Below, piece after piece: positions 1 through 64,000 of a DNA stretch of 64,000 nt. The stretch is taken from NCBI GenBank assembly GCA_031317595.1, contig JANCMB010000001.1:2917610-2981609 (forward strand). The letters run 5' to 3'. The DNA comes from Glutamicibacter sp. PS. Its GTDB lineage: Bacteria > Actinomycetota > Actinomycetes > Actinomycetales > Micrococcaceae. The position numbers and the translations under genes are program-made. How positions within the stretch are numbered: position 1 is the stretch's first letter; each line of letters begins with the position of its first letter. The notes beneath the pieces are model-generated. The model was not told the origin of the DNA. It did no database searches and worked only from the letters and a program-made list of their open reading frames with translations.

Positions 1-64
1 CGAGGTTCTTGGCCATCGGCAGGCCCATGATGCCAAGTCCGATGAATGCAACGTTCTGCGACAT
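1..64 (-). CDS. glxR: 2-hydroxy-3-oxopropionate (tartronate semialdehyde) reductase, N-terminal fragment
   Basis: Only the first 21 codons lie in the window; the gene runs off the left edge. The visible peptide begins MSQNVAFIGLGIMGLPMAKN, the Rossmann GxGxxGxxMAxN signature of the 3-hydroxyisobutyrate dehydrogenase family. In glyoxylate metabolism this family member reduces tartronate semialdehyde to D-glycerate with NAD(P)H. The assignment to tartronate semialdehyde reductase rather than another family member rests on the hydroxypyruvate isomerase gene 33 bases upstream in the same direction, a standard pairing. The ATG sits at 62-64, preceded by a short purine-rich stretch (TTTTTGGAGTAAG). 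Confidence 0.75.
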   Translation of the reverse strand, partial: MSQNVAFIGLGIMGLPMAKNL

Positions 65-97
65 GTCTTACTCCAAAAATCTAGGTGGTGCGGGTGC

Positions 98-895
98 TTA
101 GGCGGTGGCGGAAGTGGAGGTCAACCACTGGAAGGCGGTGGCGGCGTCCTGCTTGTATTCCAGGGCGACCTTGCCGGTGTAGCCCAGTTCGCGGGAGCGG
201 TTGATCCAGTCGAAGAGTGGTAGCTCGCCGGTGCCCGGTGCGCCGCGGCCCGGAGCGTCGGCGATCTGGATGTGGCCGAAGTCCTTTGCGTGCGCCTCGA
301 TCACGGCGGCGACATCGTCACCGTTGACGGCCATGTGGTAGAAGTCGGCCAGCAGTGCGATGTTGCTGTTGCCCTCGGCCTTCACGGCGTCGACTACCTT
401 CAGCGCGTCGGCGGCGGTCTTCAGCGGGTAGGCCTCGGTGCCGGAGACCGGTTCGATCAGCACGGTGCCGCCGATCTTGGCCACACCCTCGGTGGCGACC
501 AACAGGTTCCTCAGGCCCAGCTCGTCCTGTTCGGCGGCCGAGTAGTCCGGCAGACGATTGCCGTACAGGGCGTTGAAGGAGGTGCAGCCGGTAGCCTCGC
601 CGATGGCGGCGACCACTGCCACGTTGTCCTTGAATTCGCTGCAGCGTCCCTTCCAGGAGACCAAGCCACGGTCGCCGCCGGGCATATCGCCGGCGAAGAA
701 GTTCAGACCGTCGAGCTGTACGCCAGCATCCTTCAGCGAGGCGATGAATTCATCGACCTGCTTATCGGTGGGCACGGCCTCGGCGAAGGGCCACCAGAAT
801 TCCACGCTGTCGAAGCCCGCGGCCTTGGCGGCGGCGGCGCGCTCGAGGATGGGCAGCTCGGTGAGCAGGATTGAGCAGTTCAGAGTGTAGGACAC
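98..895 (-). CDS. hyi: Hydroxypyruvate isomerase
   Basis: A 265-residue TIM-barrel protein of the AP-endonuclease-2/xylose-isomerase-like superfamily. Hydroxypyruvate isomerase interconverts hydroxypyruvate and tartronate semialdehyde in the cytoplasm, feeding glyoxylate-derived carbon to glycerate. Recognisable family blocks are the N-terminal YTLNCSILLTELP, the FNALYGNR block near residue 135, LIEPVSGTEAYPL near 170 and HIQIADAPGRGAPGTGEL near 210, which carries metal-binding residues. The frame is open for 12 more codons upstream, but the GTG at 893-895 has a GGAGG seven bases before it, so I start there. It lies directly upstream of the tartronate semialdehyde reductase gene, probably in one operon, and close to the allantoin permease, so the likely role is assimilation of glyoxylate from purine or ureide breakdown. 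Confidence 0.85.
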   Translation of the reverse strand: MSYTLNCSILLTELPILERAAAAKAAGFDSVEFWWPFAEAVPTDKQVDEFIASLKDAGVQLDGLNFFAGDMPGGDRGLVSWKGRCSEFKDNVAVVAAIGEATGCTSFNALYGNRLPDYSAAEQDELGLRNLLVATEGVAKIGGTVLIEPVSGTEAYPLKTAADALKVVDAVKAEGNSNIALLADFYHMAVNGDDVAAVIEAHAKDFGHIQIADAPGRGAPGTGELPLFDWINRSRELGYTGKVALEYKQDAATAFQWLTSTSATA

Positions 896-924
896 TTCGG
901 TGCCTCCTTCAGGATCGGTCGCTG

Positions 925-941
925 ATTCCACAGAGCGGAAT
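925..941. promoter_or_regulatory. Inverted repeat ATTCC-N7-GGAAT upstream of hyi
   Basis: The arms ATTCC and GGAAT are perfect and flank a seven-base centre, 30 bases upstream of the hyi GTG. TTCC...GGAA palindromes are typical of IclR/AllR-type operators that control allantoin and glyoxylate genes; that link is inference from context. Confidence 0.4.
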
Positions 942-1147
942 TTATGTTTTGCTTGATGAAAACTCTAGGGGGAGGCGTGGATCACTGTCAAGCAGTAGGC
1001 AGAGAAGTTTCGCAACCCCAAGAGAATCCCCAGCCGGCGGTAACTCGCGACTCGGCGCGTGGGTAACAATTTCCAGCCAGCGAAAAGTTTTTTACCGAAA
1101 GATCTTGCGCGAGTATCTGGTTGACCATTAAGGTTAGTGAACCCAGT

Positions 1148-1162
1148 GATGTGGCACACATC
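1148..1162. promoter_or_regulatory. 15-bp palindrome GATGTG-gca-CACATC
   Basis: Perfect six-base arms with a three-base centre, 32 bases upstream of the short ORF at 1195 and within the divergent control region. The form is that of a dimeric repressor site; the cognate regulator is not identifiable here. Confidence 0.4.
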
Positions 1163-1194
1163 TCGGAGTTGTAGTACATAGCTCAGGAGCAGCC

Positions 1195-1335
1195 ATGAAC
1201 CAACCACGATCCACCGGATCACCCAAGCGCCTTGCGGGCACCGCCCGCACCCTCGCCTCGCGCAGCGATTTTTACCTCTACAGCAACACCAACGTCGAGT
1301 TCTACGCGCACTTCGGCCAGCCGGTATTCCCGTAG
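1195..1335 (+). CDS. Short ORF of unknown function (46 aa)
   Basis: ATG at 1195 is preceded by CAGGAGCAGCC, a plausible ribosome-binding site at correct spacing, and the frame runs 46 codons to a TAG. The peptide has a basic N-terminal third and an aromatic C-terminal part (DFYLYSNTNVEFYAHFGQPV). I do not recognise it. It could be a genuine small protein, a leader peptide for the permease that starts 164 bases later, or the truncated beginning of a lost gene. The absence of a recognisable continuation in other frames after 1335 argues mildly against a simple frameshift. Confidence 0.3.
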   Translation: MNQPRSTGSPKRLAGTARTLASRSDFYLYSNTNVEFYAHFGQPVFP

Positions 1336-1498
1336 TTTCCTTAGGTTCCCAGCCCGCGACGACATCATTTCTCTGGGCGCGCTCTGCGCCATCTCTAGAT
1401 ACGTCGCTCCCCCATTCATCGTGGCCGTAGTGCGTCCACTTCACGTCGCGTCGACGTAACCTCGCGCACCGCATGCCACCTTTTCTAAGGAACTCGCA

Positions 1499-3028
1499 AT
1501 GGCGCTGCCCAAAACCAGCCCTACCGATGCTCAGCCAGTGTTGCTGACCACCAACTCTTCCGGCATTGCCCCGGAAAACCCCCACAACTTGAGCGCCTCG
1601 CTCTACAACCAAGATCTGGCCCCGACCACGAGGTCCGGCCGCACCTGGAACGCATACAGCATCTTCACGCTCTGGGCCAATGACGTGCACTCGCTGGGTA
1701 ATTACGCCTTCGCCATCGGACTCTTTGCCTTGGGCATGAGCGGATGGCAGATCCTCTCCGCACTGGGCATCGGCGCCCTACTACTCTTCGTCCTGCTGAA
1801 CCTCTCCGGATTCATGGGCGAAAAGACCGGCGTCCCCTTCCCGGTCATGAGCCGCATCGCCTTCGGCATCAACGGCGCACAGATTCCCGCACTGCTCCGC
1901 GGCGCCGTAGCCATCGCCTGGTTCGGCATCCAGACCTATCTGGCCTCCCAGGTGCTCAGCGTGATGATCATTGCCGTTGCACCGGGCGCCGCGACGCTGC
2001 AGGAAACCAGCTTCCTGGGTCTGAATCTGCTGGGCTGGATCTGCTTCGTGGTCCTCTGGATTATTCAATTGATCATCGTCAGTTACGGAATGGAGATGAT
2101 CCGCAAGTATGAGGCCTTCGCCGGGCCGATCATCTTGATCACCTTCCTGGCCTTGGCCATCTGGATGCTGTTCGAATCCGGCTTCAACATCTCGATGAGC
2201 ACCGGCGAAACCAAGTCCGGGCTGGATATGTGGATCGCCATCTTCGGCGCAGCGGCCCTCTGGGTCTCCATCTACGGCACCTTCGTGCTGAACTTCTGCG
2301 ACTTCACCCGCGGCGCGGCCACCAAGAACTCGATCGTGCGCGGTAACTTCTTCGGCATCCCGCTAAACATGCTCTTCTTCGGCGCCATCGTCGTGGTGCT
2401 GACCGGCACCCAGTTCTCCATCAACGGCACCGTGATCGCCTCGCCCTCGGATGTGGTCGCTTCGGTGCCGAACACCTTCGCCCTGTTGCTGGCCTCCGGC
2501 GCCCTGCTGGTGCTGACCATCGCGGTGAACCTGATGGCCAACTTCGTGGCCCCGACCTACGCCTTGACCAACCTGTTCCCGAAGCACCTCGACTTCCGCA
2601 AGGCCGCGCTGATTTCCGGCGTGATCGGGCTGGTCATCCTGCCGTGGAACCTATACAACTCGCCGCAGATCATCAACTACTTCCTCGGCGGTCTCGGTGC
2701 CCTGCTCGGCCCACTGTTCGGCATCATCATGGCCGACTACTGGATCATCCGCCGCGCGCGGGTGAACGTGATGGACCTGTACCGCTCCACTCCGGAGGGC
2801 ACCTACTACTTCACCCGCGGCGTGAACTACCGCGCGGTGATCGCCCTGGCAATCAGCTCCGTGGTGGCCCTGCTGCTGGCCTTCCTGCCCGCGCTTCATG
2901 TGGTCGGCCCCTTCGCCTGGTTCCTTGGATCCGGTGCGGGTGCCATCGCCTACCTGCTGCTGGCCAAGCGGCCGGTGGATCTGGCCGATATCGACGGCGA
3001 AGCCATCGCCGTGGCACCGAAGCACTAG
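1499..3028 (+). CDS. NCS1-family permease, probably for allantoin/hydantoin
   Basis: A 509-residue integral membrane protein with about twelve hydrophobic segments. NCS1 symporters import nucleobases, hydantoins and allantoin with Na+ or H+. Family marks are the N-terminal NEDLAPT-like element (here NQDLAPTTRSGRTWNAYSIF, residues 38-57), WANDVHSLGNYAFA in the first helix with the conserved substrate-side Trp and Asn, and VPFPVMSRIAFG near residue 112, as in Mhp1-type hydantoin and PucI-type allantoin carriers. AAGGA lies seven bases before the ATG. The racemase gene begins 24 bases downstream, so the two form an operon, and the partner indicates a chiral ureide or hydantoin substrate rather than cytosine or uracil. 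Confidence 0.85.
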   Translation: MALPKTSPTDAQPVLLTTNSSGIAPENPHNLSASLYNQDLAPTTRSGRTWNAYSIFTLWANDVHSLGNYAFAIGLFALGMSGWQILSALGIGALLLFVLLNLSGFMGEKTGVPFPVMSRIAFGINGAQIPALLRGAVAIAWFGIQTYLASQVLSVMIIAVAPGAATLQETSFLGLNLLGWICFVVLWIIQLIIVSYGMEMIRKYEAFAGPIILITFLALAIWMLFESGFNISMSTGETKSGLDMWIAIFGAAALWVSIYGTFVLNFCDFTRGAATKNSIVRGNFFGIPLNMLFFGAIVVVLTGTQFSINGTVIASPSDVVASVPNTFALLLASGALLVLTIAVNLMANFVAPTYALTNLFPKHLDFRKAALISGVIGLVILPWNLYNSPQIINYFLGGLGALLGPLFGIIMADYWIIRRARVNVMDLYRSTPEGTYYFTRGVNYRAVIALAISSVVALLLAFLPALHVVGPFAWFLGSGAGAIAYLLLAKRPVDLADIDGEAIAVAPKH

Positions 3029-3052
3029 TCCGATCCTGGCAGGAAGAACCCC

Positions 3053-3793
3053 ATGCGTATTCTCATTCTCAACGTCAACACCACCGTCTCGATGACCCAG
3101 GCCATCGGCGACTCCGCCCGTCAGGTCGCCTCCCCGGGCACCGAAATCGTCGAACTTACCCCGGACTTCGGTGCGGACTCCTGTGAAGGCAATTTCGAAA
3201 GCTACCTCGCGGCATTGGCCGTTATGGACAAGGTCAGCAACTACCCCGAGCCCTTCGACGCCGTGATCCAAGCCGGCTACGGCGAACACGGGCGCGAGGG
3301 CTTGCAGGAACTGCTCGATGTCCCGGTCGTAGACATCACCGAAGCCGCAGCCTCCACGGCCCAATTTCTCGGACACAAGTACTCGGTGGTCACCACGCTG
3401 GATCGCACCGTGCCGCTGATCGAGGACCGACTCAAGCTGGCCGGGCTCACCGACCGTCTCGCGTCGGTTCGGGCCAGCGGGCTGGGCGTCCTCGAGCTTG
3501 AATCCGAGCCCGAGCGCGCCGTGCAGGCGATTGTGGAGCAGTCCCGTAAGGCCGTGACCGAGGACAAGGCCGAGGTGATCTGCCTGGGTTGCGGCGGCAT
3601 GGCCGAACTCGAAGAGCAGGTGCGTCTGGCCACCGGCGTGCCGATCGTCGACGGAGTGCGCGCCGCGGTCACCATCGCCGAGTCGCTCGTGCGGATGCGG
3701 TTGAGCACCTCCAAGGTGCGCACCTACGCCACCCCACGCCCGAAGCAGATCACCGGTTGGCCGATCACCGCGGTTCCGGTCGTCGCCCACTAG
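3053..3793 (+). CDS. Asp/Glu/hydantoin racemase family protein, probable allantoin or hydantoin racemase
   Basis: A 246-residue protein of the aspartate/glutamate/hydantoin racemase superfamily, which uses two facing acid-base residues to invert a stereocentre; the partner permease suggests (R)/(S)-allantoin or a 5-substituted hydantoin. The N terminus RILILNVNTTVSMT is the family phosphate/carboxylate loop, and AEVICLGCGGMAEL carries Cys177 and Cys180, one of which occupies the second catalytic position. At the first position, where hydantoin racemases read ACFGDPG, this protein reads QAGYGEHG, giving Gly75 instead of Cys. AGGAAG precedes the ATG. It may therefore have altered chemistry or belong to the glycine-bearing allantoin-operon subfamily. 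A terminator follows at once. Confidence 0.7.
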   Translation: MRILILNVNTTVSMTQAIGDSARQVASPGTEIVELTPDFGADSCEGNFESYLAALAVMDKVSNYPEPFDAVIQAGYGEHGREGLQELLDVPVVDITEAAASTAQFLGHKYSVVTTLDRTVPLIEDRLKLAGLTDRLASVRASGLGVLELESEPERAVQAIVEQSRKAVTEDKAEVICLGCGGMAELEEQVRLATGVPIVDGVRAAVTIAESLVRMRLSTSKVRTYATPRPKQITGWPITAVPVVAH

Positions 3794-3806
3794 GACAAAC
3801 ACGTTC

Positions 3807-3846
3807 AAGGGTCCGTCACCACACTTAGCCGTGGTGGCGGACCCTT
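3807..3846. terminator. Bidirectional hairpin between convergent genes
   Basis: AAGGGTCCG and CGGACCCTT form the outer stem, continued by CACCAC/GTGGTG, giving about 15 pairs around a short loop; A and T at the stem edges would serve both strands. It lies between the racemase stop and the end of the MFS gene. Confidence 0.8.
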
Positions 3847-3883
3847 GCGCATATGGACGGCAGGTGGCACTGCTCCGGCCCGC

Positions 3884-5179
3884 TTAATCCACGGGCGTGC
3901 GCCGGATTCCCCCGAGCGTCTGCAGCAACAGCGGCACCAACACCAGCCCCGAGACCAGCGTGAGCATGGCAAAGGAGGTCCCCGCCATCAGTGGACCGGA
4001 CGCGAGCGCAGCGCCCGCGGCACACAGATTCGACAGCGCATCCACCCCGCCCTGCGCCGAGGCGCGCGAGTGATCCGAGACCACGGTGGAAAACAGTGCC
4101 GAACCGGCAACGTTGACAAAGGACCAGCCCAGACCCAGGAGGATCAAGCTACCCATAATCCAGCGCATATCCTGCGGCCACAGCCCACCGGCTAAGAGCG
4201 CCCCGGCAAAGAAGACCAAGCCGATTCCTATCGCGAACCGGTGCCCGATACGGTCGGCGATGAACCCGACCACGGGCGAGAGCGCATACATGCCCAGAAT
4301 GTGCAGCGAGATGGTCAGCCCAACAAGGTTGACCGAGCCCCCATGATGCGTGATGTGCACCGGGGTCATCGTCATCACCGAGACCATCACGATCTGCGCG
4401 CTGAGGATCGCCACAACCGCATACCGGGCCCGGCGATTGACGCGCAATTCCTCGGCAATGCGACCGAAACCGCCCCGAACAGGCCTTGGGGCCGCGGGCG
4501 AAGTGGCGTCTTCGCGTTGCAGAATCAGCAAAGGGTCCGGCCGTAGCCAGAGGAAAATCAGGACACCGGCCAATGCCATGCACAGACCGGCAATCAAGAA
4601 GGCTCCGGCGTAGACATTCAGTCCGATAATCGTCCCAAGCCACTGCCCGGGTACCCCAAGGTTAGGGCCAAGCACCATGCCGATGGTGCCCACCCAGACG
4701 ATCAGCGCTAGGCTCCGGCCCTTATGTGCGCTCTGCGCCAGGTCGGTGGCGGCAAAACGGGCCTGAAGGCTGATGGCCGAGCCCGACCCGATGAGCAATA
4801 GGCCAAGGAACAATAGGGCCACCACGTTGTACTGGGCGGCCGGTACGAGTAACAATCCACCGAGCGCGGCGAGCCACCAGCCACTGGTCAGTGCCACGCG
4901 GCGCCCGAAGCGCGCCGCGAGATTACCCAGGGGCACTCCGAATAAGGCCGCGCCGAGCGTGCTGGCGGTACGTGCCAGCCCCGCCCAGACTTCGCTCGAA
5001 GTGACTTCTTCGGCGAGCAGGATACCGATCGAGGGGGCAACACCCACCCCGACGGTGCCAATCACCTGCGTGATCGCCAGTACCCACAGGGTCTTTCGTT
5101 GGATTCGGCCGCGTTCGTCGTTGCGGCCCACCATAGCCGACAGCACGCCACCTGCTTGCTGGTCCTCTTGCTCGGCCAT
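3884..5179 (-). CDS. MFS transporter
   Basis: A 431-residue membrane protein with about twelve hydrophobic helices in two halves separated by a basic, Ala/Pro-rich cytoplasmic loop around residues 205-235. Major facilitator signatures are GVPLGNLAARFGRRVALTSG after helix 2 and VVGFIADRIGHRFAIGIG in the second half. The substrate cannot be read from sequence. The open frame begins five codons earlier at a GTG, but the ATG at 5177-5179 has AAAGG at better spacing. The gene lies 142 bases downstream of a GntR regulator gene, with a 10-bp inverted repeat between them, so regulation by that GntR is likely. A drug or metabolite exporter is the most probable role. Confidence 0.75.
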   Translation of the reverse strand: MAEQEDQQAGGVLSAMVGRNDERGRIQRKTLWVLAITQVIGTVGVGVAPSIGILLAEEVTSSEVWAGLARTASTLGAALFGVPLGNLAARFGRRVALTSGWWLAALGGLLLVPAAQYNVVALLFLGLLLIGSGSAISLQARFAATDLAQSAHKGRSLALIVWVGTIGMVLGPNLGVPGQWLGTIIGLNVYAGAFLIAGLCMALAGVLIFLWLRPDPLLILQREDATSPAAPRPVRGGFGRIAEELRVNRRARYAVVAILSAQIVMVSVMTMTPVHITHHGGSVNLVGLTISLHILGMYALSPVVGFIADRIGHRFAIGIGLVFFAGALLAGGLWPQDMRWIMGSLILLGLGWSFVNVAGSALFSTVVSDHSRASAQGGVDALSNLCAAGAALASGPLMAGTSFAMLTLVSGLVLVPLLLQTLGGIRRTPVD

Positions 5180-5244
5180 CTGCCCGCCTTTCACTGCCCA
5201 CGGCGGCTCTTGTTGGTCAAGCCGCCCGGATCTTCAGTGTAAAG

Positions 5245-5273
5245 CATCTGGGATTCATCTTGTATCCCAGATG
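5245..5273. promoter_or_regulatory. Perfect 10-bp inverted repeat, probable GntR operator
   Basis: CATCTGGGAT and ATCCCAGATG flank a nine-base centre (TCATCTTGT), 66 bases upstream of the MFS start. The location between the GntR gene and its presumed target, and the symmetric dimer-type spacing, support an operator. A transcript attenuator hairpin is the alternative, though no T-run follows on the minus strand. Confidence 0.55.
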
Positions 5274-5321
5274 TACGCAAGCATGGCTAGCTGAATATTT
5301 GGGAGATTTAGTGCCTTGGAT

Positions 5322-5957
5322 TCAGCTCGCTGCGCCGCTATCGGACATGTGCAACTGAAGGCGGTCGGCAAAGCCCTGAGCATCGCGATTCGCCATTAAT
5401 TCCACGAGCGCCTTGTGCTCGGCAATGATCTCCGCGCAGCGGCTTTGCAACATGTCCCCGGTGGAAAACAGCGCGAAACGGTGCCGGTCGGCCAGCCGGT
5501 CATAGAGTTCGAGCCGAATTCCGTTGCCGCTTACCTCGACGAATCGGCGATGGAAAGCGATGGTGAGGTTAACAAATTGCCGAAGGTCCCCCTGCGCAAA
5601 AGCCTCCTGCTGCGCTTCAATAGACGCCAGCTGCCGCTGCGCCATGCGCTGGCATTCGGCCCCTGGGGCATCGGCCACGGAGGTGCTCTCAAGTAGCCAG
5701 CGCATATTGGCCAGCTCGGCGATTTGCCGCTCGCTCAGACCCTTGACCAGCGCGCCACGCTTGGGGAAGATTTCGATCCATCCCTCTTGCTGCAAACGCC
5801 CCAGGGCGAGGCGCACCGGGGTGCGACTGAGGCTGAACTCCTTGGCCAGAGAAGCCTCGCCGACCATAGTTCCCGGGGCGTAGGTACCCTCCAGCACGCC
5901 GTCGCGGATCAACAGGTACGCACGTTCCGATGCGCTCAGTTCCTCGATGTCCGCCAC
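5322..5957 (-). CDS. GntR-family transcriptional regulator (FadR/FCD type)
   Basis: A 211-residue DNA-binding protein. Residues about 10-75 form the winged helix (LIRDGVLEGTYAPGTMVGE, then the recognition segment SLAKEFSLSRTPVRLALGRL). The C-terminal all-helical FCD effector domain shows FHRRFVEVSGN near residue 137 and EHKALVELM near 183, supplying the metal/carboxylate-binding His residues. Translation probably starts at the GTG at 5955-5957. It lies upstream of and codirectional with the MFS gene. FCD-type regulators usually sense small carboxylates, so it may control transport of such a compound. Confidence 0.85.
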   Translation of the reverse strand: MADIEELSASERAYLLIRDGVLEGTYAPGTMVGEASLAKEFSLSRTPVRLALGRLQQEGWIEIFPKRGALVKGLSERQIAELANMRWLLESTSVADAPGAECQRMAQRQLASIEAQQEAFAQGDLRQFVNLTIAFHRRFVEVSGNGIRLELYDRLADRHRFALFSTGDMLQSRCAEIIAEHKALVELMANRDAQGFADRLQLHMSDSGAAS

Positions 5958-6102
5958 CTGGAGTTTCCCCTTGTTCGCCGTTCAGAGCGCGGTGATTCCA
6001 CGCCTTCAACTACAGTACGTGAGTTCCCGAACGACTAATACAACGTGGGCCTGAACGAGCATCCTTGGCACCTCGAAGCGCACCGGCGACCCGGCCTGCC
6101 AA

Positions 6103-6783
6103 CTAAGCCCAGGCCACTTCCATGGGGGTGTCCCCGTCGATGAAGTTGGCGGTCTGACGAATCAGCAGATCCTCGCCGAGCACCAGCGCGATCGCCTCGG
6201 CCACGTTCTCGCGCGAGGTTGCCGAACTTTGTGGATCCGCCCCGTCGATCTTGCCGAAGGCATCGGCCACGCGCACCTTAGACGTGCCCGGCTCCAGGGT
6301 CAGCGCTCCGGGACCAAGGATCGTGTAGTCCAAGGCGGAATCGCGTAGCACCTCGTCGGCCTCGTACTTTGCCTTGGCATAGGAGTAGAAAGAATGCGAA
6401 GGTTCAAGACGCTCGGCATCAACCAATGCGCTCAGATAGGAAACCATCACGAAGCGCCGCACGCCACTTTGCTGCGCGGCACGCATAGCCCGGGTTGCGG
6501 CCTCATAGTCCACCGCGTTGGTGCGCAGCGGGTTACCGCCACCGGCGCCTGCCGAGAACACGATGGCTTGGGCTCCGGCGAAAACTGCGGCCAGCTCATC
6601 GACGCCAGCCTGCTCGATGTCCAAAAGCACGGGTTTCGCACCCGCCCGCTCAACATCGGCCGCGTGCTCCGGGTTGCGGATCAGTGACTCGACGGCAAAT
6701 CCGCGGGCGCTTAGTTTCGGTGCGGCCAGCAAGGCAACTTTTCCGTGCCCGCCAAGAATAACTACTCGTGGTGCTGCGCTCAT
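6103..6783 (-). CDS. NAD(P)-binding oxidoreductase (NmrA/atypical SDR type)
   Basis: A 226-residue Rossmann protein. The cofactor loop is VVILGGHGKVALLAAPKL at residues 7-24, a GxxGxxG-type motif, and SYAKAKYEADEVLRDSALDYTILGPGAL near residue 135 is the YxxxK-containing block of NAD(P)H-dependent atypical short-chain dehydrogenases. Proteins of this type act as flavin/quinone reductase-like enzymes or redox sensors; the substrate is not deducible. The frame is open 28 codons further upstream, but AGGGAGAG precedes the ATG at 6781-6783. It is a single-gene unit divergent from the siderophore operon. Confidence 0.7.
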   Translation of the reverse strand: MSAAPRVVILGGHGKVALLAAPKLSARGFAVESLIRNPEHAADVERAGAKPVLLDIEQAGVDELAAVFAGAQAIVFSAGAGGGNPLRTNAVDYEAATRAMRAAQQSGVRRFVMVSYLSALVDAERLEPSHSFYSYAKAKYEADEVLRDSALDYTILGPGALTLEPGTSKVRVADAFGKIDGADPQSSATSRENVAEAIALVLGEDLLIRQTANFIDGDTPMEVAWA

Positions 6784-6938
6784 ACTTCTCTCCCTCTTCG
6801 CTCGTCCTTGGCACAACAGCCACCGGGCGCCAGACATTCCCGCCGGGTAAACCAGGGGATCCGGCACGCCTCCTCACCATGCCGCGTCGACACAATTAGG
6901 TTACTTTTCCTCGCCGTATTTCGACATATTCTCGACTC

Positions 6939-6952
6939 GATTCCGCGGAATC
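6939..6952. promoter_or_regulatory. Perfect 14-bp palindrome GATTCCGCGGAATC
   Basis: It lies in the divergent region between the NAD(P)-binding oxidoreductase gene and the siderophore importer. It shares the ATTCC/GGAAT arms with the repeat at 925-941 but with a four-base centre. No regulator can be named. Confidence 0.35.
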
Positions 6953-7034
6953 ATGAGGAATACGCGATGAATACGGGAAATTAACCCTACTTAAAGTGAG
7001 GCATCTAACAAGACAATGGTTTAGCTTAATTTGA

Positions 7035-7053
7035 ACAGCTAAGGCTAAGCTAA
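7035..7053. promoter_or_regulatory. DtxR/IdeR-type iron box
   Basis: The 19 bases ACAGCTAAGGCTAAGCTAA agree at 14 positions with the actinobacterial iron-box consensus TTAGGTTAGGCTAACCTAA, including the unbroken core AGGCTAA and the terminal CTAA. A further AT-rich half-site (TTAGCTTAA) lies just upstream at 7021. The box is 55 bases upstream of the iron-siderophore binding protein gene, consistent with Fe(II)-dependent repression of the importer. Confidence 0.7.
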
Positions 7054-7107
7054 TTTCTAGATCACGCAATCCGGTACCTTCTCAGGGTGCCCGACTCGAA
7101 GGAAAAC

Positions 7108-8094
7108 ATGGCCTCCATGAAGCTTCGCGCTGCAGCGCTGCTGGGCGTCGCCGCCCTGTCCCTGACCGCCTGCGGTTCCACCACCGCCACCCCGGCCGAA
7201 TCCTCCACGCCGGCCGCCGAAAGCACGGTGACCTTCACCGACAACAACGGTGAGCACACCGTTAAGACGCCTTTCAGCTCGGTGGTGGCCACCGATAACC
7301 GCACCTTTGAAACTCTGGAGAGCTGGGGCGTGAAGCTTTCGGCCGCAGCCGTCGCATTGATGCCCGACACCATCGGCTACACCAAGGACGATTCCATTGT
7401 CGATCTGGGCAACCACCGCGAACCTGATCTGGAAGCCGTCGTCGCCGTCAAGCCGGACCTGATCATCAACGGCCAGCGCTTCGCTGACTACGCCGAGGAT
7501 TTCGCCAAACTGGCTCCGGAGGCCACCGTGGTGAACCTCGACCCGGCCGACGATAAGCCGCTGGATGAGGAACTCAAGCGCCAGACCACCGTACTGGGCG
7601 AAATCTTCGGCAAGCAGGCCGAGGCCAAGAAGCTCAACGAAGAGTTCGATGCCTCCATCCAGCGCGTGAAAGACGCCTACAACAAGGACGAGAAGGTCAT
7701 GGCCCTGATCACCTCGGGCGGCGAGATCAACTACTCGGCTCCGGGCGCCGGACGCACCCTCGGTCCGGTCTTCGACATCCTCGGCCTGACCCCGGCCCTC
7801 GAGGTCGAAGGTGCCTCCACCGACCATCAGGGCGACGACATCTCCGTCGAGCAGATCGCTAAGTCCAACCCAGACTGGATGCTGGTCATGGACCGTGACG
7901 CCGCCATCGCCGCCGACGAGCAGGGTTACAAGCCCGGCGCCGAGCTGCTGAAGAACTCCGAGGCGCTGGCCAATGTCACCGCCGCCAAGGAAAACAACGT
8001 CGTGGTCATGCCCAACGACACCTACACCAACGAGGGCATCCAGACCTACACCGAATTCTTCAACGAATTCGCCGACGCGCTGGAAGCCAAGTAA
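7108..8094 (+). CDS. Iron-siderophore ABC transporter substrate-binding lipoprotein (FecB/FepB type)
   Basis: A 328-residue exported lipoprotein. The N terminus MASMKLRAAALLGVAALSLTAC is a short signal peptide with lipobox LTAC, followed by a Ser/Thr/Ala linker. The mature part has the class III periplasmic-binding fold: SVVATDNRTFETLESWGVKLSAA near residue 60 and EAVVAVKPDLIINGQRFADY near 115. It captures a ferric siderophore outside the membrane for the permeases encoded next. GAAGGA lies before the ATG at 7108, better placed than the upstream GTG. An iron box precedes it and a strong intercistronic hairpin follows, which may raise its level over the permeases. Confidence 0.85.
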   Translation: MASMKLRAAALLGVAALSLTACGSTTATPAESSTPAAESTVTFTDNNGEHTVKTPFSSVVATDNRTFETLESWGVKLSAAAVALMPDTIGYTKDDSIVDLGNHREPDLEAVVAVKPDLIINGQRFADYAEDFAKLAPEATVVNLDPADDKPLDEELKRQTTVLGEIFGKQAEAKKLNEEFDASIQRVKDAYNKDEKVMALITSGGEINYSAPGAGRTLGPVFDILGLTPALEVEGASTDHQGDDISVEQIAKSNPDWMLVMDRDAAIAADEQGYKPGAELLKNSEALANVTAAKENNVVVMPNDTYTNEGIQTYTEFFNEFADALEAK

Positions 8095-8120
8095 CCATCA
8101 GCGTCGCGACGCGACCCTAG

Positions 8121-8157
8121 CAGTGGCGCAAACCGCTCGGAACGGTTTGCGCCGCTG
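8121..8157 (+). terminator. Intercistronic hairpin within the siderophore operon
   Basis: GGCGCAAACCG and CGGTTTGCGCC pair perfectly around a seven-base loop, and CAG/CTG extends the stem. No T-run follows, so partial termination or mRNA 3'-end protection is more likely than full termination; either would favour the binding protein, which is needed in excess. Confidence 0.6.
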
Positions 8158-8193
8158 TGCCGTATCCACCACACTTCATTTCACGGCGGCACC

Positions 8194-9174
8194 ATGACAC
8201 GCATTCCAACGGAGGCCAAGCCCAAGGGCAGGCTCTTCGAACCCAAGCTCCTGCTAGGCATTCTGGGGGTGGCCGCCCTGCTGGCGCTCTCCCTGTTCAC
8301 CGGGGTCTACGATATTTTTGGCGCCGCGGACGGCGCCGAAATGTTCGCCATCACCCGCATCCCGCGCACCATCGCACTCGTCCTGGCCGGGGCCGCCATG
8401 GCCATGAGCGGGCTGGTCATGCAGCTATTAACGCAGAACCGTTTCGTCGAGCCCACCACCACCGGCACCACCGAGTGGGCCGGACTTGGCCTGCTTTCGG
8501 TGATGATCATCGCTCCCAGCTCCGGACTACTGACCAAGATGACCGTCGCCATCGCCTTCGCCTTTATCGGCACCATGGTCTTCTTCTTGTTCCTGCGCCG
8601 GGTCTCGCTCAAGGCGTCGCTGACCGTACCCATCGTGGGGATCATGCTCGGTGCGGTCGTCGGGGCCTTCTCCACCTTCCTCGCGTTAACCACCGATATG
8701 CTGCAGTCCTTGGGGATCTGGTTCGCCGGATCCTTCACCTCGGTCATTCGCGGACAGTACGAGGTGCTGTGGATCGTCGCGCTGGTGGGCGTGGCGGTGT
8801 TCTTTGTCGCCGACCGATTCACGGTCGCCGGCCTGGGTGAGGAAATCGCCACCAACGTGGGCCTGAACTACCGACGCGTCATGTTGCTGGGCACCGGGCT
8901 GATCGCCATCGCCACCGGTGTCGTCACCGTGGTGATTGGCAACCTGCCCTTCCTAGGACTCATCGTGCCCAATATCGTTTCGATGGTTCGCGGCGATGAC
9001 CTGCGCAGCAACCTGCCCTGGGTGTGCCTGCTGGGCATTGCGATCACCACCGTCTGCGACCTCGTGGGACGCACCATCATCCGCCCCTTCGAAGTTCCGG
9101 TCTCGCTCATCCTCGGGGTGGTCGGTGCCGCGGTGTTCATCATCCTCCTGTTGAGGCAGCGTAAACATGGCTAA
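8194..9174 (+). CDS. FecCD-family iron-siderophore ABC transporter permease
   Basis: A 326-residue membrane protein with about nine hydrophobic helices, the usual FecCD architecture. Family blocks are ITRIPRTIALVLAGAAMAMSGLVMQLLTQNR (RxPR...G..MQ near residues 50-80), EEIATNVGLNYRRVMLLGTGLIA, and GNLPFLGLIVPNIVSMVRGDD near residue 250, which contains the G-x-IxFVGLxxPH-like coupling loop facing the ATPase. It forms half of the channel. It ends eight bases inside the next permease gene, so translation is probably coupled. Confidence 0.85.
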   Translation: MTRIPTEAKPKGRLFEPKLLLGILGVAALLALSLFTGVYDIFGAADGAEMFAITRIPRTIALVLAGAAMAMSGLVMQLLTQNRFVEPTTTGTTEWAGLGLLSVMIIAPSSGLLTKMTVAIAFAFIGTMVFFLFLRRVSLKASLTVPIVGIMLGAVVGAFSTFLALTTDMLQSLGIWFAGSFTSVIRGQYEVLWIVALVGVAVFFVADRFTVAGLGEEIATNVGLNYRRVMLLGTGLIAIATGVVTVVIGNLPFLGLIVPNIVSMVRGDDLRSNLPWVCLLGIAITTVCDLVGRTIIRPFEVPVSLILGVVGAAVFIILLLRQRKHG

Positions 9175-10219
9175 TCTACTGACTCGCCCACTGGCCCCCA
9201 CGGCGAGCCCGCGGATTCACCGCGGCTCCGGCGCACTGCCCCACGGGCGCAGCCGCACCCGCTACTGGGTGGTGTTCGGCATCCTGTTGCTGCTCGCCAT
9301 GAGTTTCGGTTTCGGCCTCCTGGCGTGGGATAACCCGATGCCACTGGGTACCGAAGGCTTCTGGCTGATCGCCAACATGCGCGCCAATAGCCTGCTGACC
9401 ATGGCAATTGTGGCCTTCTGTCAGGCCGTGGCGACGGTGAGTTTTCAGACGGTCACCAATAACCGCATCATCACCCCATCGATTATGGGCTTCGAATCCC
9501 TCTACATCGCGGTGCAGACCGGGGCGGTATTCTTCCTGGGTGCCGCCGGCGTCAGCGCGGTGCAGGGACTCTGGCAGTTCTCGGCCCAGGTGGCCCTCAT
9601 GGTGCTACTTGCCTGCCTGCTCTACGGCTGGTTGCTCTCCGGCAAGCTGGGCAACATTCAGATCATGCTGCTCATCGGCATCATCCTCGGTGCCGGGCTC
9701 GGGTCCATCTCGACCTTCATGCAACGGCTCTTGACCCCCAGCGAATTCGACATTCTCACCGCGCGACTCTTCGGCTCCATGTCTAACGCCGATATGAGCT
9801 ACATGCCGGTGGCGATTCCACTGGTGGTGCTGGCCGGCACGGCGCTGATCGCTAGTTCCAAGCGGCTGAACGTCGTGGCACTGGGACGCGACACCACGAT
9901 GAACCTGGGCATTAACCACCGCGGCGAGGTGATGCGCACGCTGTTCTTCGTCTCGATCCTGATGGCCGTGTCCACCGCGCTGGTCGGCCCGATGACCTTC
10001 CTCGGTTTCTTGGTGGCCACCTTGGCCTACCAGCTGGCCGACACCTACGATCACCGCTACATCTTCCCGGTCGCCTTCCTGACCGGGTTCGTGGTGCTCG
10101 CCGGGGCCTATTTTGTCATGAAGAACATCTTCTACGCCCAAGGCGTGGTCGGCATCATCATCGAAGCGGTCGGTGGCATCACCTTCCTGATCTTTATCCT
10201 CCGAAAGGGACGCCTGTGA
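9167..10219 (+). CDS. FecCD-family iron-siderophore ABC transporter permease, second subunit
   Basis: A 350-residue membrane protein with a longer basic cytoplasmic N terminus (about 35 residues) followed by about nine helices. LGRDTTMNLGINHRGEVMRTLFF near residue 245 and ALVGPMTFLGFLVATLAYQL near residue 270 mark the FecCD coupling region. It pairs with the preceding permease as a heterodimer. Its ATG overlaps the upstream stop by eight bases and its own stop overlaps the ATPase GTG by four, so the three genes are a tight translational unit. Confidence 0.85.
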   Translation: MANLLTRPLAPTASPRIHRGSGALPHGRSRTRYWVVFGILLLLAMSFGFGLLAWDNPMPLGTEGFWLIANMRANSLLTMAIVAFCQAVATVSFQTVTNNRIITPSIMGFESLYIAVQTGAVFFLGAAGVSAVQGLWQFSAQVALMVLLACLLYGWLLSGKLGNIQIMLLIGIILGAGLGSISTFMQRLLTPSEFDILTARLFGSMSNADMSYMPVAIPLVVLAGTALIASSKRLNVVALGRDTTMNLGINHRGEVMRTLFFVSILMAVSTALVGPMTFLGFLVATLAYQLADTYDHRYIFPVAFLTGFVVLAGAYFVMKNIFYAQGVVGIIIEAVGGITFLIFILRKGRL

Positions 10220-10971
10220 TTACCCTCAACGCAGTCCACAAAAGCTACAGTTCCGAGGTGTCCATCGGCCCGGTCACCCTACAGATCCCCACCGGGGGCA
10301 TCACCGCGCTGGTGGGCCCCAATGGGGCGGGCAAGTCCACCATGCTCACCATGGTCGGGCGGTTGCTGGGCATCGACGCCGGCAGCATCGAGGTGGCCGG
10401 CTACGACGTGTCCTCCACCTCCTCGAAGGACCTGGCGAAAATCGTCTCGATTCTGCGTCAAGAGAACCACTTCGTCACCCGGCTCACGGTGCGCCAGCTC
10501 GTCGGCTTCGGCCGTTTCCCCTACTCCAAGGGGCGGCTGACCACCGCCGACGAAGAGATCATCTCGCGTTCCATCGACTTCCTCGACCTCGGCGAGCTCG
10601 AGCACCGCTACCTGGATCAACTCTCCGGCGGGCAACGCCAACGCGCCTATGTGGCCATGGTGCTGGCCCAAGACACCGAACACGTGCTGCTCGACGAGCC
10701 GCTGAACAACTTGGACATGAAGCATTCGGTGCTGATGATGCAGCATCTGAAGCGTGCCGCCACCGAGTTGGGACGCACCATCGTGATCGTGCTGCACGAC
10801 ATCAACTTCGCCGGTCACTACGCCGACTACATTTGCGCCATGAAGCACGGCCAGGTGGTGGAATTCGGGTCACCGGCGGAAATCATGCGCGACGAAGTGC
10901 TCACCGGTGTCTTCGACACCCCGGTGCGGGTGGTTGAGGGCCCGGCCGGACCGCTGGCGGTGTACTACTGA
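10216..10971 (+). CDS. Iron-siderophore ABC transporter ATP-binding protein
   Basis: A 251-residue ATPase of the FecE/FhuC type that powers siderophore uptake from the cytoplasmic face. Walker A is GPNGAGKST (34-42), the signature is LSGGQRQRA near residue 137, Walker B is VLLDEPLNNLDM near 157, and the switch His is in VLHDINFAGHYAD near 194. It starts at a GTG that overlaps the upstream TGA. The four genes from 7108 to 10971 make a complete importer; the matching siderophore biosynthesis genes are not in the window, so a xenosiderophore or distant pathway may be used. Confidence 0.9.
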   Translation: MITLNAVHKSYSSEVSIGPVTLQIPTGGITALVGPNGAGKSTMLTMVGRLLGIDAGSIEVAGYDVSSTSSKDLAKIVSILRQENHFVTRLTVRQLVGFGRFPYSKGRLTTADEEIISRSIDFLDLGELEHRYLDQLSGGQRQRAYVAMVLAQDTEHVLLDEPLNNLDMKHSVLMMQHLKRAATELGRTIVIVLHDINFAGHYADYICAMKHGQVVEFGSPAEIMRDEVLTGVFDTPVRVVEGPAGPLAVYY

Positions 10972-11014
10972 TATCGGGAACCGCGTAGCGGAAGCTACCA
11001 CGGCGCCCCCTGTG

Positions 11015-11485
11015 CTAGAAATCCGACTGCTGAGCGGCGGAGGCGAATTCCCGGTAAGCACGGGTCACCCGGTCCAGATAGATGGAAATGGCCAGGCGCT
11101 CGGGGCCGGAAAACCCCGCAGAAGCATCGTTGAGCGCCGTGATCAACGGGGCAATCTCGGTGCGAACCCGATCCGTCGCCCGGGCCGTGGGTATGAGCCT
11201 GAATCGGCGGCGGTCACGCTCATCCCTGATCCGCTCGACATGCCCCGCGGCCACCAGACGGTCAATCACCTCCGTCGTCGAGGAGCGAGTGATGGCCAAG
11301 CGTTCCCCGAGCTCCCCGGGGCTCAGCGCGGTGGCCGAGAGCGCAATATATTCAATGGCAAGGGCATCCGTGGCATTCATCGCCATCCTCCGAGCCAGTT
11401 CCGCACTGGCGGCGCCAAATGCGTCCTGAAGTTCCCGCAGGGCAACGGCGGACAGTTCCTGGTTGTGGTTGGGGTCAAGGCTCAC
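11015..11485 (-). CDS. MarR-family transcriptional regulator
   Basis: A 156-residue winged-helix protein. The DNA-binding part is LSPGELGERLAITRSSTTEVIDRLVAAGHVERIRDERDRRRFRLIPTA, the recognition helix and wing of the MarR family (roughly residues 53-100). The GTG start at 11483-11485 lies seven bases after TAGAAT, so the mRNA is probably leaderless. It is divergent from a hydrolase/heme A synthase pair, and a perfect 15-bp palindrome sits between the starts, so it likely represses both itself and that operon and is released by a small aromatic or oxidant. Confidence 0.85.
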   Translation of the reverse strand: MSLDPNHNQELSAVALRELQDAFGAASAELARRMAMNATDALAIEYIALSATALSPGELGERLAITRSSTTEVIDRLVAAGHVERIRDERDRRRFRLIPTARATDRVRTEIAPLITALNDASAGFSGPERLAISIYLDRVTRAYREFASAAQQSDF

Positions 11486-11509
11486 CTAGTGATTCTAACC
11501 CACAATATG

Positions 11510-11524
11510 GTACGGTTGCCGTAC
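11510..11524. promoter_or_regulatory. MarR operator candidate GTACGG-ttg-CCGTAC
   Basis: A perfect palindrome with six-base arms in the 50 bases separating the marR GTG from the hydrolase ATG. It overlaps the space where the two divergent promoters must lie, the classic arrangement of MarR operators. Confidence 0.6.
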
Positions 11525-11535
11525 TACCTCCCTTC

Positions 11536-12351
11536 ATGAAAGATGCCATGCCTTCGCCCGCCTCGAATACCCCTGACCGAGATGCCACCCCTCCGGGAAC
11601 ACCCAAAAAGCCCTCTCGGCGCCGGGTGTGGACCATTGTCCTCATCTCCGTTTCAATCCTCATCCTCGGCGCCCTAGCAACCTCTATCACATGGGTTTCG
11701 TCAAGCTTTCCTGCAGACGCACAGCGACTGGAAAGCGTGCAATCAGACGAGGACCTGATCTACGAGGACCTCGGCAACGCCATCAAAATTCAGCCTGCTC
11801 AGGAGCCGACCGGGCAAGGTCTGATTTTCTTTCCCGGCGCCAAGGTCGAGCCTCCGGCCTACGCGTCGGTGCTCTCAGAAGCGGCTGAAAACGGAGTGAC
11901 TGTCCTCATTGCCAAGCCGCCGCTGAATATCGCGCTGCTCCACCTTGGAAGCCTCGACGACATCATGGATTTGGCGCCTGAAGTCGATTCGTGGGCTGTC
12001 GGAGGCCACAGCATGGGCGGAGTCAAGGCCTGCGAATACGCAGACGACCAGCGGGTGGCGAAGCTACTGCTCTTCGCCTCGTACTGCGCGTCCACCGAGG
12101 TCGAAGACCATCCAGGCCTCGATGTGTTGGCTCTCTACGGCGACCGGGACGAAGTCATCAATAGGCAAGAAGTCGAAGGCTTCGAAAACCAGTTCTCGGA
12201 GAATGCCAGCAGCGCCACCTTAAACGGCGTGACCCACGCGCAGTTCGGCGACTACGGCCTCCAGCCAGGTGATGGCACGGCGTTGGTTTCACTATCCGAA
12301 GCCCACCAGCTGATCTCCGGACGCTTCCTCCCCTTCCTCCTAGACCGTTAG
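11536..12351 (+). CDS. Membrane-anchored alpha/beta hydrolase
   Basis: A 271-residue protein (267 if the second ATG at 11548 is used; GAAAG precedes that one). A basic Pro-rich N terminus is followed by one transmembrane helix at about residues 30-52, so the catalytic domain faces outside. GHSMGG near residue 150 is the nucleophile elbow with the catalytic Ser; LYGDRDEVI near 205 offers the acid and GVTHAQFGDY near 238 the His. Residues around the elbow resemble the dienelactone-hydrolase-like exported family. Its substrate is unknown. It is followed after seven bases by the heme A synthase gene, with which it is probably cotranscribed. Confidence 0.75.
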   Translation: MKDAMPSPASNTPDRDATPPGTPKKPSRRRVWTIVLISVSILILGALATSITWVSSSFPADAQRLESVQSDEDLIYEDLGNAIKIQPAQEPTGQGLIFFPGAKVEPPAYASVLSEAAENGVTVLIAKPPLNIALLHLGSLDDIMDLAPEVDSWAVGGHSMGGVKACEYADDQRVAKLLLFASYCASTEVEDHPGLDVLALYGDRDEVINRQEVEGFENQFSENASSATLNGVTHAQFGDYGLQPGDGTALVSLSEAHQLISGRFLPFLLDR

Positions 12352-12358
12352 AAGATCC

Positions 12359-13321
12359 ATGTCGAATCGGCTTTCCTCCGCCGCCACCGTGAAGAATTCC
12401 GCATCCCGCGCGCGCAGGTTCCGCCTGCACACCCGCCTGGACCGCAAAGTCACCGTGCTTGCCTGGTGCTCCTTCGTGGCCCAAGTCCTCGTTATCGCAA
12501 CCGGAGGCGCCGTGCGCCTCACCTCATCTGGCCTCGGCTGCCCCACCTGGCCCTTGTGCACCCCGGAATCACTCGTCAGCACCCCTGAAATGGGCATCCA
12601 CGGGTTGATCGAATTCGGAAACAGGACCCTGACCGGACTGGTTGGCGGCCTCGCTCTTGTCGTGCTCCTGTGCGTCTTCCAGCTCAGAGCACAACGCAAG
12701 GACCTGTACATCCTGGCCAGCTCGGTACTTGTCGGCGTCATGGCCCAGGCACTGGTCGGAGGAGTCACCGTGCTGACCGGGCTGAATCCGTTCATCGTCG
12801 GATTCCACTACCTGGCGTCGCTCACCTTGGTGTGCCTCAGCGCGCTCTTCGTGGACCGGCTGGGAGCCGGAGCGAGAACCCCCGCAAGCCATGCATCCCC
12901 GCGATGGCTGAAGAATAGCCTGTGGGCCACCTCCAGCCTCACCGCCGTGACGGTCATCCTCGGTGTGCTCACTACCGGAGCCGGGCCTCACTCAGGGGAC
13001 GCGGCGGCGGGAAGGAATGGATTCAATGCGGTGATCCTCCAGCATGTCCATGCCTGGCCTAGCTATTTGCTCCTCGCGACGACGTTGATCCTGGCCCTGG
13101 TGCTTCACTCGAAGAAGCATGAATCATGGAAGTGGGTGTCTCTGCTGGTAGCAATACAGGCACTGCAAGCAGCCTTGGGAATCTTCCAGGCCAGAAACGG
13201 CTTGCCCGAACTGGCGGTCGGGTTCCACATGGTGCTGGCGTCTCTTCTGGCCGCAACAACTGCAGTCGTCTTCGTCCGTACCCAAGGGCACCTGTCGTCA
13301 CTACGACGCCAACGAGCGTAG
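12359..13321 (+). CDS. ctaA: Heme A synthase (COX15/CtaA family)
   Basis: A 320-residue membrane protein with eight predicted helices in two four-helix repeats. It oxidises the C8 methyl of heme O to the formyl of heme A for aa3-type cytochrome oxidase. Diagnostic blocks are TGGAVRLTSSGLGCPTWPLC (residues about 48-67) with the extracytoplasmic Cys pair, GIHGLIEFGNRTLTG with a heme-ligand His, LTTGAGPHSGD, and a repeat His in GFHMVLAS near the C terminus. Here it follows a hydrolase under a MarR-controlled promoter, not the usual ctaB/suf neighbourhood, so it may be a second, inducible copy. The start follows a weak AGAAG. Confidence 0.85.
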   Translation: MSNRLSSAATVKNSASRARRFRLHTRLDRKVTVLAWCSFVAQVLVIATGGAVRLTSSGLGCPTWPLCTPESLVSTPEMGIHGLIEFGNRTLTGLVGGLALVVLLCVFQLRAQRKDLYILASSVLVGVMAQALVGGVTVLTGLNPFIVGFHYLASLTLVCLSALFVDRLGAGARTPASHASPRWLKNSLWATSSLTAVTVILGVLTTGAGPHSGDAAAGRNGFNAVILQHVHAWPSYLLLATTLILALVLHSKKHESWKWVSLLVAIQALQAALGIFQARNGLPELAVGFHMVLASLLAATTAVVFVRTQGHLSSLRRQRA

Positions 13322-14168
13322 GGTGTGGAAGTGTCTAGGGTTTGATCGCGGGCAAACTAGATATTCATGAAGAACGAACCTAAGAAAACCGTGACGAACT
13401 TGAAATCTACTCAAGAACTCCCTGTCAAGCCTCGGATCTTCTTGAGCACCAGCGGGTGAAATTTCTAAGCCGCCAACGCGACGTCGCGCAGGCTGGCAGT
13501 ATAGCCACGCTTGACCTTGTTCGCTGTGCAGTAACAGAGCATGCCGCGGATCCTATAAGTTGTGGAACCAGTGCACCCAAGTGCATATGACACCCTAATA
13601 CCCCCTCTCAGGGTCGGTCGCGGTAAAGTCGCGGCCCATCTGCACCGCAGTGCTCGGCACGGAACAGGTGCGCGTGGATCCTTATCGATCCCGTAGACCC
13701 GGCGCACTTGATGAAGTCGTAGTAGATTTGCGGGGCAATCTTGAGGCCGAGCTCGTCGCTGCGAATCCGGCGGATCGATTCGATACCCACCGATGCTTGT
13801 GCTCGCCGCTGAACCGGAAGAGCACTTCTGTGGGCAGTCGAACACCGCTGAGGATTTAAGCTTCCGTGGACTTCAAGATCTCGCTGGACCGACGCAGATC
13901 ACGGCTTTCTTTGTCCAGCTCCCGGATCCACACCGCACCGTCCTCCGGCCCGACCAGTAGATCTTGTTCCTCGGCCTTCTTCACCCAGAACCGCAACGCT
14001 CATCTATGCACGTTGGTCTGCTCCGCGGTCCTAGCGATTGCTCCGGTATGGGTCTGGGGGTCTTTCCGAGTCTCGACGCACAAGCGAGTCGCTCACGTAG
14101 TTCCTGGGGGCATTTCGAGATCGCCCTAATGGTTTTAAGGTAGTCCTTCGGGATATCTGACTCACCCT
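13322..14168. other. Gene-free stretch containing a decayed insertion sequence
   Basis: Between ctaA and the DoxX gene no intact gene is visible. The right-hand half holds the IS3-family remnant described separately. The left-hand 280 bases contain only a 30-codon ORF (13367-13459) without homology I recognise and a frame on the minus strand ending at 13465 that may be further transposon debris. Local base composition is visibly less GC-rich than the neighbours. Confidence 0.6.
13608..14130 (-). pseudogene. IS3-family transposase remnant (orfA and orfB fragments)
   Basis: Read on the minus strand, 14000-13856 encodes ALRFWVKKAEEQDLLVGPED and ends ELRR-like at LRRSSEILKSTEA then a stop, the C-terminal coiled-coil end of IS3 OrfA. 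Upstream bases to about 14125 give CPQELRER in another frame, the OrfA N terminus, so orfA is frameshifted. Downstream, ELGLKIAPQIYYDFIK (within 13790-13608) is the start region of OrfB, followed by scrambled VYGIDK and IRIHAHLFRAEHC in alternating frames. The DDE catalytic part is missing. Terminal inverted repeats could not be found by eye. The element is dead and old. Confidence 0.7.
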
Positions 14169-14627
14169 CTACCAGGCCGGGGACGCTTCACGAAGCCCAT
14201 CAATTCCGATGCGATCGGCGGCGTGCGGGAAAAGCAGCAAGAGCACACCCAGTGCCGCCATTAGCGGGTAGCTGGCGGTGAGCTGGTCACTGGACCAGTA
14301 CATCAGCAGCGTACCCAGCGCCCCGGCCAGCACCAGTACGGTCCCCAACCCCAAAATCAGCAGCACCCCCAGCCCAGCCTCAAGCCACGGAATCAGCACA
14401 CCGAAGAGACCCGCCAGTGGCTCGATCACGTCGGCGGCGAACCACTTCATCGGCGCCGGGGTGCGGCTATTGCCGGTCACCGAGTCGACCACCAATAACA
14501 TATCGGCAGCACCGAACCCGGCGCGGAACTTAATCAGCGCCTCGGCGATCCACAGACCGCCCAGCACCACCCGGGCGATGGTCAGCGGCCACGCCGCCCA
14601 TCGCGCGGCCGCCGACGGCCGACTCAT
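14169..14627 (-). CDS. DoxX-family membrane protein
   Basis: A 152-residue protein with four hydrophobic helices: LTIARVVLGGLWIAEALIKF (14-33), a loop with a tryptophan-rich amphipathic piece, LAGLFGVLIPWLEAGLGVLLI, LVLAGALGTLLMYW and PLMAALGVLLLLFP. This is the DoxX/DoxD fold, whose members include the quinone-binding subunit of thiosulfate:quinone oxidoreductase and partners of superoxide dismutase. Its ATG overlaps the stop of the DM13 lipoprotein gene by four bases, so the two are translationally coupled and may form an electron-transfer pair across the membrane. The precise reaction is unknown. Confidence 0.7.
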   Translation of the reverse strand: MSRPSAAARWAAWPLTIARVVLGGLWIAEALIKFRAGFGAADMLLVVDSVTGNSRTPAPMKWFAADVIEPLAGLFGVLIPWLEAGLGVLLILGLGTVLVLAGALGTLLMYWSSDQLTASYPLMAALGVLLLLFPHAADRIGIDGLREASPAW

Positions 14628-15136
14628 GACAAGCTCGCCGCCCCGTACACCGTCTTAGCCTTATCGCAGTGGATCACGACGGTGTTGTACATGCCGGCCT
14701 GCATCTCATCGAGCGCAAACTCCTGCATGGCCTGGTCATATCGCACCTTGCCGAGCTCCATCCCGGCTTCCACATCGGCTTCGGTACTGCCGTTGGTTAG
14801 GTAAACGTGCAGGTCCGGTGCCTCATCCGAAGCGAAGTCTTTTAAGATCAATTTCGAACCGCTCAGCTCCGCGGTGCCGGTGACCATCTTGCCGCCCACT
14901 CCCTCAAACATGCCGGTTGAGGCCATCGGCTCCATCGAGTCCATGGACTCGCTCGGCGACATGGAGTCCATCGGTTCCATGGAATCCATCGACTCGCTTG
15001 GCGCCATCGAATCCATTGATTCGCTCGGGGCCATGGATTCGGTAGGCGCACTGCCGGAATCCGCCCCACAGGCTGCCAGGCTCAACGACAGGGTCAGCCC
15101 GGCGCCCAATGCCAAGGCCTTCGTAAGGGTACGCAT
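14624..15136 (-). CDS. DM13-domain lipoprotein with Met-rich repeat linker
   Basis: A 170-residue exported lipoprotein. The signal peptide ends at lipobox LAAC (Cys23). Residues about 34-70 are a low-complexity linker built of ESMDSM/PSESMDSMEPM units, with a Met every third or fourth residue. The C-terminal ~95 residues are a DM13 domain (GTAELSGSKLILKDF, APDLHVYLT, YNTVVIHCDKAKTVYGAA), a presumed redox domain with one conserved Cys. GAGGAG precedes the ATG at 15134-15136; the longer open frame upstream is not translated. Coupled to the DoxX gene and divergent from a two-component system, it could be an external redox or copper-responsive electron carrier; Met-rich linkers commonly bind Cu(I). 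Confidence 0.75.
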   Translation of the reverse strand: MRTLTKALALGAGLTLSLSLAACGADSGSAPTESMAPSESMDSMAPSESMDSMEPMDSMSPSESMDSMEPMASTGMFEGVGGKMVTGTAELSGSKLILKDFASDEAPDLHVYLTNGSTEADVEAGMELGKVRYDQAMQEFALDEMQAGMYNTVVIHCDKAKTVYGAASLS

Positions 15137-15292
15137 GATGTGCTCCTCGTAATGTGCTGTAGCTCGCCGACGGCAGGGTGCCGCCGGGCATACTTCGACG
15201 GTAATGAGCGCCGGCACCCGGCGGAGCGAAGATTTCAAGACCGTAAGATCTGTCGGACACCTCATCCGCACTGGCCGCAGTAGGCTGAAAAT

Positions 15293-15994
15293 ATGCAACA
15301 GCGAGCCCGCGTCACCATCGTCGAAGACGACCCCACCGTGCTGAAGGTCGTCGGCGATTACCTGCGGGCCCAAGACTTCGAGGTGCAACAGTGCGCCGAC
15401 GGGATCGCCGGTCGTGAGCTGTTGTCCAAGGACCTACCCGACGTATTAATTCTGGACCGGATGCTCCCCGGGCTCAGCGGCGACGAGCTCTGTGGCTTTG
15501 TGCGGCAGCGCGCACCACAACTACCGATCATCATGCTCACCGCCTTAGGGTCCGTGGACGAACGCATCGACGGGCTCGAGCGCGGGGCCGACGATTACCT
15601 TCCCAAACCCTTCGCCCTACGCGAGCTAAAGTTGCGTATCGACGCGCTGGTACGCCGGGCCCGTGGGCCGCAGCCCACGGCGACCCCTTTCAGCTTGGGC
15701 GCCTTCACGATCGACCCGGCCCGCCGCATCATCTGGCAGGAGGGTCGACAGATCGAACTGACCACCCGAGAATACGAGCTTTTCCTGTTTCTGCTGCGCA
15801 ACCCGGACCGGGTACTCACCCGTGAAGACATCTTGCGCGAAGTGTGGGGCTGGTCTTTCGGCGAAGCCTCAACGGTCACCGTGCACGTGCGGCGACTGCG
15901 CGAGAAAATTGAAACCGAACCCCATTTTCCACGCTACCTGCGCACCGAATGGGGCGTGGGCTACCGCTTCACCGTCGACGGGAACACACCATGA
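15293..15994 (+). CDS. Two-component response regulator (OmpR/PhoB type)
   Basis: A 233-residue regulator. The receiver domain has the acidic pair EDD (11-13), phospho-acceptor Asp55 in LILDRMLPG, switch Thr83 and Lys105 in DDYLPKPFALRELKLR. The C-terminal winged helix (from about residue 135) shows IELTTREYELFLFLLRNPDRVLTREDIL and the recognition helix VTVHVRRLREKIE. It binds DNA after phosphorylation by the kinase encoded next, with which its stop overlaps by four bases. The divergent DM13-doxX operon 156 bases away is the obvious target. Confidence 0.9.
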   Translation: MQQRARVTIVEDDPTVLKVVGDYLRAQDFEVQQCADGIAGRELLSKDLPDVLILDRMLPGLSGDELCGFVRQRAPQLPIIMLTALGSVDERIDGLERGADDYLPKPFALRELKLRIDALVRRARGPQPTATPFSLGAFTIDPARRIIWQEGRQIELTTREYELFLFLLRNPDRVLTREDILREVWGWSFGEASTVTVHVRRLREKIETEPHFPRYLRTEWGVGYRFTVDGNTP

Positions 15995-17148
15995 TGCTCA
16001 GCGGCACGGACCTGTGGATTATCCTCGGCACCTCGGCCGGATGCACCCTGCTGATCATGCTGCTCACCGCCGGGCTGCTGCGGCTGGCCGCGGCGCGCAC
16101 CATCGTCGTGCAGTGGCTGATCCTGGTCGCCGGAGCCATTCTCGCCATCGTCGCCGCCACCGTGGCCATTGCCGCCGAAATGTACTTCTCCGGCCACGAC
16201 CTTCAGGTGTTGCTGGCCGTGATCGGTATTTCGGCGCCCCTGTCCTTGGGCGCGGCCATCATCACCGGCCGGTTGGCTAGCAGTTCGCTGCGCGAAATGC
16301 GCGCCTCCGCCCAGCGCATCGGTGCCGGAGACGTGGTCACCGCCCGTCCCGCCGGTTCCAAGGAACTGACCGAACTCTCCGAACAGTTGGCTGACACCTC
16401 CGCACAGCTCGCCGAGGCACGCGCGCAACTCGAACAACTCGACGCCGCCCGCCGACAGTTTTTCGCCTGGATCTCGCACGACCTGCGCACCCCGCTGACC
16501 GGTGCCCGGATGCTGTGCGAAGCGCTGGAAGAAGACCTCGTCGACGACCGCCCGCAGGCACTGCGCAGCATCCGGTTCAAGGTCGACACCATGTCGCGGC
16601 TGGTCGATGATCTCTTTGAGCTCTCCCGCTTGCAAAGCGGAGCCCTGCGCTTACACCGCGAGCATGTGGCCCTGATCGATGTGGTTTCCGAGGCCGCAGC
16701 CAATGTGGCCCGGCAGGCCGAGGCACGCGGCGTGCGCATCGAACACCGCCGGCTCGAAGACAAACTGCTGTGGGCGGACCCGCATGAGCTGTCCCGAGTG
16801 ATGACCAACCTGCTGGGTAACAGCGTGCGCCATGCCCCGGCCGGCACGGCGGTGGTGGTCTCGGCCGAACGCAATAGCACCGGACATCTGCTGGTCACCG
16901 TGCTCGATCAGGGACCGGGGGTGGACACCGAGGATCTGGGGCATATGTTCGAGGTCGGGTGGCGGGCCGGCAATGCCCGCACCCCGGGGCCCGATGAGCA
17001 GGACGCCCAGGCGCCGGGCACCGGGGCCGGACTTGGGTTGGCCATTGTGCGCGGCATCGTGGAGGCCCACGGCGGCACCGTGGCCGCGGCTCGTGGGGCC
17101 ACCGGCTTTGAAATGAATATCAGCCTGCCGGCGGATAATCCGCGCTAA
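15991..17148 (+). CDS. Sensor histidine kinase
   Basis: A 385-residue membrane kinase. Two transmembrane helices (about 8-33 and 39-62) are followed by a third hydrophobic segment near 71-95, leaving almost no extracytoplasmic loop, so it probably senses within the membrane or through a partner. A HAMP-like region (100-145) leads to the dimerisation helix with His163 in FFAWISHDLRTPLTGARM. The ATPase domain shows the N box NLLGNSVRHAP, the G1 box DQGPGVD and the G2 region GTGAGLGLAIVRGIVEAHGG. It starts at ATG 15991, overlapping the response-regulator stop. The likely output is control of the DoxX/DM13 pair. Confidence 0.88.
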   Translation: MMLSGTDLWIILGTSAGCTLLIMLLTAGLLRLAAARTIVVQWLILVAGAILAIVAATVAIAAEMYFSGHDLQVLLAVIGISAPLSLGAAIITGRLASSSLREMRASAQRIGAGDVVTARPAGSKELTELSEQLADTSAQLAEARAQLEQLDAARRQFFAWISHDLRTPLTGARMLCEALEEDLVDDRPQALRSIRFKVDTMSRLVDDLFELSRLQSGALRLHREHVALIDVVSEAAANVARQAEARGVRIEHRRLEDKLLWADPHELSRVMTNLLGNSVRHAPAGTAVVVSAERNSTGHLLVTVLDQGPGVDTEDLGHMFEVGWRAGNARTPGPDEQDAQAPGTGAGLGLAIVRGIVEAHGGTVAAARGATGFEMNISLPADNPR

Positions 17149-17204
17149 GCGTTCTGCCGCACGACACAGGGAGTTTGGAGCTGTACCACTGTAGGCAGGA
17201 ATTC

Positions 17205-17366
17205 TCAGCGACCAAAAATGCGTGCGAACAGTCCCCGTGACGGCTCGGCATCGTGCCCTGGGCAGCGATCCTTAACCGGAACGCCACGCATCACCGAATC
17301 GACATGTTGGCCGCATCCAGCCCACGTAGTCTTCTGGCAAACTTTGCATTGAACCTGACGGCACAT
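17205..17366 (-). CDS. Small zinc-ribbon-like protein (53 aa)
   Basis: This gene is too short for most ORF callers. A near-perfect GAAAGGAGG lies six bases before the ATG at 17364-17366, and the frame runs 53 codons. The protein begins MCRQVQCKVCQKTTWAGCGQ and has Cys7-x2-Cys10, Cys18, His21, Cys35 and His38, a compact metal-binding pattern, with a basic Phe/Arg tail. I recall short actinobacterial proteins with the same CKxCxKxTWxGCGxH core, annotated as hypothetical. It lies 30 bases downstream of the CstR-like repressor gene and may be the last gene of the persulfide operon, or have its own signal. A metal or thiol-handling role is inference. Confidence 0.75.
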   Translation of the reverse strand: MCRQVQCKVCQKTTWAGCGQHVDSVMRGVPVKDRCPGHDAEPSRGLFARIFGR

Positions 17367-17396
17367 GGGTGCCTCCTTTCGGGCCGTAGCCTTGAT

Positions 17397-17675
17397 CTAG
17401 GACAACGAGAGGAAGAGCTTTTCGAGCTCTTCGACCGTCAATCCGTCTTCTTCTTCAGCGATTTTCTGGGGGTCTGCGATGCAATGCTGCATTGCAGATG
17501 AAATGATGGCGAACCCGGCACGGTCGAGGGCCGTAGACACCGCCGCCAATTGGGTCACGATCTCACGGCAGGACCCATCGGTTTCCACCGCGTTAATCAC
17601 CGCATCGAGCTGACCCCGGGCCCGCTTAAGCCGATTAACTATGCGCTTCTGAGTCGCCTCGTCCGCATTACGCAT
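17397..17675 (-). CDS. cstR: CsoR-family persulfide-responsive repressor (CstR-like)
   Basis: A 92-residue all-helical DUF156 regulator. Copper sensors of the family use Cys36-His61-Cys65; here Cys36 (DGSCREIV) and Cys65 (AMQHC) are kept but position 61 is Ala, so the Cu(I) site is incomplete. That two-cysteine pattern is the one used by CstR to sense persulfides through di- and tri-sulfide crosslinks. AAGGAG precedes the ATG, which lies inside the end of the thioredoxin gene (eight-base overlap). Every upstream gene in the operon handles reactive sulfur, and two CsoR-type operators lie before the first gene, so negative autoregulation is clear in outline. Confidence 0.85.
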   Translation of the reverse strand: MRNADEATQKRIVNRLKRARGQLDAVINAVETDGSCREIVTQLAAVSTALDRAGFAIISSAMQHCIADPQKIAEEEDGLTVEELEKLFLSLS

Positions 17676-18090
17676 CCGTATTCTCCTTCGTCAAGGGATG
17701 AAGTTTCGTGTGCCGCCTTGGGGCAGAGCTCCTGTGCTGCGCACGGAGCTCGGCTCTCACCCGTGTGATGTCGAGGTTCGTGAGTTCGACGATCAGGTCC
17801 TCGAGGGTTCTGTGACTCTGTGGGCCCGCTGTGGAATGTACAAGTATCCCATCCTTGAAGGCCTTAAGCGTCGGCAGCATTCTAATCTTGGCGGCCTTGG
17901 CGAGATCCCGTTCAGTATCGACATTGACCTTCGCGAAGAGGAGCTGCGGGTGCGCGGTGGCCGCCGCCTCAAACACCGGAGCGAAGCGCCGACAGGGCGC
18001 ACACCACGGGGCCCAGAAATCCACCAGCACCATGCTCGTGCGACGAATAACCGGAGCAAAATTGGTGGCCGACAGGTGAACCGACTTCAT
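17668..18090 (-). CDS. Thioredoxin-fold protein
   Basis: A 140-residue cytoplasmic protein. The thioredoxin active site WCAPC carries Cys30 and Cys33 in VLVDFWAPWCAPCRRFAPVF, and the cis-proline loop is IRMLPTLKAFKDG near residue 72. A basic C-terminal extension of about 30 residues (RAQHRSSAPRRHTKLH) is unusual and could mark localisation or be tolerated read-through into the overlapping cstR start. In this operon it probably reduces protein or low-molecular-weight persulfides. Initiation is at ATG 18088-18090, 15 bases after the TauE gene. Confidence 0.85.
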   Translation of the reverse strand: MKSVHLSATNFAPVIRRTSMVLVDFWAPWCAPCRRFAPVFEAAATAHPQLLFAKVNVDTERDLAKAAKIRMLPTLKAFKDGILVHSTAGPQSHRTLEDLIVELTNLDITRVRAELRAQHRSSAPRRHTKLHPLTKENTDA

Positions 18091-18105
18091 GAAGCCGCCC
18101 CGCTT

Positions 18106-19002
18106 TCACTGACCCAATTTGGGCGACAGTCGGTGGCCCCGTTGCCGCCAAGGACAACCTATGGTCGAACGCGAGAGCTTCGCGCAGATTAGTTGGACGA
18201 CGAGGCCCAACACGATAAGGACCGCTCCAACCGCTCCAAAGGGGTACGGAACTTCTTGCACCAGCACCAGCGCTGCAACGCTCAGGACGAAATAACCAAA
18301 GCCACGGCGTAGCTTCACGGACGCAATCCGGTTGACAAGGCGAGCGCCTAACAAGGACCCGATGACGGCGGCGATGCTCACCGGAGCGATAACGCCCCAG
18401 GGCACGGTCAATGAACCTATATAACCGGAGAACCCGGCGAGTGCGTTCATGAAAATCACCAATAACGACGTCCCCACCGCGCTGGATAGGGGTAACCGGC
18501 TCAGCAAGGTCAGCGCGGGCACTAACAAGAACCCACCGCCGGCACCCACGAGCCCCGACAAAAATCCAACGAGGAGTCCGGCGACCACGGACCACCACAC
18601 CGATCGTTCACGACGAAACTGGTCGGTGGCTACCCTCCGCCCTTTCAGCATCGCCGTTCCGGCCGCGAGCATCATCGCGGCAAAACCAACCATGAGTATG
18701 GTCGCCGGGACGGCGCCCCCAGCAAGTCCGCCCGCGAAGGCGCCGGCAACACCGGAACCGCCGAAAATGGCTCCTATCCCCCATCGGACGTTGCCCTGCC
18801 GTGTGTGCGCCGGCAAGGTCGACAGCGAAGTCACTCCGATCACCACGAGCGAGGCGGCCATAGCCTCTCGTGCCGGCATCCCCGCCACATACGTCAAGAT
18901 CGGTACCAACAGGATCGAGCCGCCACCGCTAAGTAGCCCCAAGGAGATGCCCACAAGACCAGCCAAACCGATGGTGAGTGTGACAATCGCAGCGCTATCC
19001 AC
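18106..19002 (-). CDS. TauE/SafE-family sulfur-compound exporter
   Basis: A 298-residue membrane protein with about eight helices in two similar halves. GLAGLVGISLGLLSGGGSILLVPILTYVAG (residues 12-41) and GLLVGFLSGLVGAGGGFLLVPAL (near 138-160) are the paired TauE/SafE signatures. The family exports sulfite, sulfoacetate or thiosulfate. In CstR operons TauE removes sulfite or thiosulfate produced by persulfide oxidation. It starts at GTG 19000-19002, three bases after the rhodanese stop, so translation is coupled. The C-terminal 25 residues are hydrophilic and basic. Confidence 0.85.
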   Translation of the reverse strand: MDSAAIVTLTIGLAGLVGISLGLLSGGGSILLVPILTYVAGMPAREAMAASLVVIGVTSLSTLPAHTRQGNVRWGIGAIFGGSGVAGAFAGGLAGGAVPATILMVGFAAMMLAAGTAMLKGRRVATDQFRRERSVWWSVVAGLLVGFLSGLVGAGGGFLLVPALTLLSRLPLSSAVGTSLLVIFMNALAGFSGYIGSLTVPWGVIAPVSIAAVIGSLLGARLVNRIASVKLRRGFGYFVLSVAALVLVQEVPYPFGAVGAVLIVLGLVVQLICAKLSRSTIGCPWRQRGHRLSPKLGQ

Positions 19003-19005
19003 GGC

Positions 19006-19608
19006 TCACCGTCCGGCCTCGGTGAGTTTATTCCCGGCGTCGGGTATGTCGGCGAAGGAATCTGCTGGCGTCGATGTCCTATTCCACGGCATGCGCGCTA
19101 ACCCACCAATCATCGGGCAGCTATCAGTGAGTGCCGATACGGCCAAGCCGGTCCCGGCCGCTGCGGCGATCAGCACTAGGCTACGGTGCGCATAGCGCCG
19201 CCCGAGTAACCCCAGCAAGACCATGCTCCCAGCGGTCAATCTCATCTGTCGGTCCAAGGTCCATCGTCGGGTGCCGTAGGACAGGGTGCCACCGCATTCT
19301 TCATAGGAGGCGATGCCACCAGCAAGCACCGCACACCGGTCGATACCCTGCGCAAGAAGCCGCCGATGTGCCTGTGCTGCACGGTTCCCGGATTGACAGA
19401 TCAACATGATGCGTTGTTCCGTGGCCGACGGAAATTCCAACGCCTCCGCGTTAAGCCGATCTAGCGGAATGTTCCGCGAACCTGGAATATGCATGGATGC
19501 AAATTCTCCCGGGGTTCGCACGTCAAGTAGCAAACCAACAGGTGCTCCCTCGTCCATCGCGGACCTCAGTGTTTCCGCTGCCACAGCGGCCGTCGAGGTA
19601 GTTATCAC
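19006..19608 (-). CDS. Membrane-anchored rhodanese with DUF2892 (YgaP-like)
   Basis: A 200-residue protein. Residues about 10-105 are a rhodanese domain with LLLDVRTPGEFASMHIPGS and catalytic Cys71 in LICQSGNRAAQ. Residues about 115-180 form a DUF2892 hairpin of two transmembrane helices (MRLTAGSMVLLGLLG and SLVLIAAAAGTGLAVSALT), the architecture of E. coli YgaP, a membrane sulfurtransferase. I place the start at GTG 19606-19608, with GGAAG upstream; ATG 19662, overlapping the previous gene, is the alternative. It transfers sulfane sulfur between thiols, thiosulfate and cyanide-like acceptors at the membrane. Confidence 0.8.
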   Translation of the reverse strand: MITTSTAAVAAETLRSAMDEGAPVGLLLDVRTPGEFASMHIPGSRNIPLDRLNAEALEFPSATEQRIMLICQSGNRAAQAHRRLLAQGIDRCAVLAGGIASYEECGGTLSYGTRRWTLDRQMRLTAGSMVLLGLLGRRYAHRSLVLIAAAAGTGLAVSALTDSCPMIGGLARMPWNRTSTPADSFADIPDAGNKLTEAGR

Positions 19609-19642
19609 GACATCTCGCTTCCGTTGAGAATTTTCACGACGA

Positions 19643-21040
19643 TTAGGCCTTGGCAGTTGCATTGTCGCGGCACCAAGCCGCATAGCTTCCATCGAGTTGC
19701 ACCACCCGGTAACCCGCTTGGCGTAGCACGCTGGAAGCCACGGAGTTCCTCATACCCGATTGGCAATAGGTGACGATGGTCCCCTCACGTGGCAGATCGG
19801 AGAGCTGCGCCAACAGACGACCGGCCGATAGCTGCCGAGCCCCCGGGATATGCCCACGCGCGTATTCACCCTTGGTGCGCACATCGAGTAACAAGGAGTA
19901 CTGGCTCTCGGCCAGTTGTGCCGGCCGCACCGTATTAGGCACGTATTCCGGGAGTTGGGCGAGGCTCGTGATAAAACCGGTCGCCGTATCAATGCCCACC
20001 CGGATCAGATGATCACGCATTTCTTCGGCGCTGGGTGCATCGGCGGCGAGTACGATTAGTTCGCGTTGGTCATATTCCGGATCAATGGCCCACGCTGCAA
20101 AGTTTGCCATTCTCGATGGACCGGGGATCGCCAGCGCTCCGGACACGGTGGCTCGCGAGACCAATTGGTGCTCTCGTGTATCAATCACAACGGCAGCCGA
20201 GCGCGCCGTGCGCTCCAACACCTCGCTGGAGGTGAGCTCCCGCATGGGTGGCTGCGGACCCAAGATCTGTGCGCCTTCGCGGTTCTGTCGCTTCATCCTG
20301 GCGAAATACGCATGAGCTTCCGGTTGACCCTCGAGGAGCTCCGAGCTGAAACCTTCGATATCGTCATTTCGCAGATAGCTCCCCCACCAGGCGTTATTGC
20401 GCTCATATCCCACGGTACTCGAGGGAACCGCGCCCAGCGCCTTACCGCAGGCACTGCCTGAACCGTGACCTGGAAAGATTTGTACATGATCGTCCAACTC
20501 CAGCAGGACGTCCTTCAATGAGGCGAATAACTGTCGTGCGCCCACGTATCGGGTATCCACACCTCCGGCTGCCTCGTCCAAAAGATCCGGGCGCCCCAGA
20601 TCTCCCGCGAAAACGAAATCGCCAGATAGTAAATAGCCGGGCCGATCGCTAAAGGCTCCGTCGGTGACCAAGAATGACAGGTGTTCTGGGGTGTGCCCCG
20701 GGGTATGACGCGCCTCGATGCGAATGTTGCCTAGTTCGATGATGTCCCGATCTTTAAGGCGTTGCGCGTCAAAACTGTACTGCCAGTCGTCACCCCCTTC
20801 GGCCGAAACGTAGATTTGCGCACCGGTCGCTGCGGCTAGCTCACGAGTGCCCGACAGATAGTCGGCGTGGATGTGAGTTTCCGTGACCGCCACAATACGC
20901 ATCGAGTGCTTAGCGGCCAACGTCAAGTAATCGGCAATGTCGCGACGTGGATCAACCACAATGGCTTCACCGCGCACTTGGCAGCCGATGAGGTAACTAG
21001 CCTGCGCAAGATCTTCATCGTAGAAGCGTTCCAGCAACAT
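19643..21040 (-). CDS. cstB: Persulfide dioxygenase-rhodanese fusion (CstB-like)
   Basis: A 465-residue protein of three domains. The metallo-beta-lactamase part has THIHADYLSG (His56, His58, Asp60), TPGHTPEH (His116), SGDFVFAGDLGRPD (Asp141) and FPGHGSGSACG, the Fe(II) site of ETHE1-type persulfide dioxygenases. A central rhodanese fold (about 265-350) has no catalytic Cys (LIVLAADAPS), so it is a pseudorhodanese. The C-terminal rhodanese has Cys426 in VTYCQSGMRN. MBL-pseudorhodanese-rhodanese is the domain order of Staphylococcus CstB, which turns persulfide plus sulfite into thiosulfate. AAAGGA precedes the ATG at 21038-21040; the frame upstream overlaps the operators. It is the first gene of the operon. 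Confidence 0.88.
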   Translation of the reverse strand: MLLERFYDEDLAQASYLIGCQVRGEAIVVDPRRDIADYLTLAAKHSMRIVAVTETHIHADYLSGTRELAAATGAQIYVSAEGGDDWQYSFDAQRLKDRDIIELGNIRIEARHTPGHTPEHLSFLVTDGAFSDRPGYLLSGDFVFAGDLGRPDLLDEAAGGVDTRYVGARQLFASLKDVLLELDDHVQIFPGHGSGSACGKALGAVPSSTVGYERNNAWWGSYLRNDDIEGFSSELLEGQPEAHAYFARMKRQNREGAQILGPQPPMRELTSSEVLERTARSAAVVIDTREHQLVSRATVSGALAIPGPSRMANFAAWAIDPEYDQRELIVLAADAPSAEEMRDHLIRVGIDTATGFITSLAQLPEYVPNTVRPAQLAESQYSLLLDVRTKGEYARGHIPGARQLSAGRLLAQLSDLPREGTIVTYCQSGMRNSVASSVLRQAGYRVVQLDGSYAAWCRDNATAKA

Positions 21041-21079
21041 GTGAGCGTCCTTTCTAGGTGACCTTCCAAGACCATATCT

Positions 21080-21117
21080 ATACCCTGGGGGGTATGTCAA
21101 AATACGGGTGGGGGTAT
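21080..21117. promoter_or_regulatory. Tandem CsoR/CstR-type operators
   Basis: ATACCCTGGGGGGTAT (21080-21095) and ATACGGGTGGGGGTAT (21102-21117) are GC-tract palindromes flanked by ATA/TAT, the form bound by CsoR-family tetramers. Their starts are 22 bases apart, about two helical turns, so two tetramers could bind the same face. They lie 40-77 bases upstream of the cstB-like ATG, where the promoter must be. Confidence 0.8.
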
Positions 21118-21196
21118 ACAAAAGAGTGGCTCGCTGCTGCCGCAGAGAATCAGGAGATTACCTCAGCTCAGACCGCTCCCCTAGGAACGCGCACAC

Positions 21197-21994
21197 TCAG
21201 TCCCACAGCGCATGCGGGAACTCCGCTTCGATCTCGGCGGTAACAACCGAATGGAACATGGGGTCGTAGTCCGAGGGCTCGCACAACTCCACGAGGACAA
21301 TGCTGGCCAGATCCTCAATCAGGGATTGTTCGTCGACCGCTCGTGATTCCAATAGCTCATCGAGGAAGCAGGCAACCACACGGCCGAAAGGCTCACGGTA
21401 AATCAGTACCTGTCGTCCGTCGAGCGCATCACGAAGGGCCACAAAACCTGCTTGCTGCAGGTGATCCGGTGACACCCGCGCGAATGCCTCGCGCAGGTGC
21501 TCTTCACTCACGCGTGGTGCGCGGTAGGCCACGCTCGACTCGGATGGAGGGGCTTCGGAACCGCCGGAAGCCTCGTACCGCGCCACCGATGGCTCCCCGG
21601 TGGCACACCCGAAACTGTCCAGCTCATCGTGGGCAATGACGCGGCCAACCCCCATCGGTGTGTAGGAGCCGTGATAGCAAAATGTTCCGGCTTCGTCAGG
21701 CGGGTCCTGTCGCGTCGGGTCGGCCCCGGCCAGGCGCACCAATGAGACCGAAGTTGAGCCCGCTTCGTTGCCTGCTGCTGCGTCGGCCACCACGACGAAC
21801 ACTTCGTACTCCCCTCCCGCTGCGCGCAGTCGGGCCCACCGCAACACCTCAGCAACGTCGGACGCTTGCCGGATCTGAAAGATCTGCAGAGTCCATGCAT
21901 CGGTTCCCGAGTCGGCGTTCCACAAGTGAACCCGATAGCTCGGGTCCTCGAATACCTCGGAAGGCGCCAACGGTTCGGAGACTCGAATGATCAT
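21197..21994 (-). CDS. Conserved hypothetical protein (265 aa)
   Basis: A soluble acidic protein without signal peptide or membrane segment that I do not recognise. Visible pieces are an N-terminal YRVHLWNADSGTDAWTLQIF, a central CYHGSYTPMGVGRVIAHDEL with a Cys and His, and a C-terminal block rich in Asp/Glu (DEQSLIEDLASIVLVELCEP). The frame begins 13 codons earlier but the ATG at 21992-21994 gives the better start, though its ribosome-binding site is weak. It is codirectional with the MFS gene 10 bases upstream and may be cotranscribed with it. Confidence 0.55.
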   Translation of the reverse strand: MIIRVSEPLAPSEVFEDPSYRVHLWNADSGTDAWTLQIFQIRQASDVAEVLRWARLRAAGGEYEVFVVVADAAAGNEAGSTSVSLVRLAGADPTRQDPPDEAGTFCYHGSYTPMGVGRVIAHDELDSFGCATGEPSVARYEASGGSEAPPSESSVAYRAPRVSEEHLREAFARVSPDHLQQAGFVALRDALDGRQVLIYREPFGRVVACFLDELLESRAVDEQSLIEDLASIVLVELCEPSDYDPMFHSVVTAEIEAEFPHALWD

Positions 21995-22004
21995 GCCGCT
22001 CAGC

Positions 22005-23234
22005 TTACTCGGCCACAGAACGCGGCGAGCCATGAATGCGTCGCGGCAAAACCGGGGAACACAGCAACAACACCAGTCCCACCAACGGCACCACCAACAG
22101 CGCCACCCGCAAACCCCAGGACTCGGCGACCAGACCCACCAGCGGCGGGGCGCCCAGAAAGCCCAGACGCATCAGCCACGAGACCACGTTCAGGCCGGTG
22201 CCCGGTCTGAGCCCCGGCATCGTATCGGCCTGCGCCATCGCCGCCGGCACCGTGGTGGCCACCCCGAACCCGGCAGCCGCAAAACCCAGGATGCTCCCGG
22301 CGATGCTGGGCCACGCCAGTGCCGTACCCATACCCAAAACCACCAGTAGGGCACCGAATTGCACCACGGCACGCTGACCCCAACGATTAACCATCCCATC
22401 GCCAAGTAGCCGCCCCACGAACTGGGCGCCAACCAGGGCAATAAATCCGCTGGCCGCAACCGGACCCGGGGCATCCAACGACTGCCCCAAATACAGCGCC
22501 GCCCACGAATTTCCGGCGTCCTCCACGACGATTCCGGACACCGCAATGAGCACCAGCGCGGCCATCACCAGGAGGAGTCGGGAACGCCGCGGCGCCGCCA
22601 CGACATCACCGGGCCGCTGCGATTCCGTCTCTTCCGGCACCCCGCGGGTGACCGCCACCGGTAAACAAAAACGCCAAGCCGTCAACGACACCACCGAGAA
22701 AAGCAACGCCGAAATCCCCAGGTGCAGGCCCAGCGGCAACCGCAAGGCCAACGCCCCGGCCGCCATTAGGCCACCGAGCACCGCACCGACCGACCAGAGA
22801 GCATGGAAAGAGTTCAAAATCGATCGCCCATAGCGCCGTTGCACCGCCAGCCCATGGGAGTTCTGCCCGACGTCGGTGATCGCATCCATGGCCCCGCCAC
22901 AGAGCAGGGCCAACGCCACCAGGTTCACCCCGGGCGCGGTGCCGGCGGCCAACACGGACAACGCGGTGAGCAAGGTACCGATCACCGCCACGGGCGCCGA
23001 CCCCCAGCGTCGAATAAGCGCCGCCGCGGCCAGCCCCGCCACGATCGCACCTAACGGCCACGCCATGACGAGCAGACCATAGCTGGCCTCACCAAGCCCC
23101 AGTGAAGCCTTTAATTCCGGTAACCGTGGCACGAGGTTCGCGAAAATCGCCCCGTTGGTTAAAAACAGGGCGGCAACGGCCGCGCGGGCGCGGCGCAGCT
23201 CGCGGTCAGGCTGGGAAAGTAGGGTGTTGCTCAC
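22005..23234 (-). CDS. MFS transporter
   Basis: A 409-residue membrane protein with about twelve helices. The first half has RLPELKASLGLGEASYGLLVMAWPLGAIVAGLAAAALIRRWG, the typical helix 1-2 start and loop of YbjJ/FucP-like carriers, and the middle loop (about 195-215) is hydrophilic. FIALVGAQFVGRLLGDGMVNRWGQRAVV in the second half repeats the MFS loop motif. Substrate unknown; sugars or drugs are usual. Translation starts at GTG 23232-23234 with only a weak upstream signal. It is divergent from the FAD oxidoreductase gene. Confidence 0.75.
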   Translation of the reverse strand: MSNTLLSQPDRELRRARAAVAALFLTNGAIFANLVPRLPELKASLGLGEASYGLLVMAWPLGAIVAGLAAAALIRRWGSAPVAVIGTLLTALSVLAAGTAPGVNLVALALLCGGAMDAITDVGQNSHGLAVQRRYGRSILNSFHALWSVGAVLGGLMAAGALALRLPLGLHLGISALLFSVVSLTAWRFCLPVAVTRGVPEETESQRPGDVVAAPRRSRLLLVMAALVLIAVSGIVVEDAGNSWAALYLGQSLDAPGPVAASGFIALVGAQFVGRLLGDGMVNRWGQRAVVQFGALLVVLGMGTALAWPSIAGSILGFAAAGFGVATTVPAAMAQADTMPGLRPGTGLNVVSWLMRLGFLGAPPLVGLVAESWGLRVALLVVPLVGLVLLLCSPVLPRRIHGSPRSVAE

Positions 23235-23300
23235 CGCACCAGTCTATGGATCGATCCGCGTTAGACTCGGAGAAACTCCCACAACGATTCAGGAGCGTTT

Positions 23301-24728
23301 GTGCCCAGTGCTCTCGTCGTCGGTAGCGGACCGAACGGCCTAGCGGCCGCCCTCACGCTGGCCTCAGCAGGTCTCGAGGTCACGGTGCTCGAGGCCGCCG
23401 ACACCCCCGGTGGCGGGATCCGCTCCGAAGAGGCCACAATACCCGGGTTGCTCCACGACCACTGCGCCGGTTTCCACCCCTTCCTCACCGATTCCGCCTT
23501 CACTCGCGCCTTCGACCTCGCCTCGGCCGGGCTCAACCTGTCCCAGCCACCGGTGCAGTATGCACACCCCTTGGACAACGGTGGCGCCGCCGTCTACCGC
23601 TCGCTCGCTGAAACCGCCGCCGGGCTCGGCGCCGACGAAGACAACTACCGGCGTCTATTCGAACCTCTGGTACGACAGTTCTCCGCCGTCTCCGACGACT
23701 TCCTCCAGCCGCTGCTGCACCTGCCGCGCCACCCACTGGCCTTGGCCGCGCTGGGGATGCGCGCGCTCTGGCCGGCGACGCTACTGGGACGGATCTTCCG
23801 CGAGGAACCGGCGCGGGCCCTCTTTGCCGGCACCGCGGCTCACGCCTTCACGAAGCTTTCCGCCCCGCTGAGTTCGGCCATCGGAGTCTCACTTTCCGCG
23901 GCCGCCCACGCCAACGGCTGGCCGGTGGCCGTTGGCGGATCGCAGACCATCGCCGAGGCGCTGATTGCCCTGCTGGAACGGCACGGCGGCCGCGTGGTGA
24001 CCGGTCATGAGGTCACCGACTTCGGTGAGCTCGAGCAGGCCGACGTCGTCCTCTTCGACACCGGGCCGCGCACGCTGGCTCGCATTGCCGGCGACCGCCT
24101 ACCGGCGCGGAGCCGCTCCGCCTACGCGAACTTCCGGCACGGTCCCGGCGCCTTCCAACTGGCCCTCGCCGTCGAGGGCGGGCTACCTTTCGCCTATGAG
24201 CCGGCGCGTCGCGCGGGCACCGTGCACCTCGGTGGCACAATGGCACAGGTCGCCGACGCGGAGGCAATGGTCGCCTCGGGGCGCATGCCCGAGCGCCCCT
24301 TCGTTCTAATTGGGCAACAGTATCTGGCCGACCCGATGCGCCGCAAGGGCGAGCTGGTTCCGGTCGACTGTTACGCTCACGTGCCCGCCGGCTACACCGG
24401 AGATGCCAGCGCGGCAATCCTCGCACAACTCGAACGTTACGCTCCGGGCACCCGCGAGCGGATCGTTGAGATCACCGCTCGGCCGACCGGACGGATCGAG
24501 GCGTTCAACCCCAACTTTGTCGGCGGCGATATCGTCACCGGCCGCAAAAGCCCGAGCCAGCTACTGCTCGGACCCCGCATGAGCGCTAATCCCTACCGCA
24601 CCGGAGCCGCGGGCATCTACCTTTGCTCGGCGGCCGTCCCGCCCGGACCGGGCGCGCACGGGCTGTGCGGTTACTACGCGGCACGCACCGCGCTGGCCGA
24701 TCTCGAACGGTCCCCGGCGCACGGTTAG
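23301..24728 (+). CDS. FAD-dependent oxidoreductase (phytoene desaturase-like)
   Basis: A 475-residue flavoprotein of the CrtI/NAD(P)-binding Rossmann group. The ADP-binding motif is ALVVGSGPNGLAAALTLASAGLEVTVLEA (residues 4-32) followed by the arginine-bearing GGGIRSEE, and the C-terminal FAD motif is GIYLCSAAVPPGPGAHGLCGYYAARTAL near residue 437. This is the COG1233 family, which includes carotenoid desaturases and many uncharacterised oxidoreductases. With no carotenoid gene nearby I leave the substrate open. It starts at GTG 23301 with AGGAG six bases upstream, is a single-gene unit and is followed by a strong terminator. Confidence 0.75.
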   Translation: MPSALVVGSGPNGLAAALTLASAGLEVTVLEAADTPGGGIRSEEATIPGLLHDHCAGFHPFLTDSAFTRAFDLASAGLNLSQPPVQYAHPLDNGGAAVYRSLAETAAGLGADEDNYRRLFEPLVRQFSAVSDDFLQPLLHLPRHPLALAALGMRALWPATLLGRIFREEPARALFAGTAAHAFTKLSAPLSSAIGVSLSAAAHANGWPVAVGGSQTIAEALIALLERHGGRVVTGHEVTDFGELEQADVVLFDTGPRTLARIAGDRLPARSRSAYANFRHGPGAFQLALAVEGGLPFAYEPARRAGTVHLGGTMAQVADAEAMVASGRMPERPFVLIGQQYLADPMRRKGELVPVDCYAHVPAGYTGDASAAILAQLERYAPGTRERIVEITARPTGRIEAFNPNFVGGDIVTGRKSPSQLLLGPRMSANPYRTGAAGIYLCSAAVPPGPGAHGLCGYYAARTALADLERSPAHG

Positions 24729-24778
24729 GCGCGTCTGAAGCTTCTGTCATCATCCGGGACAGTGCGTGCTGAGGGTGC

Positions 24779-24839
24779 ACGGGCTGATGCTTCTGGGTCG
24801 TACGGCAAGGCCCCGAAGCATCAGCCCGTCATCCATTGG
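24779..24839. terminator. Bidirectional terminator
   Basis: ACGGGCTGATGCTTC and GAAGCATCAGCCCGT are perfect 15-base arms with inner GGG/CCC pairs around an 11-17 base loop. It sits exactly between convergent genes, ending four bases before the NTF2-like stop. Confidence 0.8.
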
Positions 24840-24842
24840 TGC

Positions 24843-25172
24843 TTAGCCTTCGCGGATGGTCATTTTGGTCAGCTTGTCTCCGCTGGTCTCGAAGGTGAAC
24901 TTTGACATGCCGTTGGCGTGGGTGGACTTCCAGCCGCCCCGGACAATGACGTGCCCGCCTTCTTCGTGAACGCTTTCTATGTCCAATGTGCCGCGGGCTC
25001 CGATGAATTCCTTGTCGCTCCAGGCCTTGATTTCCTTGGGGCCGGTGAAGACCCGTCCCCAATCATCTACTACCCCGTCCGCGGTGAAAGCGTTCAGGAA
25101 GCCTGATTCGTCGTGCTCATTCACTGCCTTCCAGAACGAAGCAACCGGCTCGGGCACAGAAGTATTGCTCAT
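24843..25172 (-). CDS. NTF2-like/SnoaL-like protein
   Basis: A 109-residue protein of the nuclear transport factor 2 superfamily, a cone-shaped fold used both as enzymes and as ligand-binding proteins. Typical features are the N-terminal VASFWKAVNEHDESGFLNAFTADGVVDDWGRVFTGPKEIKAW and the closing beta strands with RGGWKST. AAGGAG stands before the ATG. It is encoded 18 bases downstream of a short-chain dehydrogenase and is probably cotranscribed under TetR control; function in the same small-molecule pathway is inference. Confidence 0.75.
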   Translation of the reverse strand: MSNTSVPEPVASFWKAVNEHDESGFLNAFTADGVVDDWGRVFTGPKEIKAWSDKEFIGARGTLDIESVHEEGGHVIVRGGWKSTHANGMSKFTFETSGDKLTKMTIREG

Positions 25173-25190
25173 TGATCTGCTCCTTGTTCT

Positions 25191-25946
25191 CTAGCGGGTG
25201 GTATATCCGCCGTTGGCGAAGATGGTCTGGCCGGTGATCCACCAACCGTCGGTGGCCAAGAACGAAACGATCGGAGCAATGTCTTCGATCTGGGTCAGTT
25301 GGCCGCCCATTGCCTGGGACTTGTGGAACTGCACTCGCTCGGGGGTTTCCTGCCCATAGAAGAACGGGGTATCCATTGGGCCTGGCGCGATCGCGGTGAC
25401 CGAAATGCCGCGGTCGGCGAACTCCTTGGCTGCCGCGCGAGTGAAGTGCTCGACCGGGCTCTTGCCGCCGGCGTAGGTCGAGTAGCCGTCGGTGAAGGCG
25501 GCTAGCAGCGAGGTCACAATCGTGATGATCTTTCCGTTGTCGTTCAAGTGCAGGCCGGCTTCCTTGATGAAGAAGTAGGCGGCCTTGCTGTTGACGTCGA
25601 ACATCGAGTCGTATTCCTCTTCAGAGGTTTCAACGATCGGCTTGCGCAACACCTTGCCGACGGTGTTGACGGCAACGTCGATCTTTCCGAGGGCGGCTTC
25701 GGCATCGACGAAGAGTTTCTGCACCGCCTCAGGCTTGCTCAGGTCTCCGGTGAGGATCACCCCGCGAGCTCCTGCGGCTTCGACCGCTGCCAACGTTTCC
25801 ACCGCCTGCGGATAGGTGGATTCCGAGTTGTAGTGGATCGCGACGTTAGCGCCGGCCTCGGCTGCTTGTCGGCAGATCAATCCGCCGAGGTTCTTTGCTC
25901 CTGCCGCAACGAGGACGTTCTTGCCTTCCAGAGTATGTGTGCTCAA
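25191..25946 (-). CDS. Short-chain dehydrogenase/reductase
   Basis: A 251-residue classical SDR. The cofactor region is NVLVAAGAKNLGGLICRQAAEAGANVAIHY, an unusual GxxxxGG variant of TGxxxGxG; AVNTVGKVLRKP replaces the usual NNAG strand; the catalytic set is Ser in TIVTSLLAA and Tyr-x3-Lys in YSTYAGGKSPVEHF. The C-terminal ATDGWWITGQTIFANGGYTTR is the family end. It starts with TTG at 25944-25946 behind a strong AAGGAG. The gene is divergent from a TetR regulator with an operator-like repeat between, so it is probably an inducible reductase for a carbonyl or xenobiotic compound. Confidence 0.85.
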   Translation of the reverse strand: MSTHTLEGKNVLVAAGAKNLGGLICRQAAEAGANVAIHYNSESTYPQAVETLAAVEAAGARGVILTGDLSKPEAVQKLFVDAEAALGKIDVAVNTVGKVLRKPIVETSEEEYDSMFDVNSKAAYFFIKEAGLHLNDNGKIITIVTSLLAAFTDGYSTYAGGKSPVEHFTRAAAKEFADRGISVTAIAPGPMDTPFFYGQETPERVQFHKSQAMGGQLTQIEDIAPIVSFLATDGWWITGQTIFANGGYTTR

Positions 25947-25968
25947 CGCTTTCTCCTTCTCGCTATGA

Positions 25969-25994
25969 CACTAATACAAGTTTATGTATCAGTG
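25969..25994. promoter_or_regulatory. TetR operator candidate
   Basis: CACTAATAC and GTATCAGTG form an inverted repeat (eight of nine positions) with an eight-base centre in the 68-base gap between the divergent SDR and TetR starts. The usual position for a TetR site controlling both directions. Confidence 0.6.
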
Positions 25995-26014
25995 GTATGC
26001 GCTACTATAGCAGT

Positions 26015-26710
26015 ATGACAGAAGAGCGTCGAGGCGATACACGATCTCGAATTTTGGAGGTCGCGGCACAGATGATTGCCGCAACGCCGGGCGAGGACGT
26101 GTCATTACGTGCCGTATGCGCAGAAGTCGGCGTCAAAATGCCTACTCTTTACCATTTCTTCGGGAGCAAACAAGGGCTTTTGGATGCAGTGGTGGAACGC
26201 GGGTTCGATCTCTACTTGGCCGAAAAAGAGGCACACGAAAGCTCCGGCGACCCCATTCAGGATCTCCGCGATGGCTGGGATGCCCACGTCGCCTTTGGTG
26301 TGGGGAATCCGGGCTTTTATAGCTTGATGTACGGGCAGGTGCGGCCCGGGTACTCACCTGCCGCACAGTCGCGGCCCAGCGAAATCCTTCGCGGGATCAC
26401 CGCAAAGGCTGAAGCGCAGGGTCGCCTGGTGGTCTCCTCGGAGCAAGCCGCCGCTCACGTGCTGGCGACGAATATTGGACTGACCCTGCGGATGATCACC
26501 CTGGCCCAGGAGGACTGGGAACTATCCAATGCCGTGCGCGAAGGCGTCATCTCCGCCATTACGGGCACTTCTGTTGCGGATCCGCAACGCTCTGTAATCC
26601 ATCAGGTGCTGGACTATGTCAACGCACGCCCGGACGTGCTCGGAACCGAGGAGACGGCACTGCTTTCGGCGTGGCTACGCAGGCTCTCGAGCTCGCACAA
26701 GGGGCGTTAG
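26015..26710 (+). CDS. TetR-family transcriptional regulator
   Basis: A 231-residue repressor. Residues about 8-55 are the TetR helix-turn-helix (RSRILEVAAQMIAATPGEDVSLRAVCAEVGVKMPTLYHFFGSKQGLLDAVV); the C-terminal ligand domain is variable. The ATG at 26015 lies a few bases after TACTAT, so the message is probably leaderless; the longer frame upstream would run through the operator. It is divergent from the SDR/NTF2-like pair, which it presumably represses. Confidence 0.85.
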   Translation: MTEERRGDTRSRILEVAAQMIAATPGEDVSLRAVCAEVGVKMPTLYHFFGSKQGLLDAVVERGFDLYLAEKEAHESSGDPIQDLRDGWDAHVAFGVGNPGFYSLMYGQVRPGYSPAAQSRPSEILRGITAKAEAQGRLVVSSEQAAAHVLATNIGLTLRMITLAQEDWELSNAVREGVISAITGTSVADPQRSVIHQVLDYVNARPDVLGTEETALLSAWLRRLSSSHKGR

Positions 26711-26768
26711 GCCCGAGGCATAGGTCCGCCGTCACCAGGAAACGCGCACCTGGACGCGCCGGCGCGCT

Positions 26769-27677
26769 CTAGCTTTCGGCCGAGATCTCATCCAGGGCCG
26801 CCACAGCGCGCTCCACCACCGGACGCAAATTCGATCCGGCGGGACGAAGCGGTAGCGGCAAGTTGTACTGGCTGGCCAACCGTCGATGATGGGCAATGGC
26901 GGCGACGGCTCGCACGCTGCTACCTGCCTTGGCATATAGCTCCCACACCGGCTCCAGGCGGGCCGAAACATCGTGGATCAGGTCTTGGTTCGCGGAATTA
27001 ACCGCCTGAAGCAGTTTGAGCGCGGCCACCGGTTCGGTACCGGCCAGCACGGAATGCCATAGCTGGCACCCGCCGACGAGACCGGTGGCGGCGTGCGGGT
27101 CACCCGATATTCCCAGCGTGATCTCATCCCCCACGGCACCACGAATACCGGTGATGCGCGCGGTGACCTCGGTTTGAGCTCCAGGTATCGGAGGGATCTT
27201 GATTCCGGCGATCCCGGGCAGCGAAGCCAATTCCGCATACAGTGCGTCGGTGAATTGAAAATGTGTGGTGCGTGGGTTGTCGTAGACGGTCACCGGTAGC
27301 CCGCAGAACCCGGCCACCGACCGGTAGAGCTCGATCACTTCATCCTCACGCAGTGGCTGGTAGCTCATGGGGGCCACCAGCACCGAGGTAGCCCCCGCCT
27401 CGACCGCCACCCGAGTATGCTCGAGCACTTCCCGCAGGCTCATCGCCGAGATACCGACCTGCAGAGACACTCCCGGGAGTTGCTCGGCGGCAAGGTGCAC
27501 GACCCGCTGTCGTTGCGCCATTGAAAGGTAGGCGTAACTACCCGTCGACCCCAACACCGTGACCGAGTCGATCCCCGCCCTGCGCACCCGCTGCAGCAGG
27601 CCGCGGAACGCCGCCTCATCCACTTCGCGTCCGTCGGACATGGGAGTCAGCAGGTACGCACTAAGGTCTTTGCTCAT
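26769..27677 (-). CDS. Dihydrodipicolinate synthase/N-acetylneuraminate lyase family aldolase
   Basis: A 302-residue TIM-barrel class I aldolase. Schiff-base Lys160 is in AGIKIPPIPG and the catalytic Tyr132 in VTVYDNPRTTHF. The substrate loop reads GSTGSYAYLS where DapA has GTTGES/A, and the arginine that binds the second carboxylate of DapA is not evident, so a role in lysine synthesis is unlikely. Catabolic members cleave 2-oxo acids or sugar acids such as 5-dehydro-4-deoxyglucarate or trans-hydroxyproline products. GAGGGG precedes the ATG. The gene stands alone, downstream of and codirectional with the ArsA ATPase gene at a gap of 83 bases. Confidence 0.7.
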   Translation of the reverse strand: MSKDLSAYLLTPMSDGREVDEAAFRGLLQRVRRAGIDSVTVLGSTGSYAYLSMAQRQRVVHLAAEQLPGVSLQVGISAMSLREVLEHTRVAVEAGATSVLVAPMSYQPLREDEVIELYRSVAGFCGLPVTVYDNPRTTHFQFTDALYAELASLPGIAGIKIPPIPGAQTEVTARITGIRGAVGDEITLGISGDPHAATGLVGGCQLWHSVLAGTEPVAALKLLQAVNSANQDLIHDVSARLEPVWELYAKAGSSVRAVAAIAHHRRLASQYNLPLPLRPAGSNLRPVVERAVAALDEISAES

Positions 27678-27760
27678 GATCGACGTCCCCTCATGTCAGG
27701 CTCTGGTTAGGTGGAGCGCTCTTCTTGCAATCACTGTAGGGCATTAAAGTGCATTCTCGG

Positions 27761-28738
27761 CTATATTTCGCCGAAGAGCTCCTCGGCCAGGCGGCTTAAG
27801 GCATGCTGGCCGAGAAGCTCTCCAGATAGGAGCGGCACCTCGGTGCTCGGTATCTGCGGTAGCCGCCCGCGAAGCAGCGCCAATTGCCGGTCTTCGGCCT
27901 CGCGTCGGGCGGCCAAGAGCTCACCGGCATCCGCCGGTGAGCGCCGATTGGCAATCAAAGCGGCAATGGGAATCGATAATTCGCCAAGTCGCTCGGCAAG
28001 TTCAACGGATTCGGCGACCGGTAGTGGTTCAGCGGCCAACGCGATCACAAAGCCGCATTCGTCTCGATTTGTGACTAGCCGATGAAGATTCGCGAAACGT
28101 TCTCGGCGCTTGATCAGCACCCGACGCAGTTGCGCATCGCGTCGTTCTGGCCCATCCTCGGCCCCCGGAGTCAGGCCGCGCAACGCGGCGGAGAATCGCT
28201 CGGAGCGGTCCCGGTTCGCCAAGAGCTGCTCGGTCCAGCCACCTAGTTGTTCGGGTAACGCTAGAAGCCGCAAGGTATGGCCGCTCGGAGCCGTGTCAAA
28301 AATCGTCAGATCGTACTCGTGGGCTCCAGCCTCAACCGCTTCTGCAATGCGTTCGAGCATGGCCGACTCGTGTGTCCCAGGTGCCTGCCGCGCCAGCCGC
28401 AAATGCCGTTCGGCGGCCGTATGCATCCGCTCCGGCAGCATCTTGCGCATGGTTTCGCCCACCGCAGCCAGGTGGCGGTCCACGGTGCGTTGGGGGTCGA
28501 TCTCCACGGCATGTACCGTCCCGCCGGCCCCGGCCTCTGCCACGAGGGTCGCCTCATCGCCGAGCCGCGCCTGCCAGAGGTGCCCGAGGTTATGGGCCGG
28601 GTCGGTCGAGACCACCAGCACCCGTCGTCCCCGCTGAGCTAAACCCAGCGCGGTGGCCGAGGCCAGCGAGGTTTTCCCGACGCCTCCCTTGCCACCAAAA
28701 AACAGGACCTTTTTGCCCTCGAACTGGCTCAACAACAC
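27761..28738 (-). CDS. ArsA/Get3-family ATPase
   Basis: A 325-residue cytoplasmic P-loop ATPase. The deviant Walker A is GGKGGVGKTS (15-24), with the intermonomer Lys17; STDPAHNLGHLW is switch I, DLTIFDTAPSGHTLRLLALPEQ is switch II. The arsenite-binding cysteine triad of ArsA and the CxxC of Get3 are not visible, so an arsenical pump is unlikely. The start is the GTG at 28736-28738, with GGAG at good spacing, overlapping the end of the cory-CC-star gene by ten bases. Get3-like ATPases bind C-terminal protein tails; the neighbour here ends in Cys-Cys, so it may act on that tail or on the CstA transporter. That role is inference. Confidence 0.8.
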   Translation of the reverse strand: MLLSQFEGKKVLFFGGKGGVGKTSLASATALGLAQRGRRVLVVSTDPAHNLGHLWQARLGDEATLVAEAGAGGTVHAVEIDPQRTVDRHLAAVGETMRKMLPERMHTAAERHLRLARQAPGTHESAMLERIAEAVEAGAHEYDLTIFDTAPSGHTLRLLALPEQLGGWTEQLLANRDRSERFSAALRGLTPGAEDGPERRDAQLRRVLIKRRERFANLHRLVTNRDECGFVIALAAEPLPVAESVELAERLGELSIPIAALIANRRSPADAGELLAARREAEDRQLALLRGRLPQIPSTEVPLLSGELLGQHALSRLAEELFGEI

Positions 28739-28995
28739 GACATATGCTCCAACGGCGAGGTTTGCATGCCCATGCGCCGATGCCAGGCATGGAAGTCTTC
28801 GTAGAGCATCGGCATGAGTTCGGCGGTGTAGTAGGCCGCGGGATCGGGCACCCCAAGCGCCTCGGCTAGGACGACGAGGGTGAACAAGTCGTCCTCTTCG
28901 CGCCGGGCTCGAGCGAAGGTCTGCCGGTAGGGTCCGGCATAGAACTGCTCGAGCCCGGCCACAAAAGAGGCCCAGCGTTCCCGCATGGTGCTCAT
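28729..28995 (-). CDS. cory-CC-star protein (small CstA-associated protein with C-terminal Cys-Cys)
   Basis: An 88-residue, mostly alpha-helical soluble protein. The end is PLEHMSCC followed directly by the stop, the feature that gives the cory-CC-star family its name. YEDFHAWHRRMG near residue 67 recalls the YEEFFRER segment of the E. coli CstA partners YbdD/YjiX, which as I remember also end in Cys-Cys. The gene overlaps the cstA stop by four bases and the ATPase start by ten, so the three are translated as a unit. It probably associates with CstA; the chemistry of the terminal cysteines is unknown. Confidence 0.8.
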   Translation of the reverse strand: MSTMRERWASFVAGLEQFYAGPYRQTFARARREEDDLFTLVVLAEALGVPDPAAYYTAELMPMLYEDFHAWHRRMGMQTSPLEHMSCC

Positions 28996-30698
28996 CGCTT
29001 GAGCAGGTCACCCACGACGTCGGGCACGTCGGCGTCGGGAGCCTCCGGCGGTTCGGCGAAGGCCTTACGCAGGGCGACGACGGCCTCGACGGAGACCCAC
29101 ACCGCGGCCAGGATGATGACGATATCCAGCACGAGCAACAGCCAGTTGCCGGTGTCGACGAAGGTGCCGATCTGCACGAAGGCCGCATAGAAGGACATCA
29201 CGAACACGAACAGCAACGGAATGATCGCCGGCCAGGGGTTGCGGCGCTTGCGCACCAACATGACCGCCACGATCAGCAGGGTCAGCGAGGCCAGCAGCTG
29301 GTTCGTGGTTCCGAACAGTGGCCAGATGGTCAAGCCACCGCTGCCGTCCATGCCCTGACTGAAGACCAACGCCATGGAAACCACGAGCACGATGAGGGTG
29401 GCCGTGTACTTTCCGAGCTTGATCCGCGCCGCATCGCCGGCCTCCTGCACCACGAAACGCATCAGGCGTACGCCGGTGTCCATGGTGGTCGCCGCGAAGA
29501 GCACCGCCATGGTGGCCAGCACGGTGGCCGATAGCGAGACCGGCAAGCCGAGGCCGGCATTGACCAGGTGGCCACCGCCGGCGACGAATGCGCCGACGCC
29601 ACCCTGCCCAAAGGCGGTGTAGATTTCTTCCCACTGCGCCAGGGTCTGGAAACCGGCGGTGGTGGCCAGGATGGCGCCGAGCGCCAGCATGCCTTCACCG
29701 ACCGCACCGAAGTAACCGATAAACCGAGCATCCGGTTCGGAGTCGATCTGCTTGGCACTGGTTCCCGAAGAAACCATGCCGTGGAAGCCCGAGATCGCGC
29801 CGCAAGCAATGGTGACGAAGAGTAGCGGGACGATCCCCGGGGTGCCGTCCGGGACGTTCTCGTTGATCGCGGGGACTACAAGCTTCGGTGCGCTGACCAG
29901 TACGGCGATGAACAGGATGGCCAGCCCGATGAACAGCTGCACGCCATTGATGTAGTCGCGCGGCTGCAGCAGGACCCAGACCGGAAGCAACGAGGCGATG
30001 CCCGCGTAGACGAAGAGGGTGACGATCCAGAAGGTCGCCGGGCTCATGCCGAGGATCGTTTCGGGCAGCACCACCGGTACCGCATCGCCGAGCACGATCA
30101 ACGCATACAGGGCCACGACGCCAATGGCGGTGACCAGCAGCAGGTTCCAGCGCAGCTTGTAGACAGCCACACCCACGAAGAGCGCCACGGCCACCGCACC
30201 CCAGGCCGGGATGACCGCGGTCGGAGTGGAAATCAGCAGGTTCGTGATGACCACGGCGAAGGCCGCCACCACCATGAGCAACAGCAGGAAGATCACCACG
30301 AGGAAGAGGTTTGCGCCGCGTTTGCCGATGTATCGGCTGGACAGCGAACCCATGGAGCGTCCCTTATTGCGCTCGGAGGCCCACAGAGCGCCGAGGTCGT
30401 GCATTCCAGCGAAGAATACGGTGCCGATGGTGACCCAGAGGAAGGCCGGGAGCCAACCCCAAATCACCGCCACGGCCGGGCCGACGATCGGTGCCGCGCC
30501 GGCGACGGAAGTGAAGTGGTGGCCCCACAGCACGAACTTGTTCGTCGGGACGTAGTCGATCCCGTCGTTTAGTTCATGGGATGGCGCAGTGAAACTCGGG
30601 TCGAGCTTATATACCTTCTGGGCAAGGTACTTGGAATACAGCAGGTAACCTCCGGCAAACATTGCCAGACCAATCACCAGCAGAACGATCGCACTCAT
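28992..30698 (-). CDS. cstA: CstA-family carbon-starvation/pyruvate or peptide transporter
   Basis: A 568-residue membrane protein with about sixteen helices. Diagnostic blocks are PTNKFVLWGHHFTSVAGAAPIVGPAVAVIWGWLPAFLWVTIGTVFFAGMHDL (residues about 37-90) and GFHGMVSSGTSAKQID near residue 325. E. coli members (CstA, BtsT) import pyruvate and perhaps peptides. The frame opens 17 codons earlier, but GAAAGG precedes the ATG at 30696-30698. It heads a three-gene operon with the cory-CC-star protein and an ArsA-type ATPase. Upstream lies a perfect AAAGTGCACTTT palindrome that could take part in control. Confidence 0.9.
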   Translation of the reverse strand: MSAIVLLVIGLAMFAGGYLLYSKYLAQKVYKLDPSFTAPSHELNDGIDYVPTNKFVLWGHHFTSVAGAAPIVGPAVAVIWGWLPAFLWVTIGTVFFAGMHDLGALWASERNKGRSMGSLSSRYIGKRGANLFLVVIFLLLLMVVAAFAVVITNLLISTPTAVIPAWGAVAVALFVGVAVYKLRWNLLLVTAIGVVALYALIVLGDAVPVVLPETILGMSPATFWIVTLFVYAGIASLLPVWVLLQPRDYINGVQLFIGLAILFIAVLVSAPKLVVPAINENVPDGTPGIVPLLFVTIACGAISGFHGMVSSGTSAKQIDSEPDARFIGYFGAVGEGMLALGAILATTAGFQTLAQWEEIYTAFGQGGVGAFVAGGGHLVNAGLGLPVSLSATVLATMAVLFAATTMDTGVRLMRFVVQEAGDAARIKLGKYTATLIVLVVSMALVFSQGMDGSGGLTIWPLFGTTNQLLASLTLLIVAVMLVRKRRNPWPAIIPLLFVFVMSFYAAFVQIGTFVDTGNWLLLVLDIVIILAAVWVSVEAVVALRKAFAEPPEAPDADVPDVVGDLLKR

Positions 30699-30855
30699 CG
30701 TTTGCCTTTCGTCGACTGCTAACAGGGCTGGAACCCGCTGCCGTCTCACACATCACAGCTGGCTCCCAGAAAGCAGTCTACGTGAGCCGCACCACCTTGC
30801 GACCTCCGCTTTTGCGGGGTGTCGCCGGCCCGAGCAGAAAGTGGATCAAGGCAGC

Positions 30856-30867
30856 AAAGTGCACTTT
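30856..30867. promoter_or_regulatory. Perfect 12-bp palindrome AAAGTGCACTTT
   Basis: It lies between the carbonic anhydrase stop and the cstA start, 158 bases upstream of the latter. A similar AAAGTGCATT occurs at 27746-27755, upstream of the DapA-like aldolase gene at the other end of the cstA operon. The sharing may be chance. Confidence 0.3.
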
Positions 30868-30892
30868 CCACCCGCGCCGGTCACCGCCTTGG

Positions 30893-31684
30893 CTAGCCGG
30901 CTACATCCCATTGGACCTCGCCGGTATTCAGGTCGTAGACCGCGGCAACCACCTTGGTGCGGCCGGCCTGAACCGCCCGACGAATGATGGCCGAGCGTTC
31001 GACGAGTTTCTCGGCCACCGCGGCGGCGTTGGCGCGCACCACCTGATCGATATGAGCCGCCTCGTCTCCCTCGGCCTTGACCTCGCGGGCTACGGGTGCG
31101 ATTTCGTCGATGAAGTCTGCGATCTCTCCGGGAGCCTGCGGATCCTTCGGGTTCTCGGCCAGCGCCTTGACGGTCCCGGTGACCGCGCCGCAGGCGGTAT
31201 GACCCAGGATCACGATCACCGGCACCTCGTAGGGGCTGCCCACCGCGAACTCCATGCTGCCAACGAGCGTGTCATCGAGCACCTCACCGGCGGTTCGCGT
31301 GATGAACAGATCGCCGATGCCCTGGTCGAAGAGCAGCTCGGGTGAGACCCGAGAGTCGACGCAACCGTGAATCAACGCCCACGGTTGCTGGTGCTCGGCG
31401 ACTGCGGCTCGCGCCTCGGCATTTTGCCGGGGGTGTTGGGCGGTGCCCTGCACATAGCGCGCATTGCCCTCGCGCAACCGGGCCAGCGCTTCCTCCGTGG
31501 TCCGCGGTGCCTCGTCCGCCTCGGTGGCCGAGGCCCGCTGCTGCTCTGTCTGGGGCGCCGAGCAGGCGGCGAGTCCGGCCAGTGCCAGCAGACCGCCGGC
31601 TCCGGCGAGCATCCGGCGTCGACTCAGGTCAAACCCGCTGCGCGGTGCTGGGCCGATAGTGAGGTCGTGCGCGTGGCTGGGCAT
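30893..31684 (-). CDS. Exported beta-carbonic anhydrase (Tat lipoprotein)
   Basis: A 263-residue enzyme that hydrates CO2 to bicarbonate. Zinc ligands are Cys108 and Asp110 in HGCVDSRVSPE, with Arg112 of the Asp-Arg dyad, and His162/Cys165 in GHTACGAVTG. Unlike cytoplasmic family members it has an export signal: SRRRMLAGAGGLLALAGLAAC has a twin-arginine motif (Arg22-Arg23-Arg24), a hydrophobic core and a lipobox ending at Cys41, followed by an Ala/Glu/Thr-rich linker. So the folded zinc enzyme is probably moved by Tat and fixed outside the membrane. It lies downstream of an acetyltransferase gene, separated by a terminator-like hairpin. Confidence 0.85.
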   Translation of the reverse strand: MPSHAHDLTIGPAPRSGFDLSRRRMLAGAGGLLALAGLAACSAPQTEQQRASATEADEAPRTTEEALARLREGNARYVQGTAQHPRQNAEARAAVAEHQQPWALIHGCVDSRVSPELLFDQGIGDLFITRTAGEVLDDTLVGSMEFAVGSPYEVPVIVILGHTACGAVTGTVKALAENPKDPQAPGEIADFIDEIAPVAREVKAEGDEAAHIDQVVRANAAAVAEKLVERSAIIRRAVQAGRTKVVAAVYDLNTGEVQWDVAG

Positions 31685-31774
31685 ACTAACTCCTTGGAGA
31701 TTTCGACGTGAGCGACGAAAGTAGCTACGCCACCCAAACCCATCATGGAATTAAAATACCTCCATGTGAAAACC

Positions 31775-31797
31775 GAATCTCACTCTCCGAGAGATTC
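31775..31797 (-). terminator. Terminator-like hairpin after the acetyltransferase gene
   Basis: GAATCTC and GAGATTC pair around a nine-base loop; on the minus strand the stem is followed by GGTTTTC, a short T-run. It lies 10 bases past the acetyltransferase stop. Confidence 0.55.
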
Positions 31798-31806
31798 AGG
31801 CAAAGA

Positions 31807-32406
31807 TTACGCACCGCCGCGTTGCTCACGCCACTCCTCGGCGAGAATGCCGTACATCATCCCATCCATCCACTGACCGCTGCGATGCAGCCCCGATGCG
31901 CGGCTATATTCCTCACGGCGCATCCCGAGCCGTTCCATAAGTCGCCAGGAGGGCTCATTCGCCGCGAAACACCCGGCGACAACGCGGCGCAGACCTAGCG
32001 GGCCAAAGCAGAGGTCGATCACCGCACGCACGGCCTCGGTCGCATAGCCACGGCCGGAATAGTTGGGGTCCAGGGTCCAGCCGAGTTCGGCCTGGCTGCT
32101 TTTAGCTGGTTCCAGCAGCTCGGTCTGGGCCCAGCCATCCTCGATGCGCACCATGACATCGCCAATGACCTTTGGGGTCGCCGCGCCCTCGGTCAGCTCG
32201 ATCATCAGGGTGCGCGCCAAGCGTTGCGGGTCGGCGAACATTTTGAGGAACGCCTCATAGGTCGTGGGCCCCGAGGTAATCCATTGGGTCACCTCGGGCA
32301 ATTGGCGAAAGGTCCATACCGCCGGCGCATCCGCCGCAGTGGCCATGCGCAGTTGAAGTCTGTCGGTGCATAACGGCTGCGTCATGCTCGTCGGTAACAG
32401 GGTCAT
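31807..32406 (-). CDS. GNAT-family N-acetyltransferase (RimJ/RimL type)
   Basis: A 199-residue acetyl-CoA-dependent acyltransferase. TDRLQLRMATAADAPAVW opens the family fold, ELGWTLDPNYSGRGYATEAVRAVIDLCFGPLGLRRVVAGCFAANEPSWRLMERLGMRRE (residues about 110-170) contains the acetyl-CoA pyrophosphate loop and the N-x-x-S-x-x-x-x-E-x-x-G signature of RimJ-like enzymes. I place the start at ATG 32404-32406, which follows TATGCT closely and may be leaderless; ATG 32385 is an alternative. Acceptor unknown. The gene is divergent from the TetR regulator of the leucine operon and shares its operator region. Confidence 0.75.
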   Translation of the reverse strand: MTLLPTSMTQPLCTDRLQLRMATAADAPAVWTFRQLPEVTQWITSGPTTYEAFLKMFADPQRLARTLMIELTEGAATPKVIGDVMVRIEDGWAQTELLEPAKSSQAELGWTLDPNYSGRGYATEAVRAVIDLCFGPLGLRRVVAGCFAANEPSWRLMERLGMRREEYSRASGLHRSGQWMDGMMYGILAEEWREQRGGA

Positions 32407-32426
32407 GAGATAAGCATAAAGAGAAA

Positions 32427-32486
32427 TCAATCGAGTGATTGACATCACAGCCATAGTTGGATGTACTGGGCCTGTCAATCGATTGA
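32427..32486. promoter_or_regulatory. Pair of TetR-type operators in the divergent leucine-operon promoter
   Basis: TCAATCGAGTGATTGA (32427-32442, arms TCAATC/GATTGA with a four-base centre) and TCAATCGATTGA (32475-32486, the same arms abutting) lie 48 bases apart between the acetyltransferase and TetR starts. The repeated TCAATC/GATTGA arms indicate one dimeric regulator, most simply the adjacent TetR protein. Confidence 0.65.
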
Positions 32487-32511
32487 TCGAGTCCACGAAG
32501 GGGTGGCACCT

Positions 32512-33159
32512 ATGGATCTAGGGCGAGTGCAGCGTGCGGCCGTGGGTTGCTTCGCGCACAAAGGGTTTGCTGCCACCGGCATCCGAGAACTGGGTGCAGC
32601 CGTCGGACTAAACTCCGCGACGCTGTACCACTACGTCGGCAGCAAACAGGAGCTTCTAGTGGAGATCATGCGCCGTTGCCTGGAAACCATGATCGAGCAG
32701 GGGCGTGCCGCCTGCGCCGCCGCCACGACCCCCACCGGTCAGCTGGCCGGGCTGGTCGCCTCCCATGTCGGCTTCACCGCCACCAACCCGCTGTCCTGCC
32801 GCGTGGCCGAACACGAACTGCGCGCCCTAGAGCCGACAGTGCGCGCCGAAATGCAGGCGCTACGCGATCACTATGAGCAGCTTTTCACCGACGTACTGCG
32901 GCGCGGTGCGCAGCAGGGCGACTTTCACGCCCCGGACCTCAGCCTGGCCCGGCTGGCCATTATGGAAATGTCCACCGGCGTCGCTCACTGGTACCGGCCC
33001 GACGGGCGCAAGTCCCTCGCCGAAGTACAACACGCTTTCGTGGCCATGTCCTACGCCCTACTCGGCGTGGACGCCGACCCACACAGCATCCTTCCCGCAC
33101 CACCACCCCCGGTGCGGCTTGCCAGCGAACCCACCGACGAGCTCAGTGACCAAGGATAA
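32512..33159 (+). CDS. TetR-family regulator of the acyl-CoA carboxylase operon
   Basis: A 215-residue repressor. The helix-turn-helix spans about residues 5-50 (AAVGCFAHKGFAATGIRELGAAVGLNSATLYHYVGSKQELLVEI), and AIMEMSTGVAHWYRPDGRKSLAEV near residue 165 is the C-terminal end typical of TetR_C regulators of fatty or branched acyl-CoA genes. AAGGGG lies eight bases before the ATG. Its stop is three bases before the carboxylase gene, so it is the first gene of the operon it probably represses; a CoA thioester of leucine breakdown is the likely inducer. Confidence 0.85.
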   Translation: MDLGRVQRAAVGCFAHKGFAATGIRELGAAVGLNSATLYHYVGSKQELLVEIMRRCLETMIEQGRAACAAATTPTGQLAGLVASHVGFTATNPLSCRVAEHELRALEPTVRAEMQALRDHYEQLFTDVLRRGAQQGDFHAPDLSLARLAIMEMSTGVAHWYRPDGRKSLAEVQHAFVAMSYALLGVDADPHSILPAPPPPVRLASEPTDELSDQG

Positions 33160-33162
33160 GTT

Positions 33163-34770
33163 ATGCCCCTCTTGCCCAGCGCCTACACCCCCGGCGACCC
33201 GGCCCAACAGGAAAACCGGCAGGCCTACGAGACACTCATCGCACAGCTACGTGAACGCATGGCCCGCGTCAGCGCCGGCGGCCCACCGGCCTCCCGCGAG
33301 CGCCATGTGGCCCGCGGCAAACTTCTGCCGCGCGAGCGCGTGCAACGCCTCCTCGACGAGGACTCCCCCTTCCTGGAGCTAGCGCCGCTCGCGGCCGAAG
33401 ACATGTATGAGGGGGCCAGCCCGGCCGCCGGCGTGATCGCGGGCATCGGCCTGGTGCACGGCCGCCGCGTCATGGTGGTTGCCAACGACGCCACCGCCAA
33501 GGGCGGCACCTACTTCCCGATGACCGTGAAAAAGCACCTGAGGGCGCAACAGGTCGCCGCCGAACATCGGCTCCCCTGCCTCTACCTGGTGGATTCCGGT
33601 GGCGCCTACCTGCCGTTGCAGGATGAGGTGTTCCCCGACCGGGAGCATTTCGGGCGCATCTTCTACAACCAGGCCACGCTCTCGGCCGCCAAGATCCCGC
33701 AGATCGCCGCCGTGCTCGGCTCCTGCACCGCCGGCGGCGCCTACGTACCGGCGATGAGCGACCAGACGATTATCGTGCGCGAGCAGGGCACGATCTTCCT
33801 GGGCGGGCCGCCACTGGTCAAGGCGGCCATCGGCGAGGTGGTCAGCGCCGAGGAACTCGGCGGAGGCGACCTGCACGCCCGCACCTCGGGGGTAGTGGAT
33901 CACCTGGCCGAGGACGATGAACACGCGCTGGAACTGGTGCGCGACATCGTATCCACGCTGCCGCAGGATCATCCCCCGGTGTGGGAGGTTACCGAGGTCA
34001 GCGAACCACGGTACGACCCGGCCGAGTTGACCTCCATCGTGCCGGTCGACGTCAACGCCCCCTACGAGGTCCGTGAGGTCATCGCCCGGATCGTCGACGA
34101 CAGCGACTTCTCCGAATTCAAACCCGAGTACGGCACCACCCTAGTCACCGGCTTCGCGCGCATCCACGGCCACCGGGTGGGGATCATCGCCAATAACGGT
34201 GTGCTGTTCTCCGAGTCGGCGCTCAAGGGCGCGCATTTCATCGAACTCTGCGACCAGCGCGGCATCCCGCTGGTGTTCCTGCAGAATCTGGCCGGGTTCA
34301 TGGTGGGCCGCGATTACGAGGCCGGGGGCATTGCCAAACACGGAGCGAAAATGGTCACCGCGGTGGCCACCGCCCGCGTCCCGAAGCTCACCGTGGTCAT
34401 CGGCGGTTCCTTCGGTGCCGGCAACTATTCGATGTGCGGGCGCGCCTACTCGCCGCGCTTTTTGTGGATGTGGCCGGCCGCGCGCATCTCGGTGATGGGT
34501 GGCGCCCAGGCCGCGGGCGTATTGGCCAGCATTCGACGCGATGCGCTCGAAGCCGAGGGCCGCTCCTTCGACGAGGCGGCCGAGCAGGAACTCACCGCCC
34601 CGGTGCGCGCCCAATACGAACATCAGGGCAATCCGTACTACTCCACCGCCCGGCTCTGGGATGACGGGATCATCGAACCGGCCGACACCCGCCGGGTGCT
34701 TGGCATGGCCCTGGACCTTTGCTCGCGCCAACCCCTGCCGGAAACCAACTTCGGCCTGTTCAGGATGTGA
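33163..34770 (+). CDS. Acyl-CoA carboxylase carboxyltransferase subunit (methylcrotonyl-CoA carboxylase beta type)
   Basis: A 535-residue carboxyltransferase. The N half has [27 protein letters not shown] (near 145) and [15 protein letters not shown] (near 186), which hold acyl-CoA; the C half has [45 protein letters not shown] and [25 protein letters not shown], which hold carboxybiotin. These match the methylcrotonyl-CoA carboxylase branch (LiuB/AccD1) more than the propionyl-CoA branch. It transfers CO2 to 3-methylcrotonyl-CoA in leucine breakdown. The biotin-bearing subunit is encoded five bases downstream. Confidence 0.88.
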
Positions 34771-34775
34771 AACCC

Positions 34776-36806
34776 ATGCAGAATCCACCTTTCGACACGG
34801 TACTTGTGGCCAACCGCGGCGAAATCGCGGTACGCGTCATCCGCACCCTGAAATCCCTCGGCATCCGTGCGGTGGCGGTGTACTCCGACCCGGACGCCTC
34901 TGCCCTGCATGTGCGCGAGGCCGACGAGGCGATCCGGCTCGGCCCCGGACCAGCAACGCAGAGCTACCTGAATATCGAGGCGGTACTGGACGCCTGCACA
35001 ACCAGCGGCGCCCAGGCCGTCCACCCCGGCTATGGGTTCCTCTCCGAAAATGAGCGGTTCGCCGCCGCGCTCGAGGCGGCCGGCATCAGCTTCATCGGCC
35101 CCAGCGTGTATTCCATGCACCTGATGGGCGATAAGATCAGCGCGAAAAACCACGTGGCCGCCCACTCGGTCCCCACCACCGAGGGCGTGGCCGAACCGGG
35201 GTTGGACGACGCGGCGCTGATCAGCGCCGCGGAGCGCATCGGCGCACCGCTCCTGATCAAGCCCTCGGCCGGTGGCGGCGGTAAGGGCATGGTGGCGGTG
35301 CACGACCTGGCCGACCTGCCCGAGGCGCTGGCCAGCGCCCGACGCACCGCACGCAGCGCCTTCGGCGACGAAACCCTGCTCCTCGAGCGGCTGGTCACCC
35401 GGCCGCGGCACATCGAGGTGCAGGTACTGGCCGATCAGCACGGGAATATCGTGCATCTGGGCGAACGCGAATGCTCGCTGCAACGCCGTCACCAGAAGGT
35501 TATCGAGGAGGCCCCGGCTCCACTGCTCGAGGGACTACCTAATGGGGCCGCGATCCGCGAACGCCTCGGGGCCGCGGCGGTGGCCGCGGCCCGCTCGGTG
35601 GAATACACCGGGGCGGGCACCGTCGAATTTCTGGTCAGCGACGATCGGCCCGAAGACTTCTACTTCATGGAGATGAACACCCGCTTGCAGGTGGAGCATC
35701 CGGTCACCGAGGCGGCCATCGAGGTGGCCGGAGCCCCGATCGACCTAGTGGCCTGGCAGGTGCGCATCGCCGCCGGCGAGCGCCTGGACTTCACCCAGGA
35801 CCAGGTGGCCTTCGTCGGTCACGCCGTCGAGGCGCGGGTCTACGCCGAGGATCCACAGGCCGGTTTTCTGCCCTCAGCCGGGCGGATTCTGGCGTTGAAC
35901 GAACCGACCGGGCCGGGAATACGCGTGGATTCATCCTTGTGCGAGGGCGGGATCGTGGGCACCGACTACGACCCCATGCTGGCCAAGGTGATTGCCACCG
36001 CGGACACTCGCGCCCAGGCCCTGGCGCGGCTGGACCGGGCGCTGGGTGAAATGCTGATCCTCGGGGTGCGCAGCAACCTGCACTACCTGCGCGCATTGCT
36101 GGCCAACGATGAGGTGCAGGCCGGGCGGCTGGATACCGGGCTGATCGAGCGCACCCTGGAATCCTTGCAGCCCGGGGCACCGGAGTCGGCGGAGGTCGTG
36201 CTGGTCGCGGCCTGGGTCCACGCCCGGCGCAACATCGGCGATGGCCTTTTCCAAGCGGCCGACGGCTGGCGGCTGGGCGCGCAGGCGCTACCTGCCACGG
36301 TTCATCTGGCGTTGGACGAGCAGAGCTACCGGGTTCAGTTGGGCCCGGACGGGCGCGCGGTGCTCCACCCCGAGGACGCCGAACCCAGCGAGCACCACGT
36401 TGACGGCCCCGCGCAGCGTTTGACGGTCGACGGTCGCACCCGGCCGGTGCACATCGTGCGCGAGGGTTCGCAACTTTGGGTTCGCGCCGGAAGCCACACC
36501 CGCAATTGGCGGGTGCTCACCCGGTCCGACCGGCTGGCCAAACGACTGGCCGGTCTCAACCGCGAGGGCACCAGCAACGGGCAGCTGACCGCCCCGATGC
36601 CAGGCACCGTGGTGGCGGTGGGCGCCGTCGAGGGCCAACAGGTCTCCCCGGGCGACCTGGTGGCCACCATCGAGGCAATGAAAATGGAGCACCAGCTCAC
36701 CGCCCCGATCGCCGGGGTGCTACGCCGAAGCCCGCTATCGGTCGGCGACCTCGTCACGGCCGGGCAACTCATCGCAACCGTCGAACCAGTGGAAGAGCAG
36801 TCATGA
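34776..36806 (+). CDS. Acyl-CoA carboxylase biotin carboxylase/biotin carrier subunit (methylcrotonyl-CoA carboxylase alpha type)
   Basis: A 676-residue multidomain protein. Biotin carboxylase occupies about residues 5-450: [22 protein letters not shown], the ATP loop [32 protein letters not shown] and [15 protein letters not shown]. After a beta-rich BT linker the biotin carrier domain closes the protein, with the biotinyl Lys in EAMKMEHQ (near residue 638). It carboxylates biotin with ATP and bicarbonate and swings it to the beta subunit. I choose ATG 34776, since earlier codons overlap the beta gene. The stop overlaps the MaoC ATG. Confidence 0.9.
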
Positions 36807-37306
36807 GCCAGAGAATCGAACAGCGCGGACGCTACCTCGACGAGTTGGAAAGCGGCACGGTCTACGTGCACCGCCCGGGGCGCACCCTCACCGAGTCCGA
36901 TAACGTCCTGTTCACCACGCTGACAATGAACACGCAGGGGCTGCATTTGGATGAGGCCTTCGCCAGCGCCCAACCCTTTGGGCGGCGACTGGTCAATTCC
37001 ATGCTCACCTTGAGTACGATGGTCGGCCAGTCGGTGGCGCAGCTGACCGAGGGGACCATTGTGGCGCAACTGGGGCTCAGCGATATTTCCTTCCCGCACC
37101 CGATGTTCCACGGAGACACCCTCTACACCGAGACCGAAATCCTCTCGGTGCGCCCCTCCTCGTCGCGGCCCGGGCAGGGCATTGCCACGATGCGCCATAC
37201 CGGCTATAACCAAGAGGGAACCATCGTGGCAACCGCCAGCCGCAGCTGCCTGATGTGGACCCGCGCCGCCCACGAAGCGGCCAAAGCTCAGGAGCGTAGC
37301 CGATGA
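36803..37306 (+). CDS. MaoC-family hydratase, probable methylglutaconyl-CoA hydratase
   Basis: A 167-residue hot-dog-fold hydratase. The hydratase-2 active site region is TLTMNTQGLHLDEAFASAQPFGRRLVNSM (residues about 40-68; the canonical Asp-x4-His is replaced by an N-x4-H arrangement), as in the MaoC protein of the mycobacterial accA1-accD1 cluster. There the enzyme sits between carboxylase and CitE-like lyase, so hydration of 3-methylglutaconyl-CoA is the likely reaction. Start and stop each overlap neighbouring genes by four bases. Confidence 0.75.
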   Translation: MSQRIEQRGRYLDELESGTVYVHRPGRTLTESDNVLFTTLTMNTQGLHLDEAFASAQPFGRRLVNSMLTLSTMVGQSVAQLTEGTIVAQLGLSDISFPHPMFHGDTLYTETEILSVRPSSSRPGQGIATMRHTGYNQEGTIVATASRSCLMWTRAAHEAAKAQERSR

Positions 37307-38127
37307 CACATGCAAAATACTCCACGGGGCCGGCCCTCTTATTCTGCCCGGCCAACCGCCCCGAGCGCTTCGCCAAGGCGGCCGAACGCGCCGATACGGT
37401 GATCCTCGATCTCGAGGACGCGGTCGGTGAACAAGAAAAGGACGCCGCCCGGCAGGCGCTGATCGATCACCCGCTGAATCCCGAACGCACCATCGTGCGC
37501 ATCAACCCGGTGATCAGCGGTCATTTCCCCGCCGACCTGCGGGCCTTGGCGCAGACCGAGTACCGCACCCTGATGCTGGCCAAAACCGAGGACGGTGCGG
37601 TACCCGCCGCGTTGCCGGACTATCGGGTCATCGCCCTGTGCGAGACCGCGCGCGGGATCGCCAATGTCGCGGCCATCGCCGCCACCAGTAACGTGGTGGG
37701 TCTAATGTGGGGCGCCGAGGATCTGATTGCCTCGTTCGGCGGCACCAGCTCACGCGGTACCGACGGCAGTTACCGTCAGGTGGCCCGCTATGCCCGCGCC
37801 CAGGTGCTGATTCATGCCGCCGCGCACGGCAAGGCCGCGATCGATTCGGTGTACCTGGACATTCCCGACACCGCCGGGTTGCTCGCCGAGGCGCAGGATG
37901 CCCGGGCCAGCGGCTTCACCGCCAAGGCCTGCATTCACCCAAGCCAGGTTCCGGTCATTCGGCGGGCCTACTACCCCGATGCGCAGGAGGCCGCCGCGGC
38001 CTCACGCATCCTGCGCGCCGCCACCGAGAATTCCGGGGTGTTCAGCTTCGAGGGGCAGATGATCGACGAACCGGTGCTGCGACAGGCCCGCGCCACGCTG
38101 GCCGCCTGGGAGGCCGGGGAACAGTAG
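37303..38127 (+). CDS. CitE-like acyl-CoA lyase (HpcH/HpaI family), probable HMG-CoA lyase
   Basis: A 274-residue Mg2+-dependent TIM-barrel lyase. TVILDLEDAVGEQEKDAAR (near 30-48) supplies a metal-site Asp/Glu pair, TLMLAKTEDG and ALCETARGIANV (Glu near residue 112) follow, and LMWGAEDLIASFGG and KACIHPSQVPVI close the active site. Family members cleave citryl-, malyl- or hydroxymethylglutaryl-CoA. In Mycobacterium tuberculosis the homologue in the same gene order (Rv2498c) acts on 3-hydroxy-3-methylglutaryl-type CoA esters, the last step of leucine breakdown, so I favour that. It ends the operon. Confidence 0.78.
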   Translation: MTHAKYSTGPALLFCPANRPERFAKAAERADTVILDLEDAVGEQEKDAARQALIDHPLNPERTIVRINPVISGHFPADLRALAQTEYRTLMLAKTEDGAVPAALPDYRVIALCETARGIANVAAIAATSNVVGLMWGAEDLIASFGGTSSRGTDGSYRQVARYARAQVLIHAAAHGKAAIDSVYLDIPDTAGLLAEAQDARASGFTAKACIHPSQVPVIRRAYYPDAQEAAAASRILRAATENSGVFSFEGQMIDEPVLRQARATLAAWEAGEQ

Positions 38128-38139
38128 GCTCGACCCCGC

Positions 38140-39249
38140 CTAGTCGGCGGCCTCAATGAGGCTTTCGGCCTCGCTGACCCCGGCGGAAATGACCGGCAGC
38201 AACCGTTCATCGACCTCGTACGAATCGCCTGCGGCGCTCAGTAGCCCAAAACCGGACAGCGACGCCAACGCGGCCTGTGCCTCGGGCAATACCACGTCGA
38301 ATAGCTTCGGGCCGACGCTGCGACGTAGCGGCTCAAACTCCGCATCCTTACCGGTCACCACGGTGACCAGCAGGTTCCGCAAGATCAAGTAATGCGCCTC
38401 GTCGCGCTCGCTGAGGTCCTGATGCGGTAACAGGTGGCTTTGCACGCAGCCCACCGCCATCTCGAAGAGCACCTGGGCGCTATCGCCGGCCTCCCCCTCG
38501 GTCAGGCTGGCGAAGGCCGCCTCATCGCGCACAACAAGTTCTTCGCCGGGCTCCACCACCGAGAACACCGCGGCGTTCCACACGTGGGCGAAAACCTCTG
38601 GAGCCGGTGCATCACCGCTGGTGGTCGTCGGGTCGACACCCACCGAACGCATGATCCGCTCCCGGGCCGGGCTGTCGTCGCGGGTGAACTCATCGAGGTG
38701 CACGCCCGCACCGAGCGCCAGCGCGAGGTCCTTGACCTTCGTGTACAGATCGGTGCCGCGCAGCAACTGCACCAGCTCCGCGTCGTCCTCGGCGAATCCG
38801 GTCAGCGCGGATTCGAGGATCTCCTGCAGCGCTTCGAGTTCTTCCTGCGGCCCCTCCCAGAGGCCGCGGGCGGCGAGATACTGCAGGTAGTCGATCCACG
38901 CCCCGAAAATTGGCTCGACCTCCACCCCTTCGGGCAGCGACACCAAGAATTCGGCGAATACCTCGCCGAACAGTTCCGGGTCGATGGCGCGCAGATGGGC
39001 GTTGCCGGCCGCCTGAGCGTATTCGCCGCCAACGGACTTCACGACATCTAGCTGCATCTCGGCCACCTGCTGGGCCTGCGACTCGTCGAAGCCCGGCGCT
39101 TGTTCGCGCACCCACAGGGCATAGTCATCACGTAACGCGTCGAGCGCGATTCCAGCCTGCAACCGGTGCACGCTACGCCCCCGCGGAGCCGACTTGGCGG
39201 GGTTTCCCGCTCCGGCGTTCTTCTTACCCTGGCGTTTCTTGCCGGCCAT
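38140..39249 (-). CDS. Hypothetical protein (369 aa)
   Basis: A long acidic, largely helical cytoplasmic protein. The first 30 residues are strongly basic (KKRQGKKNAGAGNPAKSAPRGR), the rest rich in Glu, Asp, Ala and Leu without membrane segments or Cys clusters (one Cys near residue 263). I see no enzyme motif. The basic tail followed by an acidic helical body resembles nucleic-acid or ribosome-associated proteins, but that is speculation. It is convergent with the leucine operon and divergent from the thiC riboswitch unit. Confidence 0.6.
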   Translation of the reverse strand: MAGKKRQGKKNAGAGNPAKSAPRGRSVHRLQAGIALDALRDDYALWVREQAPGFDESQAQQVAEMQLDVVKSVGGEYAQAAGNAHLRAIDPELFGEVFAEFLVSLPEGVEVEPIFGAWIDYLQYLAARGLWEGPQEELEALQEILESALTGFAEDDAELVQLLRGTDLYTKVKDLALALGAGVHLDEFTRDDSPARERIMRSVGVDPTTTSGDAPAPEVFAHVWNAAVFSVVEPGEELVVRDEAAFASLTEGEAGDSAQVLFEMAVGCVQSHLLPHQDLSERDEAHYLILRNLLVTVVTGKDAEFEPLRRSVGPKLFDVVLPEAQAALASLSGFGLLSAAGDSYEVDERLLPVISAGVSEAESLIEAAD

Positions 39250-39373
39250 GAGCCATCCTTGCTGATCGAGCGGAACTACGTCCCGTTAAGCCTACGTGTT
39301 CGCGCTGTCCACCGCGCGCCCGGACCGACACCAACTTGCCAGGCACCGCCTCGAACGTGTTAGCGTAATCGCG

Positions 39374-39465
39374 ACCACACGGGTGTCCGTAAGCACGGGC
39401 TGAGATCGAACTGTCGCTGTTCGAGACCGTCGAACCTGTCCGGGTAATGCCGGCGAAGGAAGTGA
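39374..39465 (+). ncRNA. TPP riboswitch (THI element)
   Basis: The conserved blocks of the thiamine pyrophosphate aptamer are present in order: ACGGGTGTCC (P1/P2 5' side), GGGCTGAGA (39398-39406, the pyrimidine-binding J3-2 loop), a variable P3 arm, then CGAACCTGTCCGGGTAATG and CCGGCGAAGGAA (the pyrophosphate-binding P4/P5). It ends about 10 bases before the thiC ATG, so control is likely at translation, by masking the GAAGGAAGTGAG region. Confidence 0.93.
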
Positions 39466-41217
<1,752 letters not shown>

Positions 41218-41257
41218 ACGGGATTATCGGCTAGTTTCCTCCAATCCCAAAGGATTA

Positions 41258-41350
41258 GCACAGACTCGAGCCCTATAGTCATAGGTACCTCATGAAGGTG
41301 CGAGTGATGATCGACTGATGGCCCCGGTAGTTACCGGGGCCATCAGTCGT
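41258..41350 (+). ncRNA. Terminator-linked conserved element, copy 1
   Basis: GCACAG (41258) and a -10-like TATAGT (41274-41279) precede TACCTCATGAAGG (from 41286) and the core GAAGGTGCGAGTGATGATC. A perfect 17-bp hairpin (41313-41348; arms GACTGATGGCCCCGGTA and its complement, two-base loop) follows with a short T-run. From GTACCTC through GATCGA it is identical to copy 2. It could be a small RNA of about 65 nucleotides from its own promoter, or a specialised 3' end of thiC. Confidence 0.6.
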
Positions 41351-41513
41351 TAAACCATCGCTCCCCGCCGGGTCGAAGATCCCCCATTTGGCTATTTCTT
41401 CGTGGTCAACTGCCCGATGCCACGCACTGCGCCTCGCGGCGAGGATAGATCCTAAGCGGCCGCCGCACACGGTGAGCGGCCGCCAGCTATTGCCGACCAA
41501 CGAAGGATTCCCA

Positions 41514-42026
41514 ATGAATTTCCGTTCCAAGCCAGCCAAGACCATCTCTGCACTGGGTTCCGCGCTCCTGGCGGTGGGCTTGCTCACCGCCTGCGGCAAC
41601 ACCGGAGCCCAGGAACCGGCTCCTTCGGCCGAGTCCTCGGCGGCCCAGAGTCCGTCGCAGGTGCTCTCCTCCACCGCATGGGAAACCACCGGAGCCGTGG
41701 ACCAGGACGGCAACGAGGTCCCGCTGACCGATGAGCGCGCCGCGAACTACGTGGGCCTCGCGTATTTCAACGAGGACGGCAGCTTCCAGATGTACACCCT
41801 CGAGGACGAGCCGAAAATGCAGGGCGAGTGGACCGTGGACGAGGCGGGCACTACCCGCCACATCGTGGCCAAGGACGGGGACGGTAAGACGCTGTTCGAA
41901 CGCGATTCGCAAATCACCGAGCTCACCGGCGAGGAATTCACCTACCGTGTGCCGGCCGAGGGCAACGACGGGCAGTACGTGGACATCGTCCACACCCCCA
42001 CCGACCACCTCGAACCCACTAAGTAA
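41514..42026 (+). CDS. DUF4822-type lipoprotein
   Basis: A 170-residue exported lipoprotein with signal peptide and lipobox LTAC (Cys27) and a Ser/Ala/Gln/Pro linker to about residue 50. The rest is a single DUF4822 domain, recognisable by STAWETTGAVDQDGNEVPLTDERAANYVGLAYFNEDGSF, PKMQGEWTVDEAGTTRHIVAKD and VDIVHTPTDH. The domain is a small beta barrel of unknown ligand. AAGGA lies seven bases before the ATG. It is the only gene between copies 1 and 2 of the repeated element and may be transcribed on its own. Confidence 0.8.
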   Translation: MNFRSKPAKTISALGSALLAVGLLTACGNTGAQEPAPSAESSAAQSPSQVLSSTAWETTGAVDQDGNEVPLTDERAANYVGLAYFNEDGSFQMYTLEDEPKMQGEWTVDEAGTTRHIVAKDGDGKTLFERDSQITELTGEEFTYRVPAEGNDGQYVDIVHTPTDHLEPTK

Positions 42027-42066
42027 GAGGAGCTATCGGCAAGCTCCGGTGCGGGGCTAAGTTCAC

Positions 42067-42162
42067 GCACAGATGAGAGCCTTAGAGTAATAAGTACCTC
42101 ATGAAGGTGCGAGTGATGATCGAGAAAGCCGCCGGTTTCCACCGGCGGCTTTGTCGTTAACA
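42067..42162 (+). ncRNA. Terminator-linked conserved element, copy 2
   Basis: GCACAG (42067), -10-like TAGAGT (42083-42088), then the conserved TACCTCATGAAGG and GAAGGTGCGAGTGATGATC, ending in hairpin AAAGCCGCCGGT-ttcc-ACCGGCGGCTTT (42125-42152) and TTGTCGTT. The distance between GCACAG and the -10-like sequence (10 bases) and from it to the ATG-like triplet (12 bases) is the same as in copy 1. It lies between the DUF4822 gene and a convergent acetyltransferase. Confidence 0.6.
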
Positions 42163-42186
42163 CGGCGCCTGCCTAGCGTGACCGGG

Positions 42187-42651
42187 CTAATTCAGCGGCA
42201 ACCGGTAGTAGGCGCTGTGCGGGTCGCTGCGATAGGAGCCGAAGGCCGGAGCCGGGGTAAACCCCACCGATTCGTAAAGGGCCCGCGCAGCTCGGAAATG
42301 GTCATGCGTTCCCGTTTCGAGCAGCAGCGTGCGTACGCCGCGTTCGGTGGCGACCTCCACGAGGTGTTGCAGCATCTTGCGTGCATGACCGCGCCCACGA
42401 TGAGAATCCATTGTGCGCATGCTCTTCACCTCGGCCATGTAGTCCGCGAAGAAGTGCAGTGCTCCCATGGTAACCGGCTTCGACCCCAAGTAACCGGCAT
42501 ACAGCTGGACCGTGGGGCCCGTGAGGCGATCGGCATCGAAGGCGTGGCGGCTTTCATCGGGCGCGGTCGCTTCCAAATCACGCAAATGCTCACCGATGAA
42601 TTCGGCCATCCCAGGCGCATCCACGCCAACGGCTTTGATCTCTAGTCTCAT
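42187..42651 (-). CDS. GNAT-family N-acetyltransferase
   Basis: A 154-residue acetyltransferase. The core is VKSMRTMDSHRGRGHARKMLQHLVEVATERGVRTLLLETGTHDHFRAARALYESVGFTPAPAFG (about residues 76-140), with the RGRGxAxxML acetyl-CoA loop and the alpha4 YESVGF segment. This resembles PapA2/YsnE-type small acetyltransferases. Acceptor unknown. The ATG at 42649-42651 has TGCGTTTC upstream and no clear ribosome-binding site. Confidence 0.8.
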   Translation of the reverse strand: MRLEIKAVGVDAPGMAEFIGEHLRDLEATAPDESRHAFDADRLTGPTVQLYAGYLGSKPVTMGALHFFADYMAEVKSMRTMDSHRGRGHARKMLQHLVEVATERGVRTLLLETGTHDHFRAARALYESVGFTPAPAFGSYRSDPHSAYYRLPLN

Positions 42652-42831
42652 GAAACGCAGTCTGCCAGAGTCATGTTTCAGGCTGTTTGAGCCACGGTCA
42701 CAAGCGCGTTTCCAATACGCACTTTTCGAGGGCGATCCGGCCCGTGCCGTCTCCCACCGCTGACATTGTCGGGCTTAGCTCGTATCCTAAAGCTACGTGC
42801 ACCCCTTCAACGAAAGTCAGGACGTTGCGCG

Positions 42832-44232
42832 ATGGACAATGATTTCGATGCCGAACTCACCGATGCTTCAACGGCACCGGCCTCAGCAGCACCCACAACC
42901 GGACACCGCACGTTCCTTCACGTTCTGGTCAACACCGCCATTGCAAATATCACCACGAGCTACCTGTGGTTCGCGCTGACCTTCTGGGTGTACCTCGAGA
43001 CGAAGAACGTCATGGCGACCGGCTTTATTGGCGGCGCCTTCATGCTCCTGATCTCGGTCTGTGCAATGATCTTCGGCACCGCCGTGGATCGACACCGCAA
43101 AAAGGCTGTTCTGGTCTTTTCGGCGGTGTTCACCGCCGCGATGTTCTCCCTAGCCGGCCTGCTGTACCTGTGGCTGCCCACCGCGTCCATCTTGGATATT
43201 GGCGGGTGGCAATTCTGGCTATTCAGCGGAGTGATCCTCATCGGCGCCATCGTGGAGCAAATGCGCAATATTGCCCTGTCCACCACCGTGACCCTGCTGG
43301 TGCCGGTAGAACGCCATGCCAACGCAAACGGTCTCGTCGGCACCGTGCAGGGGGCCGCGTTGATTATCACCAGCGTGTTTAGTGGTCTGTCCATCGGCCT
43401 GCTCGGCATGGGATGGACCTTGAGTTTGGCGATCATTCTGGTGCTGGTGACCTTGACGCATCTGCTGACGATTCGCATCCCAGAAAAGCAACCCGAGCCC
43501 GAACCCGGGGTCAGCCGAAGCATGGATTTCCGGACCGGTTTCGCGGCCATCACCGCCATCACGGGATTGCTCGCGCTCATCCTCTTCTCGATGTTCAATA
43601 ATTTCATCGGCGGGGTCTATATGGCGCTGATGGATCCCTACGGCCTGGAGATCATGTCCGTCGAAGCCTGGGGTATCGCCTTTGGTGTTGCCTCCACCGG
43701 CTTCATCATTGGTGGGCTCCTCGTTGCCAGATTTGGGCTCGGCAGCAACCCGATCCGCACCCTGTTGATTGCTGTGATGGCCATGGGTGCCTTGGGCGCC
43801 TTATTCACCATCCGGGAATCGGTGTGGCTCTTTGTGCTGGGAACCTGGCTCTACATGATGTTGATTCCCGCCGCGGAAGCCGCCGAACAGACCGTCATTC
43901 AGCGCGTCGTGCCCTATGCCCGGCAGGGGCGTGTCTTCGGCTTCGCCCAAATGCTTGAGGCGGCCGCAGCACCAATTACCGCATTTTTGATTGCGCCGTT
44001 CGCACAGTATTTGATCATTCCGTACATGCGTACCGAGCAGGGGCTCGATACGTTCAACTGGTTGTTGGGTCGCGGTGGTACGCGCGGCATTGCCCTGATT
44101 TTCTGCGTTGCTGGCGTGATCATGGTGATTGTCGCCCTGCTGGCCCTAGCCAGCCGACCCTACCGCGAACTCTCGGCGAGCTTCGGCTCGGCAAAGGTCA
44201 ACGAACGAACCGGACAGGAACCCGATGGCTAA
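42832..44232 (+). CDS. MFS transporter (multidrug/siderophore exporter type)
   Basis: A 466-residue membrane protein with about twelve helices. The acidic, Ala/Thr-rich N terminus (30 residues) is followed by FLHVLVNTAIANITTSYLWFALTFWVYLETKNVMATGFIGG, then GTAVDRHRKKAVLVFSAVF, the family A-motif region. The order resembles EntS/TetV-type exporters. The longer upstream frame is unlikely; ATG 42832 follows AGGAC. The last eight bases overlap the DUF1801 gene, with which it is translationally coupled. Confidence 0.75.
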   Translation: MDNDFDAELTDASTAPASAAPTTGHRTFLHVLVNTAIANITTSYLWFALTFWVYLETKNVMATGFIGGAFMLLISVCAMIFGTAVDRHRKKAVLVFSAVFTAAMFSLAGLLYLWLPTASILDIGGWQFWLFSGVILIGAIVEQMRNIALSTTVTLLVPVERHANANGLVGTVQGAALIITSVFSGLSIGLLGMGWTLSLAIILVLVTLTHLLTIRIPEKQPEPEPGVSRSMDFRTGFAAITAITGLLALILFSMFNNFIGGVYMALMDPYGLEIMSVEAWGIAFGVASTGFIIGGLLVARFGLGSNPIRTLLIAVMAMGALGALFTIRESVWLFVLGTWLYMMLIPAAEAAEQTVIQRVVPYARQGRVFGFAQMLEAAAAPITAFLIAPFAQYLIIPYMRTEQGLDTFNWLLGRGGTRGIALIFCVAGVIMVIVALLALASRPYRELSASFGSAKVNERTGQEPDG

Positions 44233-44650
44233 TCAAAAAACCTTGCCCACCACTGCCAGCGTGGCCGACTTTCTCGCCTCGGTCACACCGAACAAGCGAC
44301 GGATTGACGGTGAAGAGCTGGCGGTGATTTTCCGTCAAACTACTGGCGTTGAACCGGTCATGTGGGGGCCGAGCATGATCGGTTTCGGACAGTACAGCTA
44401 CAGTTACGACTCCAAACGCAGTGGGATCTGGCCCAAGGTAGCGTTCTCCCCACGCCGGGACCGGATAAGCCTCTATGGGTTGAAGGACAACACGCAACAG
44501 GTGGAGCTGCTACCGCGTTTGGGTAACTTCACCGAAGGCGTTGGTTGCGTCTACGTGAAGAAGCTTGAAGATATCGACCACACGGTTTTACGCGAACTCA
44601 TAATTCTTGGCTTCAGCCGCCCGGATCGGCTACCCGAGTCCACAGATTAG
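44225..44650 (+). CDS. DUF1801-domain protein
   Basis: A 141-residue soluble protein of the YdhG/YobT-like DUF1801 family. Typical segments are SVADFLASVTPNKRRIDGEEL, VEPVMWGPSMIGFGQYSYSYDSKRSGIWPKVAFSPRRDRISLYG and GCVYVKKLEDIDHTVLRELI. The fold resembles that of the E. coli protein YdeI/iron-related DUF1801 proteins; no enzymatic function is settled. Its ATG overlaps the MFS stop region by eight bases. Confidence 0.8.
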   Translation: MANQKTLPTTASVADFLASVTPNKRRIDGEELAVIFRQTTGVEPVMWGPSMIGFGQYSYSYDSKRSGIWPKVAFSPRRDRISLYGLKDNTQQVELLPRLGNFTEGVGCVYVKKLEDIDHTVLRELIILGFSRPDRLPESTD

Positions 44651-44838
44651 TACCGATCTGGCGTCAGACGGGCACCCGAGCTCGCGGTGATTCCGAAGCT
44701 CGGCTTGCCTTCGCAAGACTGTGTCAAAGACCGCGCCGAGGGCCATTGTGACCAGAGTATAGTTTGCCTTGTTAGTACCCATTATCGTGTTGGCGCGTCG
44801 CGTTTTCGCGGCGGCTACCCGCCACGGAAGGACTAGGC

Positions 44839-45444
44839 ATGCACCTGCTCACCCCGCAGATTGATACGTCACTATCGCGCACTCTGGCCAAACACATGTT
44901 TACGGCGATGCTAGTGCGTGGCATTCTGGCCATCGTTTTAGGTTTGCTGATCTTGTTCTTCCCGAAGACCTCGTCGGTGACCGTTTCCCTCTTCGTGGTC
45001 TTTACCCTGTCTCTTTGGCTCTTTCTTGATGGCGTCGCATCGCTGCGGGCCGGTTGGATCGAGCACAAGGCCGGGGTGAAAGGTTGGGGGTGGACAATCG
45101 CCGGCGGTATTGTGGCGATCCTCGCCGGTATCGGCGCGCTGGCCTTCCCGCTGTCCGTGGCGTCCTTCGGTGGCCTGATGATTATGTGGTTCATGGCGTT
45201 GGGACTGATGATCCGCGGCATGCTGGAAATCGGCTCCCGCCTCCGTGGGGCCTGGGCCAAGGTATTCGGCGTGCTGAACCTGCTGGCCGGTCTCGCCCTG
45301 TCCATCGTCATTGTGACCAATCCGGTCTCGGTGCTTTTGGCCCTGTTGTGGATTATTGGCTTCTACGGCGTGGTGTTTGGCGTTGCCGCGCTCGTGGGCG
45401 CCTTTGCCTTCCGCCGCGCGACCAAGCCGCTCACCGCCGCCTAA
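44839..45444 (+). CDS. HdeD-family (DUF308) membrane protein
   Basis: A 201-residue protein with six hydrophobic helices in three hairpins, each followed by a short basic loop (RGILAIVLGLLILFFPKTSSVTVSLFVVFTLSLWLFLDGV, then WTIAGGIVAILAGIGALAFPLS, then FGVLNLLAGLALSIVIVTNPVSVLLALLWIIGFYGVVFG). This is the HdeD pattern, tied to acid resistance in enterobacteria and of unknown action in actinobacteria. GGAAGGAC precedes the ATG. Its 3' side carries copy 3 of the repeated element. The 188 bases upstream hold a weak CCGAGCT/AGCTCGG hairpin and an AT-rich promoter-like stretch, nothing else. Confidence 0.82.
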   Translation: MHLLTPQIDTSLSRTLAKHMFTAMLVRGILAIVLGLLILFFPKTSSVTVSLFVVFTLSLWLFLDGVASLRAGWIEHKAGVKGWGWTIAGGIVAILAGIGALAFPLSVASFGGLMIMWFMALGLMIRGMLEIGSRLRGAWAKVFGVLNLLAGLALSIVIVTNPVSVLLALLWIIGFYGVVFGVAALVGAFAFRRATKPLTAA

Positions 45445-45471
45445 GGTATCGGCAGGCAGTCGCAAGCCGAG

Positions 45472-45572
45472 GCACAGTGCGGACATAGGGGCGCGACTTA
45501 AGCTGGTATTACCTCTTTGAAGGTGCGAGTGATGATCCGCGAAATGCCCCGCTTCGGCGGGGCATTTCCTGG
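45472..45572 (+). ncRNA. Terminator-linked conserved element, copy 3
   Basis: -10-like TAAGCT (45499-45504) is followed by TACCTC (45510), a TTTG in place of ATG, and the same GAAGGTGCGAGTGATGATC core. The hairpin GAAATGCCCCGC-ttcg-GCGGGGCATTTC (45541-45568) has a UUCG tetraloop. GCACAG occurs upstream (45472) but at a longer distance. It separates the HdeD-like gene from a convergent TetR gene. Confidence 0.55.
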
Positions 45573-45573
45573 T

Positions 45574-46206
45574 TTAGCCGGCTAGGGAGCCTTGCAGGCG
45601 CAGTTGAGCCGGAGTACGCAATACCGGGGCCCGGCGTTGCGCGGCGGCGACGGCCGCGGCGGCCGCCGCTGGGGTCAGTCCGTCGCTGACCATCAGGCGA
45701 ATGGATTCCTTGGCCAAGTCGGTGGCCGCCTCGGCGGCCAGGCGCACATCGATATGTTCCTCGTCGAGCCCAAGGGCGCGGGCCATGGTGGGCGTTAAGG
45801 CCTCGGTGGTTTCCTGTTGCATATCGAGCCAAACCCTGCGGTAGGCTGCGGCACCGACCAAGAGGTCGGCCAGACCCTGATCAACGACGGCCGATTCGCC
45901 GTGGTAAGCCTCTGCGAAAGATTGGGCGACGAGGTCAATGAGGGCCGGGGTGGACTGACTACCGGGCCGGGCCGCTTCGCGGACACGCCGGGAGAGCCCT
46001 TCGATGAACTTGACTAGGCCCTGCACGAGTAGCGGACGCAGGCAGTCGGCCTTGGTGGGAAAGTTGCGAAAGAAGGTCCGTTCGGACATTCCGGAGGCTT
46101 CGACCAACGCCTTGGTGTTGACGTCGGGGCCTTCGCTGATGAGTACTTCGGCGCAGCGGCGAGAACTATCGAAGAGCTGCTGCGCACTGAGGGGTGTTCT
46201 TGCCAT
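45574..46206 (-). CDS. TetR-family transcriptional regulator
   Basis: A 210-residue regulator. The helix-turn-helix is AEVLISEGPDVNTKALVEASGMSERTFFRNFPTKADCLRPLL (residues about 18-60). The C-terminal part ends in a long Ala-rich helix (TPAAAAAAVAAAQRRAP). It is convergent with the HdeD-like gene and divergent from the ankyrin lipoprotein, about 150 bases away. Ligand and targets cannot be read from the sequence. Confidence 0.85.
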   Translation of the reverse strand: MARTPLSAQQLFDSSRRCAEVLISEGPDVNTKALVEASGMSERTFFRNFPTKADCLRPLLVQGLVKFIEGLSRRVREAARPGSQSTPALIDLVAQSFAEAYHGESAVVDQGLADLLVGAAAYRRVWLDMQQETTEALTPTMARALGLDEEHIDVRLAAEAATDLAKESIRLMVSDGLTPAAAAAAVAAAQRRAPVLRTPAQLRLQGSLAG

Positions 46207-46358
46207 CCTTTAAGCCTAACCTTAATGCCGGTTACTGCCATTATGAGCTCACTCACCGCCGTGTGGCAGGCCTAGCCGAATGGCCGATGTGCCCCGCCTG
46301 TGCCATTGGGCATAGTCGAAGAGACGATGATTCTGCACTGACACTTCGGAGCTAGCCC

Positions 46359-47081
46359 ATGAACGCCCGCCGCCTATTCCCTCTGCCCTTCCTCCTGCTG
46401 ACCCTTGCACTGGCCGGTTGCGCCACGGGAAGTCCGAGCCCCTCGCCCTCCTCCGGTGCCATGGATTCAACGGCCACGGCCAGTAGCTCCGCGATATCGG
46501 CCACGGCCGAACTGCGTCAGGCCGTGACCGCCTCCGATGTGGCCGCCGCGCGGCAAGCGATCGCCCGCGGTGCCGATCTAGAGGTTCGCATGCACAACGG
46601 GATGACCCCGGTCATCGTCGCGACCAAGGCCGAAGACACACCCATGGCGCTGGCGCTGATCGAGGCCGGAGCGGATGTCAACGCCACCGACGACATGCAG
46701 GACTCCGCCTTTCTCTACGCTGGCGCCGAGGGGTTGGATGAGATCCTCGCCGCGACCCTAGCCGCGGGGGCCGATGTAGAAAGCGTGAACCGGTACGGCG
46801 GCACCGCGCTGATTCCCGCCAGCGAACACGGCCACGTCTCCACCGTCAAAATGCTCATCGCCGCGGGCGTGCCCCTGGATCATGTCAACAACTTGGGGTG
46901 GACGGCCCTACACGAGGCGATTGTGCTCGGCGACGGCGGAGCCGATCAGCTCGAAACCATCCGGCTGCTCTTGGACGCCGGTGCCGATCCGCAGCTGGCC
47001 GATGGCAACGGGGTGTTGCCGGTGGAGCTCGCCCGGCGTCACGGATACTCAGAGATCGCCGAACTGCTGGCGCGTTACTGA
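46359..47081 (+). CDS. Ankyrin-repeat lipoprotein
   Basis: A 240-residue exported lipoprotein with lipobox LAGC (Cys22) and a Ser/Pro linker. From about residue 48 there are five ankyrin-type units, for example AARQAIARGADLEVRMHNGMTPVIVATK, ALIEAGADVNATDDMQDSAFLYAGAEG, ATLAAGADVESVNRYGGTALIPASEHGH and LLDAGADPQLADGNGVLPVELARRHGY. Such exported ankyrin lipoproteins bind proteins at the outer face; catalase stabilisation (AnkB-like) is one known role. GGAGC precedes the ATG. The 3' end overlaps the convergent ECF ATPase gene by 33 bases. Confidence 0.82.
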   Translation: MNARRLFPLPFLLLTLALAGCATGSPSPSPSSGAMDSTATASSSAISATAELRQAVTASDVAAARQAIARGADLEVRMHNGMTPVIVATKAEDTPMALALIEAGADVNATDDMQDSAFLYAGAEGLDEILAATLAAGADVESVNRYGGTALIPASEHGHVSTVKMLIAAGVPLDHVNNLGWTALHEAIVLGDGGADQLETIRLLLDAGADPQLADGNGVLPVELARRHGYSEIAELLARY

Positions 47082-48455
47082 GCGGCCGGGTGCCGCCGCC
47101 AGGCGCACCACCCGGTGCGCGGTGCGCCGCATGAACGACTCGTCGTGGCTTGAGAACAGCACGGCGCCCCCGGCGGCCAGTCGACGCTCGATCACCCGGT
47201 GGAGTCGTTCCAGCCCGTGCTCGTCGAGGGCTTCGGTGGGTTCGTCGAGCAACAGCACACGCGGCTCTCGCACCAGTACCGTCGCTAGCGCCAGCAAGCG
47301 GCGCGCCGACACCGGGAGCTCGTAGGGGTGCGTTTCGGCCAGCTCGCTCAAGCCCAGTTCATCCAAGACGCGCTCGACCCGCTGGCGGTGCAGGCTACCG
47401 CGCGGCAGACCAAAGCTGACCTCGCGGCGCACTGTGCGCTCAAAGAGTTGATCGGCCGGGTTCTGCAGTAGCAGCCCAATGTCTTCGCATGATTCGACGG
47501 TTCCGCCGCGCGGCGGCAGGAGCCCGGCGGCGGTTTTCAGCACGGTGCTCTTCCCGCTACCGTTGGCACCGGCCAGGCCGAGACACTCACCGGCCACCAG
47601 CCGCAGGCTAAAGTCCTCGAGTACCGCGGCGGACTGTTGCGGGTACCCCGCGCTGACGTGATCGAATGCTAGGAGCGTCGCCGGATCCTCGATCGCTGGC
47701 CACTCGGTGATCGCAGGCGGCACCGAGGCGGGCCAAACTGTCACGGGCCACAGGGTCCCGTCCTGCAGCCGGAAGCTGGCATCCGCCTGACCGGTGAGGG
47801 CATCGGGCAACCGGCTGAGCACCACCACGGCCCGGCCCTGGGTGCGGAGCTCGAGGATCACCTGACGCACGCGCTCGGCGGCAAGGGCATCCAACCCGGC
47901 CAGTGGCTCATCGAGCACGAGCACCTGGGGTTCACCGATGCTCAGTGCGGCGAGCGCCACGAGCCGCTGCTGTCCGCCGGAGAGCCGCTCCGGGGCTCGC
48001 TCCAGCAGCGGTTCGATCCCGAATTGCCGGGCGACCGATCGCACCCGGGTTCGCATCTGCGCACGCGCCACCCCGATATTTTCCAGCCCGAAGGCTAATT
48101 CCTCGGCCACGGTCTCGCGGATGCCGGAAAGGTACTGCCCGACCTCCTGCGGCAGTAGTGCAACATGGCGGGCCCAAACGGCCAGGTCGATGCGTGGCCC
48201 CTGCCCATCGCGGTGGTCGATCTGCTGCCCGTCGAGCCGAAGCTGACCGTGGAGCAGGTCGAGTCCGGGGCGCGGCAGCATGCCGGCTAGGACGGCTCCG
48301 AGGGTAGATTTTCCGGAGCCCGAGGCACCGACGATCACATTGAGCGTTCCCGGCTCCAACTGCAGGTGGCTGCCGTGCAGTATCGGGTGCCGGGACCCGT
48401 CAAAGCGGAAGGACTCGATCCGGGCTTCGAGCACCGGCTGCCGGGCCCCGCTCAT
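47049..48455 (-). CDS. ECF transporter ATPase, two ATPase domains fused
   Basis: A 468-residue protein carrying two ABC ATPase domains, equivalent to EcfA1 and EcfA2 on one chain. Domain 1: Walker A VGASGSGKST (near 42), signature LSGGQQRLVALAAL, Walker B VLVLDEPLAGLDAL. Domain 2: Walker A AGANGSGKST (near 285), QNPADQLFERTV (the Q-loop typical of EcfA), Walker B VLLLDEPTEALDEH; its signature segment LPVSARRLLALATV lacks the canonical LSGG, a degenerate site. It drives vitamin or nucleoside import with the T and S subunits encoded upstream, with which it is translationally coupled by an ATGA overlap. Confidence 0.88.
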   Translation of the reverse strand: MSGARQPVLEARIESFRFDGSRHPILHGSHLQLEPGTLNVIVGASGSGKSTLGAVLAGMLPRPGLDLLHGQLRLDGQQIDHRDGQGPRIDLAVWARHVALLPQEVGQYLSGIRETVAEELAFGLENIGVARAQMRTRVRSVARQFGIEPLLERAPERLSGGQQRLVALAALSIGEPQVLVLDEPLAGLDALAAERVRQVILELRTQGRAVVVLSRLPDALTGQADASFRLQDGTLWPVTVWPASVPPAITEWPAIEDPATLLAFDHVSAGYPQQSAAVLEDFSLRLVAGECLGLAGANGSGKSTVLKTAAGLLPPRGGTVESCEDIGLLLQNPADQLFERTVRREVSFGLPRGSLHRQRVERVLDELGLSELAETHPYELPVSARRLLALATVLVREPRVLLLDEPTEALDEHGLERLHRVIERRLAAGGAVLFSSHDESFMRRTAHRVVRLAAAPGRSVTRQQFGDL

Positions 48456-49207
48456 CCGCTGAACCGATCCAGGGTCAGGATCAGGGCCGGACCGGCGACG
48501 GCACAGATCAGCGCCACACGGCGCAGCACGCGTTGGATGGTGGAATCGGGGACCTCACGTAGCCGGGTATGCGTCCCGGCGGCGGGGAATCCGCGCGCCG
48601 CCAGGTGCGGGGCACGGTCGGCGGCATCCTGTAACGATCCAAGCACCAGCGGCACGCTGCGCAGCCGGATACGTTGAAACCAACCGACCGGACCCCGACC
48701 AACGTGCCCCAGACGCAAGGCCTGCGCCTGTCCGATGGCGTGCTGTTTCGCGCTCAACTGCGGCAGCAGCGACAACGTGGCCGCCACCAGATAGCCCAGC
48801 TGCGGCGGCGCCTTCGACAGGTCGATGGCCGCGATAAGCCGGTGCCGGTCGATCACTAACGCGCAGAGCAACCCGACGACCACAAGCACCGCGGTGCGCA
48901 GCGCCAGCTGGGTAGCGAGCCAAAGCCCCGCGCCGGTCAATTCGAAGGGCCCCAGCTGGGCGAGCACCGGCGATGGGCCGGGGGTGAACAGGGCGTGGAC
49001 CATCAGTTGGGAGCCGAAGGTTGGCGCTATGATCAGCGCGGACAGCGCACAGAGCTTACCCAAACACCGATGCCTGGTCGCCAACACCAGGCAGCCAACG
49101 ATCACCGCCAGGCTCAGCGGCCAGTACCCGGCCGCGGTGGTGATGGTCAGTACCGCGGTGGCTAGGGCCAACACGGTAAAGGGGTGTAACTGATCGGCTT
49201 GTGGCAT
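48452..49207 (-). CDS. ECF transporter transmembrane (T) subunit
   Basis: A 251-residue membrane protein of the CbiQ/EcfT family with about five or six helices in the first two thirds. Conserved coupling motifs are recognisable as KAPPQLGYLVAATLSLLPQLSAKQHAIGQAQALRLGH (the first A-R-G-type motif region, near 130-168) and AADRAPHLAARGFP near 214, which dock the ATPase. It connects the S protein to the ATPases. Start at ATG 49205-49207, 12 bases after the S-subunit stop. Confidence 0.82.
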   Translation of the reverse strand: MPQADQLHPFTVLALATAVLTITTAAGYWPLSLAVIVGCLVLATRHRCLGKLCALSALIIAPTFGSQLMVHALFTPGPSPVLAQLGPFELTGAGLWLATQLALRTAVLVVVGLLCALVIDRHRLIAAIDLSKAPPQLGYLVAATLSLLPQLSAKQHAIGQAQALRLGHVGRGPVGWFQRIRLRSVPLVLGSLQDAADRAPHLAARGFPAAGTHTRLREVPDSTIQRVLRRVALICAVAGPALILTLDRFSG

Positions 49208-49219
49208 GGAGTCCGTTGC

Positions 49220-50026
49220 TTAGTTTCCGCTGCGTCGACCCAGCACGCGGTAGCGGCGCACAAAATCAAAGCTACTAGTCAACCGGCCCGGCAACGCGTA
49301 AACCAGCAGGGCGGCGATGAGGAAAACCACGGCCTTATCCCCGGGGTCGGAAATCAGCGCCTGCTTGGTGACCGCGGAAAACAGCGACTCACCCATGGCC
49401 CGGAAGGTCGCCACGAGCGCACCGGTGCCCACCCCGGAGGTACCTCCGTAGACGAAGGCCGCCACCGGCGCGGAGATCACGCCGACGATCACGCCGCTGA
49501 GCAGACCGGCCACCGGGGCCAGGTAGATGCGGCGCAAGGCACCGAAACGGGCGGCGGTACCGGCGAGGAAACCAACGAGCGCGGCGCCAGCGGCGAAGGG
49601 CAACACGGTGGGAGCGAATAGCGACCAGATCAGCGTGCCCAGCACACCGGTGGCGGCCCCGGCACGGCGACCGGCGAGGAAACCGATGAGCACGGTACCG
49701 ATGGAATCCAGATACAGCGGCACCATTACCGAGCCAACGAACTGGCCCAGGATCACGTTCAGGGCCAGCGCCACCGGGATCAGGGTGAGCGTGGCGACCG
49801 GCACCTCGGGCAGTACCGCGGCCAACAGCAGGATCGCGGCGGCAAGGTAGGCGACGAAGGTGGCCAGCGCGACCCCCTGCCCCAGCCCTTCGGCCAGCGC
49901 GGTGGGTTGGGTGATGACCAGGGTGATGTAGGTGCCGACCAGCAGCAGCGTGCCGGCCACGGCCATCAGCCGGCGCGGCAGCGTGCCCCCGGCGCGAGCG
50001 TCGTCAATGGTCAGGTTCGATGACAT
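49220..50026 (-). CDS. ECF transporter substrate-specific (S) subunit
   Basis: A 268-residue membrane protein with about eight hydrophobic segments, longer than the six-helix single S proteins. LNVILGQFVGSVMVPLYLDSIGTVLIGFLAGRRAGAATGVLGTLIWSLF and AGAALVGFLAGTAARFGALRRIYLAPVAGLLSGVIVGVISAPVAAFVYGG are S-component-like helix pairs. The substrate is not evident; the codirectional nucleoside hydrolase gene 89 bases upstream suggests a nucleoside or a base-containing vitamin. AGAGG precedes the ATG at 50024-50026. Confidence 0.75.
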   Translation of the reverse strand: MSSNLTIDDARAGGTLPRRLMAVAGTLLLVGTYITLVITQPTALAEGLGQGVALATFVAYLAAAILLLAAVLPEVPVATLTLIPVALALNVILGQFVGSVMVPLYLDSIGTVLIGFLAGRRAGAATGVLGTLIWSLFAPTVLPFAAGAALVGFLAGTAARFGALRRIYLAPVAGLLSGVIVGVISAPVAAFVYGGTSGVGTGALVATFRAMGESLFSAVTKQALISDPGDKAVVFLIAALLVYALPGRLTSSFDFVRRYRVLGRRSGN

Positions 50027-50115
50027 GGGTACCTCTGATGCGTCGATGATGTGGCGGCATCTCTGGGATACCACCGTTCGGCAGGGTCTATGTCACCTCG
50101 ACCCGGAAGCATAGT

Positions 50116-51210
50116 CTAGTCGATGCCTGCCCGCCCGGTCGGGGCGTTCAGACCCCGCGCCAGCGCCGCGAGCTTCACGCGGAGTTCGGCGAACCCGGCG
50201 GCCGGGTCGTTGGCGCTGAGCACCCGGGCGTTGGCCGGGCGCCCCCAGAGCCCGCGAAAGTCGGCGACGGTGGTGCCAAAGAGCAGCTTGGATTCGGTTT
50301 CCACCGCGACACTGGCCGGTCTCGTGGCGTAGTCCAGGGTGCCCACGGCAATCCCCGCGGCACAGTAATCGTGCACGTGGGCGATGTACCCCTGATCGTA
50401 GGCCCGATGAAATTCGAAGTAGAAGCGCAGTGCGTCACAGAGGTACCGCACGAGCGGATTCGAGGCGGTGCTTATCGTGCCCTCGCTGTCCTCGGCGCGC
50501 ACAAGTTCCGGTTCCGCGCAGCCGGCCGCGGCGGCCAGCTCGGTTAGGAAGCTCGGCTGCATTTCGAATCTTTCGGTCTGCTCCAGCGGGCAGAGGATCG
50601 GCAGCTGCTCGTCCGGCAGCCCCTGCGCGGCGGCACGGTCGTAGGCAGCGAAGACCTCGGCGGCCGCATGCGGGTCGACGTGCACATTCCATTCGGCCGT
50701 GGGGGTGGTGTTGCCCTGATAGTAGAAGGCCCCGCCCATGATCACCACGCGCTTCAGTAGCCAGGGCAGTCGCGGTTCGCGACGCAAGGCCAAGGCAAAG
50801 TTCGTCAGCGGGGCGCAGAGCAGCGCGGTCAGCTCCCCCGGATGTTCGCGCGCGGCACGCACCCAGATATTCACGGCGTCCTGGTCCTCGGCCGCGCCGG
50901 CCGGCTCGGGTAGCTGGGCGTATCCCACGCCCTGCGGTCCGTGGGTTTCTTCGGTGGTGACCAGCGGGATCTGCAGGGGTTGGCGGGCCCCGATATACAC
51001 CGGCACCTCGCCGCGGCCGCAAAGTTCGAGCAGTGCCCGGTTATTGGCCGCCACCCTATCCGCATCCACGTTCCCCGGGGTACTGGTGACCGCCTCGAGC
51101 TGCACATGCTCGCAGGCGCAGAGGTAGGCCAACGCCAGCGCGTCGTCGATTCCCGTGTCGTTATCCACCAGCAGACGCACCGGTTCGGGTGCCTTATTCA
51201 TCGGACTCAT
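50116..51210 (-). CDS. Nucleoside hydrolase (IunH family)
   Basis: A 364-residue Ca2+-dependent ribohydrolase. VDNDTGIDDALALAYL (residues 15-30) is the DxDxGxDDA metal motif, with Asn in place of the usual first Thr position; EAVTSTPGNVDADRVAANN follows; MGGAFYYQGNTTPTAEWNVHVDPHAA (near 160-185) is the ribose-binding region; HVHDYCAAGIAVGTLD supplies the leaving-group His and closing Asp. It hydrolyses the N-glycosidic bond of a nucleoside to base and ribose. With ECF genes directly downstream and in the same direction, it probably works on the imported compound. Confidence 0.85.
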   Translation of the reverse strand: MSPMNKAPEPVRLLVDNDTGIDDALALAYLCACEHVQLEAVTSTPGNVDADRVAANNRALLELCGRGEVPVYIGARQPLQIPLVTTEETHGPQGVGYAQLPEPAGAAEDQDAVNIWVRAAREHPGELTALLCAPLTNFALALRREPRLPWLLKRVVIMGGAFYYQGNTTPTAEWNVHVDPHAAAEVFAAYDRAAAQGLPDEQLPILCPLEQTERFEMQPSFLTELAAAAGCAEPELVRAEDSEGTISTASNPLVRYLCDALRFYFEFHRAYDQGYIAHVHDYCAAGIAVGTLDYATRPASVAVETESKLLFGTTVADFRGLWGRPANARVLSANDPAAGFAELRVKLAALARGLNAPTGRAGID

Positions 51211-51296
51211 CTCTTCCCCCTCGGCCGGGTCTGGACCCCTTGGTGACTATACCGGCCTTCCACCACGACCCGCAGGTGATCTGGCATACTGAGCCC

Positions 51297-51887
51297 GTGC
51301 GACTCAGACCCTCCGCCCTGCTGCGTGCGCCGATCATCGCCGCGCTATGCGTGGGGTTCGCGGCGCTTTTTCACGCCGTGGGCGGCGGACCGGTACCGGA
51401 TGTGGGTTTGCTTGTGCTGTTGACCGGGACGCTGACCCTGGGAAACCTGCTGCTCGACAGACGTCATGCGCTCTGGCGCACCCTACTGGCCAGCGGCGCC
51501 GGACAGTTTCCGCTGCATGCGGCGTTCGCTGCCGGCCAGCACCGGGGGCCGAGCCTTGGCCCGGGCCATGCCCACGCCGTCGGTGAGCCGGTGCAGCTGG
51601 CCGTGCGCACCGCAACGGAGCACCCTCCCATGTGGTTGGCGCATATCGGGGCGGCTGTGGTCACCACCGCCGTCGTCTGCCTGGTCGATGGACTGGGGCG
51701 TTGCGCGCGGCGGCTGGGCGGGCAGCTCATCCGGCGGATTCTGCTGCTTTGGTTGTTGTGGGCCCTAGGCCGGGTGCCCCTCATCCCGCGTCTGCTCGCC
51801 CATCGACCGTTGCCCCGGCCGCGGTGCGGCTTAACGCACTGCGCGGATCCGGTCCGCGGCCCTCCACTGCATCCCAGATTTTCCTAA
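51297..51887 (+). CDS. Hypothetical membrane protein upstream of PepSY gene
   Basis: A 196-residue protein with about four hydrophobic segments (ALLRAPIIAALCVGFAALFHAVGG, DVGLLVLLTGTLTLGNLLL, MWLAHIGAAVVTTAVVCLVDG, RRILLLWLLWALGRVPL) and a His-rich loop between helices 2 and 3 (HAAFAAGQHRGPSLGPGHAHAVGEP) that could bind metal. I choose the GTG at 51297, which follows a CATACT -10-like sequence by six bases and would be leaderless; the frame is open upstream. Placement before PepSY and CobW genes suggests a metal-related role. Confidence 0.55.
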   Translation: MRLRPSALLRAPIIAALCVGFAALFHAVGGGPVPDVGLLVLLTGTLTLGNLLLDRRHALWRTLLASGAGQFPLHAAFAAGQHRGPSLGPGHAHAVGEPVQLAVRTATEHPPMWLAHIGAAVVTTAVVCLVDGLGRCARRLGGQLIRRILLLWLLWALGRVPLIPRLLAHRPLPRPRCGLTHCADPVRGPPLHPRFS

Positions 51888-52015
51888 TCCCAGCGGCTTG
51901 CACCGCCGTCACATGGCGGTATCGCGAGCCGCCTTCCCGCCGGGCCCGCCCGGAGCACACCGTCTACGTCACTGGCCGAGCGCCGTGCCGTCGGAACGAA
52001 AATCTAGGATTTCTT

Positions 52016-53446
52016 ATGTCGCCTACCTCGATGCCCTCGAGGCCCCTAGCCGATTCCACTACCCCCACCCCGAATGCCAGGGGCTGGTTTCCTGCCCTGT
52101 TGCGCCGCCTGCATTTCTACGCCGGGCTTTTCATCGGCCCGTTGATCGCCATCGTGGCGCTATCCGGTGCGCTCTACGCACTAGCCGCGCCACTGGAGAA
52201 CGTCATCTATCGGGATGAGCTCTATAGTTCGGCGCGCGGGCCGGCCCAGCCACTGTCCGCGCAGATCGATGCCGCCAACACTTACCTGCAGACCGGAACC
52301 CCGGTCAAGGCCGTACGCCCCGCCATAGCCGAGGGACGGACCACGCGCGTGCTGTACGCCGATGCGCGGGATCCCATGGGTGCCGACCGCGCCATCTTCG
52401 TCGACCCGGTCAGCCTTCAGATCACCGGCGACCTGCATTCCTATGGAACCAGCGGGGCGTTACCGATGCGGATCTGGCTCGATGGGGTGCACCGCAACCT
52501 GCACCTGGGCGAGCTTGGACGCGGCTACAGCGAAATGGCCGCCTCGTGGTTGGCCCCGGTGGCGCTCAGTGGCTTGGGCCTGTGGCTCTGGCGTCGCCGT
52601 TCACAGCGGCGTAGCGCGCACCGGCCATCCGGCGCGCGGCGCGGCCAGCGCGCCACCCGCACGCTACACGCGCGGATCGGGGTCTCCGTCCTGCTTGGTG
52701 CGCTGTTCTTTTCCGCCACCGGACTCACCTGGTCCAACTATGCCGGTGGCAATATCGCCGCTGTGCGTGCCGAACTTGGCTGGACGGCCGACCCGCTGAA
52801 GCTCACGGTGGGCGAGGCGGCCACCGATGCGGAGCATAGTGCGCATCATGGCGGCGGCGGGCATCTCGGCTCCAATGTGGCACCCGAGCATTTCGATCAC
52901 GTGTGGGCGGCCGCCCGGCAGGTCAATATCGACTCGCCGGTGCTGGAGATCTCCGCGCCGGCCGATGAGCACTCGGGGTGGCGGGTACGCGAGCTCGATC
53001 GGCAGATGCCCTCGGCGCTGGATTCGGTCTCGCTGGACCCGCAGACGCTCGCGGTGATCGATCGGGATGATTTTGATCGATACCCATTGATGGCCAAACT
53101 TTCGAGCTGGAGTATCGCCCTGCATATGGGTGAACTGTTCGGCCTGCCGAATCAGCTGTTGATGGCCGCCTTCGCCCTAGGCATCTTCGTCCTCTGCCTC
53201 TTGGGCTACCGCATGTGGTGGCAGCGCCGACCGGCCGGGGTGGCCGGCGGCCTGGCGCCCGCCCCGCGTGCCGGGGCGTTACTACGCGCTCCACGCTGGG
53301 CGATGGGAGTGAGCCTGCTGCTCGCCCTGGCACTTGGCATCTTCCTGCCCTTGCTCGGCGTAAGCCTGCTCGGCTTCGTCCTTGTTGACCTGCTGGTGCA
53401 ATGGCGCGCGTGGCGCCGCGCGAAACTTGCGAGTGATTCTCATTAG
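52016..53446 (+). CDS. PepSY-associated transmembrane protein
   Basis: A 476-residue membrane protein of the PepSY_TM family. Helices occur near residues 33-58 (FYAGLFIGPLIAIVALSGALYALAAPLE), 175-195, 225-245, 365-390 and 420-455; two extracytoplasmic regions hold PepSY-like domains. WLDGVHRNLHLGELGRGYSEMAASWLAPVALSGLGLWLWRRR is the family's His-containing helix. A His-rich patch (EHSAHHGGGGHLGS) may bind zinc or copper. Such proteins are often iron/siderophore reductases or metal-uptake partners. AGGAT lies six bases before the ATG at 52016; the longer frame upstream overlaps the preceding gene. Confidence 0.75.
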   Translation: MSPTSMPSRPLADSTTPTPNARGWFPALLRRLHFYAGLFIGPLIAIVALSGALYALAAPLENVIYRDELYSSARGPAQPLSAQIDAANTYLQTGTPVKAVRPAIAEGRTTRVLYADARDPMGADRAIFVDPVSLQITGDLHSYGTSGALPMRIWLDGVHRNLHLGELGRGYSEMAASWLAPVALSGLGLWLWRRRSQRRSAHRPSGARRGQRATRTLHARIGVSVLLGALFFSATGLTWSNYAGGNIAAVRAELGWTADPLKLTVGEAATDAEHSAHHGGGGHLGSNVAPEHFDHVWAAARQVNIDSPVLEISAPADEHSGWRVRELDRQMPSALDSVSLDPQTLAVIDRDDFDRYPLMAKLSSWSIALHMGELFGLPNQLLMAAFALGIFVLCLLGYRMWWQRRPAGVAGGLAPAPRAGALLRAPRWAMGVSLLLALALGIFLPLLGVSLLGFVLVDLLVQWRAWRRAKLASDSH

Positions 53447-53449
53447 AAT
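53436..53449. promoter_or_regulatory. Palindrome ATTCT-catt-AGAAT, candidate Zur/Fur-type box
   Basis: Perfect five-base arms with an AT-rich centre, spanning the PepSY stop codon and lying 49 bases before the CobW start. Zur sites of actinobacteria are AT-rich palindromes of this kind, and CobW proteins are often Zur targets; the agreement with a full consensus is partial. Confidence 0.4.
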
Positions 53450-53478
53450 GGTGGCGGCCCGGCGTACGGGCCGCCACC
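53450..53478 (+). terminator. Hairpin in the pepSY-cobW gap
   Basis: GGTGGCGGCCC and GGGCCGCCACC form an 11-bp stem around seven bases. There is no T-run, so attenuation or transcript protection is as likely as termination. Confidence 0.5.
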
Positions 53479-53497
53479 GAGCAGAAAGGCAGCATCG

Positions 53498-54535
53498 TTG
53501 ATTCCCGTCATCGCGCTGACCGGCCATTTGGGTGCCGGTAAGACCAGTGTGCTCAACCAGCTCCTGAGCCGCCCGGGCACCCGCGTCGGGGTCATTATCA
53601 ACGACGCCGGGGCCATCAACGTCGACGCCGGTCTGCTCACCTCGCAGGTGGACGCGGCCGAGTCCATTGCCGGCGGTTGCGTCTGCTGCCTGAACGATTC
53701 CGGGCCGCTGGATGAGCTGCTCGAGAAGCTCAGCGCCCCGCGGCTACGGCTGGATGCGATCATCGTGGAAACCAGCGGGTTGGCCGACCCGGTGAACGTG
53801 GCCCAGCTGCTGCGCTTTTCGCGGGCCGATAACGTGCGCTTCGGTGGAATCGTCGACGTCCTCGACGCCGTCGAACATGAACGGACCGTGGATACCGGCG
53901 GCCTACCCCCGGCGCGGTACGCCGCTACCAGCTTGGTGCTGGTGAACAAGATGGATCTGTTGGAGCCCGCGGCGGCGACCGCGACCCTGGAGCGGATCAC
54001 CGCCCGGGTACGCGAACGCAATGCACTGGCCCCGGTGCTACCCATTGCGCATGCCGCGGTGGCTCCAGAGCTCGTTTTCGACGTGGCCAACGAGCAGGAT
54101 CCCGAGGATCAACTGCCACTGGCCGAACTTGCCCGCGCCAGCCACCATCGGCACACGCCGCATGTGCACGCGGTCACCGTCCCCTGCCCCGAGCCGACCG
54201 ATCCGGGGGCCGTGTTGGATCTGCTGGCTTCCCCACCACCGGGGGCCTACCGGCTCAAGGGCGTGGTGCCGTTCCGGCTGGCCGGTGGCCGCCGTGCCCG
54301 CTACCGGGTCAACGTGGTGGGCCGCACGGTGCACTTCGAACCCCCGGGTCCGAGTGCCGACCCGAGCGAGGATGGGCTGGTCGCGGTGGGTATGGAACTG
54401 TGCGCGGAGCAAGCCACCGCGGCCCTACGTGCCGCGCTCAGCCCGAGCACGCAGGAACCTAGCGCACGGTCGCTGACGCGTCTGGAGCGCCAACTGATAC
54501 TCTCCGGCGGCCCTCAGCGGGGCGAAATTTCTTAG
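53498..54535 (+). CDS. CobW/COG0523-family G3E GTPase metallochaperone
   Basis: A 345-residue GTPase. Walker A is GHLGAGKTS (9-17), the metal motif CVCC is at Cys61/Cys63/Cys64 in AGGCVCCLND, IVETSGLADP is the switch region and LVNKMD the guanine motif. The C-terminal CobW_C domain begins near residue 225 (GAYRLKGVVPFRLAGGRRARYRVN). Proteins of this set insert zinc or cobalt into client proteins under metal limitation; the mid-region HHRHTPHVHA adds His ligands. It starts with TTG at 53498 behind AAAGG. A candidate metal box precedes it, supporting a zinc-limitation role (ZagA-like); this is inference. Confidence 0.85.
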   Translation: MIPVIALTGHLGAGKTSVLNQLLSRPGTRVGVIINDAGAINVDAGLLTSQVDAAESIAGGCVCCLNDSGPLDELLEKLSAPRLRLDAIIVETSGLADPVNVAQLLRFSRADNVRFGGIVDVLDAVEHERTVDTGGLPPARYAATSLVLVNKMDLLEPAAATATLERITARVRERNALAPVLPIAHAAVAPELVFDVANEQDPEDQLPLAELARASHHRHTPHVHAVTVPCPEPTDPGAVLDLLASPPPGAYRLKGVVPFRLAGGRRARYRVNVVGRTVHFEPPGPSADPSEDGLVAVGMELCAEQATAALRAALSPSTQEPSARSLTRLERQLILSGGPQRGEIS

Positions 54536-55047
54536 CCTTGCACCGATTGAGCGGCGGCCCACTGGTCCACGCGCTCATTGCTCTCCTCTTCCGAGAGATC
54601 CTCGACGCGGGACATGATCGACCAGCGCACCCCGTACGGGTCACGGATCGAGGCGAAGCGGTCGCCGGAGACGAAGGTGCTCAGCGACTCGCGGATCACC
54701 GAACCGGCCGCCTCGGCCCGCTGCACCAGCTCATCGGCGTCGGCGCAGTACAGCCCCAGCGAGTAACAGTCGTCGTCCCCCTCCGGGGCCGGTACAAGGT
54801 GGTAGTCGGGGTTGACCTCGCCGAGTTGCAGTCGGCCCTGGCCGAAGTCCAGCTCCGCGTGGACGATGATTCCGCCCATGTCGGTGGCGTTGACCACCCG
54901 GGCGCCGAAAACCGAACGATAGAACTCAATGGCTTCGCGCACCGAGCGCAACGCCAGGAACGGGGTCAGGCTCGTGTAGCCCTGCGGGATACCGTCGGTC
55001 GTGTACGTGCCGCTTACGCCGCGGCGGGGCGTGTTGTTTGTTTCCAT
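54532..55047 (-). CDS. VOC-superfamily (glyoxalase/PhnB-like) protein
   Basis: A 171-residue protein of the vicinal oxygen chelate fold. PFLALRSVREAIEFYRSVFGARVV (near 30-53), IIVHAELDFGQGRLQLGEVN and RDPYGVRWSIMSRVEDLSEEE are PhnB-like segments, with a probable metal-binding His, Glu pair. Members range from glyoxalases to antibiotic-binding proteins. Its stop overlaps the convergent cobW stop region by four bases; its start is 67 bases from the divergent AraC-type gene. Confidence 0.8.
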   Translation of the reverse strand: METNNTPRRGVSGTYTTDGIPQGYTSLTPFLALRSVREAIEFYRSVFGARVVNATDMGGIIVHAELDFGQGRLQLGEVNPDYHLVPAPEGDDDCYSLGLYCADADELVQRAEAAGSVIRESLSTFVSGDRFASIRDPYGVRWSIMSRVEDLSEEESNERVDQWAAAQSVQG

Positions 55048-55114
55048 AACTCGACGGTACGTTGCCTTCAGGGGACGAGACTTGAAGATTTACGACAACC
55101 TGCGAAAGGGAGCC

Positions 55115-55903
55115 ATGGGCGACGTCGAGGACTTGCGCGGCATTCTGTACCCCACCCGGCTGCCGACCTTTCACCGGGAGCCGGCGCCCGCAGAGCTAGC
55201 GGAGCTGATCCGTTGGTTCTGGATCCCGCGCTGGGCCATCGCCCCGGGGCGTAGCTCGCGGCAGGAAGTCTTGCCGTTCCCGGCCTCGAACCTCGTGGTG
55301 CAGCCCGAGATGGTCAGCATCGCCGGCCCGACCACCGCGATCTCCCGCCGCGATCTCACCGGCACCGGATGGGCCGTGGGCGCGCTCCTACGGCCCGCGG
55401 CGCTGGCCTCGCTGGGGATTGACCCGCAGGCGCTGCGCGATCGTGAAGAGCCGCTGGACGAGCCGGACCTGCATGCGGCGGTCTGCGCGGCCATGGGCGG
55501 ACCCGAGGAATCGGCCGCCCGGCGGCGTGCCGTGGCGGAGTTTTCAAGTTGGGCGCGGGTGCGGCTAACCCCGCCCGATGACGAAGCACGGCTGGCCAAC
55601 GCCATGGAGGAGCTGATCTCCACCGATCGCTCGATGATGCGCGTGGAACAAGTGGCCGACGCGCTGCACAGCAGCCCGCGCACGGTGCAACGGCTGGCCC
55701 ACCGATACATTGGGGTGCCACCCTTGGCGATGATCCGACGGTACCGCTTGCAGGAAGCGGCCCAACGTCTGCGGGAGGAACCGCAGCAGTCGCTGGCCGA
55801 TCTGGCCGCCGATCTTGGCTACGCCGATCACGCGCATCTGACTCGTGATTTCCGCACGGTGCTGGGTTTCACCCCGCGCGGATACCGCGGCAGCGACCAG
55901 TAG
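55115..55903 (+). CDS. AraC-family transcriptional regulator
   Basis: A 262-residue regulator. The N-terminal half (RWFWIPRWAIAPGRSSRQEVLPFPASNLVVQPEMVSIAGPTT) is the DUF6597-type domain seen in AraC regulators linked to VOC or glyoxalase genes; the C-terminal 100 residues hold two helix-turn-helix units (MRVEQVADALHSSPRTVQRLAHRYIGVPPLAMIRRYRLQEAA and SLADLAADLGYADHAHLTRDFRTVLGFTPRGYR). GAAAGGGAG precedes the ATG at 55115. It is divergent from the VOC gene and is probably its activator. Confidence 0.85.
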   Translation: MGDVEDLRGILYPTRLPTFHREPAPAELAELIRWFWIPRWAIAPGRSSRQEVLPFPASNLVVQPEMVSIAGPTTAISRRDLTGTGWAVGALLRPAALASLGIDPQALRDREEPLDEPDLHAAVCAAMGGPEESAARRRAVAEFSSWARVRLTPPDDEARLANAMEELISTDRSMMRVEQVADALHSSPRTVQRLAHRYIGVPPLAMIRRYRLQEAAQRLREEPQQSLADLAADLGYADHAHLTRDFRTVLGFTPRGYRGSDQ

Positions 55904-56014
55904 CCACGGCGGGGCCCTACGGGTTTTTGCGTGCCACGCAAGGACGCGCGCGGCACCGCCGTCGGCCACGTACGCTGAAGCCCACACCCGTTAATCCGAG
56001 AGGAAGAGTGGCCC

Positions 56015-56656
56015 ATGCATCAGCACCAGCACAGCGACCCCGTCATCAATCATCAAGACTTCTGGGAGCAGCACTACGGTGCCGCACAGCGGATCTGGTC
56101 CGGTCGGGTCAACCCGCAGTTGTCCGAACTGGCCGGTGCGCTGCCGGCCGCCCGCTCGGTGGATCTAGGCTGCGGGGAGGGCGCCGATGTGCACTGGCTC
56201 GCTGCACGTGGCTGGGATGCGCTGGGTGTCGATATTTCTGCCACGGCTATCGAGCGGGCCCGCGGGGTGGCCGCCGAACAGGAGCTGAGCACGGCGCGGT
56301 TCACCGCCGCGGATCTGACGAACTGGTCGCCGGACGAACATTTTGATCTGGTCACCGCCAGTTTCCTGCAGGCCCCCTTTGAGTTCTCGCGCAGCACGTT
56401 GCTGCGTCGGGCCAGCGAGCTGGTGGCCCCGGGCGGTCACTTGCTGCTGGTCTCGCACGGGTCTCGGCCGCAGTGGGCGCCGCAGCCGCAGGGCGGCTTC
56501 GAGTTCCCCACGCTGGAGGATGAGCTTCGGGCGCTGGCGCTGGATGGCCAGTACTGGGAGCTGATCGTGGCCGAACGGCGCACTCGGGAGGTCACTGGAC
56601 CGCAGGAGCAGCCGGGAACCACCGATGACAACGTGGTCTTTGCCCGGCGCCGCTAG
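56015..56656 (+). CDS. Class I SAM-dependent methyltransferase
   Basis: A 213-residue methyltransferase. SVDLGCGEGADVHWLAARGWDALGVDIS (near 48-75) is the SAM-binding motif I with its acidic residue, and RFTAADLTNWSPDEHFDLVTASFLQAP carries motifs II and III. The N terminus has two His-Gln repeats (MHQHQHSD) and DFWEQHYGAAQRIWSGRVN, a phrase seen in methyltransferases near tellurite-resistance TehB and thiopurine enzymes. Substrate unknown. GAGGAAGAG precedes the ATG. Monocistronic. Confidence 0.8.
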   Translation: MHQHQHSDPVINHQDFWEQHYGAAQRIWSGRVNPQLSELAGALPAARSVDLGCGEGADVHWLAARGWDALGVDISATAIERARGVAAEQELSTARFTAADLTNWSPDEHFDLVTASFLQAPFEFSRSTLLRRASELVAPGGHLLLVSHGSRPQWAPQPQGGFEFPTLEDELRALALDGQYWELIVAERRTREVTGPQEQPGTTDDNVVFARRR

Positions 56657-56772
56657 CCGGCTCCACTGCACACCCCATGGCGCATTCCCGCCAAGGCCAG
56701 CGCGGCAGTATCCGTCCGAATAACATCCGGATATTGATTTGCGCACTCGCTCGCATATCGCGCCATAGGCAT

Positions 56773-56812
56773 GCGTCTTGCCCCCAGCTGTATTTGGCTG
56801 GGGACAAGACGC
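56773..56812. terminator. Bidirectional terminator hairpin
   Basis: GCGTCTTG and CAAGACGC form the outer stem, CCCCAGC and GCTGGGG the inner one, with one C/A mismatch and a seven-base loop. It lies in the 266-base gap between the methyltransferase and the convergent TctC gene; the rest of that gap shows nothing else. Confidence 0.75.
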
Positions 56813-56922
56813 GCAGATTCTCCGATGTCCTGAGTTGAAGTCGCGATAGTACGGCCCGCCTAGGCGGCTTGGGCCATGCGAACCGCAGCCCTCCACAGGG
56901 CCATTGGTGAATCCAGCATCCG

Positions 56923-57912
56923 CTATTTGGCCTGCACAAGTGGAAGGACTGCCTTGTAGTCTTCTTCTTGCTTGGCCCAGAACTCGCCGTACTCCTGTGA
57001 GTTCTGGAAACTAGTAGTCAGCCCGAGGTTATCCATTTTCTCGATGACCTCTTCATTTTCAATCGCGGCCTGCATCGCATCTTCGAGCTTCTTCGCCACG
57101 GCGTCGGGCAACCCGGCGGGAGCTGCATATCCACGTGCAGTTGCAGAAATCACCTCGTAGCCCTGTTCACTAAACGTCGGCACTTCCGGCAGGATATCCG
57201 ACCGCTTGCTATCCATGATGCCAAGAACCTTGGCTTTGCCTTGCTTCGTCAGGTCGACAACTTCGCTGACGTTTCCCACCAGCACCCCCACATGCTTCCC
57301 GAGAAATGCGGTGGACGCCTGGGAGGCTCCTTCGGAGAAGTGCACGGGGCTGAAAGCTGCCCCGGTCGACTCGTTGATCTGCGCAATCGCGAAGTGCTCC
57401 CCGCCCATCTGCCCGGTAGTCGTCGCGTTGATCTCGCCCGGCTTCGCCTTGCTGGCCTCCAGCAAGTCTTTCAACGTGGAATACGGGCTATCGGGTTGAA
57501 CCGCAATCACGAGCGGATCGACCACCTGGCGAGCGAGCGGCTGCAAGTCCTCGCGCGAGAACGCTGCGCCCCGGGACTCATCGAGTGGGATCACGACGAT
57601 GGATGGAGAGCCGACGGAGCCAATGGTGTAGCCATCGGGTTTTGCGTTGGCAATGGCGGTATAGCCAATCTGCCCGCCTGCCCCCGGTTTGTTGACTACC
57701 TCGACGTTGGTGCCCAACTCTTTCTCCAACACCGGCTGGATGAGTCTGGCGGCGGTGTCGACAGGGCCTCCGGGAGAGAAGGCGACAACCAACTCTATGG
57801 ATTTCCCGTTCTCGGGGAAACTGTCTGCGGATTGCGTTCCCGATGCCGAGGAGCAGCCCGTAGCGGCCAAAGAAAGTGCTCCAACGGTGAGAGCAGAGAT
57901 CAGCTTTTTCAT
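56923..57912 (-). CDS. tctC: Tripartite tricarboxylate transporter substrate-binding lipoprotein
   Basis: A 329-residue exported binding protein of the TctC/Bug family. Signal peptide with lipobox ATGC (Cys20) precedes VVAFSPGGPVDTAARLIQPVLEKELGTNVEVVNKPGAGGQIGYTAIANAKPDGYTIG (residues about 43-100), the Bug domain start and carboxylate-binding loops. It hands a carboxylated ligand to the membrane pair encoded upstream in the operon. AAAGGA precedes the ATG. Although the last gene of the three, it is 42 bases from tctA, room for independent adjustment of its expression. Confidence 0.9.
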   Translation of the reverse strand: MKKLISALTVGALSLAATGCSSASGTQSADSFPENGKSIELVVAFSPGGPVDTAARLIQPVLEKELGTNVEVVNKPGAGGQIGYTAIANAKPDGYTIGSVGSPSIVVIPLDESRGAAFSREDLQPLARQVVDPLVIAVQPDSPYSTLKDLLEASKAKPGEINATTTGQMGGEHFAIAQINESTGAAFSPVHFSEGASQASTAFLGKHVGVLVGNVSEVVDLTKQGKAKVLGIMDSKRSDILPEVPTFSEQGYEVISATARGYAAPAGLPDAVAKKLEDAMQAAIENEEVIEKMDNLGLTTSFQNSQEYGEFWAKQEEDYKAVLPLVQAK

Positions 57913-57954
57913 TGTGGTTCCTTTGGTGTTCGGTGACAAGTGAAGGTGAGGAGA

Positions 57955-59460
57955 CTAGCTTTCGGGGTCGTCTACTGCCAACGCCGCCGGTTTGCGCAAC
58001 TTGAGCAGCGGACTGACGATGATAAGCAGGGCAAGAACTAGCAACACCATGGTGATCGGTCGCTCCGCGAAAATGATGAAACTGCCATGAGAGATATCAA
58101 GCGACTCTCGCAAGGAACGCTCCATTAGCGGACCTAGCACGAGGGTGAGCACCATCGGTGCCAGCGGAATATCGAGGTGTCGCAACCCGACGCCAACGAG
58201 ACCGAAAATGATCATGACGAAGACATCGAATACCGAGAAGTTGATGGTGTAAGCGCCCACGACCATGAACATGAGGATCAGGCCAGCAAGAATCGGATAT
58301 GGCACCCGCAAAATCGATGTCCACAACCCAACGAGCGGAACGTTTAGTACGAGCAGTAGCACGTTTCCGATGAATAGGCTGGCGATGATGGTCCAGGCCA
58401 ACGTACCGTGTTCAGCAAACAGCGTCGGCCCAGGGGTCAGGCCTTGCTGGAGAAACGCGCCCATGAGAACCGCGATCGTTGGCGACGCAGGAATTCCGAG
58501 AGTGAAGAGCGGAATCAGCGCGCCATTTGCGTGTGCATTGTTCGCTGTTTCAGGACCAGCCACCCCTTCAATTGCGCCGTGCCCCAACTCCGCGCGATGC
58601 TTCGAAAACTTCTTCTCAGCACCGTACGAGAGCAAGGAGGACACGGAGCCCGTCATACCTGGGATCAGGCCCATGGCAAAGCCAATGCCTGTGCCGCGGG
58701 CGAAGGAAGGCGTGCTGCGTTTCCAGTCCTGTCGGGTTGGCAGCAACGATCGGAAACCTGGCGCGTGCACTGAAACCGGTTTCTTACCCGGTCGATAGGA
58801 AAGGATCTCCGACAGACCGAAAACACCAACGATCACTGCGACGAATGAGACTCCATCCAAGAGCCGCTCCATGCTGAAAGTAAATCGTGGCGCGCCCATC
58901 ACCGGGTCGATCCCGACCATGGATATCAGCAATCCCAAAGCACCAGAAATCAAGGCACGCACCATGGAGCGGCCGGCCAGTGCGACAAGCAAGGAAATAC
59001 CAACGACCACGAGGGCGAAGAACTCTGGAGGGCCGATGAGAAGGCCGAGGCTGCCCAAGGGCTTGGCCGCCAGGACTAAGCCCACGGTGGCGATGGAGCC
59101 GCCGATGAATGAGCCAAATGCAGCGATTGTCAGCGCGACACCTGCACGGCCCATCTTCGTCATCTGGTAACCATCAATCGCCGTAATTGCCGATGCCGCC
59201 TCGCCGGGCGTATTGAGCAAGACACTGGTGATGGTGCCACCGTAAGTCGTTCCATAGAAAATGGCACACAGCATGATGATGGACCCCGCGGGATCCAGAT
59301 TCAGCGTCAGGGGTATGAGCAAGGCGATGCCTGCGACCGGGCCGATGCCCGGAAGCACCCCGATGACCGTGCCCAACAAGCAGCCCACGAAGGCAAACAG
59401 CAGATTCTGCCATGTCATCGCCTCGGCGAAGCCCAATATTAATTCGTTCACGACGCCCAT
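57955..59460 (-). CDS. tctA: Tripartite tricarboxylate transporter large membrane subunit
   Basis: A 501-residue membrane protein with about twelve helices. The TctA signature is GTVIGVLPGIGPVAGIALLIPLTLNLDPAGSIIMLCAIFYGTTYGG (residues 30-75) and GMTGSVSSLLSYGAEKKFSKHRAELGHGAIEGVAGPETANNAHANGALIPLFTLGIPASPTIAVLMGAFL (near 270-340). It forms the ion-coupled channel of the TTT system. It starts one base after the tctB stop. Ligand identity is set by TctC and is not readable. Confidence 0.92.
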   Translation of the reverse strand: MGVVNELILGFAEAMTWQNLLFAFVGCLLGTVIGVLPGIGPVAGIALLIPLTLNLDPAGSIIMLCAIFYGTTYGGTITSVLLNTPGEAASAITAIDGYQMTKMGRAGVALTIAAFGSFIGGSIATVGLVLAAKPLGSLGLLIGPPEFFALVVVGISLLVALAGRSMVRALISGALGLLISMVGIDPVMGAPRFTFSMERLLDGVSFVAVIVGVFGLSEILSYRPGKKPVSVHAPGFRSLLPTRQDWKRSTPSFARGTGIGFAMGLIPGMTGSVSSLLSYGAEKKFSKHRAELGHGAIEGVAGPETANNAHANGALIPLFTLGIPASPTIAVLMGAFLQQGLTPGPTLFAEHGTLAWTIIASLFIGNVLLLVLNVPLVGLWTSILRVPYPILAGLILMFMVVGAYTINFSVFDVFVMIIFGLVGVGLRHLDIPLAPMVLTLVLGPLMERSLRESLDISHGSFIIFAERPITMVLLVLALLIIVSPLLKLRKPAALAVDDPES

Positions 59461-59461
59461 G

Positions 59462-59962
59462 TCAGAGACCGATCATGTTCAGCGGCAGCAAGGAAGACAC
59501 CGGAAGCGAAACGTGCAGAACAGATGTGAACAAGTAGAAAACCCCGACACTGCCACCCAATGAAATAACTGCCGACTTGATCCACCCGATGCCTGCACGG
59601 AGACCTAGGTGGTACATCAAGAAGGCGAAGACCACCAGCTGAAAACCGAGGAACGGTAGTGCGGCGGCCAGCACCAGAAGGCTGATTACCACCGCCCACA
59701 CATGAGCGTGGTCCAATGGATCACCCGACTCCGACCGATGTATTCCCGCACGCTCCTGGACAAACCATACGAACGCGAGGAGCGCCAGAACCGCCCCCAA
59801 TACGGCAGGAAAGAAGCCGGCACCTGGCCCCATGGCGCTCCATAGGCCTAGCTCGATCGATGCAACGAGCGAATATAGCCCGACCATGGCGATTACCGCT
59901 TGGCCGGCTGCGATCGACCGTCTCCCGGACACGCTGCTCCGCTCCGTAGACTCGCCCTCCAT
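59462..59962 (-). CDS. tctB: Tripartite tricarboxylate transporter small membrane subunit
   Basis: A 166-residue protein with four hydrophobic helices (AAGQAVIAMVGLYSLVASIELGLW, GPGAGFFPAVLGAVLALLAFVW, VWAVVISLLVLAAALPFLGFQLVVFAFLMYHLGLR, SLGGSVGVFYLFTSVLHVSLP). GPGAGFFP is the conserved TctB turn. It supports TctA. I start at ATG 59960-59962 behind GGAGG; an upstream ATG at 59980 would overlap the operator region. First gene of the tctBAC operon, preceded by an IclR-type operator. Confidence 0.88.
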   Translation of the reverse strand: MEGESTERSSVSGRRSIAAGQAVIAMVGLYSLVASIELGLWSAMGPGAGFFPAVLGAVLALLAFVWFVQERAGIHRSESGDPLDHAHVWAVVISLLVLAAALPFLGFQLVVFAFLMYHLGLRAGIGWIKSAVISLGGSVGVFYLFTSVLHVSLPVSSLLPLNMIGL

Positions 59963-59993
59963 AGGGTCCTCCAATTTCATAGATTGTTCAGAA

Positions 59994-60010
59994 ATTTCAT
60001 ACAATAAAAT
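59994..60010. promoter_or_regulatory. IclR operator candidate, tctB side
   Basis: ATTTCATACAATAAAAT; on the minus strand ATTTTATTGTATGAAAT, sharing the GTATGAAAT half with the sites at 60083 and 61068. It lies 32 bases before the tctB ATG. Confidence 0.55.
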
Positions 60011-60082
60011 TTTATAGCGCGCACTGGAATGGTGACATGGAACACAAGTAGTGGTCAAGCCCACGGGGAAAATCACAAAGAA

Positions 60083-60099
60083 ATTGCGTAGAATGAAAT
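60083..60099. promoter_or_regulatory. IclR operator candidate at its own start
   Basis: ATTGCGTAGAATGAAAT is nearly the same 17-base sequence as at 61068, differing at one position. It contains a -10-like TAGAAT and ends one base before the iclR ATG, consistent with autorepression of a leaderless mRNA. Confidence 0.6.
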
Positions 60100-60100
60100 C

Positions 60101-60880
60101 ATGGTCGAGAAACTGCATAAGTCCGAAGCGCCCAATGGGATGCGATCGCTATCGCGCGCTATCGCCGTCTTTGAGCAGATTCAGAGATATGAGCACCCGC
60201 AACGCCTCAACACGATTGCCGCCGACCTGGGCATGAGCTCGCCTACGACGCTCCGGATCCTGCGCGTGCTCCAGGAAGCTGGGCTGGTGAGTCAAATCGA
60301 CAAGAGCTACCGACTGGGTCCCGCAGTCCTTCCTGCCGCACGCGTTTTCCTTGAGAACGACCCGCTTCCGAGGGTCGCCAAGCCGATCCTGCAGCAGCTC
60401 TCCCGCGCCACAAGACTTACCGCCTCGCTATACACTCGCTTGGGCAGCGAGCGCGTCCTCGTAGAGCGAGTTGTCGGCGAATCTTCCCTGGGGTATGACC
60501 TGCCTCAGGGTCGCCGCCTCCCCTTGACCGCCGGCGCGGCGGGTCGCATCCTCCTGCGCGACCTGCCGACCGACGCCCTCGCCCTCGTGGCCGACGAATC
60601 CCGGCGGCTGCGATACGAAGCCGAAGACTTCGATCTGACGGCTTTGCAGGCCCGCGTGCCGTCGCGAGATGACCGATACACCATCTCCGAAGATGAGCGC
60701 GCCTTGGGAATCATTTCCATCGCCACGCTACTCCCATCTCGCCTCGGGACCGCAACGGAGTCGCTCTCGCTAACAGGCCCCATCCACACCGTCGCGCGCG
60801 GGGAACTCGAAGCACATGCACCGGAACTGCTTCATGCAGCCCGTCGCATGTCCGAACTTCTGGCCAGCAGCGTGTACTAG
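60101..60880 (+). CDS. IclR-family transcriptional regulator
   Basis: A 259-residue regulator. Residues about 14-75 are the winged helix (MRSLSRAIAVFEQIQRYEHPQRLNTIAADLGMSSPTTLRILRVLQEAGLVSQ), followed by the IclR effector domain (SRATRLTASLYTRLGSERVLVERVVGESSLGYDLPQGRRLPLTAGAAGRILL). The mRNA probably begins at or near ATG 60101. Direct repeats of the sites above occur in front of tctBAC and in front of the RraA operon, making it the local regulator of both transport systems and the enzymes; the ligand would be the transported acid or its product. Confidence 0.88.
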   Translation: MVEKLHKSEAPNGMRSLSRAIAVFEQIQRYEHPQRLNTIAADLGMSSPTTLRILRVLQEAGLVSQIDKSYRLGPAVLPAARVFLENDPLPRVAKPILQQLSRATRLTASLYTRLGSERVLVERVVGESSLGYDLPQGRRLPLTAGAAGRILLRDLPTDALALVADESRRLRYEAEDFDLTALQARVPSRDDRYTISEDERALGIISIATLLPSRLGTATESLSLTGPIHTVARGELEAHAPELLHAARRMSELLASSVY

Positions 60881-61047
60881 ACCCCGCACCGTTCGGTGGG
60901 CGGGGAAGCGCCAAGCGACTGCCCCGCATGGCCCCACGGAGCCCAAGCCTGCGCATCTTGGCGCGCAGCGGCAAAACATGGTGCCGAATTCCAAGCTTTC
61001 GGCACCGCATGCTCCTCTATTGACACTGTGACGCAGCGCATGCGATC

Positions 61048-61084
61048 ATTTCGTACATCAGCAATAAATTGCGTAGTATGAAAT
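61048..61084. promoter_or_regulatory. Paired IclR operators before the aldolase operon
   Basis: ATTGCGTAGTATGAAAT (61068-61084; six of eight base pairs symmetric about the centre) and, immediately before it in opposite sense, ATTTCGTACATCAGCAAT (61048-61065). TAGTAT within the first is a -10 candidate. They lie 75-112 bases before the RraA-like ATG. The rest of the 279-base gap holds nothing recognisable. Confidence 0.6.
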
Positions 61085-61159
61085 CATAAAACACAGCATG
61101 AAACATGAGAGTCGTTCTTGCTGTGTCATCCCCTCACAGAAAATCGGGATAAGCCACCT

Positions 61160-61783
61160 ATGGAACAGCAAACTTACGAAATGCCGGTTGCGCAATCGGT
61201 GATCGATCGTCTAGCTTCGCTCCCCTCGGCAAACATCGGCGACGCCATGCAACGCCTCGGTGTCGCCGCCGCAGAAATTCAGGCTGCCTGGCCCGGTGCC
61301 AAAATGGCTGGTCCGGCCTATACCGTATGGGTTGCCCCCGGCGACAACGCTGGAATTCACGAGGCACTCAAATACGTACAACCCGGGGAGATTATCGTAG
61401 TCAATGGCGGGGGCTACACAGACCGGGCCTTGCTCGGGGAACTCATTGGCGAACGCGCGTTGTCCAAGGGAGTCGCCGGCTTTGCCGTTGATGGGGCTGT
61501 GCGAGATGCAGTTGATCTGGGTGAGATTAATCTGCCGGTCTTCGCGCGTGCCACTAGTCCGGCTGGCCCTTACAAGAATGGCCCTTTTAAAGTCGAAGGC
61601 CCGATTGCCTTCGGCGGCGTACCGGTCATGCGCGGTGACATTGTTATCGGCGATTCTGATGGCCTAGTCATCGTGCCGGCCAGTATGGCCGAAGAAGTGG
61701 CAAGCGCTGCGGAAGCCGTCCACAACGAAGAGACGAACCGTCGCGCGGCAATTATCGCAGCCCGCGCGTCGCGCAACTCCTAG
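61160..61783 (+). CDS. RraA-family aldolase-like protein
   Basis: A 207-residue protein of the RraA/HMG-CHA aldolase superfamily. ANIGDAMQRLGV (near 23), PGDNAGIHEALKYVQPGEIIVVNGGGYTDRALLGELIGERALSKGVAGFAVDGAVRDAVDL (near 75-130) contains the Arg and the D-x(20)-R-D metal/substrate set (GAVRDAVDL) of class II aldolases acting on 4-hydroxy-4-methyl-2-oxoglutarate or 4-carboxy-4-hydroxy-2-oxoadipate. So a retro-aldol cleavage giving pyruvate or oxaloacetate is likely. The ATG at 61160 has only a weak GGGATAAG before it. It is the first gene of the operon with the dehydrogenase and permease. Confidence 0.8.
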   Translation: MEQQTYEMPVAQSVIDRLASLPSANIGDAMQRLGVAAAEIQAAWPGAKMAGPAYTVWVAPGDNAGIHEALKYVQPGEIIVVNGGGYTDRALLGELIGERALSKGVAGFAVDGAVRDAVDLGEINLPVFARATSPAGPYKNGPFKVEGPIAFGGVPVMRGDIVIGDSDGLVIVPASMAEEVASAAEAVHNEETNRRAAIIAARASRNS

Positions 61784-61804
61784 CTTTCGAAAGTCCTGAT
61801 CTAC

Positions 61805-62581
61805 ATGAAATATGCAATTATCGGCCTGGGCGAAGTCGGCCAGACCTACGGCACAGCATTAGTCGACGCCGGGAACGAAGTCATTGGTTTCGACCCTTTC
61901 ATTACCGACGCGGTCGCTGGGATCGCCTTGGCTCCATCGGCAGCTGACGCAGCCAAGGACGCTGACACGGTACTGGTTCTCACAGGTTCGGGTGCAGCAC
62001 AAGCCGTCGCCGATGAATGCCTGCCCGTTATGGCCGCCGGAAGTTTCTATGCCGATTTCACCTCCTCGTCACCCGAGATGATGCAGAAGCTTGGCGCAGT
62101 TGCTGGTGCGGTGCGTTTCATCGACGTTGCTATTCTTGGGCCCGTCATAGCCCAAGGTGTACGCACGCCCCTCATGGTCAGCGGCGATGGTGCACAAACT
62201 TTCGCCGCGCAGTTTGAAGCCATCGGCGCTCCAATTACTGTCGTGGAGGGCGGTCCCGGAAGCGCAATGGCGCATAAGTTGATCCGGAGTGTCTTCATGA
62301 AGGGACTGGCCTCGGTCGTCATCGAAGCTGTGAGCGCCGGTTCAGCCGCCGGTCTGGACTCGTGGATTCGGGGCGAAATCGCACAAACACTAGCTGGTGA
62401 TGGCCAGGCGACGATCGACCGCTTCATTGCCGGAACGGCCAAGCATGCGGTACGTCGAGCCGTAGAAATGCGCTCCACAGCGTCCTACCTCAGCGATTTG
62501 GGCGTCCCCCACGAAATGACCACCGCGTCAGCGTGTGCTATGGAACGCATGTCCACGAGAAACACTTCGACCGATGGCTAG
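61805..62581 (+). CDS. NAD(P)-dependent 2-hydroxyacid-type dehydrogenase with DUF1932 domain
   Basis: A 258-residue member of the 6-phosphogluconate/3-hydroxyisobutyrate dehydrogenase superfamily. The Rossmann start is YAIIGLGEVGQTYGTALVDAGNEVIGFDP (3-31); the substrate region contains MAHKLIRSVFMKGLASVVIEAVSAG, in which the catalytic Lys is in AHKL (near residue 157). The second half (from about 170) is a DUF1932 domain, which replaces the normal helical cap. Proteins with this layout accompany RraA-type aldolases; oxidation of a hydroxylated dicarboxylate is suggested. It begins 21 bases after the aldolase stop. Confidence 0.78.
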   Translation: MKYAIIGLGEVGQTYGTALVDAGNEVIGFDPFITDAVAGIALAPSAADAAKDADTVLVLTGSGAAQAVADECLPVMAAGSFYADFTSSSPEMMQKLGAVAGAVRFIDVAILGPVIAQGVRTPLMVSGDGAQTFAAQFEAIGAPITVVEGGPGSAMAHKLIRSVFMKGLASVVIEAVSAGSAAGLDSWIRGEIAQTLAGDGQATIDRFIAGTAKHAVRRAVEMRSTASYLSDLGVPHEMTTASACAMERMSTRNTSTDG

Positions 62582-62614
62582 CCACATGCGCCATCGCATG
62601 GGGAAGGACACAGC

Positions 62615-63952
62615 ATGATAGGCATTTGGGCACTAGGAACGTACCTGGCGGTCATCCTCATCTGGACCGTGCTGCTGCGACGCAACGTCGGAGAGGCAAT
62701 GATCCTCGGCTTTATCGTAGCCGCAGCCTTCAACGGTACTGAGATGTTCACCGTTGGCTGGAGTGCGCTGTATGACGCGCTCACCGATGAGATTGTCTAT
62801 GCGACCGTAATCTTCGTATTCATGGGCTACTTGCTGGAACGAGTAGGCGTTATGGAACGAATGATCAACCTGCTCGATTCACTTATTGGGGGCAGTAAAG
62901 GCGGCGCTGCCTATGTATCCACGGTCTCCTCGGCCGGCCTAGGAAGCATCGTGCATAACCAGGCCGCCATTGCCGCCACCGTAGGTTCCATCACGATTCC
63001 GTGGATGCAGCGATCGAATATCAGCAGGTCAACCGCTGCAACTATCATCGCGGGCAACGCAGGCATGGGTATCACTTTCCCTTTCAGCGCTTCGATGTTT
63101 GTCCTAGTGGGTTCTTCGACCGTCGGGCCGTTGCTGTCCGTTGAGGAACTGATTCTGCCGCTGATTTTCGGTGGGCTTTGGTGCGTCCTGCACCGTTTGA
63201 TCGTCACCTACATCCTCGTGCGCCGTAGTGGCGCTCAGGCCACTCCGAAAGAACAGCGCCAAATGCTGTCGGTCGCATTCACGCAGGGCTGGGCCACACT
63301 GCTGCTGTTCGTTGGCGTCGCTGTTCCCATGATCATCACGAGCGGTGCCATTGCCGCATTGTTGACGACGCATGCTCAAACCGATGTCTCCAAGGCCGTC
63401 AGCCCGATCTTCTGGATTCCCATTGTGTTGATCTTGATGGGACTCCTGTTGGGCCTCAGCAAACTTCCCCGCAGTCTCCGGGCCTGGACAAAGTTGATCG
63501 AAGACTCGATTCCTCGATTCGGCGTCGTTGGAGTCACCGTGTTGTTCGCTTTTGCCGGAGCCAACGCGCTGGCGAGCTCTGGGCTACCGGAACAATTGAC
63601 GCAGATACTCAGTGGTCTGGACTTACCTGTTTGGCTCCTTGCCCTCGTCATAGGCCTGATCGTGGTTGCCGTGGCGGCTCCCCTTTCGTCCACGGCCACC
63701 ATGGCTGCCGTCGGCACTGTGGGGGTCGCGGCCTTGGTGGCCGCCGGAGTCCCGGCGCCGACCGCAGCAGTTGCCGTTCTGGTGTTCTCTTCCTGCGAGG
63801 CAGCAGTTCCCCCGGGCGGCGCCCCGCTCTATGTCGCGTGCGGAATTGCCAGCGTCAATCCGTACAGCACGTTCCGCCGCATGATGCTGTTCTACGCGCT
63901 GCCGTTGCTTGCCATCGGCGTTCTAATCGCATCCGGAATCCTGCCAGTCTGA
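62615..63952 (+). CDS. TRAP-type transporter large permease (DctM-like)
   Basis: A 445-residue membrane protein with about eleven helices. NVGEAMILGFIVAAAFNG, IFVFMGYLLERVGVMERMINLLDSLIGGSKGGAAYVSTVSSAGLGSIVHNQAAIAATVGSITIPWMQRSNISRSTAATIIAGNAGMGITFPFSAS match the DctM/YfcC-like ion transporter group. VAVLVFSSCEAAVPPGGAPLYVACGIA near the C terminus is the second re-entrant hairpin. TRAP systems bring carboxylates in with Na+ using a separate binding protein; the partner DctQ and DctP are not visible upstream and may lie beyond the right edge. ACAGC before the ATG is weak. Confidence 0.75.
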   Translation: MIGIWALGTYLAVILIWTVLLRRNVGEAMILGFIVAAAFNGTEMFTVGWSALYDALTDEIVYATVIFVFMGYLLERVGVMERMINLLDSLIGGSKGGAAYVSTVSSAGLGSIVHNQAAIAATVGSITIPWMQRSNISRSTAATIIAGNAGMGITFPFSASMFVLVGSSTVGPLLSVEELILPLIFGGLWCVLHRLIVTYILVRRSGAQATPKEQRQMLSVAFTQGWATLLLFVGVAVPMIITSGAIAALLTTHAQTDVSKAVSPIFWIPIVLILMGLLLGLSKLPRSLRAWTKLIEDSIPRFGVVGVTVLFAFAGANALASSGLPEQLTQILSGLDLPVWLLALVIGLIVVAVAAPLSSTATMAAVGTVGVAALVAAGVPAPTAAVAVLVFSSCEAAVPPGGAPLYVACGIASVNPYSTFRRMMLFYALPLLAIGVLIASGILPV

Positions 63953-63970
63953 TCCGTGAAGGTAATCTCA

Positions 63971-64000
63971 ATGTATCGCTCATTTCTCAAAATGACATTT
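63971..64000 (+). CDS. Start of a further gene, cut by the window edge
   Basis: ATG at 63971 follows GAAGGTAATCTCA, an acceptable ribosome-binding site, 18 bases after the DctM stop. Only ten codons are visible (MYRSFLKMTF). A TRAP small subunit or another operon enzyme would be expected, but the fragment does not tell. Confidence 0.45.
   Translation, partial: MYRSFLKMTF

Follow-up and report, generated by a model that had tools for sequence, protein, structure and literature searches.

What is the short element that recurs three times on the plus strand of a 64-kb window (the whole stretch of DNA analysed here) from Glutamicibacter sp. PS? A first-pass annotation had described three copies of a conserved core, each followed by its own hairpin terminator, and read them either as small RNAs of one family that share a 5' seed or as leaderless mini-ORFs. 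The core does occur as an exact 19-mer, GAAGGTGCGAGTGATGATC, at 41294-41312, 42103-42121 and 45519-45537, all on the plus strand, and at up to three mismatches no fourth match is found in the 64 kb (0.01 expected from shuffles). As originally described, copies 1 and 2 have 30 identical bases in common, the hairpins behind the three cores differ in sequence, and -10-like hexamers stand 12 bases ahead of ATG, ATG and TTG in copies 1, 2 and 3 respectively. The elements are laid out as follows (profile scores from a promoter profile trained without copies of the own genome; architecture from 256 sequences).

41224..41264, plus strand: copy 1, putative PhoP-type half-sites in 11-bp phase (profile 31.5), with CACAG at 41259-41263, CAAAG ahead of it and two weak upstream half-sites
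41274..41279, plus strand: copy 1, -10 hexamer TATAGT
41287..41353, plus strand: copy 1, proposed small RNA with predicted ends (exact 19-mer, fold z -6.0): 5' hairpin 41287-41299, core AGGTGCGAGTGATGA 41296-41310, terminator-like stem 41313-41348
42033..42073, plus strand: copy 2, putative PhoP-type half-sites (profile 25.0), with CACAG at 42068-42072
42083..42088, plus strand: copy 2, -10 hexamer TAGAGT
42096..42160, plus strand: copy 2, proposed small RNA with predicted ends (exact 19-mer, fold z -4.4): core 42105-42119, terminator-like stem 42125-42152
45449..45489, plus strand: copy 3, putative PhoP-type half-sites (profile 21.3): CGCAAG, CACAG and CATAG, with G at 45466, 45477 and 45488, spaced 11 bp
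45499..45504, plus strand: copy 3, -10 hexamer TAAGCT
45511..45573, plus strand: copy 3, proposed small RNA with predicted ends (exact 19-mer, fold z -3.5): core 45521-45535, terminator-like stem 45541-45568

The fold of each of the three RNAs is equalled by 0 of 200 shuffles. The hairpins are strong and different in each copy, but the T-runs behind the stems are poor, so that intrinsic terminators are likely rather than proven. Fold energy was rejected as a further test: the 75 nt behind the core fall below -15 kcal/mol in 243 of 244 copies and in 95% of random stretches too, and the measure therefore says nothing on terminators.

Further copies were found in 84 of the 89 genomes of the bacterial family (Micrococcaceae), contrary to the absence of copies from related genomes that the first-pass annotation had named as a refutation; these 84 are all the genomes matched by a model of the head of the element among 147, the 58 genomes from other families of the same order giving none. 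The source genome holds five copies, the two outside the window lying at C1:2663391 (plus strand) and C1:11310 (minus strand). Under strict filters, each of 18 Glutamicibacter genomes has 5-9 head-model matches and some genomes of other genera have a single one. Before counting, fifteen loci were removed because their matches were judged to be due to chance or to coding sequence (L006, L008-L013, L016, L037, L082, L089, L140, L156, L158, L159), and the synteny and 244-copy counts were made without L089, L140, L156, L158 and L159. Each element would encode a small RNA of roughly 65 nt that acts in trans. Its transcript would start at or beside ACCU with a small hairpin at the 5' end (ACCU/AGGU); behind this come a core, GCGAGUGAUGA, that hardly varies and is mostly unpaired, and a hairpin tail that can be exchanged. 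In the 5' hairpin 405 of 405 cells pair, with one double change, in an alignment fitted to the model and with 77 of 500 shuffles scoring as high; covariation is thus not significant there. GGTG[C/T]GAGTGA is kept in the diverged copies examined, which were found by the model and not by the core pattern. Several homologous copies per genome, each with its own promoter, as in trans-acting sibling sRNAs, are present. At gathering thresholds Rfam 15 gives no family at the elements of the window (only a TPP riboswitch elsewhere), matches of the element region at E up to 5 lie far below their own thresholds, and the comparison that had been proposed places the family outside Rfam 15. Among the titles and abstract beginnings of the open-access papers listed, none concerns this small-RNA family; the core string is absent from the open-access literature searched and a 10-nt RNA string occurs only in two unrelated papers. 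Four sRNAs have been reported in Arthrobacter oxidans (PMC6696678), which may overlap with the core family.

Instead of a -35 box, the promoter of the copies carries four TTC[A/C]CAG-like half-sites of the OmpR/PhoB type repeated every 11 bp, the half-site G standing at -44, -33, -22 and -11 from the -10 hexamer (256 sequences). In 1.78 Mb the promoter profile scores above 13 at 253 copies, vs 5 places elsewhere and 4 when the sequence is reversed (profile trained on the same copies), both the 256-sequence set and the 253-copy count including a few chance matches. With own-genome copies removed from training, the next best place in the window after the three elements scores 9.7. A pattern of three half-sites gave 58 matches in the own genome vs 41 in the control, which is noise. 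Phosphate starvation was tried as the signal because the boxes resemble sites of Corynebacterium glutamicum PhoR (as described in PMC3353115). A phosphate (PstS/PhoB-type) regulon was rejected, the pstS upstream regions being without shared boxes: above the 95% background are 2 of 29 pstS regions for two half-sites or 4 of 29 for four.

Like boxes were found upstream of many genes in two response-regulator groups, phoP1 and phoP2. The four-site score is at least 12 upstream of 13 of 19 phoP2 genes, with the box of 11 among these 13 between -134 and -138 relative to the VVDDE motif, and upstream of 8 of 12 phoP1 rows (7 of 11 distinct, L396 and L451 being one gene). It is 0.3-5.7 for seven other regulators, a comparison in which placement failed for 2 of the 21 phoP2 loci and for 16 of the 24 regulators of other kinds; L421 was placed on phoP2 itself and so excluded from the other regulators, and L419 and L422 show one site. 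Scores below 12 were obtained in six of the 19 phoP2 regions and in four of the 12 phoP1 rows, including sRNA-bearing genomes (G020, G024, G069), and the opposite strand also reaches 14-17 in three phoP2 regions and one phoP1 region. A first survey of 30 regulator loci, with several frames mispicked, gave high scores only at L396, L401, L402 and L404 (phoP1/phoP2), the others being at most 9.5. The best PDB match of both regulators is M. tuberculosis PhoP (280 and 224 bits, vs 184 and 153 for MtrA); among the best 25 NCBIfam models per regulator, none reaches its cut-off. All 30 genomes searched, with or without the sRNA, have a PhoP1-like match (50-54% to the PhoP2 query), and seven of those that carry the sRNA lack PhoP2. 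Direct repeats of the kind that precede the gene of the regulator itself, a trait of the PhoP regulon of the M. tuberculosis type, are found here. The most likely activator is a response regulator of the PhoP type known from mycobacteria, which we infer would bind these boxes and activate transcription of the sibling sRNAs.

The other end of the circuit was sought by complementarity. In mycobacteria, mcdR/resR (Rv1830-type, MerR) is tied to cell division, DNA repair and antibiotic resilience. A search for a long target through the 14-mer complement with at most one mismatch was abandoned, the matches listed being mostly the sRNA genes themselves; the mcdR sites emerged from a 10-mer complement search. 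Over 14-17 positions (G-U allowed) the core is complementary to the 5' leader of mcdR/resR in 18 of 18 Glutamicibacter genomes, 75-83 nt ahead of the start codon, with 0 of 60 shuffles as good at each site; the site was first noticed in four genomes (G000, G004, G008, G013) and the other 14 were examined afterwards. On the mcdR leaders 150 shuffled cores score 15.4 on average (sd 1.5, never above 20.8), vs a mean of 37.3 for the real core. In the 12 positions at the centre of the site, pairing is seen in 216 of 216 cells; the pattern used to anchor these rows already dictates most of those positions, and the locations had been obtained by a pattern-free search. The predicted target is an McdR orthologue by gene order, its same-strand neighbours being a BFN-domain gene and an Rv1828-like gene, a cluster described for Actinobacteria (PMC6683498). 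Conserved complementarity to an mRNA leader, as in trans-acting sibling sRNAs, is thereby found within the genus. A sample of 30 genomes comprised 3 of Glutamicibacter, 4 lacking the sRNA and 23 others that carry it; outside the genus the leader site reaches p <= 0.05, uncorrected, in only 5 of these 23 (Fisher over all 23, p = 0.0018), so that the mcdR leader alone cannot explain a core kept in the whole bacterial family. The match in G031 uses another part of the core; in G030 no shuffle reaches the match found over 420 nt, but this lies at -330, outside the leader band, and the match in the leader window is not significant. Occlusion of the Shine-Dalgarno sequence (ribosome-binding site) by the pairing site was discarded as a mechanism, with a mean unpaired value of 0.43 with and without blocking and no common effect.

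The spread, the promoter code and the conserved leader complement give good support to the small-RNA family of the first-pass annotation. The reading preferred, to which a probability of about 0.7 is assigned, is that sibling trans-acting sRNAs are activated by a PhoP-type regulator and that in Glutamicibacter their core would pair in the cell with the 5' leader of the mcdR/resR mRNA and lower McdR synthesis, either with the leader blocked or with the mRNA exposed to RNases.

An arrangement in which the sibling sRNAs answer to another OmpR-family regulator (e.g. MtrA) and act mainly on targets other than mcdR is unlikely. Mycobacterial MtrA likewise binds direct repeats (GTCACAgcg motif, PMC13189361), but the boxes stand upstream of many phoP-type genes, mostly at one distance, and the regulators match PhoP better than MtrA. 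Regarding targets, 18 of the 23 mcdR leaders outside Glutamicibacter have no significant site and single complementary 10-mers lie near the starts of other genes, against which stands the site in all Glutamicibacter genomes. These other genes are presumably BioY-, LemA-, GpsA- and TctC-like; two of the 10-mer places (L364, L368) are on the opposite strand, where pairing is impossible.

Less probable still is a decoy RNA, whose core would bind a protein or the ribosome and not an mRNA. AAGGUG-N6-AUG is like a ribosome-binding site and the 5' ACCUC(CUU) is like an anti-Shine-Dalgarno; additionally, the core is conserved across the family, its 15 nt are duplicated exactly in tandem at four Citricoccus or Micrococcus loci, and longer copies (Arthrobacter and relatives) have C-rich apical loops. 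Yet several copies no longer have the AUG (GATCA, GATTA, GAGACC), and a decoy would leave the mcdR leader complement as an unexplained coincidence. A possible resemblance of GUACC...GAAGGUGCG to the 3' end of 16S rRNA was set aside. Leaderless mini-ORFs starting MKVRVMI, or attenuator leaders, are very improbable: ATG or TTG precedes the core in copies 1-3, but a start triplet is present in only 116 of 244 distinct copies, which makes the mini-ORF reading fail, the frames have no common length, the sixth-codon ATG is lost in several copies, and in the window a hairpin rather than a same-strand gene stands directly behind each element (about 160 nt separate the end of copy 1 from the next plus-strand gene). 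An unexpressed dispersed repeat or mobile element (REP-like) can be practically dismissed, since the copies, although multiple and often grouped about 135-270 bp apart, keep promoter and core while tails and flanks are unrelated, have a specific promoter code, lie on one strand within a group, and show synteny with proC- and ppx-like genes in Arthrobacter relatives.

Compared with known systems, the sibling sRNAs resemble the 6C RNA of Actinobacteria, an Rfam family with C-rich loops, in the C-rich apical loops of the long copies; 15 loci with such copies, however, yield no family in Rfam. Mcr7 of M. tuberculosis, a PhoP-dependent ncRNA that modulates the TAT secretion system, is a small RNA gene activated by a PhoP of the type proposed here, which binds direct repeats (PMC4038636), but by its description there it is a single RNA, whereas the siblings share a core and have mcdR as predicted target. 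Streptococcus csRNAs under CiaR (PMC3091779, PMC4211561, PMC4507080) are several similar sRNAs of one genome under one response regulator, as proposed for the siblings; going by the descriptions in those papers, they differ in phylum and regulator, and here only the 15-nt core and the promoter are common, the tails being unrelated. The predicted target, as McdR orthologue by gene order, corresponds to the McdR of the McdR-WhiB2 loop of mycobacteria, and GCGACACG, found in the four mcdR leader promoters examined, is like the WhiB2 motif cGACACGc (PMC9040748). In the available part of that account mycobacterial mcdR is controlled at the promoter and an sRNA on the leader goes unmentioned, whereas sRNA-leader pairing is predicted here.

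Both ends of a circuit, an activator (PhoP type) and a target (mcdR/resR), can be proposed here from sequence, in a genus that is not known to be pathogenic. The family is also an instance in which the promoter and the 15-nt core persist and the remainder of the RNA is exchanged. To our knowledge, Actinobacteria have few described sRNAs that act by base pairing and for which both the regulator and a target conserved in several species are known. It is possible, at somewhat less than even odds, that this is an unrecorded Micrococcaceae-wide module in which a mycobacterial-type PhoP drives sRNAs that are interchangeable save for a 15-nt address and that silence mcdR/resR in Glutamicibacter. If so, two regulators studied separately in mycobacteria would be linked in a way that can be tested in Glutamicibacter, and an sRNA layer would tie the sensing of stress by PhoP to the arrest and recovery of growth; other genera would have equipped the same address with loops that are C-rich or anti-Shine-Dalgarno-like, or would have duplicated it, so that further mRNAs are reached.

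The 19-mer GAAGGTGCGAGTGATGATC occurs exactly at 41294, 42103 and 45519 (starts in the window), each time on the + strand, and a search allowing up to three mismatches found no further match in the 64 kb (0.01 expected from shuffles). The first-pass annotation had described the same core three times on this strand, and its remark that copies 1 and 2 are alike over 30 bases while their hairpins differ agrees with the sequence comparison, in which those 30 bases are identical and the hairpins 3' of the three cores bear no resemblance to one another. Folded as putative RNAs from ACCU to just past the hairpin, copies 1, 2 and 3 reach -39.3, -30.9 and -29.9 kcal/mol (z-scores -6.0, -4.4 and -3.5), values equalled in 0 of 200 shuffles each. 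The copies follow three genes: one presumed to be thiC-like and preceded by a TPP riboswitch, one for a presumed small lipoprotein-like product and one for a presumed membrane protein; copy 1 lies immediately 3' of the thiC-like one. The features referred to here are:

Window 39369-39478: TPP riboswitch (62.7 bits), 5' of the presumed thiC-like gene
Window 15293-17148: genes for an OmpR-type response regulator and a sensor kinase
G000:C1:11310 (own genome), minus strand: diverged fifth copy (L289)
G000:C1:2225467-2226204 (own genome): phoP2, a response-regulator gene

Two identities had been offered for these elements, a small-RNA family with a common 5' part or leaderless mini-ORFs beginning MKVRVMI. 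The mini-ORFs are rejected because ATG, GTG or TTG stands 5' of the core in 116 of the 244 distinct copies and is missing from the other 128, which carry ATA, ATC, CTC and the like at that position.

Besides the three copies of the window and the diverged fifth copy, the own genome holds one additional exact 19-mer. Among the matches listed in a pattern scan, the named genera with copies are Glutamicibacter, Arthrobacter, Paeniglutamicibacter, Paenarthrobacter, Micrococcus, Citricoccus, Kocuria, Zhihengliuella, Zafaria, Tersicoccus, Specibacter and Auritidibacter; five matches in Acidobacteriaceae, Rhizobium and Saprospiraceae have no promoter and are taken as chance or coding. The motif search over relatives that the first-pass annotation proposed did yield further copies: a head model (R1: -10, hairpin and core) matched 84 of the 147 genomes on which it was run, every one among the 89 of the Micrococcaceae, and none of the 58 from other families of the same order, membership of that order being assumed from list order and handle numbers for 43 of the unmatched genomes. 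Each of the 18 Glutamicibacter genomes gave 5-9 matches and other genera 1-9, and the five unmatched family genomes come from two genera, g3 and g6. The diverged copies inspected keep GGTG[C/T]GAGTGA and vary at the end. In Arthrobacter relatives (L092, L095, L096, L101, L103, L104, L110, L117 and others) a copy lies beside genes presumed to be proC, a sugar isomerase, ppx/gppA and topA, which is perhaps the ancestral place of the family; the proC-like cluster occurs in 28 loci. An Arthrobacter-type copy (L170) also appears in a record titled Vibrio cholerae (WNZI01000012.1), an assembly that is probably mislabelled or contaminated.

When 256 promoter sequences are anchored at the -10 hexamer TAnnGT, four half-sites TTC[A/C]CAG[C/G] appear with their G at -44, -33, -22 and -11. 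Their spacing is thus exactly 11 bp, and they stand where a -35 box would be. The -10 lies 6 or 7 nt from ACCT in 245 of the 256, and transcription is therefore predicted to start at or next to ACCU. The profile was run on 1.78 Mb of redundant sequence, mostly copy surroundings, from which it had itself been trained: scores above 13 were obtained by 253 copies, by five other places, including a rearranged copy (L080), and by four places in reversed sequence. Once the own-genome copies are removed from the profile, the scores of the three sites in the window are 31.5, 25.0 and 21.3, and nothing else there exceeds 9.7.

The promoter is followed by ACCU-(loop)-AGGU, then by the core GCGAGUGAUGA and finally by a tail. 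All 405 of 405 cells of the 5' hairpin pair in an alignment that was fitted to it, with variation too low for a covariation test. Most Glutamicibacter tails are plain terminator-like hairpins; other genera have long hairpins with UUUCCCCCAA or GCGUUCCCCUCACGC in the loops. Longer copies (L014, L096, L101, L135, L199 and others) add one or two hairpins with these C-rich apical loops, which may be a second targeting element. In the fifth copy of the own genome and in similar copies elsewhere the tail loop carries ACCUCCUU; a subtype ACCTTCTCAAGGTGCGAGTGAT (L289, L094, L109, L169) has CACCTCCTT or a similar string there, which we take to be close to the 16S anti-Shine-Dalgarno sequence. An exact tandem repeat of the 15-nt core is present in four loci from Citricoccus or Micrococcus (L144, L160, L179, L183) and a nearly exact one in L093, as if the core behaved like a separate unit.

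The half-sites, learnt solely from the sRNA promoters, were then scored upstream of regulator genes. A four-site score of at least 12 is reached in 13 of 19 phoP2 regions, 11 of which have it between -134 and -138 relative to the VVDDE motif, and in 8 of 12 phoP1 rows (7 of 11 distinct genes), as against 0.3-5.7 in the seven loci (six distinct sites) scored among 24 of other regulators, of which 16 were unplaceable and one (L421) fell on phoP2 itself. In several sRNA-bearing genomes (G020, G024, G069) phoP2 is not preceded by a good box. Opposite-strand boxes scoring 14-17 (L433, L435 and L436 in phoP2 regions, L401 in a phoP1 region) perhaps serve a divergent gene. None of the 25 best-ranked NCBIfam models reaches its cut-off for the phoP1 protein of G021 or for the own phoP2 protein; their best solved-structure match is M. 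tuberculosis PhoP (280 and 224 bits), against 184/153 for MtrA, 179/173 for PrrA and 169/164 for RegX3. PMC3413638 gives M. tuberculosis PhoP sites with direct repeats DR1/DR2 at lipF (ACGTACAGC/ACTCCCAGT) and fadD21 (TGTTTCAGC/ATGCACAGC), which resemble the present half-sites. Phosphate is unlikely as the controlling signal, since no such boxes were found in pstS upstream regions. Seven of the 30 genomes searched bear the sRNA and lack PhoP2 (best match 51-54%), and a 50-54% match taken as PhoP1 occurs in 30 of 30, sRNA-less ones included; this would make PhoP1 the better candidate for a common activator, but its presence is non-discriminating. The OmpR-type regulator of the window is absent from the PhoP2 matches at E <= 1e-40. 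The kinase gene beside it holds CGAGTGATGA at 16795 in sense orientation, and this is therefore no target-type site.

Six genomes were searched for exact matches to TCATCACTCG, which is complementary to the exposed core. The recurrent place is the leader of a MerR-type gene (G000, G004, G008, G013); an orthologue was found in each of the 18 genomes of the genus and in 30 of 30 tried from the family. Single 10-mers near other gene starts (L384 in G004, L377 and L371 in G008, L469 and L470 in G002, L367 in G000), beside genes presumed BioY-, LemA-, secreted-protein, DUF4190-, GpsA- and TctC-like, were each found in one genome only. The target protein has the Pfam domain MerR_1 and no NCBIfam model at cut-off; upstream on the same strand lie a BFN-domain gene and a MerR gene matching solved Rv1828. 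According to PMC6683498, Actinobacteria keep a cluster in which odhI/garA and ftsR (Rv1828) stand together with a gene for a bifunctional nuclease and with a second MerR gene, cg1633. Because of its same-strand gene order the target is identified as that second MerR gene, on the BFN-domain and Rv1828-like neighbours. By order and sequence, we take it to correspond to Rv1830, named McdR or ResR.

In all 18 Glutamicibacter leaders, 14 of them looked at only after the initial finding, the best complement lies 75-83 nt 5' of the ATG and spans 14-17 positions with G-U allowed (as good in 0 of 60 shuffles); it is the main conserved island 5' of mcdR besides the -10 region and ribosome-binding site. 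Pairing holds in 216 of 216 cells at the 12 central positions, with G-U accounting for 17; a span of 16 positions has 249 Watson-Crick, 18 G-U and 21 unpaired cells, the last terminal. Where leaders differ, A is replaced by G opposite U or C by T opposite G, and pairing is preserved, but 9 of the 12 central positions tolerate any transition without losing it. The mean complementarity score is 37.3, against 15.4 for 150 shuffled cores (sd 1.5, maximum 20.8) and 14.1 for the core's own sense sequence. For a 29-nt piece of the sRNA, the duplexes predicted with the 18 leaders have energies from -27.0 to -35.6 kcal/mol. Outside Glutamicibacter, 5 of 23 sRNA-bearing genomes have the site at p <= 0.05 (G020, G027, G028, G031, G034; Fisher p = 0.0018 for all 23 combined); of the 4 genomes lacking the sRNA, 0 do.

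Such a leader is normal, since the M. tuberculosis mcdR mRNA starts 90 nt 5' of the gene according to PMC10336103, which also assigns McdR control of ribosomal genes and antibiotic resilience; PMC9040748 adds control of division and repair in mycobacteria. GCGACACG, upstream of the mcdR leader in L391, L365, L388 and L378, resembles cGACACGc, the motif that PMC9040748 gives for WhiB2 at the mycobacterial mcdR gene, and a McdR-WhiB2 loop may exist in Micrococcaceae.

The kind of RNA is known from the csRNAs, sibling sRNAs controlled by a response regulator, and from the PhoP-dependent ncRNA Mcr7. The Rfam comparison suggested by the first-pass annotation returned no family for the copies, and among the matches listed no paper describes the sRNA family, its promoter code, the core-plus-exchangeable-tail build or the mcdR site. 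Every step beyond the promoter code and the complementarity is what we infer: PhoP phosphorylated by its kinase would bind the four half-sites and recruit RNA polymerase, several sibling RNAs would build up, and their core, kept open between two hairpins, would pair with the mcdR leader. Since the site is so distant from the ribosome-binding site, on its 5' side, that pairing would not cover the latter, and since folding of the 18 leaders revealed no common structural switch on pairing, mRNA decay or a blocked leader is favoured as the route by which McdR would be lowered, an outcome preferred over activation at a guess of about 60:40.
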